A DNA stretch of 38,943 nucleotides from an uncultured Brachyspira sp. (GTDB taxonomy: Bacteria > Spirochaetota > Brachyspiria > Brachyspirales > Brachyspiraceae), in NCBI GenBank assembly GCA_944392715.1, contig CALXXQ010000151.1, positions 1 to 38,943 on the forward strand, written 5' to 3'. Every line of letters starts with the position of its first letter. Position 1 is the first letter of the stretch. The position numbers were made by a program, and so were the translations under genes. This document shows, piece after piece, positions 1 to 38,943 of the stretch. Under the pieces are notes generated by a model. It was not told the DNA's origin, did not search any database, and worked only from the letters and a program-made list of their open reading frames with translations.

Positions 1-2
1 TA

Positions 3-755
3 TATAAAAATGAATATCATAATAATATAAAAAATAAATTATTTGAAATGGCAAAGAGCAAAATGCGTTATGCTAGAAGCCTTTCTCAGTTTAATTTCAT
101 AAAAGAGTATATTGATTATAAAAATAAAAAAGTATGTGAAATAGGAGCATTTGACGGATTATTATTAAATATTTTTAAAAAAAATGGATGCGAAGTTTAT
201 GGTTATGAACTTAATGATAATGCTAGATATTATGCTAAGAAAAAATATGATATTGAACTTGAAGCTAATTTTTTAGAGAGTAAGAATAAATATGATATTA
301 TAATACTTTCTCATGTTATAGAGCATTTTAAAGAAAGTTCAAAAATATTATTAAAAATTAAAGACATGCTTAATTCTGGCGGATATTTATATATAGAAGT
401 TCCAAATTCTCCTATGCCTAATCAATGCAGCTATGAAATGCTTATGAGATATTTGTCAACTGAGCATATTATCAATTTTAATATGAATAACTTTATTCAA
501 TTTGTGAAAAAATCTGAATTAGATATTATACATTATAATTATAGTAATTATAATATTTCAATTTATAATGAAAAATTGAGAGCTAATATTTTAGAAGGTT
601 CTTTACCTAATATAAATAATTTATTTCCATTTATGATTTTTGCTTTTAATGCTTTTTTTATTCCAAATAGTGCATTTAATAACTATGATGATAACAATAA
701 TTTATGGTCTTATGGTGAAAATTTAAGAATAATATCTCAATTAAAAAATCAATAA
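3..755 (+). CDS. Class I SAM-dependent methyltransferase, 5' end outside window
   Basis: A Rossmann-type methyltransferase. The SAM-binding motif I reads VCEIGAFDG, followed by an acidic strand end (VYGYEL), a motif IV-like segment (DIIILSHVIEHF) and GGYLYIEVPN, as in the Methyltransf_11/23 families. The first ATG is at 48 but has no Shine-Dalgarno sequence, and the frame is open back to base 3 (reading YKNEYHNN before that ATG), so the gene most likely begins upstream of the window. About 250 residues are visible. The substrate cannot be told; such enzymes often sit in surface polysaccharide or small-molecule modification loci, but no partner gene is visible here. Confident of the fold, not of the role. 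Confidence 0.8.
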   Translation, partial: YKNEYHNNIKNKLFEMAKSKMRYARSLSQFNFIKEYIDYKNKKVCEIGAFDGLLLNIFKKNGCEVYGYELNDNARYYAKKKYDIELEANFLESKNKYDIIILSHVIEHFKESSKILLKIKDMLNSGGYLYIEVPNSPMPNQCSYEMLMRYLSTEHIINFNMNNFIQFVKKSELDIIHYNYSNYNISIYNEKLRANILEGSLPNINNLFPFMIFAFNAFFIPNSAFNNYDDNNNLWSYGENLRIISQLKNQ

Positions 756-896
756 TTATATTTAATATTTTTATATTTGTTTTACATGTTATACATAAAG
801 TATATGAATTTATGTAAAAAATTCTCATTATTTTTGATTTTGGCAATATAATTGTATATACTTAAAAATGAAGAATTTTTTATGAAGGTTATTATT

Positions 897-2714
897 ATGA
901 AAAATCGATTAATGCTCAAATTTTTAGCCCCATTTATAATATTCTTACTTATAATGTTTGTCGGCATTTATATTGTTTATAGACCTTTATATAAATCTAG
1001 ATTCTTAAAGGAGAAGAATCTTCAATCATTAGAGGCTAAAACAATAGCAGAGAGTTATGTGGAGGAATTAAAAAATACTATTTATGTTATTGAAGCTTAT
1101 TTAGAGTCTAATCCTAATTTGATTGAATTTGGAAAGTTTATTACTAATGTTCAGAAACTTAATGAAGGCTTTTTAAATGTATATTTCGGCGACACTGTAC
1201 CGTATCCTCAGGGAGGAGTTTTTATTAATACATTAGAGGTTTATCCATTAACTTATGATCAAACTTCTAGGGATTGGTATAAGGATTCTGTAGCTACTAA
1301 TAATGTAATGATAAGCGATCCTTATATCGATTTTGCTGTTAATAAGCTTACTATTACTTTTGCTAAGGCTATTTATACTAATGGATCTTTAAAGGGGGTA
1401 TTTTCAATAGATTTCGCTAATATAAATAGTATTACTGAAAGTTTAAAAAGAAATTTTAGTGATGAAGTATATATAGTTTCTGATAATGGTATATTTATGA
1501 CTCATGATAATGATAATTATATCTTGAATGAAACAAATAATTTATTTACTTATCCTATATTTGCTAATTTTAAGAATAATTTAACTTCACATATAGGAGA
1601 TTTAGAGATAGTAAAAGATGAATGGTATTCTATTAAGAAAGCAGATAATGCCCCTTGGATATTGGTATTTAAGGGAAGTGCAGAGGATTTTTATTCTCAG
1701 TTTAGATTTTTGATGTTAAGTTTATTTTTATGCATATTAGTTCTTATAATATTGGAATGTCTTCTTGTAGCTAGAATAGTAATACCTTTATCTAAAAATT
1801 TATATCAGGCTATTAGAATAATGACTCTTATGCAAGACGGAAGATTTGATAGTCAGTTTGAAAATAAAGATTTAAATAGAAAAGATGTTGCTGGTATTTT
1901 AGCTAATTCAATTAATGATATGCAGCATATAATGCATACTATAGTTTCAGAATTAAAAGATAATATTTCATTAATTAATGATTCTTCTGAAAAAATATCT
2001 AGAGGAATAGATAATTTATCCAATAGAACATCGTCTCAGGCATCGGCTGTTGAAGAAATTACAAATTCTATAGATAATTTATTAATGGCTATTTCAAATA
2101 CTTCTAAGAGTTCATACAGTGCTAAGAATATGAGTTCTAAAGTTACTGAATCTACTCAAAATGGGGTTGCGGCTGTTAATGAAATATCGAATAATATGAT
2201 GGAGATTTCAGAATCTAGTAAAGAGATATCTAATATTACTAAATTAATACAATCAATAGCATTCCAAACTAATATATTAGCACTTAATGCAGCAGTAGAA
2301 GCAGCACGTGCTGGAGAGCAGGGAAGGGGATTTGCTGTTGTAGCTTCTGAGATAAGAAGTTTAGCACAAAATGTTAATGAGGCAGCTGGAAGTATTACAA
2401 ACATAATAGAAACTACTGTATCTAAAATAGAAATAGGCGATGAATCTGTAAAAAAATCTTTGGATATTCTTGTAGAAATAGAAGATTCAGCTAAAGAAGT
2501 TTCAGATATATTGATCCGTATATATGAATCAACATCTGAAGAAGAACAAAGTGTTAAACAGATTAGCACAGCTATGAATGAATTAAATAAAATTACTCAG
2601 GAGAATGCAGAATTAGTAAATGAAAGTTCTATGCTTGGTAAAGATGTTGTTAATGGAACAAGTAATTTATCTTCTGAATTAGAATATTTCAAACTAAACA
2701 ATAATTTAAAATAA
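897..2714 (+). CDS. Methyl-accepting chemotaxis protein with dCache_1 amino-acid sensor
   Basis: Transmembrane chemoreceptor of about 605 residues. TM1 is at about 7-29, a periplasmic double-Cache domain at about 30-265, TM2 at about 269-295, a HAMP region at about 296-350, then a long coiled-coil signalling domain with the hairpin tip [15 protein letters not shown] from residue 459. The ligand pocket has Y120, R125, W127, Y128, Y143 and D172, matching the spacing of the amino-acid-binding dCache motif known from Pseudomonas PctA. The frame opens further up with a TTG at 852 and an ATG at 882, but ATG 897 is preceded by GAAGG with an 8-base gap, so I start there. No C-terminal NWETF-like tether is present. 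It is monocistronic and ends at a strong terminator. Confidence 0.93.
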
Positions 2715-2722
2715 ATAATATT

Positions 2723-2760
2723 AGAGAGTATGTTTAATATAAAAACATACTCTCTTTTTT
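2723..2760. terminator. Rho-independent terminator after the first chemoreceptor
   Basis: A 13-bp perfect stem, 2723-2735 (AGAGAGTATGTTT) with 2743-2755, and a 7-base loop, is followed by a T run. It separates the plus-strand receptor from the convergent ltaE gene. Confidence 0.9.
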
Positions 2761-2761
2761 A

Positions 2762-3784
2762 TTATATTTTTAATTTTTTTATTATTTCAGAGACTTCATC
2801 TACTTCTTTCATAGAGATATCTCTATGAGTAACAAATCTTATTTTATAATCTCCAAATGAGCTTGCCTTTATGCCATTTTCTAGAAGTTTTGATAATATT
2901 TCTGATGATAATTTTTTTGTATCAGCAATAACTATATTAGTATCTACATCTTTTAAATTAACATTTCCTATTTCTGATTCAATTATCGACTCAGCTATTT
3001 TTTTAGCTTTTATATGATCTTCTTCTAATGTTTTTATATTATTTTCTAGAGCATATATGCCAGCAGCAGCCATAAGTCCTATTTGTCTCATGCCGCCTCC
3101 TATTAACTTTCTTATTCTAAAAGCTTCATCAATAAAATCTTTATTTGCGCATATCATAGCACCCATTGGAGCACCTAATCCTTTAGATAAACAGAAAGTA
3201 ATTGAGTCTGTATTTGATGCTATTTCTTTAACAGATGATTTGCTTGCTATAGATGCATTGAAAACTCTAGCACCATCCATATGAAGATGAACATTTTTTG
3301 ATTTAGTAAAATTATATAATTCTTTTAAAACTTCTATAGGATAAACACTTCCTCCATGTCTATTATGAGTATTTTCTACTTCAACTATATTAACAGATGA
3401 CATATAATAAGGCTGTTCATTAAAATAGTTTTTTATAATATCTTTGGTTAATATTCCTTTTTCAGCTTTTACAGGTAATGGTATTATTCCAGCCAAAGAC
3501 GAAACTCCTCCAAGTTCATAATGTATTATATGGGATTCTTCTTCTAAAAGAACTTGTCTTGTTTTTTTTCCTAATATCATCATAGGTATTAAATTTCCCA
3601 TAGTACCGCTTGAAACGAATATTGCTTTTTCTTTTCCTGTAATTTCAGCAGCCATTTCTTGTAATTTATTTGCACTTGTATCTTCCATATATACATCATC
3701 GCCGCATTCAGCATTATATATTGCCTTACGCATTTCCTCGCTTGGTTTTGTAATGGTATCACTTCTTAAATCATAAATTTTCAT
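2762..3784 (-). CDS. ltaE: Low-specificity L-threonine aldolase
   Basis: PLP-dependent fold-type I enzyme that splits threonine or allo-threonine to glycine and acetaldehyde in the cytoplasm. The N-terminal DLRSDTITKPSEEMR is the family hallmark. H85 (EESHI) stacks on PLP, D170 (LHMDGAR) binds its ring nitrogen, and K201 in LSKGLGAPMG is the Schiff-base lysine. At 340 residues it is full length. The ATG is preceded by CGGAG with an 8-base gap. It is divergent from purB across 129 bases. It could supply glycine for purine and one-carbon metabolism next to purB, but that link is inference. Confidence 0.95.
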   Translation of the reverse strand: MKIYDLRSDTITKPSEEMRKAIYNAECGDDVYMEDTSANKLQEMAAEITGKEKAIFVSSGTMGNLIPMMILGKKTRQVLLEEESHIIHYELGGVSSLAGIIPLPVKAEKGILTKDIIKNYFNEQPYYMSSVNIVEVENTHNRHGGSVYPIEVLKELYNFTKSKNVHLHMDGARVFNASIASKSSVKEIASNTDSITFCLSKGLGAPMGAMICANKDFIDEAFRIRKLIGGGMRQIGLMAAAGIYALENNIKTLEEDHIKAKKIAESIIESEIGNVNLKDVDTNIVIADTKKLSSEILSKLLENGIKASSFGDYKIRFVTHRDISMKEVDEVSEIIKKLKI

Positions 3785-3853
3785 TTTATCACTCCGTATA
3801 TTTATATAATAATTCTAATCCTTTTTATATAAATTACAACAATTAAAAAATAA

Positions 3854-3882
3854 TTGAAATAATTTATAATTTTATCTATAAT
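3854..3882 (+). promoter_or_regulatory. Sigma-70-type promoter for purB
   Basis: TTGAAA (3854-3859), a 17-base spacer and TATAAT (3877-3882) lie 31 bases before the purB start. The match is near consensus, although the background is AT-rich. Confidence 0.7.
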
Positions 3883-3913
3883 GATTTTATATACTATAAA
3901 AGGATAATAATCT

Positions 3914-5206
3914 ATGATAAAAAGATATACTAGAAAAGAGATGGGAGAACTTTGGAGCTTGCAAAATGAGTTTCAGGTTATGCTTGATGTAGAGATTGCT
4001 GCTTGCGAGGCTATGGCTGAAATAGGAGAGATTCCTCAAGAAGCAGTAAAAAATATTAAAGAAAAAGCAACTTTCACAGTAGAAAGAATTGCTGAGATAG
4101 AGAAAGAAACTAATCATGATATTATATCATTTGTAACTGCTGTTCAGGAAAATGTTGGCGAGGGCGGACAATATATACATAAGGGATTAACTTCAAGCGA
4201 TGTTAAAGATACGGCATTAGCTGTTATGATGAAGAGATCTGCTGAAATAATATTAGACGATTTAAAAAGATTATCAGAAGTTTTATTAAGAAGAGCTAAG
4301 GAACATAAATATACTCCTTGTATAGGAAGAACTCATGGTATACATGCTGAGCCTATGACATTGGGATTAAAATTCATATTATGGTATGATGAGAATGAAA
4401 GAAATATTAAGCGTATTGAAGAGGCAAAAAAACAGGTTTCTGTGGGAAAACTTTCTGGTGCTGTTGGTACTTATAGTAATATTGATCCTAGAATAGAAGA
4501 AATAGTATGTAAAAAATTAGGTATAGAAGCAGACAGAGTCTCTACTCAAATAATACAAAGAGACAGACATGCACAGTATCTTACAACTTTGGCAATAGTT
4601 GCTAGTTCATTAGAGAAATTTGCTACTGAAATTAGAAATCTTCAAAGAACAGATATAAGAGAAGCAGAAGAATATTTCAGTGAAAAACAGAAAGGTTCAT
4701 CAGCTATGCCTCATAAAAGAAATCCTATAACTTGCGAGAGAATATCTGGTTTAGCTAGAATTGTGAGAGGTAATGCTTTAGCTTCTATGGAAGATATTAC
4801 ACTTTGGCATGAAAGAGATATAAGCCATTCATCAGTAGAAAGAGTTATACTTCCAGATTCTACAATTGCAGTTGATTATGCTATTAATAAATTTATTGAT
4901 ATAGTAGATAAGCTTTTGATTTATCCTGAAGCTATGAAAGCTAATATTGAAAAGACAGGCGGTTTAATATTCAGTCAAAGAATATTAATAAGTTTAGTTA
5001 ATAAAGGCATTGACAGAGATAATGCTTATAGATGGGTTCAGAGAAATGCAATGAAAAGATGGCTCAATAATGAAGACTTTAGAGAGAATGTTCATAAAGA
5101 TGAAGATATTACAAAGTATTTGAGTTCTCAGGAAATTGATGACTGCTTTGATTATGCATACTATTTAAGAAATATTGATGTTATAATGAAAAGATTTGGA
5201 ATATAA
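3914..5206 (+). CDS. purB: Adenylosuccinate lyase
   Basis: Catalyses two fumarate-releasing steps in purine synthesis: SAICAR to AICAR, and adenylosuccinate to AMP. It belongs to the fumarase/aspartase superfamily. Visible motifs are TSSDVKDTALA, GRTHGIHAEP (catalytic His region near residues 141-144) and the signature SSAMPHKRNP at 262-271 on the flexible catalytic loop. Length (430) is normal. The start is preceded by AAGGAT with a gap of about 10. It stands alone with its own promoter and a hairpin terminator; no other pur genes are in the window. Confidence 0.97.
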   Translation: MIKRYTRKEMGELWSLQNEFQVMLDVEIAACEAMAEIGEIPQEAVKNIKEKATFTVERIAEIEKETNHDIISFVTAVQENVGEGGQYIHKGLTSSDVKDTALAVMMKRSAEIILDDLKRLSEVLLRRAKEHKYTPCIGRTHGIHAEPMTLGLKFILWYDENERNIKRIEEAKKQVSVGKLSGAVGTYSNIDPRIEEIVCKKLGIEADRVSTQIIQRDRHAQYLTTLAIVASSLEKFATEIRNLQRTDIREAEEYFSEKQKGSSAMPHKRNPITCERISGLARIVRGNALASMEDITLWHERDISHSSVERVILPDSTIAVDYAINKFIDIVDKLLIYPEAMKANIEKTGGLIFSQRILISLVNKGIDRDNAYRWVQRNAMKRWLNNEDFRENVHKDEDITKYLSSQEIDDCFDYAYYLRNIDVIMKRFGI

Positions 5207-5223
5207 TTTATTCATATAAAAAT

Positions 5224-5258
5224 AAAAGCGGAAGTATTATTATAATACAACCGCTTTT
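5224..5258. terminator. Bidirectional terminator between purB and the PepSY-like gene
   Basis: An 8-bp stem AAAAGCGG (5224-5231) with CCGCTTTT (5251-5258) encloses a second small stem (5234-5238 with 5244-5248). A and T runs on both sides allow it to serve both convergent genes. Confidence 0.8.
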
Positions 5259-5271
5259 AATTAAGCATTAA

Positions 5272-5703
5272 TTAATCATCAAATTTTTGTCTCATTATCT
5301 GGCCGTTTCCTGTTATCATAAGTTCCATCATATTATTCAATTTTAATTTATAATTTCCCCATTCTTTTTCTGCATCGATTACAGAAGCTTGAGGATATGC
5401 ACTTTTTATAGCTTGTATTACAGCAGGAGGAAAAGCAGCATCGGGTATAGGAGCATATTCGCTGTCTATATTTACCCAATCGCCATTTCCCAAAAAGTCT
5501 ATTGAATAACCATTAGATAGTTTAACATCGAATTTTCTTCCGTCTCTTTCAACTTTCCAAATTTGGGAACCTTGAAATACTTTTTGTATGAATGATGTAG
5601 CCTGCTGAGGTAAAGCTGTAGGAGGAACTACCCAATCATCTGCAAAAAGGCTAGATGCTGACAAAATGATTAATGATGCTAAAAAGATAGATAATTTTTT
5701 CAT
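5272..5703 (-). CDS. Secreted PepSY-like (DUF2874-type) protein
   Basis: A 143-residue exported protein. The N-terminus is a Sec signal peptide with likely cleavage after SSLFA. The mature part has two similar halves of about 55-60 residues, each starting with a proline-rich turn (VPPTALP; IPDAAFPP), then a helix, a beta hairpin and a terminal G-N-G strand (LGNGDW; ITGNGQ), as in PepSY-like periplasmic proteins. The molecular role of this family is not established. A strong SD (AAGGAGAG) and a near-consensus promoter suggest high expression. It is monocistronic. Family call is moderately sure; function unknown. Confidence 0.75.
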   Translation of the reverse strand: MKKLSIFLASLIILSASSLFADDWVVPPTALPQQATSFIQKVFQGSQIWKVERDGRKFDVKLSNGYSIDFLGNGDWVNIDSEYAPIPDAAFPPAVIQAIKSAYPQASVIDAEKEWGNYKLKLNNMMELMITGNGQIMRQKFDD

Positions 5704-5752
5704 GATTTACTCTCCTTAATATTGATATATGTAAATTATCTTTACAATTATA

Positions 5753-5780
5753 AGTATAGCATCTTTTTAATAATTGTCAA
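5753..5780 (-). promoter_or_regulatory. Strong sigma-70-type promoter for the PepSY-like gene
   Basis: On the minus strand TTGACA (5775-5780), a 16-base spacer and TATACT (5753-5758) predict a start near 5746, giving a leader of about 43 bases. Confidence 0.75.
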
Positions 5781-5821
5781 GTTTTTTTACAATTATTTTA
5801 CTTAATTTTTACATTATTTTT

Positions 5822-6835
5822 CTATTTTTTTATGAATTTTTTTAGGTCTTTTGGTAATGGGGCTTTTACTTTTAATTTTTCATTGCTTATTGGGTGATTA
5901 AATTCAAGACTATAGGCATGAAGAGCTTGTCTTGGAAAGAAATTTTCTGGTATAATGCCTTTTTCTATGAAATCATCAAAAACTTTAGGTCCGTATTTAC
6001 CATATATTTTATCACCTAGCATAAATAGTCCTTTAGAATATAAATGTACCCTAATTTGATGCATTCTTCCAGTATATAATCTAGCCATAACAATAGCATA
6101 ATTACCTATTTTTTTTATAGTTTTAAAAGCTGTTTTTGAATATTTAGAGCCTTCAACATTTTCATTATGAAGAGTTTGAAATCGTCTATAATACTGATGT
6201 CCGCTTTCAAGCATATAGCCTTCTACTATGAATTTATCCTCTATATTATCAGCATTTTCAACTATAGCTATATAGGTTTTCTTTATAGAATTTCTTTTAT
6301 ATTGTTTGCCATTTACTTTTCTTCCAGCAAGCATAGCACAAAAATGAGATGCCGATTTGCTGCTTCTTGATAGAACTACGCATCCGCTTGTTTCTCTATC
6401 TATTCTATTAAGCATATTTATATTGCATCCAAGCATATTTTTTACAATGGTATGAAGTGTATTATGATAATATTTTCCAGAAGGTATAACAGGTAAATTG
6501 GCTGGTTTATTTGCTATTATCAAATCTCCGTCATCATACACTATAGATACATTTTTATCTACTTCAGGCTCTTTCATTCCTATAATATGATAAGCTATTT
6601 CATCTCCCTTTTTAACAGCTCTTGTATACTTAACTTTGCTATTATTCAAAAGCACTAATCCTTGTCCTATTAAATCCTGCCATTTATTTCTTGAGTAATA
6701 AGAAAATCTATCTCCCATATATTTATCTAATCTTGTATTTTCTTCAATATCTTCTTCTATACGGCATTTTCTTATTACAGATTTTTTATATAATTCTTCT
6801 ATATTTTCATGCAATTTATTTTTTTTCTTTCTCAT
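5822..6835 (-). CDS. RluA-family pseudouridine synthase with N-terminal S4 domain
   Basis: Converts specific uridines in rRNA (or tRNA) to pseudouridine. An S4 RNA-binding domain occupies about residues 33-85 (TRLDKYMGDRF onward). The catalytic domain follows, with the active-site aspartate D146 in NRIDRETSG and the later GRMHQIRVH motif. The 337 residues fit RluC/RluD-type enzymes, but the exact target cannot be assigned. The start ATG has no Shine-Dalgarno sequence and lies about one base after the predicted transcription start, so the mRNA may be leaderless. An in-frame TTG at 6817 is a weaker alternative start. Confidence 0.88.
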   Translation of the reverse strand: MRKKKNKLHENIEELYKKSVIRKCRIEEDIEENTRLDKYMGDRFSYYSRNKWQDLIGQGLVLLNNSKVKYTRAVKKGDEIAYHIIGMKEPEVDKNVSIVYDDGDLIIANKPANLPVIPSGKYYHNTLHTIVKNMLGCNINMLNRIDRETSGCVVLSRSSKSASHFCAMLAGRKVNGKQYKRNSIKKTYIAIVENADNIEDKFIVEGYMLESGHQYYRRFQTLHNENVEGSKYSKTAFKTIKKIGNYAIVMARLYTGRMHQIRVHLYSKGLFMLGDKIYGKYGPKVFDDFIEKGIIPENFFPRQALHAYSLEFNHPISNEKLKVKAPLPKDLKKFIKK

Positions 6836-6842
6836 AAATAAG

Positions 6843-6870
6843 ATTATACTAATACTAAGAAAATTGTCAA
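6843..6870 (-). promoter_or_regulatory. Near-perfect promoter abutting the pseudouridine synthase start
   Basis: Minus-strand TTGACA (6865-6870), a 16-base spacer and TATAAT (6843-6848). Both hexamers are consensus. The -10 box ends 7 bases before the ATG at 6835. Confidence 0.75.
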
Positions 6871-6894
6871 AATTTTTTAATAATATTAATTATA

Positions 6895-6986
6895 TTATTA
6901 AACGCACGGTAAATAAATTCTATATATAATTACATGCTATTATTAATTAACATATATGTAAATTTATTTTTTACGTGCGTTAATAA
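6895..6986. repeat. Large imperfect palindrome with ACGCACG/CGTGCGT arms
   Basis: The left arm holds AACGCACG (6901-6908) followed by a TAAATAAATT tract; the right arm holds AATTTATTTTTTA followed by CGTGCGTT (6974-6981). The outer TTATT/AATAA bases also pair. The inner 40 bases contain a second weak inverted repeat (TACAT with ATGTA). It lies in the 432-base gene-free stretch between modC and the pseudouridine synthase promoter. The G+C-rich tips stand out from the AT background. Confidence 0.75.
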
Positions 6987-7009
6987 GATTTAAAATTTAA
7001 ATAAATTCT

Positions 7010-7234
7010 GGGTGGGTTTTTAATATTTCAAAGTGAATTATAAAATATTAAATGATTATTAATTCTAAAATAAACAGCAAATATATAGGGTGGGATTTAA
7101 AATATAGCAAAAAGATAAAATTTTTATAATATTTTTTATCTACTTACATACCCCGCCCTTTATTTTATTCTACATATTTTTTATGATAATGTAATTAAAT
7201 ATTTTTATCATTTTAGAAATAAAAGCTCCCGCCC
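7010..7234. repeat. Nested inverted G3-Y-G3 motifs with internal hairpins
   Basis: GGGTGGG occurs at 7010-7016 and 7088-7094, and CCCGCCC at 7152-7158 and 7228-7234. The order + + - - makes two nested pairs (outer 1 with 4, inner 2 with 3), each with one T-G wobble. Inside the inner pair is a hairpin of AGATAAAA (7113-7120) with TTTTATCT (7134-7141). Between motifs 3 and 4 ATGATAA pairs with TTATCAT. It is downstream of modC, so it would be in the 3' region of the molybdate operon mRNA. No ORF was found here. Confidence 0.75.
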
Positions 7235-7267
7235 TAGATTTTTTTAAATTTAAAACATTATATACCT

Positions 7268-8320
7268 TTATTTTAAAAATATTATATCATTAAAATTAAA
7301 ACTAATATTAATATCATTTCCCAATTTATAATCATCTTTATAACTATTTTTTTCTAATCTCCAAGTTATTTGATTTTCAGTATTAATAGGTACTAAAGTT
7401 ATTATATATGAAAACATATCTTCTGTGATATTTATTATTTTTGATTTTATATGTATATCATTTTTTTTATTTTCATCATAATCAAAAAAAGAATAAGGAC
7501 GCATTCCTATATAATTTGCATCTTCAATATTTTTTAAATTTATATTTTCAAGTTCTAATATTATATTCCAATCAATGCATTCAATTTTTTTATTATCAAT
7601 TATTTTTATTTTTGAGAAATTTTTATATCCTGTAAGAAGTGCTGAGAAATATGTTTTAGGATTTTCAAATAGATTATATTTAGAATCTATTATATCAAAT
7701 TTTCCTTTATTTATTATTCCTATATTATCAGACAGTCTATATACTTCATCTCTATTATGAGATACAAATAGGGTAGTACCATTAAATTCCTTTATACTCA
7801 ATGCAATAAACTTTTCTAATTCCCATTTTATATGATAATCTAATGCACTTAAGGGTTCATCAAGCATTAATATATTAGGAGATGATACAAATATTCTAGC
7901 CAATGCAGTTCTTTGCTGTTCTCCTCCTGATATTTCTCTTGGTTTTTTATTTCTAATATCATATATAAAAAATTTTTTCATTATACTTTTAATATCAATA
8001 TTATTTTTTTTATCTCTTATTCCGCATTTAATATTTTCTTCAACAGTCATATTTGGAAATAGAGCATAATTTTGAAATAAAAATCCAACATTTCTTTTTT
8101 GAGGCTTTATATTAATCTTTTTTTTGGAATCAAAAAATACATTACCATTAAATTCTATATAACCGCTGTCAGGCTTTTCAATTCCAGCAATACATTTTAA
8201 AGCCATGCTCTTTCCGCTTCCAGATGCTCCAAGTATAGAGAATACTTCATTTTTTACTTCAAACTGCAAATCTAAATCAAAATTAGATAGTCTCTTTTTT
8301 ATATCAACAATTAAACTCAA
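7268..8320 (-). CDS. modC: Molybdate ABC transporter ATP-binding protein
   Basis: ATPase that drives ModB-mediated molybdate import. Walker A is GASGSGKS (31-38), the Q-loop is near Q83, the signature is SGGEQQR (131-137) and Walker B is ILMLDEP (150-156). The region from about 230 to 350 fits the C-terminal TOBE/MOP regulatory domain in position, but its sequence is diverged. At 350 residues it matches ModC length. The start codon is TTG, supported by GAGG 7 bases upstream that overlaps the modB stop codon. It is the last gene of the five-gene minus-strand molybdenum operon. Confidence 0.9.
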   Translation of the reverse strand: MSLIVDIKKRLSNFDLDLQFEVKNEVFSILGASGSGKSMALKCIAGIEKPDSGYIEFNGNVFFDSKKKINIKPQKRNVGFLFQNYALFPNMTVEENIKCGIRDKKNNIDIKSIMKKFFIYDIRNKKPREISGGEQQRTALARIFVSSPNILMLDEPLSALDYHIKWELEKFIALSIKEFNGTTLFVSHNRDEVYRLSDNIGIINKGKFDIIDSKYNLFENPKTYFSALLTGYKNFSKIKIIDNKKIECIDWNIILELENINLKNIEDANYIGMRPYSFFDYDENKKNDIHIKSKIINITEDMFSYIITLVPINTENQITWRLEKNSYKDDYKLGNDINISFNFNDIIFLK

Positions 8321-8329
8321 TAAAAAACC

Positions 8330-8998
8330 TCATAATCTTTTTTTTATGGCATTAGAAAGAGGCAGTATAACATTCATCATCATTATGCTTATGAATGATA
8401 TAGCAACAATTATCATAACCCATTTAAAAGCTAATTCTCTATCTCCTGCCTGAACAGCAGTATATACAGCTAAAGACATAGTTTGAGTTCTATTTGGTAT
8501 GTTTCCAGCTATCATTATAGTGGCGCCAAATTCCCCCAAAGCTCTTGTAAAAGAAAGTATTGTACCCCCAAGTATGGAATGCCAGCTATTAGGAAGTATT
8601 ACTCTCCAAAATATCCAATTTTCAGATTTACCTAATGTTCTTGCTGCATTTATAATATTTTTATCTATTTGTTCAAATGCACCTTTTGAAGTTCTATACA
8701 TTAAAGGAAATGATACTATAAAAGATGCTAATATTGCACCTCTCAATGTAAATACGAATTGAAATCCTATTTTTTCTGCTATGCTTCCTATAAAAGAATT
8801 TCTTCCAAAAAATAATAGCAGGAAAAAACCAACTACTGTAGGAGGAAGTACTAGAGGAAGAGTGAATATTATATCAAATATGGCTGAAAATTTCTTTATC
8901 TTTACTACAATAATAGCGGCATATATTCCTACAAAAAATGTAATTATTGTGGAATAAAATGCCGTTTTTATAGATAGTATTAAAGGAGTATATTCCAT
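8330..8998 (-). CDS. modB: Molybdate ABC transporter permease
   Basis: Inner-membrane channel subunit of 222 residues with five or six hydrophobic helices. The EAA loop that docks the ATPase is visible (NAARTLGKSENWIFWRVILP), and TLPLVLPPTVVGF is a typical ModB segment. It lies 10 bases after modA and 9 bases before modC, so it is co-transcribed and probably translationally coupled; its own SD is poor. Confidence 0.95.
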   Translation of the reverse strand: MEYTPLILSIKTAFYSTIITFFVGIYAAIIVVKIKKFSAIFDIIFTLPLVLPPTVVGFFLLLFFGRNSFIGSIAEKIGFQFVFTLRGAILASFIVSFPLMYRTSKGAFEQIDKNIINAARTLGKSENWIFWRVILPNSWHSILGGTILSFTRALGEFGATIMIAGNIPNRTQTMSLAVYTAVQAGDRELAFKWVMIIVAISFISIMMMNVILPLSNAIKKRL

Positions 8999-9008
8999 AA
9001 ATTCAATA

Positions 9009-9794
9009 TTATTGTATCACAGTAAATCCATATTTTTTAAATGCTTCTATTGATTTATCAGTTGAAATATAATCTATAAATTTCTTAGCCTCTTCTTTAT
9101 TTACAGAAGATTTTATTATAGCTATAGGATAAATAACTTTTTTATGAGTACCTTCAGGAGCTTCTGCTATTATATTTATATTCTTTGCTATTTGTGCATC
9201 AGTAGCATATACTATACCGCAATCAACTTCACCAGTTTCAACCCAAGAAAGCACATTTCTAACATCAGAACCATAAACAGCCTTTTGTTTAGCAGCATCT
9301 AATATTGATAAATTGCTTAATATTTCTTCAGAATATTGACCTACAGGTACGCTTTTAGGTTCGCCAAGTCCAACTTTAGCAACATTACTATTTGTTATAT
9401 CAGTAAATGATTTTATATTTAAAGTTGAATTGCTTGGAGATATCAATACAACTTTATTTTCAAGTAAATCTTTTCTAGTATCAGTATCAATTAAATCTTT
9501 TTCTTGTAATGCATCCATTTGTTTTTGAGCTGCTGAGAAAAATATATCAGCTGGAGAACCTGCTTCTATTTGAGACTGCAATGCTCCTGATGAAGCAAAA
9601 GAGAATGTAACTGTTATTCCTGTTTCTGTTTTATAATTATTAGCTAATTCAGTAAGAACATCTGTTAAACTTGCTGCTGCTAAAACTAATATTTCTTTAT
9701 TTTCTGTATTTGTATTATTTTGTGCTGTATTTTGAGAACCACATGATACAAATAAATAAGATATTAATAGAGCTATAAATATTATTTTTTTCAT
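9009..9794 (-). CDS. modA: Molybdate-binding periplasmic lipoprotein
   Basis: Solute-binding protein that captures molybdate (or tungstate) for ModBC. The N-terminus is a lipoprotein signal peptide with the lipobox FVSC, so the mature protein is probably lipid-anchored. VLAAASLTDVL, FSFASSGALQSQI and GSPADIFFSA are characteristic ModA oxyanion-site segments; ASDVRNVLSWVE-like and VYATDA segments follow. An AGGTG SD sits 8 bases before the ATG. It resembles the ModA rather than the TupA or WtpA families. Confidence 0.95.
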   Translation of the reverse strand: MKKIIFIALLISYLFVSCGSQNTAQNNTNTENKEILVLAAASLTDVLTELANNYKTETGITVTFSFASSGALQSQIEAGSPADIFFSAAQKQMDALQEKDLIDTDTRKDLLENKVVLISPSNSTLNIKSFTDITNSNVAKVGLGEPKSVPVGQYSEEILSNLSILDAAKQKAVYGSDVRNVLSWVETGEVDCGIVYATDAQIAKNINIIAEAPEGTHKKVIYPIAIIKSSVNKEEAKKFIDYISTDKSIEAFKKYGFTVIQ

Positions 9795-9850
9795 AAAATT
9801 ACACCTTTTAAATTATTTTTTTTATTTCAATAGTAATAATAATAAATATT

Positions 9851-10327
9851 CTAATGTCCTTCGCCTTTCATCATACTAATAATATGTTCCATTAAAGGAA
9901 TCATTAAATTAGTGCAGTATTCAGCACCTTTTCTGCTGCCTGGAAAATTAACTACAAATACATTATCATTTATTCCAGCATATCCTCTTGAAAGAGTGGC
10001 AAATATTGTATCCTTTATAGATTCCTGTCTTAGATAATCAGATATTCCTCTAACTTCTTTTTTACAAAATTGCATTGTAGCTTCAGGAGTAACATCTCTT
10101 TGAGATAAACCTGTTCCACCTGTAGTTATTATTATATCAAATTTTTCTTTGTTTTCATTTAGAGTATTTAATATTATATCATATTCATCTGGTATAATAA
10201 TTTTTTCTATATTTTTAATTTTATCTTTTAAATTTTCATTGAGCTTTTCTACTATAATAGCACCTGATTTATCTTCATATATTCCTTTTGATGCCCTGTC
10301 AGACACAGTAATAACAAGTATCTTCAA
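9851..10327 (-). CDS. mog: Molybdopterin adenylyltransferase (Mog/MoaB family)
   Basis: Activates molybdopterin by adenylation before MoeA inserts molybdenum. The 158-residue MoCF-fold protein has ITTGGTGLSQRDVTPEAT (about 67-84), with the GGTG nucleotide loop and catalytic Asp D78. The start is TTG at 10327, which overlaps the end of the upstream MOSC gene by 29 bases. It is supported by a strong GGGAGG 11-12 bases upstream that lies inside the MOSC coding region. Whether it acts as MogA or MoaB cannot be decided, but the family is clear. Confidence 0.9.
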   Translation of the reverse strand: MKILVITVSDRASKGIYEDKSGAIIVEKLNENLKDKIKNIEKIIIPDEYDIILNTLNENKEKFDIIITTGGTGLSQRDVTPEATMQFCKKEVRGISDYLRQESIKDTIFATLSRGYAGINDNVFVVNFPGSRKGAEYCTNLMIPLMEHIISMMKGEGH

Positions 10328-10748
10328 GTTTTATATTGCCTCCCTTAACAACTCTAACAAATATACCTTTTTTAGGCATAATACAATCACCTACTAACTG
10401 TTTTATATCACATCCATGATGGCAAGCTTTTCCTATTTTAGAAACTTCTAATACAGTATCTCCTATATACATTTTTGTACCTATAGGAAGTTTATAAAGC
10501 TCAACGCCTTTTGTTGTAATATTTTCAGCAAAGTCTCCTGGTTTAAGCTCACTTTTCATTTTATCATTTGTATACTCTATATCTTCAAGGGCAAGTACTG
10601 AAACTTGTCTGTCTTTTAATTTATTAAAATGTGCATCGCCTTGAACACCTTTATCTTCTACTAATGTTATAGAATCAACGGGTGTTTTTACCGTACCTGT
10701 ATCCTTGGATATATTTAAAGAAATTAATTCAAAATATTTCTTTTCCAT
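10299..10748 (-). CDS. MOSC-domain protein
   Basis: A stand-alone 149-residue MOSC (molybdenum cofactor sulfurase C-terminal) domain. Visible landmarks are DKGVQGDAHF, GDFAENITTKG and the cysteine segment GKACHHGCDIKQLVGDC followed by MPKKGIFVRV, typical of the MOSC proteins paired or fused with MogA. Such domains bind Moco or carry sulfur to it; the exact role of small MOSC proteins is unsettled. It is the first gene of the minus-strand operon and is divergent from xdhC. The C-terminus (DTCYYCV) adds two cysteines. Confidence 0.9.
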   Translation of the reverse strand: MEKKYFELISLNISKDTGTVKTPVDSITLVEDKGVQGDAHFNKLKDRQVSVLALEDIEYTNDKMKSELKPGDFAENITTKGVELYKLPIGTKMYIGDTVLEVSKIGKACHHGCDIKQLVGDCIMPKKGIFVRVVKGGNIKLEDTCYYCV

Positions 10749-10905
10749 ATATAAAAATCCAATATTAAAAAAATCTATTATCTACAATGTAATACAAAAA
10801 AATAAAATATTCAATATAAATATAAAATTTTTTTAGCTTTTTATTTAAAAATTAAAAAAAAATTATTATAATATTATTGAAACTATATCAAAAATGGGAA
10901 AATAA

Positions 10906-11766
10906 ATGAATAATAAGCAAATATTAGATAAAGCATTAGAACTTGTAAATAATGGAATAGAATCTCTATTAATAAAAATATTAGAAACTTCAGGTTCTGC
11001 TCCAAGAACATTAGATGCATTTATGTTAGTATATATTGAAGATGATATTAAAAAAAATATAGGTACTATTGGAGGCGGTTTATTAGAGTTTGAAGCTTTA
11101 GAATATGCTTATGAATGTTTGAGCAAAAAAGAAACTTGCAATAAAAAATATAATTTGACTCCTAAAGATTCTGGCGGAATAGGCATGGTATGCGGCGGAA
11201 ATGTTGAGATGTCATTTATTTATTTGAATAATAATAAAAATACTATATATGATTTGAAGAAGGAAATAGAAGATAAAGAAAATAATGTTTATATATTCGG
11301 AGCTGGACATGTTTCTTTTGATTTGGCTGAAGTTTTATATAAAGTTGGATTTAATTGCATAATTATAGATGATAGAGAAGAGTTTGCTAATAAGGATAGG
11401 TTTCCAATGGCGAGCAGCATAATAGTAGATAATTATGAAAATGTTTTTAATAAAATAAATATCACTAATAAAGATTATATAGTCATCTTGACAAGAGGGC
11501 ATTCTCATGATTATATAGTAGAAAAGAATGCTTTGAAAACCAATGCTGCCTATATTGGTATGATAGGAAGTAAAAATAAAATTAAGACTTTGCATAATAA
11601 ATTAAAAGAAGAAGAAAATTATAATGATGAAATGCTTTCAAGAGTACATGCTCCTATAGGTATAGCAATAGGTGCAGAAAGTACCGAGGAGATAGCAATA
11701 AGTATAGCAGCAGAGCTTATACTCATAAGAGCAACTATAGAAAATAGAAGAAAAATAAGAAATTAA
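10906..11766 (+). CDS. xdhC: XdhC/CoxI-family molybdoenzyme maturation factor
   Basis: Chaperone-like protein that binds sulfurated Moco and inserts it into xanthine-dehydrogenase-type enzymes. The N-terminal XdhC/CoxI domain has GSAPRT (30-35), IGTIGGGLLEFEA and the cysteine motif VCGGNVEM (C96). A C-terminal Rossmann domain starts at VYIFGAGHVSFDLAEVL (about 128-144) and contains YIGMIGSKNK and HAPIGIAIGAESTEEIA. The 286 residues are full length. SD is GGGA, 8 bases before the ATG. No target molybdoenzyme is in the window. It is separated from moeA by a repeat-rich leader. Confidence 0.93.
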   Translation: MNNKQILDKALELVNNGIESLLIKILETSGSAPRTLDAFMLVYIEDDIKKNIGTIGGGLLEFEALEYAYECLSKKETCNKKYNLTPKDSGGIGMVCGGNVEMSFIYLNNNKNTIYDLKKEIEDKENNVYIFGAGHVSFDLAEVLYKVGFNCIIIDDREEFANKDRFPMASSIIVDNYENVFNKINITNKDYIVILTRGHSHDYIVEKNALKTNAAYIGMIGSKNKIKTLHNKLKEEENYNDEMLSRVHAPIGIAIGAESTEEIAISIAAELILIRATIENRRKIRN

Positions 11767-11870
11767 TTTATTATAAATTACAATATTATTCGGAAAGTAT
11801 AAACTATAATAATTAATTTTATTAGTAATGACTTATAAAATTACAAATTTATTTTGCAGATATTTATAAT

Positions 11871-12008
11871 ATAAAAATCGTGAGCTTCTAATAATTTTAG
11901 TTGTTAGAAATTTATAGCGAGCAATTTTTATTTATAACTATAAAAATTGAAAGCTTCTAGTAACTTTAGTTACTAGAAATTTATAGCGAGCAATTTTTAT
12001 TTATAATA
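11871..12008 (+). repeat. Two direct 69-base repeats with a conserved nested hairpin
   Basis: Copies at 11871-11939 and 11940-12008 match at 60 of 69 positions by my count. Inner stem: 11886-11894 with 11901-11909 in copy 1, and 11955-11963 with 11970-11978 in copy 2. The pair 11891/11904 is A-T while its counterpart 11960/11973 is G-C, a compensatory change. The neighbouring pair is T-G in one and T-A in the other. The outer stem ATAAAAATTG (11940-11949) with CAATTTTTAT (11991-12000) is perfect in copy 2 and has one mismatch in copy 1. Confidence 0.85.
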
Positions 12009-12091
12009 AGTAATTTTATTAGCAATAACCCATAAAATTACTTGCATCTGGCAAATTTATTTGACAGATGTTTATAAGCAAGTAATTTTAT
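12008..12091 (+). promoter_or_regulatory. moeA leader with two mutually exclusive hairpins
   Basis: Segment 12032-12043 can pair with 12008-12019 (12 bp, perfect), or 12032-12045 can pair with 12078-12091 (14 bp, perfect). The second pairing encloses a hairpin at 12045-12070 (CATCTG/CAGATG plus CAAA/TTTG). The moeA SD (AGGAG, 12102-12106) lies 10 bases after the last arm. This is the geometry of an attenuator or riboswitch expression platform, but there is no T run for intrinsic termination, so its function is inference. Confidence 0.55.
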
Positions 12092-12112
12092 TAGTAATAA
12101 TAGGAGAAATGT

Positions 12113-13324
12113 ATGGCTAGAACTTTTTTACATCCGAATGAAGCTTTAGAATTAGTATTAAATAATAGTGAAGATTATGGCAATGAAAAAATATCAGTGC
12201 TTGATTCTTATAATAGAGTATTGTCCAATGATGTTTATGCTATGAATGATGACCCTCCTTTTAATAAATCTTCTATGGATGGATATGCTTATAAAAAAGA
12301 AGATGAAAATAAAAATAATTATGTTTTAGTTGATGATAAAATTATATATGCTGGACTTTCTGAAAAATTAAATATAAAAAGCGGAGAATGTATTAAAATA
12401 ATGACGGGAGCTCCATTGCCAGAAAATTGCGATGCAGTTCAGAGGGTAGAATGGATAGAAGAAAAAAAAGAAAATGGAAAAACTGTTATTAACTTCACTA
12501 AAAAAGAAATTTCTAATAATGTTATAAAAAAGGGAAATAATAAAAAATCTGGAGAGAAAATTTTAGATAAAAAATTATTATTCCCAAAGGATACAGCCAT
12601 ACTTGCAGGTTTCGGATATTCTTCTATTGATGTAAAAAAGAAAATTAATACGGCTGTAATATCAACAGGAAGCGAAATAGCGAATATAGGAGAAACTTTA
12701 AAAGAAGGCCAAATATATGATGCTAATGCTCCTATGCTTATTTCAAGAACATCAGCATTATCTTGTAATAGCAAGTTTTATGGAAAAGTTAATGATGATG
12801 AAAAAGAGATAAGAGAAATATTATCAAAAGCTTTGGAAGAAAATGATATTGTTCTTATAAGCGGCGGTGTTTCTATGGGAGATTTTGATTATGTTCATAA
12901 GAAATTATTAGAACTTGGGGTTAATCAAATATTTCATGGTATTGCTATGAAGCCTGGAAAACCTTTGTTTTTTGGGAAATTAGGTAAAAAGGCTGTATTT
13001 GCTTTACCTGGAAATACTGTTTCTGCATTTATGACTTTTGAAATAATGGTTAAGCCTTATATACTAAAATGTTTAGGTATATATTATGATTCAGGGTATA
13101 TAAAGGCTGTAATCACTGAAGATTTTAAGAGAAAGGATACTGAAAGACTTGAATATATTCCTGTGAGTTTAATTTTTGAAGATACAAAATTATGTGTAAA
13201 GCTTATTAAATATAATAATTCTTCTATGATATCATCTTTCTCTGAGGCTGATGGTATATTGAAGATAGATATTGGAGTTTCTGATATTGCTAAGGGGAGT
13301 ATAGTTGATGTTAGATTCATTTAA
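12113..13324 (+). CDS. moeA: Molybdopterin molybdotransferase
   Basis: Inserts molybdate into adenylated molybdopterin. The 403-residue protein has the MoeA landmarks DPPFNKSSMDGYA, KIMTGAPLPENCDAVQ, AVISTGSEI, LISGGVSMGDFDYV and GIAMKPGKPLFFGKLG with FALPGNTVSAFMTFE. A C-terminal MoeA domain IV follows. The ATG at 12113 has AGGAG six bases upstream; an out-of-frame ATG at 12109 ends at once in TAG. It starts the moeA-moaA-moaC operon and overlaps moaA by 17 bases. Confidence 0.96.
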   Translation: MARTFLHPNEALELVLNNSEDYGNEKISVLDSYNRVLSNDVYAMNDDPPFNKSSMDGYAYKKEDENKNNYVLVDDKIIYAGLSEKLNIKSGECIKIMTGAPLPENCDAVQRVEWIEEKKENGKTVINFTKKEISNNVIKKGNNKKSGEKILDKKLLFPKDTAILAGFGYSSIDVKKKINTAVISTGSEIANIGETLKEGQIYDANAPMLISRTSALSCNSKFYGKVNDDEKEIREILSKALEENDIVLISGGVSMGDFDYVHKKLLELGVNQIFHGIAMKPGKPLFFGKLGKKAVFALPGNTVSAFMTFEIMVKPYILKCLGIYYDSGYIKAVITEDFKRKDTERLEYIPVSLIFEDTKLCVKLIKYNNSSMISSFSEADGILKIDIGVSDIAKGSIVDVRFI

Positions 13325-14105
13325 TAGAGAAATTAATTATTTACGTGTATCTGTTACTGATAGATGTAATTTAAGATGCGTATACTGTATGCCTGAAGAA
13401 GGTATTGTTAAAAAACCGCATAATGAAATTTTGAGCTATGAGCAGATATATAATGTTGTAAAAGAGGCAGCTGAACTTGGTGTAAAGAAGGTAAGAATTA
13501 CAGGAGGAGAGCCTTTAGTTAGAAAAGATATTGATAGTCTTGTAGCTATGATTAGAAGTGTAAAAAAAGTAGAGACAATAGCTATGACTACTAATGCTGT
13601 ATTACTTTATAATGCGGCAGAAAAATTAAAAGAGGCTGGTCTTGATTCTATTAATATATCTCTTGATACTCTTGATAGTGAAAGATATAAGCATATTACT
13701 AGAGATAGAAATTTATATGATGCTATGAAAGGCATAAAAAAAGCATCGGAATTGGGATTTCAATTAAAAATTAATGTAGTTATTTATGATGAAAAGAGTA
13801 AAGAAGAATTGCCTTTATTAAGAGAATATGCTGATAATTTGAATGCTAAGATTCAAACCATTCAGTATTATAATATTAATGAACAAAAACTTGATTCTAT
13901 AGAGTATGACAGACCTGCAAAATGTAAGTTCTGTAATAGAATAAGATTATTGGCTGATGGGTACTTACTTAGCTGTTTGCATAGCAATATAAAATTCAAA
14001 GTTGATTTTAATGATATAAGAGGCTCTATTATTAGATGTATTGAAGGAAAGCCGGAGAATGGTGCTTATAGTGATGTAGAGTCTTTAAGTATGATAGGAG
14101 GATAA
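13308..14105 (+). CDS. moaA: GTP 3',8-cyclase (MoaA), shortened form
   Basis: Radical SAM enzyme that, with MoaC, turns GTP into cyclic pyranopterin monophosphate. The N-terminal cluster is C20-x3-C24-x2-C27 in TDRCNLRCVYC, with GGEP following. The second cluster is C206-x2-C209-x13-C223 in KCKFCNRIRL and LLSC, and the tail ends MIGG, the catalytic Gly-Gly. All key elements are present, but the protein is only 265 residues against about 320-340 usual. About 50 residues are missing between the TIM-barrel core and the second cluster. I prefer ATG 13308 (AGGGGAG eight bases upstream) over the TTG at 13305. Confidence 0.92.
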   Translation: MLDSFNREINYLRVSVTDRCNLRCVYCMPEEGIVKKPHNEILSYEQIYNVVKEAAELGVKKVRITGGEPLVRKDIDSLVAMIRSVKKVETIAMTTNAVLLYNAAEKLKEAGLDSINISLDTLDSERYKHITRDRNLYDAMKGIKKASELGFQLKINVVIYDEKSKEELPLLREYADNLNAKIQTIQYYNINEQKLDSIEYDRPAKCKFCNRIRLLADGYLLSCLHSNIKFKVDFNDIRGSIIRCIEGKPENGAYSDVESLSMIGG

Positions 14106-14137
14106 TATTTTAATATAAAAATAAATCGGAGTAAAAA

Positions 14138-14587
14138 ATGGGCGATAAATTAACACATATAGATGAAAGCGGTAATGCTAATATGGTTGATGTTGGAGAT
14201 AAGGATATTATAAAAAGAACAGCAGAAGCATCAGGAAAAATATATTTATCAAAAGATACTATTAAACTTATAGAAGAAAATAATATAAAAAAAGGCGATG
14301 TTATATCAGTTGCTAGAATTGCTGGTATAATGGGAGCTAAACAAACTTCTAATTTGATACCATTATGTCATAATATCAATATAGAAAAAGTATCTTTAGA
14401 TTTTACTTTAGAAGAAGATGGAATTATTATAAAGTCTTATTGCAGATGCAGTTATAAAACTGGAATAGAGATGGAAGCATTAACTGCAGTTAGTATTGCG
14501 GCACTTACAATATGGGATATGTGCAAAGCAGTTGATAAAAATATGAGAATATCTGATATTACACTTTTATCTAAAACTAAAAATTAA
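14138..14587 (+). CDS. moaC: Cyclic pyranopterin monophosphate synthase
   Basis: Second step of Moco synthesis, acting on the MoaA product. The 149 residues contain LTHIDESGNANMVDVG, GIMGAKQTSNLIPLCHN (catalytic His), TGIEMEALTAVS and WDMCKAVDK (catalytic Asp and Lys). SD CGGAG lies 7 bases before the ATG, 32 bases after moaA. It is the last gene of the operon, followed by a strong terminator. It is full length with no missing active-site residue that I can see. Confidence 0.97.
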   Translation: MGDKLTHIDESGNANMVDVGDKDIIKRTAEASGKIYLSKDTIKLIEENNIKKGDVISVARIAGIMGAKQTSNLIPLCHNINIEKVSLDFTLEEDGIIIKSYCRCSYKTGIEMEALTAVSIAALTIWDMCKAVDKNMRISDITLLSKTKN

Positions 14588-14592
14588 AATAT

Positions 14593-14636
14593 AAAAAGCA
14601 TTGATTAAATTTTATATATCTAATCAATGCTTTTTT
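14593..14636. terminator. Strong terminator between moaC and the second chemoreceptor
   Basis: A 15-bp perfect stem, 14593-14607 (AAAAAGCATTGATTA) with 14621-14635, a 13-base loop, and T or A runs on both sides. It can serve both convergent genes. Confidence 0.92.
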
Positions 14637-14696
14637 GTTTATTAATGATATATAATTAAATTATTCATATTCTAATAAATTTGTATATTCTTATTA

Positions 14697-16532
14697 TTAA
14701 TTAAAATTAAAATAAGAAACCTGCTCTACTATGCTGTTTGATTTATCAAGCATATCCTTACTTGCATTAGCTCCGTCATTAGCTATTTTTGAAGTATCCT
14801 GAGTTATTCTATTAATTTCTATTACAGCTGTATTGATTTCAGATATGCTATTTTCTTCTTCTATTATGGTACTTGATATTTCTGTAAGTAAAGTAAGTAC
14901 ATCATTAACAGAACTTTCTATTTGGTTTAATATATATGATGAAGCCATAACAGAAGCACTTCCATTTTGTATTTTTTCTATAGTTTCATTCGCTATTGCT
15001 GTTATATCTTTAGCTGCATTTCCAACATTGATTGCCAAATTTCTAACCTCGCTTGCTACTACTGCAAATCCTTTTCCCTGATCTCCAGCACGTGCAGCTT
15101 CTACTGAAGCATTAAGAGCAAGTATATTTGTCTGGAAAGCAATTGATTCTATTATCTTTGTAATGTCTGATATTTTTTTACTGGCTTCTGATATTTGAGC
15201 CATATTTTCTGATGTGGCATTTATTGCATTTACTCCGTTTTTAGTAGCATTTGATACATTTTCACTCATGTTTTTGGCATTTCCTGCATTTTCAGCAGTA
15301 TCCTTTAATGATGAAAATACAAATTCTATTGATCTTGTTAATTGTTCCAATGAGCTTGCCTGAGAATTAGCTCTGTCAGATAAATCTATATTTCCATTTG
15401 TGATAATATTAACAGAATTATTTATACCATTTATATCATTTTTCATAGTATGAATAATATCTCCTAATTTATTTTGCATCTCATTAAGAGCTCTTATAAC
15501 ATCTCCTGTTTGATCTTTTTTATTTAATTCTTTTTCATTAAATTTGGTATTGAAATTACCTTTAGACATAGAATTTATTATTTCTATTGTGTTAGATAAT
15601 GTATTCGATATTGGAGTTGCTATTAGTATTACTAGTACTGCTTCTATAGTAGATAATATTATGAATACTGATACAATTAATATAAGAAGCTTTAATAAAG
15701 ATAAATTTAAATCTTTATTTGGTACTGTTACAATTATGTTCCAATCGATATTTCTTATTTTTGATGATAAGCATGAGAATTTTTTATCTACCCATGCATA
15801 ACTATTATTATTAATAATATTATTTTTATTATTTGATATTTCTTTGACATTATTAAATATATTTTCTTTTAATATATAACTTTCATTTGAATTATATAGA
15901 TATAATCCATCTCTGTTTATAAGACTTAAATTATAATTATATTTTTTTGCCTCTTCTAAAGCAGAAGATATAATCTTAGAAAAATCAACATCAATTCCTA
16001 CTATAGCATAAATTTTACCGTCCATATATATAGTTTTTGAAAAAGTTACTATAACTGATTTTTTAACAGCATCTATATAAGGACCTGATATTACTATATC
16101 TTTTGATTTTATAGCATTTTGATACCATTCTCTAGAAGTTTGATCATAGTCACTCGGTAATTGCCCAACAGTATTTAATACCGTTCCTCCATCTTTATAT
16201 GGTATTGTATCAGCATAAAATATATTTATTAAATCCGATTCATTTTTTAGAATATTTTTAAATACTTCTAATAATTTCTCTCTATCTCTTTCTTTTTCTA
16301 CATAAGAATAAAATATATTTATTCTTCCGTATAAAGAAGAAATATTATTTTCTATTTCAGATGAAATATTAGATACATTATATTTATTAGAATTTAAAAA
16401 TCTAGTTTTGTATTGCGGAAAATATAAAAAGTATATTGCTATACAAATAATAAATAATGCCGCCATATATGGTAATAAAAATTTTAATACTAAATTGCTG
16501 CTTTTTACACCTATATTACTTTTATCAAGCAT
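14697..16532 (-). CDS. Methyl-accepting chemotaxis protein with dCache_1 amino-acid sensor
   Basis: A 611-residue receptor of the same architecture as the one at 897-2714: TM1 about 17-38, double Cache, TM2 about 277-300, HAMP, and a signalling domain with [15 protein letters not shown]. The ligand motif is Y129, R134, W136, Y137, Y152 and D181, the same spacing as in PctA-type amino-acid receptors. Both proteins share YDQTSR-W-Y and PYID but differ widely elsewhere, so they are paralogues rather than a recent duplication. A GTG at 16547 extends the frame, but GAGGG lies 8 bases before ATG 16532, which I choose. No sigma-28 promoter was recognised upstream. Confidence 0.93.
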
Positions 16533-16643
16533 AAATATAACCCTCACTATTAAATTGTATAATTATATATCAATAAAGCTAAAATAATATAACTTATTAT
16601 CTAAAAATAGTAAATAGCATATTTAAAATAAAATTTACGTATA

Positions 16644-16672
16644 TTGATATTTTATTTATATTATGTTAATAT
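16644..16672 (+). promoter_or_regulatory. Extended -10 promoter for the DNA methyltransferase
   Basis: TTGATA (16644-16649), a 17-base spacer and TAATAT (16667-16672) preceded by TGT. The predicted leader is about 25 bases and lacks a recognisable SD. Confidence 0.55.
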
Positions 16673-16704
16673 AATTATGTAAACTATATTATGATAATAA
16701 GATT

Positions 16705-18420
16705 ATGATAACTAATACAGAATTAGATACTAAAGGTAAATATTTAAAAGAAAATTTAATAGCATATATAGGAAATAAAAGAAGATTACTTCCATTTATA
16801 GAAAATACTATTTCTAGAATTTTAGAAGAAGATAATACTATAAAAACAGCATTAGATTTATTTGCAGGCAGCGGAAGTGTTTCTAGGCTTTTAAAAACTA
16901 TGAATTTAGAAGTATATTCTAATGATTGGGAATATTATTCTTATATTTTAAATTATGCTCATTTATCTATAAATATAGAAGATTTAGATAATATGTTCAT
17001 TCATACAGGCGGATTAGATAATACTATAGATATGATTAATAATATCAAATATATAGATAATGATGACAGATATATATCTAAATATTATTCTCCTTCAAAT
17101 GATGATAATCCTGACTTAGTAAATGAGAGACTTTTTTATACTCATTATAATGCCGAGAGAATAGATATAATAAGGCATAATATAGAAAAACTTTATCAAA
17201 ATAGTGCTATAAATCAAAAAGAATATTATTATTTGATAGCTTCTATTATATATGAATCAGCTACACATACAAATACTTCAGGTGTTTTTAAGGCTTTTCA
17301 TGCTGGATTTGGAGGAAGAAATAAGGATGCATTACATAGAATATTGGCTCCTATATCATTAAAGAAAATACCTTTATATAGCGGAAAAGATTGTTATGTT
17401 AGTATGGAGGATGCTAATACTTTTGTTCTTAAAAATAAGAATAAGCATTTTGATTTAGTATATTTAGACCCTCCTTATAATCAGCATCAATATGGAAGTA
17501 ATTATCATTTATTAAATACTATAGCTTTATGGGATAAGCCTAAAATTAATAAAAATATATATGTAAATGGAAAGAAAACTGATAAAGGCGGTATCAGAAA
17601 GGATTGGACAAAAACTAAATCTCTATACTGCTATAAAAAAACTGCTAAAGATACTTTAATAAATTTATTGGATAATATAGATTCTAAGCATATAGTTATG
17701 AGCTATTCTACAGATGGCATAATAGAATATGATGATTTGATTTCTATATTAGAGAATAAAGGTAAATTAGAAATAGTTACTTCAGAATATACTAAATATA
17801 GAGGTGCTAAAAGGTCTGTAGTAAATAAAACGAAAAATGTAGAGTATTTATTTGTTATTGATACTGAAAAAAGAAATTATAATAATATAAATAAAAAATT
17901 AAAATATATAGAAAAAATTAGATTGAAATTGGATAATCCTTTAGATTGTTCCAAAGATAGTATTATGTTTGAATGCAATGGGGAAGGGGAGATCGTATTA
18001 GATTTAAAGTATTCTGTTCATATAATAAATAAAGATGAAATGTGTAATAATCTCAAAAATAAAAGCCTAGAGTATATCAAAATGTTTTCTTTATTTTTGG
18101 ATAAATATATTAAAGATGATAATATTGAGGCTTTAAGAATATATTCATACCATATCAATACTGCTATATTATCTAATAATATTAAACTTATAAAATATTT
18201 TGGAGAGTATATATTAAAGATTTACAGCAGATTATGTTCTTCAAAATCAAATGAATATTTATTTGATATTACAAATAATATTTTAGATATTATATCTTAT
18301 TGTAATAATAATGATATTAGCATTATTTCTAAGATAAAACAGAGAATAATTTATAATATAACACATTCAAATATATCCGAAATTAATAAAAATAACTTGT
18401 TAATTAGACTTGAAAAATAA
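16705..18420 (+). CDS. D12-class adenine-specific DNA methyltransferase with C-terminal extension
   Basis: Transfers methyl from SAM to the N6 of adenine in DNA. N-terminal YIGNKRRLLPFI (21-32) and motif I LDLFAGSGSV (50-59) bind SAM; motif IV is DPPYNQHQY from residue 255. The region to about residue 385 forms the D12 fold with its target-recognition insert, and it ends with the strand EYLFVID. The remaining 185 or so residues (about 390-571) match nothing I recognise; they look like a short beta segment (SIMFECNGEGEIVLDL) then helices. No restriction endonuclease lies next to it, so it may be an orphan methylase, or the extension may hold another activity. No SD precedes the ATG. Confidence 0.88.
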   Translation: MITNTELDTKGKYLKENLIAYIGNKRRLLPFIENTISRILEEDNTIKTALDLFAGSGSVSRLLKTMNLEVYSNDWEYYSYILNYAHLSINIEDLDNMFIHTGGLDNTIDMINNIKYIDNDDRYISKYYSPSNDDNPDLVNERLFYTHYNAERIDIIRHNIEKLYQNSAINQKEYYYLIASIIYESATHTNTSGVFKAFHAGFGGRNKDALHRILAPISLKKIPLYSGKDCYVSMEDANTFVLKNKNKHFDLVYLDPPYNQHQYGSNYHLLNTIALWDKPKINKNIYVNGKKTDKGGIRKDWTKTKSLYCYKKTAKDTLINLLDNIDSKHIVMSYSTDGIIEYDDLISILENKGKLEIVTSEYTKYRGAKRSVVNKTKNVEYLFVIDTEKRNYNNINKKLKYIEKIRLKLDNPLDCSKDSIMFECNGEGEIVLDLKYSVHIINKDEMCNNLKNKSLEYIKMFSLFLDKYIKDDNIEALRIYSYHINTAILSNNIKLIKYFGEYILKIYSRLCSSKSNEYLFDITNNILDIISYCNNNDISIISKIKQRIIYNITHSNISEINKNNLLIRLEK

Positions 18421-18474
18421 TAAAAAAATATTATATTATTAATGATATATATTTTTTACAATTAAAGAGTACAT

Positions 18475-18924
18475 ATGTTAAAAATACTAATAAAAGTTGT
18501 AGCTTTATTATATATAGGGAGTTTATTATTATATTCTCAAAATCCTGCTGATGTTGATTCTGCTTTGAAAGCTATAAATGATATAAGAGAAAATGAAGGT
18601 TTATATTTATTAGAAACTAATGATGAAATTAATAATATAGCAAATATTAGAGCTAAAGAGCTTGCCATAAGTTTTTCGCATATAAGGCCTAATAATACAA
18701 GATATGATGAACTGCTTTATACGCATAGGATAAGGGTATTTTCTTCAGATGAGAATATTGCCTATAGATTCAAGAATGCTGAAACTGTTATAAGCTATTG
18801 GATGAATTCTGATCAGTATAAAATTAATATCTTGAGTGAAAAGTTCACGCATGTAGGAATATCGCATTATTCTGTTAATGGAGAGGACTTTTGGGTGGCT
18901 ATATTCGTACAATTAAGAAGATAA
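18475..18924 (+). CDS. Secreted CAP-domain (SCP/PR1-like) protein
   Basis: A 149-residue exported protein. A hydrophobic N-terminus of about 20 residues ending near LLLYSQ is a signal peptide. The rest is one bacterial CAP domain: INDIRENEGL, IANIRAKELAISFSHIRPNN, SDENIAYRF, VISYWMNSDQYKINIL and FTHVGISHY give the His and Glu residues of the cavity. Bacterial CAP proteins have mostly unknown roles. It follows the methyltransferase by 54 bases and may share its transcript. It faces hflX with only 13 bases between and no clear terminator. Confidence 0.9.
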   Translation: MLKILIKVVALLYIGSLLLYSQNPADVDSALKAINDIRENEGLYLLETNDEINNIANIRAKELAISFSHIRPNNTRYDELLYTHRIRVFSSDENIAYRFKNAETVISYWMNSDQYKINILSEKFTHVGISHYSVNGEDFWVAIFVQLRR

Positions 18925-18937
18925 AGATATTATTTAT

Positions 18938-20053
18938 TTAATTATTATTATTCATTTCTAATATAGTATTTAATATTTTATTTCTTAAAGTGTCTATATT
19001 GATATTGTTTTTAGCACTTATTAGCACAGCATCATCATAATATGTAAATATTTTATTCTTTTGTATTTCATCTATACTATCAGATTTATTAAATATGACA
19101 ATTCTTTTTATATGAGAGGCTTCTATTTCTTTTATTATAGTTTCAACTTGAATTAATTTATCTTCTATATTTTCATCGCTTGCATCGGCTAAATGAAGGA
19201 GTAAATCAGCCTCAACAACTTCAGATAATGTAGATTTGAAAGATGCTACCAAAGTATGAGGAAGTCTATCTATAAACCCTACAGTATCGCTTATTATAGC
19301 TTCTACAGGAGTATCATCAGAAATATATAATTTTCTTGTATGAGTATCCAATGTAGCAAATAATTTATCTTCTACATAAACATTTTCTTTGCAAAGTAAA
19401 TTAAATAATGTGCTTTTTCCAGCATTAGTATATCCTACTATAGCAATTCTAAATGTATTTCCTCTTCCTTTTCTTCCTACACTTGCAGATTTTTCTACTT
19501 TACTCAATTGAGATTTTAATTTATGTATACGTTCTCTTGCTCTTCTTCTGTCATATTCTAATTGTTTTTCACCAGCACCGCCTCTTAATCCTATACCGCC
19601 TTTTATTTGGCTTAAATTAGTTCTTTTTCCTTTTAATCTCGGATATTCAAATTCTAAAAATGCTAATTCTACCTGCATTTTAGCTGTAAGAGTTTTAGCC
19701 CTTATGGCAAATATTTCTAATATTATTTCAGTTCTTGTGAGTGCTGTTATATTAGAGCCTTCTTCTATAGCATTAACCTGTGAACCGCTTAATTCATTAT
19801 CAAATATAAAATATTCAACACCATCAATTAAAGCACTTTCTTTTAAACTTTCTAATTTTCCAGTTCCTATATAAGTGCCTGCTGCTATCTTTTGCTGTAT
19901 AAATGAATATTGATTTATTACTTCATATCCCGCAGTATCGCATAGCATAGAAAGTTCATTTAATATATTTTCTGCATTTAATTTATTATTTCTATATTGC
20001 TTACTGTCAGCTACAAATATTATATATGCTTTTTTATTATTCTTATTATCCAT
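18938..20053 (-). CDS. hflX: Ribosome-associated GTPase HflX
   Basis: GTPase that binds and splits stalled 70S or 50S-associated ribosomes in stress. The N-terminal HflX domain holds YIGTGKLESL and FDNELSGSQ, then the glycine-rich GGIGLRGGAGEKQLEYDRR (152-170) and a helical linker. The G domain has P-loop GYTNAGKS (207-214), TLDTHTRK switch I, DTVGF (256-260) and NKSD. Length (371) is normal. There is no strong SD; it follows yqeK by 8 bases and is likely coupled. It is the last gene of the long minus-strand cluster. Confidence 0.96.
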   Translation of the reverse strand: MDNKNNKKAYIIFVADSKQYRNNKLNAENILNELSMLCDTAGYEVINQYSFIQQKIAAGTYIGTGKLESLKESALIDGVEYFIFDNELSGSQVNAIEEGSNITALTRTEIILEIFAIRAKTLTAKMQVELAFLEFEYPRLKGKRTNLSQIKGGIGLRGGAGEKQLEYDRRRARERIHKLKSQLSKVEKSASVGRKGRGNTFRIAIVGYTNAGKSTLFNLLCKENVYVEDKLFATLDTHTRKLYISDDTPVEAIISDTVGFIDRLPHTLVASFKSTLSEVVEADLLLHLADASDENIEDKLIQVETIIKEIEASHIKRIVIFNKSDSIDEIQKNKIFTYYDDAVLISAKNNINIDTLRNKILNTILEMNNNN

Positions 20054-20061
20054 AAAAGATT

Positions 20062-20631
20062 TTAACCAGTAACTAATGAATTATAAAGTTCTATTGTTTT
20101 ATCAGATAAATATTGATTTTTACTTAAAACAAAACTTATAGATTCTAATACAACTTCCAAAAATGCTTTATTAAAATCAATAAAAATTTTTTCTCTGATT
20201 CTGTCAGCAGTTTCAAGTTTTCTTGTAGGCTCAAGATAATCGGCAGCATATATTATCTTTTCAAGCATACTCATATTACCATGTCCTACAGTATGGCTTT
20301 CTATAGCATTTAAAATTTCTTTGTCTTTTATATTAAATTCTTTTTCTGTTATTATAGAACTTACTCTAGCATGAAGCAAAGCACCTGTTATATATTTAGG
20401 ATACTCAATATTATCATTTTCCAATATAATTTTACGCATTTCATCATCTTTATATCTTTTTCCCAAATCATGACATAATGCGGCAATAGAAGCTTTATTA
20501 ATATCTATATTGTATTTTTCAGCTATTTCAACAGATAGTTCTCTAGTTGATAATATATGTTTTTCTCTAAAAGGCAAATATTCTTTTATATATTTTATTA
20601 TCTTTAATTCCTGATTATTAAATTCTTTCAT
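20062..20631 (-). CDS. yqeK: YqeK-like HD-domain Ap4A hydrolase
   Basis: HD-family hydrolase. Bacterial YqeK proteins cleave diadenosine tetraphosphate symmetrically to ADP. Visible metal ligands: H25 (EKHILSTRELS), the HD pair in AALCHDLGKRY, GALLHARV, IESHTVG and IIYAADYLEP. The 189 residues are full length. In many bacteria yqeK sits by nadD or rsfS; here it is between a beta-barrel gene and hflX. SD is weak (AGAG). Confidence 0.9.
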   Translation of the reverse strand: MKEFNNQELKIIKYIKEYLPFREKHILSTRELSVEIAEKYNIDINKASIAALCHDLGKRYKDDEMRKIILENDNIEYPKYITGALLHARVSSIITEKEFNIKDKEILNAIESHTVGHGNMSMLEKIIYAADYLEPTRKLETADRIREKIFIDFNKAFLEVVLESISFVLSKNQYLSDKTIELYNSLVTG

Positions 20632-20641
20632 AATTAATACT

Positions 20642-21370
20642 CTATTGTTTTTGTTCCTCTTCTTTTTTAGCTTGAGATGTATTAAAAGGACTGAATCTTA
20701 ATCCTACCTGCAAACCAAATCCGAAACTATCTACTGATATATATTTTTTTTCATCTATTTTTTCTCTAGTTCCAAATTCATAATCCAAATAAAGACCGAA
20801 ATTTGCACCTACATTATAATTATTAAATACAGAATAATCAAAAGTTAATTTTACATAAGGTATTACATTCATCTTATCATATTTATTAACTATGCTGTAC
20901 ATATCCACTGTGCTTCCTGCAGCTGTATAATTAGTTCCATGTGTTGTTGTTCTTTCTTCTATATTTCCAGCTATAGGAATTTTTAATCCGCCGCCTATAC
21001 CAATAGAGAAATCATTGATATTAATTTTTGGCAAAATACCTACTTGAAGGCTATGAAATGCAGTTGAATTTGCTATTTTAGTAGTAGAATCAGATGGCAG
21101 AGAATATGAATAAGTATCATAACTGTATCCTGCCTCTCCTAATATACTAAGACCTATATTATTTTTAAAATCTATTACATATCCAAATAAAGCTGTAACT
21201 CCTACATCAAAGCCTGTATTAATCTTTCTAGTAGTTCCTTCTATTGTACCCATAGGTATTCCTATAGAAAGCCCAAATGGTACATTTATTATTCCTTCAA
21301 ATCCGCTTGCTGCTAAAAGAGATAAGTTAATTGATATAAAAATACTTATAATTAATAATAATTTTTTCAT
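20642..21370 (-). CDS. Putative outer-membrane beta-barrel protein
   Basis: A 242-residue exported protein. A signal peptide ends near SLLAAS. The mature part consists of alternating-polarity strands rich in Gly, Tyr and Phe (GFDVGVTALFGYVID, IGLSILGEAGYSY, FSIGIGGGLKIP, YNVGANFGLYLDYEFG, GFGLQVGLRFSPF), as expected of a porin-like barrel of about eight to ten strands. A charged tail (AKKEEEQKQ) follows the last strand, so the usual terminal aromatic signal is not at the end. I know no named family. An AAGGAG SD lies 13 bases upstream, slightly far. Confidence 0.7.
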   Translation of the reverse strand: MKKLLLIISIFISINLSLLAASGFEGIINVPFGLSIGIPMGTIEGTTRKINTGFDVGVTALFGYVIDFKNNIGLSILGEAGYSYDTYSYSLPSDSTTKIANSTAFHSLQVGILPKININDFSIGIGGGLKIPIAGNIEERTTTHGTNYTAAGSTVDMYSIVNKYDKMNVIPYVKLTFDYSVFNNYNVGANFGLYLDYEFGTREKIDEKKYISVDSFGFGLQVGLRFSPFNTSQAKKEEEQKQ

Positions 21371-21505
21371 ATTTACAATTAACTCCTTAAATTATTTTTT
21401 TATTAATTTAAATATATATTTTTTTATAAATTTAGCAAATATAATTATATATATTATCGTAATTAATTTCTTATTTTTATAAATGACTTATTAAATGGAA
21501 GGATA

Positions 21506-22900
21506 TTATTTTCCTATACAAAAATTGGCAAATATTTCATTTATCACTTCTTCAGCATCTATTTTACCGCTTACATTTCCAAGTATATTATTTAATATAT
21601 TCATCTCTTCAGCAATTTCATCTAATGAGTAAGAATTTTTAGATTTTTCTATACATATATTGATTTGCTCAAGTCCTCTTTGCAAATATCCTTTTTCTCT
21701 ATTATTAACATAGCTTTCTTTATTGAAAATATCAATATCTGAATCAGCAACATGATTTTTTAAAGCCTGAATTAATATATTTTTTCCTTCTTCTGTTTTG
21801 GTGCTTATATTTATAATATTACTGTTTTCTATTTTATAATTAAATTTTTTCTCTTCATCGCTTTTATTTAGAATAAATATAATATTTTTATTATTTAATG
21901 TATTTAAGAACTCTATTAAATTTATATCATCTTCATCTGCATCAATACTGCTGTCAAAAACGGCAAGTACAATATCTGCATCATCAGCACATTTTTTAGC
22001 CCTCTCAATTCCTTCTAATTCTATATCATTATCTGCTTCCTTATGAAAACCAGCTGTATCCATAATATAAAAAGGTATATTTTCTATGTAAATATTCTCA
22101 CTTAAAAAATCTCTTGTAGTTCCTGCTATATTAGAAACAATAGCTCTTTCATTTCCTAGCATCATATTAAATATACTGCTTTTACCAGCATTAACTTTTC
22201 CTAGTATTGCTACTTTAATGCCGTTTATTAGATTTTCAACTCTTTTGGAATTTGATAATATATTTTCTATATCATTTTTTATTTGAATGAACATTTCTAT
22301 TAATTTATCATAAGAAAAACTTTCAGTATCATCTTCTGGAAAATCCAATTCACCATAAACTAGCATAAGAGAATTTTTTATATTCTCTCTAAGCTTATCT
22401 ATTTCTCTAGTAAGCCTTCCTCTCATTTTGTATATGCTTGCTTCTGCCATAAGTTTATTATTAGAATCAATTAAATCATGTATAGCTTCAGCCTCACTTA
22501 TACCAATTCTTCCATTTATATATGCTCTGTATGTGAACTCGCCTCTATTAGCAGCTCTAGCCCCATTTCTAATTAAAAGATTCATAAGAGAATCTATAAC
22601 TACAATACTTCCATGCGATATGAATTCAATTGTATCTTCTGAAGTAAATGTATTAGGGGATAGGGTAGAGAGTACTATAAGCTCATCTATTGGTATATTA
22701 TTTTCATCTTTTATCAAAGCATAATAGCTTTTTCTATGTTCAAAGTTTTTTATATTTTTATTCTCATCATTAGCATAAAAACATATTTTAGATGCTATTT
22801 CTAATGATTTGCTTCCAGACATTCTTATTATTGCTAATGCACTCTTTGAATACGGAGTTGCCAATGCTGCTATAGTGTCTTTTATATCGTATTCATTCAT
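21506..22900 (-). CDS. mnmE: tRNA uridine-34 modification GTPase MnmE
   Basis: With MnmG it builds the 5-carboxymethylaminomethyl group on U34 of certain tRNAs. The N-terminal folate-binding domain opens with DTIAALATPYSKSALAIIRMSG. A helical domain holds the inserted G domain: P-loop GKVNAGKS (234-241), TTRD (261-264), DTAGF (281-285) and NKSD. The C-terminal FCIGK carries the conserved catalytic cysteine motif C-x-G-K. It is full length at 464. It lies with tsaE in a cluster rich in tRNA and ribosome functions. Confidence 0.97.
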   Translation of the reverse strand: MNEYDIKDTIAALATPYSKSALAIIRMSGSKSLEIASKICFYANDENKNIKNFEHRKSYYALIKDENNIPIDELIVLSTLSPNTFTSEDTIEFISHGSIVVIDSLMNLLIRNGARAANRGEFTYRAYINGRIGISEAEAIHDLIDSNNKLMAEASIYKMRGRLTREIDKLRENIKNSLMLVYGELDFPEDDTESFSYDKLIEMFIQIKNDIENILSNSKRVENLINGIKVAILGKVNAGKSSIFNMMLGNERAIVSNIAGTTRDFLSENIYIENIPFYIMDTAGFHKEADNDIELEGIERAKKCADDADIVLAVFDSSIDADEDDINLIEFLNTLNNKNIIFILNKSDEEKKFNYKIENSNIINISTKTEEGKNILIQALKNHVADSDIDIFNKESYVNNREKGYLQRGLEQINICIEKSKNSYSLDEIAEEMNILNNILGNVSGKIDAEEVINEIFANFCIGK

Positions 22901-22909
22901 ATTTTACTC

Positions 22910-23941
22910 TTAATTATTTTCTTCTATATGCTGCATTTTCTTTTGAAGCTTTTTATTTTCTTTTAATTCTTTTTTAAGTTTTTTCTTTTCTAATTCTCTT
23001 ATTTTTTTATTTTCTTTTTCTTCTAATTTTAAGGCTGTTTGTAAATTACCATTATTTATTATGTATTCAACACAAAAATCATAATCTTTCTGCATTATAT
23101 TAAGCTCTGGAATTTGTTTTGCAAATTTAACATAATCAGATTCTTTAAGCATTGTTATAATATATTCGCTTTCATTAAATGAATTTTCTTTAAATAATTG
23201 ATTTATTTCGCTTGTAGTCATGTCTTCTATATTGAATCTGAATCTTTTTGTTAAATATCTTTTAAATATGAATGTAAGTTCAAAATAATATTCAGCATAT
23301 CTGTTTTCATTATAGTAAACATTTATATCCATATCCTTTAATGCATTTAAAGCTTCTGTATCTTCTTTTATATTTATTTTATCATTGAATTTCTTTTCTA
23401 TATATTTTATAACAGCAAAAATCAATACTATTAATCCTATAATTGCTATAATAATCAAAGCAACAAATCCCCAAACATATTTAGGCATAGGTATTCCAAT
23501 TGTGCTTTTCATAGGAGGTAAAGTTTCGCCGTCAGAGAAAGGATATACCAATACTGTAATATCTTCTCCATGTAATTCATGATACTCATTATTATAATTA
23601 TATGAAATCTTAAATGGATATACCACAAATTGACCTACATCATAAAAACCTAATTTATATTTTATGATTCTCTCTTTATATTCCCTTGCGTCTTTAATTG
23701 TATTTTCAACAGATATTATTCTGCATTTATTATCTCTATCATCAAATGATAAATCCTCAAAATTATAATTTATATTATTTTTTGATATTATATGAACTTC
23801 ATAATCTATAGTATTTCCAATTACAACATTAACAGATGAAATACTAGTTTTTACATTTACTATAATATTTTTATCCATTTGTTTGGAACATGACATTAAT
23901 ATAGTAAATATCATTATAAATAATATAAATAATTTTTTCAT
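22910..23941 (-). CDS. BatD/DUF4381-like membrane lipoprotein
   Basis: A 343-residue protein with a lipoprotein signal (TILMSC), an extracytoplasmic beta-rich domain to about residue 150, one strong transmembrane helix at about 158-182 (VWGFVALIIIAIIGLIVLIFAV), and a cytoplasmic part with the YAEYYFELTFIFKRYL and MTTSEI segments seen in BatD and DUF4381-type proteins of MoxR/VWA loci. The C-terminus is a lysine/glutamate-rich coiled coil (about 305-343). No MoxR or BatA/B genes are adjacent. It overlaps tsaE by four bases (ATGA) and leads into mnmE. Family call is tentative; function unknown. Confidence 0.6.
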   Translation of the reverse strand: MKKLFILFIMIFTILMSCSKQMDKNIIVNVKTSISSVNVVIGNTIDYEVHIISKNNINYNFEDLSFDDRDNKCRIISVENTIKDAREYKERIIKYKLGFYDVGQFVVYPFKISYNYNNEYHELHGEDITVLVYPFSDGETLPPMKSTIGIPMPKYVWGFVALIIIAIIGLIVLIFAVIKYIEKKFNDKINIKEDTEALNALKDMDINVYYNENRYAEYYFELTFIFKRYLTKRFRFNIEDMTTSEINQLFKENSFNESEYIITMLKESDYVKFAKQIPELNIMQKDYDFCVEYIINNGNLQTALKLEEKENKKIRELEKKKLKKELKENKKLQKKMQHIEENN

Positions 23942-24387
23942 GAAATTAAACTAATCCTATATAATCTATTATTTTCTTCATTCATTTCTATTTCAAATAA
24001 ATAATATGGTGCTTCAAAATAGTCTATGAATTTATTTCCCCATTCTATCATAGTAATTCCATTTTCTCTTATTTTATCTTTAAAACCTATATCATCTAGT
24101 TCTTCTTTTTTTTCAAGTCTATAAAGATCTACATGCCTTAATATACTTTCTTCACCATTAAGAATTATATCATATTCATTTATTAAAGTAAAAGAAGGAC
24201 TGCTTACTATATCTTCGCTTTCCATTAATCTTGATAGTATTCTAACAAATGTAGTTTTACCAAATCCAAGATTTCCATCCATTATTATAATGTCTCCGTC
24301 TTTTAATATGCTTTTTAAGTATTCAGCAATATTTTTTATATTATCGAGACTTATATTTTTCTCTTCTTTAAGAATTTCTTTTTTCAT
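23938..24387 (-). CDS. tsaE: tRNA threonylcarbamoyladenosine synthesis ATPase TsaE
   Basis: ATPase that recycles the TsaB-TsaD complex in t6A37 formation. Walker A is GNLGFGKTT (38-46); SSPSFTLINEY, HVDLYRLEK and MIEWGNKF are diagnostic for the YjeE/TsaE family. The 149 residues are full length. tsaB and tsaD are not in the window. Its stop codon overlaps the start of the next gene. Confidence 0.95.
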   Translation of the reverse strand: MKKEILKEEKNISLDNIKNIAEYLKSILKDGDIIIMDGNLGFGKTTFVRILSRLMESEDIVSSPSFTLINEYDIILNGEESILRHVDLYRLEKKEELDDIGFKDKIRENGITMIEWGNKFIDYFEAPYYLFEIEMNEENNRLYRISLIS

Positions 24388-24428
24388 AGTTTATTTTTTT
24401 ATTATTAAAATATCTTAAAAATAATATA

Positions 24429-25409
24429 TTATAGATTATTATTTGTCAAATATTCAGTATTATATTTTTCGTTATTATAAATAGCCATCATTTCCATAAT
24501 AGCAAATATAGATATTAATCTTAAGGCAAAATTATTCATATCAAGCCCTGCTAATATAAACATAGTAAAAATTATTAATCTTGGATAATAAGATTTTGAT
24601 ACTATAGATGTTATAAAAGAAGTAAATAAAGTCATCAAAAACATTATCATAATTACCATATATATAGTAAATGGTAAATATATAACAATTCCCAAAGCCC
24701 CTAAAAATGACATTATAATTAAAAAGAAGCTGCTTCCAAACATTAATATTGCAATTATTGATAATACAATAGCTGCAGTTATTAAAAAGAATGATTTACT
24801 AATATTTTTCATAACTATTTTCTTAATAAATAGTAATATATAAACTATTATCAATACTAAAAATGAGAAAGATGATAATTTACTCATATAGCTTGAAATA
24901 AAGCTTGATATATAATGAAAAGCATCTGTATCTATTATTTTATTTGCTGATAATAAAATATAATTAATATCAGATGATAATAAAGAAACTAAAATAAATA
25001 CATATATTCCTCTTTCTAATTCTATTATATTTTTTGAGAATATTATTGATATTAGAATTTTTACTGTAAGTATAAATATAGATATAAAATATAATAATTC
25101 TATGAAATTATGAATATTAATTTCCATAACATATAATTTTAGAGTTCCTAATATTAAAAATAGTATGCCTAATATTGCAGTTGATAGCTGAGAATTAAAT
25201 AAACAGCTGTAGAATTTATAAAATACCAATAGGAAAAATGATATTAATACTACATAATCTAAAATAAATGTTATTAAATATATAAATGAATTATTATCTA
25301 TAACTACAGCTCTAAAAAATAAATAGTTAAAAAATACAATAGCAATTAATATGTATGACCAAAAATTATATGTGCCTACAAAAGAAATATTTTTATTCAT
25401 TTGAATCAT
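24429..25409 (-). CDS. Polytopic membrane protein of unknown function
   Basis: A 326-residue protein made almost wholly of hydrophobic segments; I count about nine or ten likely helices, with short polar loops and few conserved charged residues. I recognise no transporter or enzyme motif. The frame has ATGs at 25409 and 25400; the first has a weak GGAT about 9 bases upstream. It lies between the L,D-transpeptidase gene and tsaE on the same strand, so an envelope role is possible but unproven. Base composition is like its neighbours. Confidence 0.65.
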   Translation of the reverse strand: MIQMNKNISFVGTYNFWSYILIAIVFFNYLFFRAVVIDNNSFIYLITFILDYVVLISFFLLVFYKFYSCLFNSQLSTAILGILFLILGTLKLYVMEINIHNFIELLYFISIFILTVKILISIIFSKNIIELERGIYVFILVSLLSSDINYILLSANKIIDTDAFHYISSFISSYMSKLSSFSFLVLIIVYILLFIKKIVMKNISKSFFLITAAIVLSIIAILMFGSSFFLIIMSFLGALGIVIYLPFTIYMVIMIMFLMTLFTSFITSIVSKSYYPRLIIFTMFILAGLDMNNFALRLISIFAIMEMMAIYNNEKYNTEYLTNNNL

Positions 25410-25473
25410 TAACTATTATCCGATTATAATATATCTTACTATAGTAATATTTTTATTAAAAAATTTCAAGGAG

Positions 25474-26220
25474 TTAAAATACATAGTTTCCATTTGAATC
25501 TATTTTTATATTCAATTCTTTTTTGGTATTTTGAAATATATCATAACCTTCTTTTATATTTTTCCAAAAGTTTATTATAGCTTTATTGTAATTCTTTGCA
25601 TGATAATTGAAATTTTCTTCATTCATTTTAAAAGGGAATATATAAACAGGTATTTTATTTTGTCCATTATCTTTAGCATATACAGCATATAAATATATTT
25701 CTTTTATTTTATCATCAGTCATAGGCATGCATCCTATAGTAACATTAGCACCATGAATAAATATATCTCCTCCCAATCTTTGGGCATTACTTTTCTTTTT
25801 ATCAGATTCATTAGGGTAGTTTATGCCTAAAGATAAATAGTAGCTGCTTGCAGGATTAAATCTGTCAATATAGTAAAAACCTTCAGGAACTTGTAAATCT
25901 CCTTCCATTCTTTTAGGACCTAATATCCCTGATTTTGCTGAGATATTGTATACTGCTATTTTTTTATATATATTATCAGATTTATTTTTAGCATATATTT
26001 CTAGTATATCTTCATCTTTATATGCTGTTATTAATATATTTAGTTCTTCTAATTTGATATTATTATTTTTTAATGTGTTTTTTATAAGATTATCTTTTTC
26101 TTTTATTGCAGTTCTTACTCTGCTATATCTTTTTTGGTCATTTAAAAAATCGCCTGCAAATAAAATAGAATTAATCATAATAAAAATAATAAAAATAATG
26201 ATTATATTTTTATTTTTCAT
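25474..26220 (-). CDS. Exported L,D-transpeptidase (YkuD/YafK-like)
   Basis: A 248-residue protein with an N-terminal signal sequence (cleavage near ILFAG). The catalytic segment reads GGDIFIHGANVTIGCMPM, giving H156 and nucleophile C164 in the H-G-x5-G-C form typical of YafK-type L,D-transpeptidases. YafK-type enzymes act on peptidoglycan, either crosslinking it or cleaving attached lipoprotein. GPKRMEGDLQVPEGFY upstream is also typical (E-G-D-x-x-T/V-P-x-G). SD AAGGAGAG lies 7 bases from the ATG. First gene of the long minus-strand run. Confidence 0.88.
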   Translation of the reverse strand: MKNKNIIIIFIIFIMINSILFAGDFLNDQKRYSRVRTAIKEKDNLIKNTLKNNNIKLEELNILITAYKDEDILEIYAKNKSDNIYKKIAVYNISAKSGILGPKRMEGDLQVPEGFYYIDRFNPASSYYLSLGINYPNESDKKKSNAQRLGGDIFIHGANVTIGCMPMTDDKIKEIYLYAVYAKDNGQNKIPVYIFPFKMNEENFNYHAKNYNKAIINFWKNIKEGYDIFQNTKKELNIKIDSNGNYVF

Positions 26221-26264
26221 AAATGCTCTCCTTATCGTGAAATATCGTCATAAAAAATATTTTC

Positions 26265-26293
26265 TTGATAAAAATGGTTTTTCATTGTATCAT
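26265..26293 (+). promoter_or_regulatory. Promoter for the thioredoxin-like/GNAT pair
   Basis: TTGATA (26265-26270), a 17-base spacer and TATCAT (26288-26293), 31 bases before the start codon of the thioredoxin-like gene. Confidence 0.55.
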
Positions 26294-26324
26294 TTATAAA
26301 TATTTTTGTCGGAGGTAAAATATA

Positions 26325-26684
26325 ATGATAAGTTTTAAAAATATTGATGATAAAGAAATGCAAAATATTATAGACACAAAAGAAGTAAGCGATGATATAA
26401 AAAAAGCTTCAGAGAATGTTTTAGCTATATTTACTCAGGATTGGTGCGGAGATTGGAAGGGCTTAGAAAGAGAATTAATGGCAAATGAAAATAATTCTAA
26501 TATCGATATAACAGTTTTTATTTGTATGTATAATCAAAGCTCATTGTATGAACCATTTATGAATTTCAAAGAAAATGTATGGAAAAATGAATTGATACCT
26601 TATTTAAGATATTATAAAAATGGTTCATTTATTAAAGATACAAATCATTTACCATTTCAAAGATTAATAAAAGCATTTGAATAA
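26325..26684 (+). CDS. Thioredoxin-like protein with single-cysteine active site
   Basis: A 119-residue cytoplasmic protein with the thioredoxin strand-helix order. VLAIFTQDWCGDWKGLE places the site at residues 40-44 as W-C-G-D-W, so only C41 of the usual C-x-x-C remains. LIPYLRYYKNG gives the cis-proline strand and FQRLIKAFE the last helix. One other cysteine lies in VFICMYN. Without the second cysteine it cannot be a standard dithiol reductase; a monothiol or non-redox role is possible. SD GGAGG is good. It is followed 7 bases later by a GNAT gene. Confidence 0.75.
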   Translation: MISFKNIDDKEMQNIIDTKEVSDDIKKASENVLAIFTQDWCGDWKGLERELMANENNSNIDITVFICMYNQSSLYEPFMNFKENVWKNELIPYLRYYKNGSFIKDTNHLPFQRLIKAFE

Positions 26685-26691
26685 TAATAAA

Positions 26692-27141
26692 ATGTATAAA
26701 ATTGAAAAGGCGGGAATTGAAAATATTGATGATATTTCTATTCTCGCCAAAAATATATATTTGAAATACAATTCTAATTTGGACAGTAAAGAAGGTATTG
26801 ATAGCGTTCTTATGTTTATGTCTTCTGATAATATGAGATTAAGATATTATATAGAAGGCTCTCTTATACTTGCCGCTAAAAATGAAGAAGACAATATCAT
26901 TGGCATGTTAGAAATAACTAATTATGATCATATTTCTCTTTTTTTTGTAGATGATAGATATTTCAAGTTAGGAATAGCTAGAAGTTTATTCAATGAAGCT
27001 AAAAATATTCTGAATTTAGATAGATATACAGTAAGAGCAAGTCATTATGCTTTGGAATTCTATAAGAAACTTGGATTTATAGAGTTATATAATGATATTC
27101 AGGAAGAAAATGGAGTTCATTTCCATTATATGATTTATTAA
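26692..27141 (+). CDS. GNAT-family N-acetyltransferase
   Basis: A 149-residue acetyl-CoA-dependent transferase. The fold is shown by NIIGMLEITNYDHISLFFVDDRYFKLGIARSL split across beta4, beta5 and the pyrophosphate-binding loop (here YFKLGIARSL in place of the usual Q/R-x-x-G-x-G/A), and by VRASHYALEFYKKLGF near the C-terminus. The substrate cannot be told. The frame also has a TTG at 26677 inside the previous gene; I choose ATG 26692, although neither has a clear SD. Probably co-transcribed with the thioredoxin-like gene. Confidence 0.85.
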   Translation: MYKIEKAGIENIDDISILAKNIYLKYNSNLDSKEGIDSVLMFMSSDNMRLRYYIEGSLILAAKNEEDNIIGMLEITNYDHISLFFVDDRYFKLGIARSLFNEAKNILNLDRYTVRASHYALEFYKKLGFIELYNDIQEENGVHFHYMIY

Positions 27142-27209
27142 TATAACTTTTATAATTAGACTATATTTTAATTAGCATATTTTTCTTTTTAATAATTATA
27201 TAAAATTAA

Positions 27210-27238
27210 TTGTAAAAATATTAATATCATATTATAAT
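27210..27238 (+). promoter_or_regulatory. Promoter for oppD-oppF
   Basis: TTGTAA (27210-27215), a 17-base spacer and a consensus TATAAT (27233-27238), giving a leader of about 28 bases. Confidence 0.65.
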
Positions 27239-27272
27239 TAACATAATATATTTATTTTTAATTGGGAATATC

Positions 27273-28235
27273 ATGGAAAATATATTGCAGGTAGAAAATT
27301 TAAAGATGTACTATCATACTTCCAAAGGTTTGGTAAAGGCTATAAATGATATTAGCTTTACAATAAAAAAAGGTGAAACTTTGGGAATAGTAGGAGAGTC
27401 TGGATGCGGAAAAACTAGTTTAGGTACCTCTCTTTTAAGAATGCCTTCAATTCCTGGAAAATATGAAGGAGGTAAAATTATACTTGATAATGAAGATATT
27501 ATACCTCTTAAAGAAGAATATATTAGAAAAAATATAAGATGGTCAAAAATATCTATGGTTTTTCAAGGTGCTATGAATTCTTTAACTCCTGTATATACTA
27601 TAGGAAGCCAAATGATAGAAACTATTAATAGACATGTAGATATGAGCAGGGCAGATGCTGATAAACTTATAGAAGAATATTTAGAATATGTTGGTCTTCA
27701 TGGAAGTGTAGCCAAAAGATATCCGCATGAACTTTCAGGAGGTATGAAGCAGAGGGTTGTTATAGCTGCGGCATTATTTTTGAAACCTAAACTTATTATA
27801 CTTGATGAGCCTACTACTGCATTGGATGTTATAGTGCAGGCTCAGATTATCAATTTATTAAAAAAATTAAAAAAAGATTTTGATTTATCATTTATTTTTA
27901 TAACTCATGATTTAGCATTAGAAGCTGAAATTTCTGATAGGGTATGCGTTATGTATGGAGGAAAGATTGCTGAACTTGCAAGTAATGAGAACATATATAA
28001 AAATGCTAAACATCCTTATACAAAAAGACTTTTGGCAGCTACTCCTAGATTGAATAAGGCTGTGAGTAAATTAGAATTTATAGAAGGTACTCCTCCCGAT
28101 TTGCTAAATCCCCCTAAAGGATGCATGTTCTATGATAGATGTAAAGATAGAATAGATAAATGCAAAGATGATGAGCCTATATTAAAAGATATAGGTAATG
28201 GACATTTATGTGCTTGTCATTTGATTAATAAATAA
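27273..28235 (+). CDS. oppD: Oligo/dipeptide ABC transporter ATPase, OppD/DppD type
   Basis: A 320-residue ATPase that powers peptide (or nickel-type) import with OppF. Walker A is GESGCGKTS (41-49), the signature ELSGGMKQR, Walker B LIILDEPTTALD, and the H-loop FITHDL. The C-terminal oligopeptide-type extension carries C284, C290, C297 and C313/C315, the cysteine set that binds a 4Fe-4S cluster in Dpp/Opp ATPases. SD is GGGA. Only the two ATPases are here; permeases and binding protein must lie elsewhere. Confidence 0.92.
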   Translation: MENILQVENLKMYYHTSKGLVKAINDISFTIKKGETLGIVGESGCGKTSLGTSLLRMPSIPGKYEGGKIILDNEDIIPLKEEYIRKNIRWSKISMVFQGAMNSLTPVYTIGSQMIETINRHVDMSRADADKLIEEYLEYVGLHGSVAKRYPHELSGGMKQRVVIAAALFLKPKLIILDEPTTALDVIVQAQIINLLKKLKKDFDLSFIFITHDLALEAEISDRVCVMYGGKIAELASNENIYKNAKHPYTKRLLAATPRLNKAVSKLEFIEGTPPDLLNPPKGCMFYDRCKDRIDKCKDDEPILKDIGNGHLCACHLINK

Positions 28236-28268
28236 ATTTAATTTAATAATATAATAAAGAAGAAAATT

Positions 28269-29261
28269 ATGAATGATATAATATTAAAGCTTGAAAATGT
28301 AAAAAAATATTTTTATCCTCATGTTAATATTATAGAAAGTTTTTTAAAAAAATCTAAAGAAATAAAAGCTGTTGATGATATTAGTATTGAAGTAAAAAGA
28401 GGAGAAATACTTGCCATAATAGGAGAATCAGGAAGCGGAAAAACTACTATAGGTAAGCTTGTAATGAAGTTAATAAATCCTACTTCTGGAAATATTATAT
28501 TTGAAAATGAAAATATTAATAATTTTAATAAAGAAGAGACAGCAAAATATAGGAGAAATGTTCAGATGATATTTCAGGATCCTTATGCTTCTATGAATCC
28601 TAGATTTAAAATAAAAGATGTATTAAAAGAGCCTTTATATATACATAATATAGAAGGCGATGAAAAAATATATGATGAAATGGTAATTAAAGCATTAAGA
28701 GATGTAAAGATAAATCCTCCTGAAGAGTTTATGGAAAGATACCCTCATATGCTTTCTGGAGGACAGCGTCAAAGAATAGCAACAGCTAGAGCCTTGATAC
28801 TTAATCCTAAATTGGTAGTTGCAGATGAGCCTGTTTCTATGATAGATTTATCTACTAGAGCTGAAATACTATACATGATGAAAGAGCTTCAAATAGAAAA
28901 GAATTTGAGCTATATATATATTACGCATGATTTATCAACAGCTAGATATTTTGCAGATAGAATAGCTGTAATGTATCTAGGAACTATAGTTGAAATAGGC
29001 GACGCTGATGAAATAATAGATAATCCCAAGCATCCTTATACAAAGGCATTGATTGCAGCTGTACCCGATGCTTCTTCGGGGAGAGTTAACATAATAAAAG
29101 AGCTTCCTATCACAGGAGAAATACCTAATGCTTCTGATATCCCTTCAGGATGCAGATTTCATACAAGATGCATATATGCTAAAGATGAATGCAGAAATTC
29201 TATTCCAAAACTAGAAAATATTTCATATAATCATTTAGTTTCATGTTTCTTTGCTAAATGA
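28269..29261 (+). CDS. oppF: Oligo/dipeptide ABC transporter ATPase, OppF/DppF type
   Basis: The 330-residue partner of OppD, 33 bases downstream. It has Walker A GESGSGKTT, FQDPYASMNPR (typical of OppF/DppF), the signature MLSGGQRQR, Walker B LVVADEPVSMID and the H-loop ITHDLS. Cysteines C295, C301, C308 and C326 in the C-terminal domain mirror those in OppD. Substrate class is inferred from the family only; the gene pair lacks membrane subunits nearby. Confidence 0.92.
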   Translation: MNDIILKLENVKKYFYPHVNIIESFLKKSKEIKAVDDISIEVKRGEILAIIGESGSGKTTIGKLVMKLINPTSGNIIFENENINNFNKEETAKYRRNVQMIFQDPYASMNPRFKIKDVLKEPLYIHNIEGDEKIYDEMVIKALRDVKINPPEEFMERYPHMLSGGQRQRIATARALILNPKLVVADEPVSMIDLSTRAEILYMMKELQIEKNLSYIYITHDLSTARYFADRIAVMYLGTIVEIGDADEIIDNPKHPYTKALIAAVPDASSGRVNIIKELPITGEIPNASDIPSGCRFHTRCIYAKDECRNSIPKLENISYNHLVSCFFAK

Positions 29262-29320
29262 TTTATTTTGAAGCATTTTATTAATATTATTTCATACAGA
29301 TTATAAAAAAATTAGGCTTT

Positions 29321-29337
29321 TTAGTAATTTTTACTAA
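29321..29337. promoter_or_regulatory. Candidate operator upstream of ahpC
   Basis: A perfect 7-3-7 inverted repeat, TTAGTAA-TTT-TTACTAA, lies 17 bases upstream of the ahpC -35 box. Position and symmetry suit a dimeric regulator of peroxide response; the spacing differs from the 7-1-7 PerR/Fur box, so the regulator is unknown. Confidence 0.45.
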
Positions 29338-29354
29338 TATATATGTTTTTTCAC

Positions 29355-29383
29355 TTGACAAAAACTATTATTTAGTGTATTGT
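29355..29383 (+). promoter_or_regulatory. Promoter of ahpC
   Basis: Consensus TTGACA (29355-29360), a 17-base spacer and TATTGT (29378-29383). The leader to ATG 29419 would be about 29 bases and contains the SD AAAGGAG. Confidence 0.7.
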
Positions 29384-29418
29384 TAGATTATACAAACCTT
29401 AATAAAAGGAGTTATAAT

Positions 29419-29982
29419 ATGAGTTTAATCAACAAAAAACTAATAGATTTCAAAGTTGAGGCTTATCAAAACGGAGAATTTAAAACAGTTGAAACTAAAG
29501 ATGTTTTAGGAAAATGGAGTGTATTCTTCTTCTATCCAGCAGACTTCACATTTGTATGTCCTACAGAGTTGGAAGATTTGGGTTCAGTTTATGAAGAATT
29601 AAAGAAAATTAATTGTGAAGTATATTCTGTATCAGCAGATACTCATTTTGTACACAAAGCATGGGCTGATGCTACAAAAACTATAGCTAATCTTAAATAC
29701 ACTATGCTTGGAGATCCAACAGGAGTATTAGGAAGATTCTTTGAAGTATTTGTAGAAGAAGTTGGACAAGATTTACGCGGTAGCTTTATTGTAAACCCAG
29801 AAGGTTTAATTAAAGCTTATGAAGTACATGATATGGGTATTGGTAGAGATGCTAATGAATTAGTACGTAAAGTTCAAGCTGCTCAATATGTAGCTGAACA
29901 TGGCGGAGAAGTATGTCCAGCTAAATGGAAACCAGGTGCTAAAACTTTGAAACCAGGAATTGATTTAGTTGGTAAACTATAA
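29419..29982 (+). CDS. ahpC: Alkyl hydroperoxide reductase subunit C (2-Cys peroxiredoxin)
   Basis: Reduces hydrogen peroxide and organic peroxides in the cytoplasm. The peroxidatic cysteine C47 is in YPADFTFVCPTELEDL and the resolving cysteine C166 in GGEVCPAKWKPG; the AhpC order is complete in 187 residues. The reading frame opens 13 codons earlier at a TTG (29380), but that lies on the -10 box, and ATG 29419 has AAAGGAG 7 bases upstream. No AhpF is adjacent, so the electron donor is elsewhere. Codons here are less AT-biased than neighbours (more C-ending), fitting high expression. Confidence 0.97.
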   Translation: MSLINKKLIDFKVEAYQNGEFKTVETKDVLGKWSVFFFYPADFTFVCPTELEDLGSVYEELKKINCEVYSVSADTHFVHKAWADATKTIANLKYTMLGDPTGVLGRFFEVFVEEVGQDLRGSFIVNPEGLIKAYEVHDMGIGRDANELVRKVQAAQYVAEHGGEVCPAKWKPGAKTLKPGIDLVGKL

Positions 29983-30003
29983 TTATTATATTATAGTATA
30001 AAT

Positions 30004-30037
30004 AAAAAAGGCATATAAATATTTATATGCCTTTTTT
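30004..30037. terminator. Bidirectional terminator between ahpC and fabD
   Basis: A perfect palindrome of 17 bases per side (AAAAAAGGCATATAAAT and its complement), with six A and six T at the ends. It serves both convergent genes. Confidence 0.93.
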
Positions 30038-30062
30038 AATATTTAATTTTTATTTAGTTTAA

Positions 30063-30977
30063 TTAACCTATAGCCGCATTCAATGAATCAATATCAAATA
30101 CAGGTACAGCTTCAATATCAGGAGTAATTTTCTTACTCATACCTATTAATACTTTTCCAGGTCCGCATTCAAATACTTTTGTTATACCTAATTTCTGCAT
30201 ATTAATCATACTGTCATACCATCTTACAGTAGAGAACATTTGTTTATATAAATTTTCTTTTATAGAATCAAAATCATGAACTTCTGAAGTAACATTTGAT
30301 AATACTTTATTATCATTATTATGCAATTCTATTTTTTCTAAAAATTCTTTTAAACTATCAGCAGCAGGCTTCATAAAAGGTGAATGGAAAGCACCAGATA
30401 CTTTTAAAGGAAGTACTCTTTTAGCACCAGCCTCTTGAAGTTTAGGAGTAACCGCTTCTATTGCACTGAGTAATCCTGATATAACTATCTGATCTTTCAA
30501 ATTATAATTAGCAGCAACAACCTCTTTATTTTCAGGCATACATTTAGAAACAGCATCATAATCTAGTCCCATAACTGCTGCCATACCATAAGGAGCATCA
30601 GCACCAGCTTTAGCCATTAATAAACCTCTTGTTCTAGCTATTTTTACAGCATCTTCAAATGATATATAACCAGCAGCAGAAAGAGCAGTAATCTCTCCTA
30701 AGCTATGTCCAGCAAATAAAGTTCCTTTTACACCTTTTGCTTTTAAAGCTTCATAAACAGCCATTCCAACTGTAACCAATGCAGGCTGTGTATTTTCTGT
30801 TTTTTTAAGATCATCTTCGCTGCCTTCAAAACATAATGCCTTGATATCAACATCATCTAAAATATTAGCAGCTTTATCAAATATCGCTTTGGATTCAGCT
30901 ACATTATCGTATAAAGATTTTCCCATACCAGCACTTTGAGAGCCTTGACCAGGAAATAGAAATGCTATATTTGACAT
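30063..30977 (-). CDS. fabD: Malonyl-CoA:ACP transacylase
   Basis: Loads malonyl groups onto acyl carrier protein for fatty acid synthesis. FLFPGQGSQSAGMGK opens the protein; the nucleophile S92 is in GHSLGE, R117 in ARTRG binds the malonyl carboxylate, and H198 in GAFHSPFM completes the site. The 304 residues are typical. SD AAGGAG is 7 bases from the ATG. It stands alone, without fabH, fabG or acpP next to it, and has its own promoter. Confidence 0.97.
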   Translation of the reverse strand: MSNIAFLFPGQGSQSAGMGKSLYDNVAESKAIFDKAANILDDVDIKALCFEGSEDDLKKTENTQPALVTVGMAVYEALKAKGVKGTLFAGHSLGEITALSAAGYISFEDAVKIARTRGLLMAKAGADAPYGMAAVMGLDYDAVSKCMPENKEVVAANYNLKDQIVISGLLSAIEAVTPKLQEAGAKRVLPLKVSGAFHSPFMKPAADSLKEFLEKIELHNNDNKVLSNVTSEVHDFDSIKENLYKQMFSTVRWYDSMINMQKLGITKVFECGPGKVLIGMSKKITPDIEAVPVFDIDSLNAAIG

Positions 30978-31034
30978 ATTTATTCTCCTTTTTATATTAA
31001 TTTTTATTTTATTTTCTTATTTTAATTAACATAA

Positions 31035-31063
31035 ATATTAACAAAAAAATTAACTTTTATCAA
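31035..31063 (-). promoter_or_regulatory. Promoter for fabD
   Basis: Minus-strand TTGATA (31058-31063), a 17-base spacer and TAATAT (31035-31040). The leader would be about 50 bases. The AT-rich background lowers certainty. Confidence 0.5.
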
Positions 31064-31148
31064 GATATTAATTTTATTTTATAAGTTATATAATTTTAAT
31101 AAAAGTTAAAATGCTCTAATCTGTAAACAACAATTTATATTTACATAA

Positions 31149-31177
31149 TTGACATTTTATATTAAATTGATTATCTT
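31149..31177 (+). promoter_or_regulatory. Promoter for the CDF transporter
   Basis: TTGACA (31149-31154), a 17-base spacer and TATCTT (31172-31177), with about 33 bases to the start codon. Confidence 0.6.
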
Positions 31178-31216
31178 TAAACGATGCTAAAAAATAATAG
31201 TTTAGGGTTATAAAAT

Positions 31217-32095
31217 ATGAATATCAGTAATGAAAAAAAATCCAAGTATATGATTATAGAAGGTGTAATATCTGTAATTATTAATGTATTATTATTTGTA
31301 TTTAAATATATTGTAGGTATGATGACTGGATCTCTTTCTATTATAGCAGATGCTTGGCATTCATTAAGCGATTGTATAAGCAGCATAATTGTTATAATAG
31401 GAGGTATATTTTCAAAAAGACCTCCTGATGAAGAGCATCCATTCGGACATGGAAGAATAGAACTTATAACTAGTTTTGTAGTTGGAATAATGCTTGTATT
31501 TATAGGTTATACTTTTTTCTCTGAAGCTATTGAAAATATTATGAATAAAAAATCAGCTTCATTTACAATGATGGCTATAATTGCTATGATAGTTTCAATA
31601 CTTATAAAAGAGTTATTAGCACAGTATTCTTTTTGGGGTTATAGAAAGTCTGGATCTAAATCATTATATGCAGATGCTTGGCATCATAGAAGCGATAGTA
31701 TTACATCTATAATTATATTAGTTGGTATTTTATTTGGAAAAAATTTTTGGTGGATAGACAGTGTTTTAAGTATATTAGTTGCTCTTGTGATATTTTATGC
31801 CGCTTTTGATGTTATTAAATCAAGCGTAAAACCTTTAATAGGAGAGTATCCTTCTCAAGAAACTATAGAGAGTATTAAAAATATAGCTAAAGAGATAAAT
31901 ATAGATGATGACAATTTAAATTTACATCATTTTCATATACATACTTATGGTGATCATAGTGAAATAACTTTTCATATGCGTTTTCCAAAGGATATGACTG
32001 TTTTTGATGCTCATTCAAAGGCTACATTATTTGAAAATGCTATAAGAGAAAAATTAAATATTGAGCCTACAATACATATAGAAGCATATAAATAA
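31217..32095 (+). CDS. Cation diffusion facilitator (metal efflux) protein
   Basis: A 292-residue inner-membrane antiporter exporting divalent metal. Six helices are visible. The metal site has H-x-x-x-D in TM2 (DAWHSLSD) and H-x-x-x-D in TM5 (DAWHHRSD), the set usual in zinc-type members; iron or cobalt cannot be excluded. GGIFSKRPPDEEHPFGHGR is the typical loop after TM3, split here for clarity as PPDEEHPFGHGR. The C-terminal cytoplasmic domain holds LHHFHIHTYGDH, rich in histidine for metal sensing. SD AGGG lies 10 bases upstream. Confidence 0.93.
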   Translation: MNISNEKKSKYMIIEGVISVIINVLLFVFKYIVGMMTGSLSIIADAWHSLSDCISSIIVIIGGIFSKRPPDEEHPFGHGRIELITSFVVGIMLVFIGYTFFSEAIENIMNKKSASFTMMAIIAMIVSILIKELLAQYSFWGYRKSGSKSLYADAWHHRSDSITSIIILVGILFGKNFWWIDSVLSILVALVIFYAAFDVIKSSVKPLIGEYPSQETIESIKNIAKEINIDDDNLNLHHFHIHTYGDHSEITFHMRFPKDMTVFDAHSKATLFENAIREKLNIEPTIHIEAYK

Positions 32096-32124
32096 ATTAT
32101 TTTAATATGATTGAGTATAATAAA

Positions 32125-32919
32125 ATGACAAATTATTCACTTAAACAATATATTGTTGATGCTTTTACAGATAAAGTTTTTAGAGGAAATCCTGCTGCTA
32201 TTTGTTTATTAGATAAATGGCTTTCAGATGATACTATGCTTAATATAGCAAAAGAGAATAATCTTTCTGAGACGGCATTCATATTAAAAAATAATAATGA
32301 TTATGAACTTAGATGGTTTACTCCAGGCGGAGAAATAGATTTATGCGGTCATGCAACTTTGGCATCAGCATTCGTGTTAATGAATATAATTGATAAAAAG
32401 TTAAATAATATATCTTTTAAAACTAAAAGCTGTATTTTAAATGTTGTTAAAAATAATGATTTATATGAAATGGATTTTCCTTCTTATGAATTAAAAAAAG
32501 TAAATGTTACAAATGAAATGACAGAGGCTATAGGATTTAAGCCATTAGAAGCATATATGGGAAGAGATTTATTATGCGTGCTTGAAAATGAAAATCAGAT
32601 TTTTGAAGCTAATATTAATATTGAAAAAGTAAAAAATAATCTTGAAGGACTTTTATTACATATAACTTCTAAAGGCTCTGAATATGATTGCGTTACAAGG
32701 AGTTTTGCTCCTAAATTAAATGTTTATGAAGATCCTGTTTGCGGTTCTGGACATTGTCATGTTGTACCTTTATGGGCAGATAAGTTGGGTAAAAAAGATA
32801 TTACAGCATTTCAGGCTTCTCAAAGGGGAGGAATATTATATTGCTCTTTTAATGGTAATCGTGTTAAATTAGCGGGAAAAGCGGCATTATATTCCAAAGC
32901 TGAAATATATATACAATAA
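32125..32919 (+). CDS. PhzF-family isomerase/epimerase-like protein
   Basis: A 264-residue member of the diaminopimelate-epimerase-like PhzF family. Visible motifs: VDAFTDKVFRGNPAAI, NNLSETAFI with the conserved catalytic Glu, RWFTPGGEIDLCGHATLA, and DPVCGSGHCHV near the C-terminus. The in-frame ATG at 32107 would add six residues; ATG 32125 fits the family N-terminus better and has GAG 9 bases upstream. The substrate is unknown; most bacterial homologues outside phenazine loci are uncharacterised. It follows the CDF gene closely. Confidence 0.88.
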   Translation: MTNYSLKQYIVDAFTDKVFRGNPAAICLLDKWLSDDTMLNIAKENNLSETAFILKNNNDYELRWFTPGGEIDLCGHATLASAFVLMNIIDKKLNNISFKTKSCILNVVKNNDLYEMDFPSYELKKVNVTNEMTEAIGFKPLEAYMGRDLLCVLENENQIFEANINIEKVKNNLEGLLLHITSKGSEYDCVTRSFAPKLNVYEDPVCGSGHCHVVPLWADKLGKKDITAFQASQRGGILYCSFNGNRVKLAGKAALYSKAEIYIQ

Positions 32920-32956
32920 ATTTAAAAAAGATATCATTTAAAATTTATCATTATTC

Positions 32957-32965
32957 TGTTATAAT
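32957..32965 (+). promoter_or_regulatory. Extended -10 element before murD
   Basis: TGT followed by a consensus TATAAT (32960-32965), about 41 bases before the murD ATG. The -35 region (TTTAAA) is weak. Confidence 0.5.
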
Positions 32966-33005
32966 AAGTTATATAAACAATATAATTTTTTATACGGTGT
33001 TGAAA

Positions 33006-34421
33006 ATGATTTTCGATTTGAATAAAACATATGTAAAAGTTCTTAAAAAACAAAATATATTAATATTAGGTGCTACTATCAGAAGCGGTGTAAGTATAGC
33101 TAATATACTCTATGATATTAACATGAATTTTAAAGCTAATATAAAATATGCTTTAAGCGACAGTAAAACAGAAGAACAATTAAAAGATAGTATAGAAGCC
33201 TTAAAAGATAAAGATGCTAAATTATTTTTCGGTAATCAGGAAATATCTATTTTAAATGATATAACTCTTATAATTATTTCTCCTGGTATTCCTCATACAA
33301 TACCAATAGTGGAGGAAGCAAAAAAAAGAAAAATAAAAATAATAGGTGAAATTGAGTTTGCATATAATCTTCTTCCTAATAGAAATTATATTGCAGTTAC
33401 TGGTACTGATGGAAAAACTACAACAGTTACACTTATTCATGAAATAATTAATTCTTATAAAAAATCTAGGCTTGTAGGTAATGTAGGAAATACTTTTTCA
33501 AAAGAAGTTGAAACTATAGAGCCTGATGAAGATATAATATTAGAGCTTTCTAGCTTTCAATTAGAAACAGTTGAAAAATTTCATGCTCATATAGCGGCAG
33601 TATTAAATGTAGCTCAGGACCATCTTGATAGATATAAAGATATAGAAGATTATTTTAATGCTAAAAAGAATATCAATATAAATCAAAATAAAAATGATTT
33701 TTTAATACTTAATTATGATAATATATATACAAATCTTTGGTATAATGAGCTTAATGGAGTTTCTAAAACTAAGCTTCTTACATTTTCTTTAAAAAGTAAA
33801 TTTGCCACTATATATTATAATGAAGAAGATGAATATATATATTATGAGAATGAAAAATTATTTTCTATAAAAAACAGAAAAATATTAGGCAGACATAATA
33901 TAGAAAATATATTGGCAGCTGTTTTAATATGTTTAAAAGATGATATACCTCCAGAGCATATTTCTGATATTGTTAATAATTTCAAAGGTATAGAGCATAG
34001 GGTAGAGTTTGTTGCTGAAGTAAATGGAGTAAAATACATAAATGATTCTAAGGCTACATCTATGAACTCTGTAATGAGTGCTTTAAAATCTTTCTATAAA
34101 AATATCATACTTATAATGGGCGGAAGAAATAAGAATATAGACTTTTCATCTTTAACTAGTCTTATAGAAGTTAGGGTAAAAAAGCTTATACTTATTGGAG
34201 AGGCTGCTGAGGCTCTTGATGAAATGATACGTTTTGATAATAAAATTATAATAAAAGATTTTACTGATGCTTTCAATTATGCTTCGGCTATATCAATAAA
34301 TGGCGATACTGTTCTGTTATCCCCGGGATGTACAAGTTTTGATATGTTTAAAAGCTATGAAGAGAGAGGAAAATATTTCAAGAGTTTAGTTTATAAGCTT
34401 GAAAATAGTACAGCAATTTAA
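33006..34421 (+). CDS. murD: UDP-N-acetylmuramoylalanine--D-glutamate ligase
   Basis: Adds D-glutamate to UDP-MurNAc-L-Ala in peptidoglycan synthesis. The N-terminal Rossmann domain has ILGATIRSGVSIA and IISPGIP. The central domain has the ATP loop AVTGTDGKTTT, the segment ELSSFQLE and NVAQDHLDRY, where the carbamylated lysine follows in YFNAKKNI. The C-terminal domain has GRHNIENILAA, GIEHRVEFV, YINDSKATS and LLSPGCTSFDMFKSYEERG. GTG 32997 and TTG 33000 are in frame, but ATG 33006 best matches MurD N-termini. SD is weak. Confidence 0.95.
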   Translation: MIFDLNKTYVKVLKKQNILILGATIRSGVSIANILYDINMNFKANIKYALSDSKTEEQLKDSIEALKDKDAKLFFGNQEISILNDITLIIISPGIPHTIPIVEEAKKRKIKIIGEIEFAYNLLPNRNYIAVTGTDGKTTTVTLIHEIINSYKKSRLVGNVGNTFSKEVETIEPDEDIILELSSFQLETVEKFHAHIAAVLNVAQDHLDRYKDIEDYFNAKKNININQNKNDFLILNYDNIYTNLWYNELNGVSKTKLLTFSLKSKFATIYYNEEDEYIYYENEKLFSIKNRKILGRHNIENILAAVLICLKDDIPPEHISDIVNNFKGIEHRVEFVAEVNGVKYINDSKATSMNSVMSALKSFYKNIILIMGGRNKNIDFSSLTSLIEVRVKKLILIGEAAEALDEMIRFDNKIIIKDFTDAFNYASAISINGDTVLLSPGCTSFDMFKSYEERGKYFKSLVYKLENSTAI

Positions 34422-34514
34422 TATAATTATTTAATTTTTATATTTGAATATTTTTTAAAATTATTATAGAATTAATGCTTAATAAATAAAAAAATATTTA
34501 AGTAAAAATTTAAT

Positions 34515-36326
34515 ATGGCTAGAAGTATTATAAATATAGTTAATATATCTAAAAGATTTGTTCATAAAGTACTGCTTGATAATGTTAACCTTTTAATAGA
34601 AGAAAAATCTAAGATAGGAATGATAGGAAGAAACGGAGCAGGTAAAACTACTCTTTTAAAAATTCTTATGGGGCTTGAAGAGGCAGATGACGGAGAGATA
34701 ATATTTTCTGATGATGTTAGGATAGGTTATTTGCGTCAGCAGGGAGATTTTGATGATAATGAAAAGGTAATTGATTATCTTACTAGAGTTACTAATAAAG
34801 AATCTTGGAAATGTTCTAAAATAGCAAGCAGATTTGGAATAGATCATATAAAAGTTAATTATAATTTAGGAAATTTATCAAGCGGATATAGAATGAGAGT
34901 TAAGCTCGCTGAAATGATGCTTTATGAACCTAATTTTCTTATACTCGATGAACCTTCAAACTTCTTGGATTTAAATACATTAATAGATTTAGAAAATTTT
35001 TTAATGGATTATAATGGCGGATTTTTAATAGTTTCGCATGATAGAGAATTTTTAAAAACAACTTGTGAAAAAACTATAGAAATGGAAAATGGTAAGATAA
35101 CATACTTTCCTGGCAATATAGAAGATTATTTTGAATACAAAGAAGAAAAAGAATATACAATAAAAAAATATAATAAGAATATAGAAGAGAGAAAGGCACA
35201 TTTAGAAAGATTTGTTGAGAGATTTAGATATAAAGCTACTAAAGCAAAAGCTGTTCAATCTAGAATTAAGCAGATAGAGAAATTAAAAACAATAGAAATT
35301 ACTCATCCAGCCAAAAATGTAAGAATAAAACTTCCAGAGGTTCCAGAAAAAAAAGGTTTTGCTATTATATCTGATGATTTATCTGTAGGATATGGTGAAA
35401 AAATAGTTGCAGATAGCGGAAGAATAGAAATACCTAGAGGAAGTAGGGTAGCTGTACTTGGTCAAAATGGAGAAGGTAAAACAACTTTTTTAAGAACTAT
35501 AGCAGGAAGAATCAAGCCTGTATCTGGTACTTATAATTATTCTTATGGTATAAAGATAGCTTATTTCGGAGAGGATACATATAAAAATGTAACTTCAAAT
35601 GATACTGTGCTTTCTTATTTGAAAAAAAATGCTAAGCAAGGATTACTTACTCAGGAGCTTTTAACACTTTTAGGAAGCTTCTTATTTTCTGGAGATGATG
35701 TTAACAAAGATGTTAAAGTTTTAAGCGGGGGAGAGATGGCTAGACTTTCACTTCTTGCAGCTATTACTCAATGTGCAGATGTGCTTATTTTGGATGAGCC
35801 TACTAACCATTTAGATTTTGAAACTGTTGAATCTTTGGCTAATTCTTTAAGAGATTATGGTGGAACTATATTTTTCACTTCGCATGACAGAACTTTTGCT
35901 AGTTTGCTTGCTGATACCATAATAGAAGTAAAAAATAAAAAACTTTCTCTTTATCCTGGAGATTATGAAGCTTATGTTTATAGGGTTCGTCTTGATGCTT
36001 TGGAAGAGGAAGAAAAAGAATTAGAGTATCAGGATAAAAAAAATAAAGAAAATGTAAATATTGAAGAAAAAAATAATAATTATGAAGAGAGAAAAAAAAT
36101 TAGAAGCAGGCTTTCTAAATGTGAATCTTTAATGAAGAAGTATGAAAAAGAAATAGAAGATTATAAAAAAGAAGAGGCTGAAATATTAAAATTTTTTGAG
36201 ACATCTTCTAGTTATGATGATGATAAAAGCAAGCGTTTATTGGAAGTAAAGAAATTAATTGAAAAAACAGAAAATGAATGGCTTTTAGTTACTGAAGAAA
36301 TAGATAATATAAGAACTATGTTATGA
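34515..36326 (+). CDS. ABC-F family ATPase (translation factor type)
   Basis: A 603-residue soluble protein with two ABC domains and no membrane segment. Domain 1: Walker A GRNGAGKTT (38-46), signature NLSSGYRMR and LILDEPSNFLDL. Linker (about 190-285) is charged and helical, as in the P-site tRNA interaction motif. Domain 2: Walker A GQNGEGKTT (316-324), signature LSGGE (403-407) and LILDEPTNHLDF. A C-terminal coiled coil spans about 500-603. ABC-F proteins act on ribosomes with problem peptides or drugs. The Uup/YdiF-like group fits best, but I cannot assign the subfamily. No SD precedes the ATG. Confidence 0.92.
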   Translation: MARSIINIVNISKRFVHKVLLDNVNLLIEEKSKIGMIGRNGAGKTTLLKILMGLEEADDGEIIFSDDVRIGYLRQQGDFDDNEKVIDYLTRVTNKESWKCSKIASRFGIDHIKVNYNLGNLSSGYRMRVKLAEMMLYEPNFLILDEPSNFLDLNTLIDLENFLMDYNGGFLIVSHDREFLKTTCEKTIEMENGKITYFPGNIEDYFEYKEEKEYTIKKYNKNIEERKAHLERFVERFRYKATKAKAVQSRIKQIEKLKTIEITHPAKNVRIKLPEVPEKKGFAIISDDLSVGYGEKIVADSGRIEIPRGSRVAVLGQNGEGKTTFLRTIAGRIKPVSGTYNYSYGIKIAYFGEDTYKNVTSNDTVLSYLKKNAKQGLLTQELLTLLGSFLFSGDDVNKDVKVLSGGEMARLSLLAAITQCADVLILDEPTNHLDFETVESLANSLRDYGGTIFFTSHDRTFASLLADTIIEVKNKKLSLYPGDYEAYVYRVRLDALEEEEKELEYQDKKNKENVNIEEKNNNYEERKKIRSRLSKCESLMKKYEKEIEDYKKEEAEILKFFETSSSYDDDKSKRLLEVKKLIEKTENEWLLVTEEIDNIRTML

Positions 36327-36351
36327 ATATATTTATTAAAGGAGAAAATAA

Positions 36352-37932
36352 ATGAGGATTTTTAAGAACGGTAAAATTTATTCTATGGATAAAAATGACA
36401 GTATTTATGAATCTGTTGCAGTTGAAAATGGAAGAATAGCTTTTGCTGGAACTAATGATGAAGTATTAAAAAAGTATTCTGATTGTGATGATATAATTGA
36501 TTTAGAAGGAAAAACAGTTTTACCAGGATTTAATGACAGCTGCGTGCGTTTTGTAGAGTATGCCCGCTTTAATACTATGCTTAATTTAAGCGAATGCAAA
36601 TCTATAAAAGAAGTAATAGATTTAGCAAAGGATGCCAAAAAACATGAAGGCTGGGTTATAGGCTGGGGTTGGAATCAAGATTATTTTGAAGAAAAAAGAA
36701 TGCTTACAAAAAATGATTTAGATAATATATCTAGTGAATACCCTGTTGCTTTTAGAAGATGCTGCGGTGAAATGATAGTTGCTAATAGTAAGGCACTTGA
36801 GATATGCGGAATTGATGAGAAAATGAAATCTGATAGTATAGATTTTGAGAATGGTCTTATAAGTTCTAAAGATATGATTTTAATATTGTCTAAAATAAAA
36901 TCATTGGAAATAGATACTTTAAAATCAATAATATTAGATACTCAGGAAGCTTTTTTCAAAATGGGTATTACTTCTATTCAAACAGATGATTTAAGAAGTC
37001 TTCCAGATTTTGATTATAGAAAAATTATAGATGCATATCAGAAATTACATAGAGAGAAAAAATTAAAGTTAAGAGTATGCGAACAGGCTCAATTTATAAA
37101 TAAAAAAGATATAGATGATTTCAGACAATATTATTATTATCAATATATTAATGATGATAGATTTAAAGTAGCACGCATAAAGCTTATTATAGACGGAGGT
37201 ATAGGTTCTAGAACAGCACTTTTACAAGAAGATTATAATGATGCTAAAGGCTTTAGAGGTGTAACTCAATATAAGCAGGAAGAGCTTGATGAATTAGTAG
37301 AATATGCTAATAGCTTGGATTATTCTTTGGCTATACAGGCTACAGGAGACGGTGCTATAGATATGGCTTTAAAAGCAATAGAAAAAATAAAGGATACCAA
37401 AGATTTTAAATATAGAAGAAACGGATTAGTTCATTGTCAGATAACTGATAAAAAATTATTTGAAAGAATGAAAGAACTTAATGTAGGAATATATTATCAG
37501 CCAATATTCCTTCATTATGATATGCATATAGTTGAAGATAGGGTTGGAAATGAAAAGGCTTCTACTAGTTATGCTTATAAAACTGCCAAAGATATGGGAG
37601 TTCATATTGGATTTGGTTCATCTGGTCCTGTTGATGGTATTAGTGTTATGGAAGGAATACATTGTGCTGTTAATAGAGAAGATTTAAATGGATGGCCGAA
37701 ATCTGGATGGATGCCTCAGGAGAAACTTAGTGTTAAAGATGCTGTTTATCTATATACTATGGGAAGTGCTTATATGTCATCAGAAGATAATATTAAAGGT
37801 AGTATTGAAGAAGATAAATTAGCTGATTTTGTGGTTTTAGATAAAAATATATTTGAAGTAGATACAAATGAAATAAAAAATATTAAGGTATTAAAAACTA
37901 TTATTGACGGAGATATAGTTTATAGTGCCTAA
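36352..37932 (+). CDS. YtcJ-like amidohydrolase (family 3) with degenerate metal site
   Basis: A 526-residue amidohydrolase-fold protein: the N-terminal beta sandwich (FKNGKIYSMD, AVENGRIAFAG, LEGKTVLPGFNDS), a barrel with KLIIDGGIGSRTALL, and the C-terminal sandwich ending DGDIVYSA. The family's metal-binding H-x-H after FNDS is C64-V-R66 here. The usual H-A-x-G-D is Q329-A-T-G-D, and the usual S-D-x-P is S423-S424-G-P. H361 (LVHCQ) and the barrel lysine remain. The reading frame is intact with a good SD (AAAGGAG), so it appears expressed. Either a pseudoenzyme or a changed chemistry; see findings. Confidence 0.85.
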   Translation: MRIFKNGKIYSMDKNDSIYESVAVENGRIAFAGTNDEVLKKYSDCDDIIDLEGKTVLPGFNDSCVRFVEYARFNTMLNLSECKSIKEVIDLAKDAKKHEGWVIGWGWNQDYFEEKRMLTKNDLDNISSEYPVAFRRCCGEMIVANSKALEICGIDEKMKSDSIDFENGLISSKDMILILSKIKSLEIDTLKSIILDTQEAFFKMGITSIQTDDLRSLPDFDYRKIIDAYQKLHREKKLKLRVCEQAQFINKKDIDDFRQYYYYQYINDDRFKVARIKLIIDGGIGSRTALLQEDYNDAKGFRGVTQYKQEELDELVEYANSLDYSLAIQATGDGAIDMALKAIEKIKDTKDFKYRRNGLVHCQITDKKLFERMKELNVGIYYQPIFLHYDMHIVEDRVGNEKASTSYAYKTAKDMGVHIGFGSSGPVDGISVMEGIHCAVNREDLNGWPKSGWMPQEKLSVKDAVYLYTMGSAYMSSEDNIKGSIEEDKLADFVVLDKNIFEVDTNEIKNIKVLKTIIDGDIVYSA

Positions 37933-37967
37933 TTAAAATAAAATATTATCGTTTAAAGTTTACATTC

Positions 37968-38010
37968 AAAGGATTTGGTAAATATTTATCAAGTCCTTTT
38001 TTATTTTTTT
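37968..38010 (+). terminator. Terminator after the amidohydrolase gene
   Basis: A 10-bp stem, 37968-37977 (AAAGGATTTG) with 37990-37999 (CAAGTCCTTT), containing one T-G pair, followed by a long T run. Confidence 0.85.
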
Positions 38011-38030
38011 GTATATACTTGAAACTTTAA

Positions 38031-38936
38031 TTATTGTAATAATAAAAATATATAATATGATATTGGTGCAGTTAGTATTACACTATCAAATATATCGAAT
38101 ACACCGCCATGCCCTGGGAATAATTTACTTGAATCTTTGGTATCATACATTCTTTTTATAAGACTTTCACCCATATCACCTAAAAATCCTGTAAATGTAA
38201 ATATTACAGTTAATAACATCATTTGAGGAAAAGAGAAATTAGGTATATTTTTTCCTAATAAATAAGAGAGATATCCATTTGAATATAAGAAATAATATAG
38301 TATAGAAAATGGTATTGTGAATATAAACATACCAATCAATCCTTCATAACTTTTATTTGGTGAAGCACTATTTGATAATTTATGTTTGCCGAATTTTCTT
38401 CCTATTATATATCCTCCTGTATCACTGAACCAAGCACATAGCATAATAAATACTATGTAATATTTTCCGCTAGGCATAAAACGCATAAGTGATATATGCC
38501 ATACTCCCAAACCAACATATATAAAGCAGAAAACAGCAGTTAATATAGCTCTTCCTTTTTCTTCGAATGTAGATACATGAACTTTGAACATATTAATTAT
38601 AAATAGTATAGCTATCAAAGCAAAAACCATTACCAATGATAAATCCATAGAAGGATGTTTAGTTTCTACTATTTTATAAAGATTAGAAAAATCGCCTTTA
38701 AATACATTTACATCGCATATAGTTATAATATATCCTAATACCATAGCTATCATAGTTGTTATTACTGTTCTTAAATTCTTTTGTCTATGTACCTTAGCCA
38801 TATAGAATATTTCTGATGCACTTAAAATAGATATAGCTAATATAGCCAAATGAAATAAATATATAACTTTATCATAAAATATTGCTATAAGAAATAATGG
38901 TAATGTCAATCCAACAGATATAAGCCTTTTCTTCAT
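38031..38936 (-). CDS. cdsA: Phosphatidate cytidylyltransferase
   Basis: Makes CDP-diacylglycerol from phosphatidic acid and CTP at the inner membrane. About seven or eight hydrophobic helices. WFSDTGGYIIGRKFGKHKL and the C-terminal signature SLIKRMYDTKDSSKLFPGHGG identify it when read in parts: SLIKR, KDSSK and PGHGG. The signature normally ends D-R-x-D-S; here it is D-I-F-D-S. The 301 residues look complete, but only seven bases precede the start in this window, so its SD and upstream neighbours are not visible. Confidence 0.93.
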   Translation of the reverse strand: MKKRLISVGLTLPLFLIAIFYDKVIYLFHLAILAISILSASEIFYMAKVHRQKNLRTVITTMIAMVLGYIITICDVNVFKGDFSNLYKIVETKHPSMDLSLVMVFALIAILFIINMFKVHVSTFEEKGRAILTAVFCFIYVGLGVWHISLMRFMPSGKYYIVFIMLCAWFSDTGGYIIGRKFGKHKLSNSASPNKSYEGLIGMFIFTIPFSILYYFLYSNGYLSYLLGKNIPNFSFPQMMLLTVIFTFTGFLGDMGESLIKRMYDTKDSSKLFPGHGGVFDIFDSVILTAPISYYIFLLLQ

Positions 38937-38943
38937 AATTTTT

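Follow-up and report, generated by a model that had tools for sequence, protein, structure and literature searches.

In BwBSH1 of Bilophila, a member of the Amidohydro_3 family (PF07969), replacement by alanine of any one of the six metal ligands inactivates the enzyme, and so does replacement of a conserved histidine, His196, that has been proposed to polarise the amide carbonyl (PMC13081902). Other proteins with the fold of the amidohydrolase superfamily have no hydrolytic role. The CRMP/dihydropyrimidinase-like proteins, with two of the six metal residues left, serve in non-hydrolytic signalling (PMC4051505), and the pseudo-dihydroorotase of Pseudomonas aeruginosa is an inactive chain of this superfamily that is needed by its partner, ATCase (PMC7053772). 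In the part of the literature that was searched, neither a metal-less PF07969 lineage nor pseudoenzymes in Brachyspira had been described before. Here we consider a gene in a window of 38,943 nucleotides from an uncultured Brachyspira sp. (contig CALXXQ010000151.1), which an earlier note had described as an intact amidohydrolase deprived of most of its metal ligands.

Results

Gene, family and fold

The gene occupies positions 36352 to 37932 of the forward strand, with an unbroken frame of 526 codons from the ATG at 36352 to the stop codon that ends at 37932. Just 5' of the ATG is the Shine-Dalgarno region ttaaaggag (36337 to 36345, forward strand; core AAAGGAG), and a purine-rich Shine-Dalgarno sequence precedes the gene in nearly all orthologues. 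No signal peptide is seen in the 526-residue protein. In a profile search residues 47-524 matched PF07969 with an E value of 6.9e-84 and 283 bits, against a cut-off of 29.7, and the profile was covered end to end (positions 1-472 of 472). The AlphaFold2 model, built from an input alignment of 21 sequences, is confident (pLDDT 85, pTM 0.87), and its top Foldseek matches are 3icj and 3igh (TM 0.80-0.82 by target length), uncharacterised hydrolases of Pyrococcus that are also the nearest solved sequences. The model thus predicts the barrel and beta-sandwich fold of these two structures, and profile and fold together place the protein in PF07969 by descent. The sole long stretch with pLDDT below 50, residues 278-304, comes right after the barrel lysine and lies beside the former metal site. 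A search for a more specific name gave none, as no NCBIfam model reaches its cut-off.

Directly upstream, across a gap of 25 nt, is a gene for an ABC-F family ATPase (34515 to 36326, forward strand), itself preceded by murD. The ABC-F and amidohydrolase genes are paired in every Brachyspira locus read, with gaps of 16-57 nt. A terminator-like hairpin with a T tail (37968 to 37999, forward strand) closes what is likely a two-gene unit; the next gene past it runs on the opposite strand and belongs to the phosphatidate cytidylyltransferase family. The ABC-F neighbour was also considered as a named resistance factor and this was rejected, since no NCBIfam model reached its cut-off.

The former metal site

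Residues were placed at the motifs HxH, HAxGD, H and S/T-D-x-P by alignment to 3icj, 3igh and about 110 homologues. At the six metal positions (H64, H66, K277, H329, H361 and D424) this copy has C, R, K, Q, H and S. Both histidines of HxH are replaced, by C64 (codon 36541 to 36543) and R66 (36547 to 36549); the histidine of HAxGD is Q329 (37336 to 37338) and the catalytic aspartate is S424 (37621 to 37623), all on the forward strand, as are the codons given below. The barrel lysine, which is carboxylated in active members and kept in all, is K277 (37180 to 37182), and H361 (37432 to 37434) is also in place. The reading in the earlier note of N-D-S-C64-V-R66, Q329, H361 and S424 at the catalytic motifs is therefore borne out by structure and homologues alike, and it was right that the barrel lysine, H361, the Shine-Dalgarno sequence and the frame, free of stops and frameshifts, are kept. 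It missed two further changes. A histidine found at position 140 in all the ligand-intact homologues compared is E140 here (36769 to 36771), and a conserved glutamate is S172 (36865 to 36867).

The first of these changes may bear on catalysis. His140 is present in every compared sequence that has the complete set HHKHHD, whereas among those with an incomplete set just one has kept it; it is also present in 3icj and 3igh. We infer that it is the counterpart of His196 of BwBSH1, an assignment made from motif position and conservation.

Conservation within the genus

Full-length orthologues, 81-91% identical and none with a stop, are present in 23 of 26 Brachyspira genomes. HxH, His329 and Asp424 are absent from all 23, so that of the features of a functional binuclear metal amidohydrolase the H-x-H pair, the histidine of HAxGD and the catalytic aspartate are missing and the bridging lysine is retained. 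The earlier note had reasoned that HxH and S-D in close relatives would mark this copy as simply decaying. This is not what is observed, since the motifs survive solely in homologues that are more distant, those of fusobacteria and Bacillota. It had also asked whether C64, R66, Q329 and S424 are conserved. Q329 is fixed in all 23 orthologues, as are E140, S172, K277 and T331, but the other three vary: position 64 is C, S or N, position 66 is R or N, and position 424 is S or A. Position 361 varies as well, with H in 10 orthologues (this copy included), Y in 10 and N in 3. The fixation of E140, K277 and Q329 suggests that these residues answer a retained structural or functional need.

Pairwise omega among the Brachyspira orthologues (Nei-Gojobori) is 0.02-0.18, with a median of 0.10. 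Computed over one shared set of genome pairs, median omega comes to 0.107 here, 0.098 in murD and 0.058 in the ABC-F gene. The resemblance to murD implies that the gene is not merely decaying. With 38 ligand-intact homologues as the reference, 68 positions are conserved to 95% or more, and 46 of these show no change in any of the 23 Brachyspira proteins. Many of the conserved motifs survive as well, including GWNQDYF, DDG/IDG, QPIFLHYDMH and AVNREDL. The metal ligands are enriched among the positions that changed in some or all Brachyspira (5 of 6, compared with 17 of the 62 others; Fisher P = 0.012). The proposal in the earlier note that there has been selection for a non-hydrolytic role gains support from the loss in 23 of 23 orthologues, their intact frames and the low median omega. 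By these comparisons the protein would qualify as a pseudoenzyme, the catalytic motif having been lost while strong purifying selection keeps the gene.

There is a hint that the protein is made in quantity. An "Amidohydrolase 3" of B. pilosicoli, D8IAM3, with a theoretical mass of 60.6 kDa, was reported in a band from strain OLA9 by immunoproteomics and mass spectrometry (PMC5415613). By computation the pilosicoli-type orthologues of our protein have a mass of 60.5-60.6 kDa, and their metal-intact paralogue one of about 63 kDa. This suggests that the band contained the pseudoenzyme, the match being one of name and mass, with one further paralogue left out of the comparison. The genome that carries the gene studied here also encodes a paralogue, L002 (G000:C128:8920-10512), that is 30% identical and in which the six metal ligands are complete; a lipoprotein-like leader is present in the pilosicoli-type orthologues of L002.

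Ancestry

The search for homologues covered 98 genomes of a single fusobacterial class, along with 391 and 395 genomes from two Bacillota classes that were sampled. As its sister the Brachyspira clade has, with support of 100/100, fusobacterial Amidohydro_3 proteins (L065-L070) of 46-50% identity. The sister proteins are of equal length and share the motifs GWNQD, QPIFLDYD and AVNRxD, but unlike the Brachyspira proteins they possess all six ligands (HHKHHD) and His140. The stem branch is 0.53 long on the Brachyspira side versus 0.20 on the fusobacterial side. As read from the tree, the likely history is a transfer between gut bacteria followed by a single loss on the Brachyspira stem. Among the homologues from these fusobacterial and Bacillota classes that align with the subfamily, no metal-less form was seen outside the spirochaetes. 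More distant fusobacterial paralogues (L094_3, L075_2 and L077_2) have odd ligand sets at the aligned positions (NHFSHE, HHLYHD); these secondary ORFs may represent further altered metal sites or misalignment.

In two fusobacterial genomes (L184, 5966-9832; L185, 1235-5055) an intact Amidohydro_3 gene is the middle member of an operon-like trio, flanked by a Peptidase C26 gene and an AGCS sodium/amino-acid symporter gene. The Peptidase C26 neighbour resembles a gamma-glutamyl-GABA hydrolase (gamma-glutamyl hydrolase-like). From these neighbours, the substrate of the parental enzyme was probably an amide of an amino acid.

A second spirochaete group

Other spirochaetes (two families, coded f5 and f24) encode proteins of about 28% identity that form a clade of their own with a graded loss of ligands. 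Their sets run from fully intact, HHKHHD (L158), through HHKQHD (L159), HNKQFD (L029), HNKQYD (L161), HRSQYN (L027), HQAHHN (L156) and HHAHQN (L155), to the fully stripped SKGAGN (L025). The hypothesis that all metal-less spirochaete proteins arose only once is rejected by 367 log-likelihood units (AU test, p-AU = 2.8e-110), for a constraint group that was defined after its sequences had been seen. The metal centre of Amidohydro_3 was therefore lost at least twice within the phylum. Replacement of His329 by Gln is found throughout the Brachyspira clade and in most proteins of the second group. In three genomes (L187, L188 and L189) members of the second group have as neighbours an EF-G gene and a gene that, by eye, resembles radical SAM. 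One might speculate that spirochaetes have repeatedly and independently made metal-free Amidohydro_3 proteins by a similar path, which would imply a shared, selected function that is non-hydrolytic or metal-independent and is possibly tied to the flanking translation factors (ABC-F in one case, EF-G in the other), but we regard this generalisation as doubtful.

Discussion

Our preferred interpretation, to which we give a probability of about 0.7, is that the gene encodes a genus-wide pseudoenzyme that works, free of metal, by binding a ligand or regulating a partner. The ancestor would have been an Amidohydro_3 enzyme of the type still intact in fusobacteria, which entered, or stayed in, the main Brachyspira lineage. 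Its binuclear centre (HxH, the HAxGD histidine and the catalytic aspartate), together with His140, would have been lost once, before the Brachyspira species diverged, with the beta/alpha barrel and its lysine retained. Judged from its residues, the protein very probably binds no metal and carries out no classical hydrolysis. The pseudoenzyme is most likely cytosolic, and hydrolysis by metal-activated water should be impossible for it. As a best guess, the old pocket may bind a small amide or amino-acid-derived ligand, the protein may hold a partner, or both. Given the likely co-transcription with the ABC-F factor, the ABC-F pathway is the first place to look, although the link may amount to co-transcription and nothing else.

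The alternative that fares best is that the pocket has been re-tooled for metal-independent catalysis by way of E140, K277, Q329 and D333. The amidohydrolase superfamily does include metal-independent members, such as LigI. The five residues fixed throughout the genus (E140, S172, K277, Q329 and T331) are not drifting, and the remaining pocket motifs are kept. However, four neighbouring positions that were once ligands drift freely, and no known metal-free catalytic motif is matched. We therefore consider such an enzyme unlikely, while treating it as the foremost competitor.

Considerably less probable is a reduced or new metal site, either a single metal with carboxylated K277, H361 and other residues as its ligands or a set that includes C64, as the earlier note had suggested. 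K277 is indeed kept, and so is H361 in this copy. Within the genus, however, positions 64, 66, 361 and 424 all vary, which speaks against a metal site involving any of them and hence against one built on C64, which is very unlikely to exist as a conserved site. Furthermore, a screen of all genus-invariant H, C, D and E residues revealed no new His/Cys cluster, and E140 is the only new acidic residue in an active-site motif at a family-invariant position.

Decay toward loss of the gene is highly improbable and, for the genus as a whole, refuted. It would account for the missing catalytic residues and for the absence of the gene from the deep-branching genomes G009 and G021, but all 23 frames are intact, omega is near 0.1, and the Shine-Dalgarno sequence and operon are maintained. 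MurD identity is down to 62% in G009 and 74% in G021, and in G021 scpA follows the ABC-F gene in place of the amidohydrolase; these absences are better explained by later acquisition than by decay. The third genome that lacks the gene, G006, is incomplete, and murD was likewise not found there. An error of sequencing or alignment is the least probable explanation of all and is refuted, for even though the source assembly is fragmented (214 contigs, 86% complete), named isolates whose complete genomes were assembled independently have the same residues or substitutes.

Whichever Brachyspira genome is annotated automatically, this protein will be labelled a metal-dependent hydrolase, a name that is very probably wrong. 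The lineage also offers a clean case in which to follow the fate of a barrel hydrolase after metal loss, with an intact sister clade, one loss on the stem and strong constraint thereafter, and the second spirochaete group adds a series of intermediates.

How does this protein compare with known systems? With 3icj and 3igh it shares the fold, and these remain its best matches in both sequence and structure, but they have the metal ligands. BwBSH1 belongs to the same family, but it is an active, zinc-dependent and secreted bile salt hydrolase of 101 kDa with a C-terminal domain (PMC13081902). The Brachyspira proteins lack four or five of the six ligands as well as the histidine, and the one studied here is 526 residues long. 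Identity as a MetalloBSH, which has a dinuclear site, taurine-binding residues and a C-terminal domain, was considered and rejected, as the site is incomplete and the protein has this shorter length. The CRMPs differ in belonging to Amidohydro_1, in being eukaryotic and in having lost the lysine, and they are not closely related. The Pseudomonas pseudo-dihydroorotase is likewise of another family and its partner, ATCase, has been identified, while a partner in Brachyspira is hypothetical. Pseudo-amidohydrolases in these other families show that proteins of this kind are already known; it is the Brachyspira lineage that is apparently undescribed.
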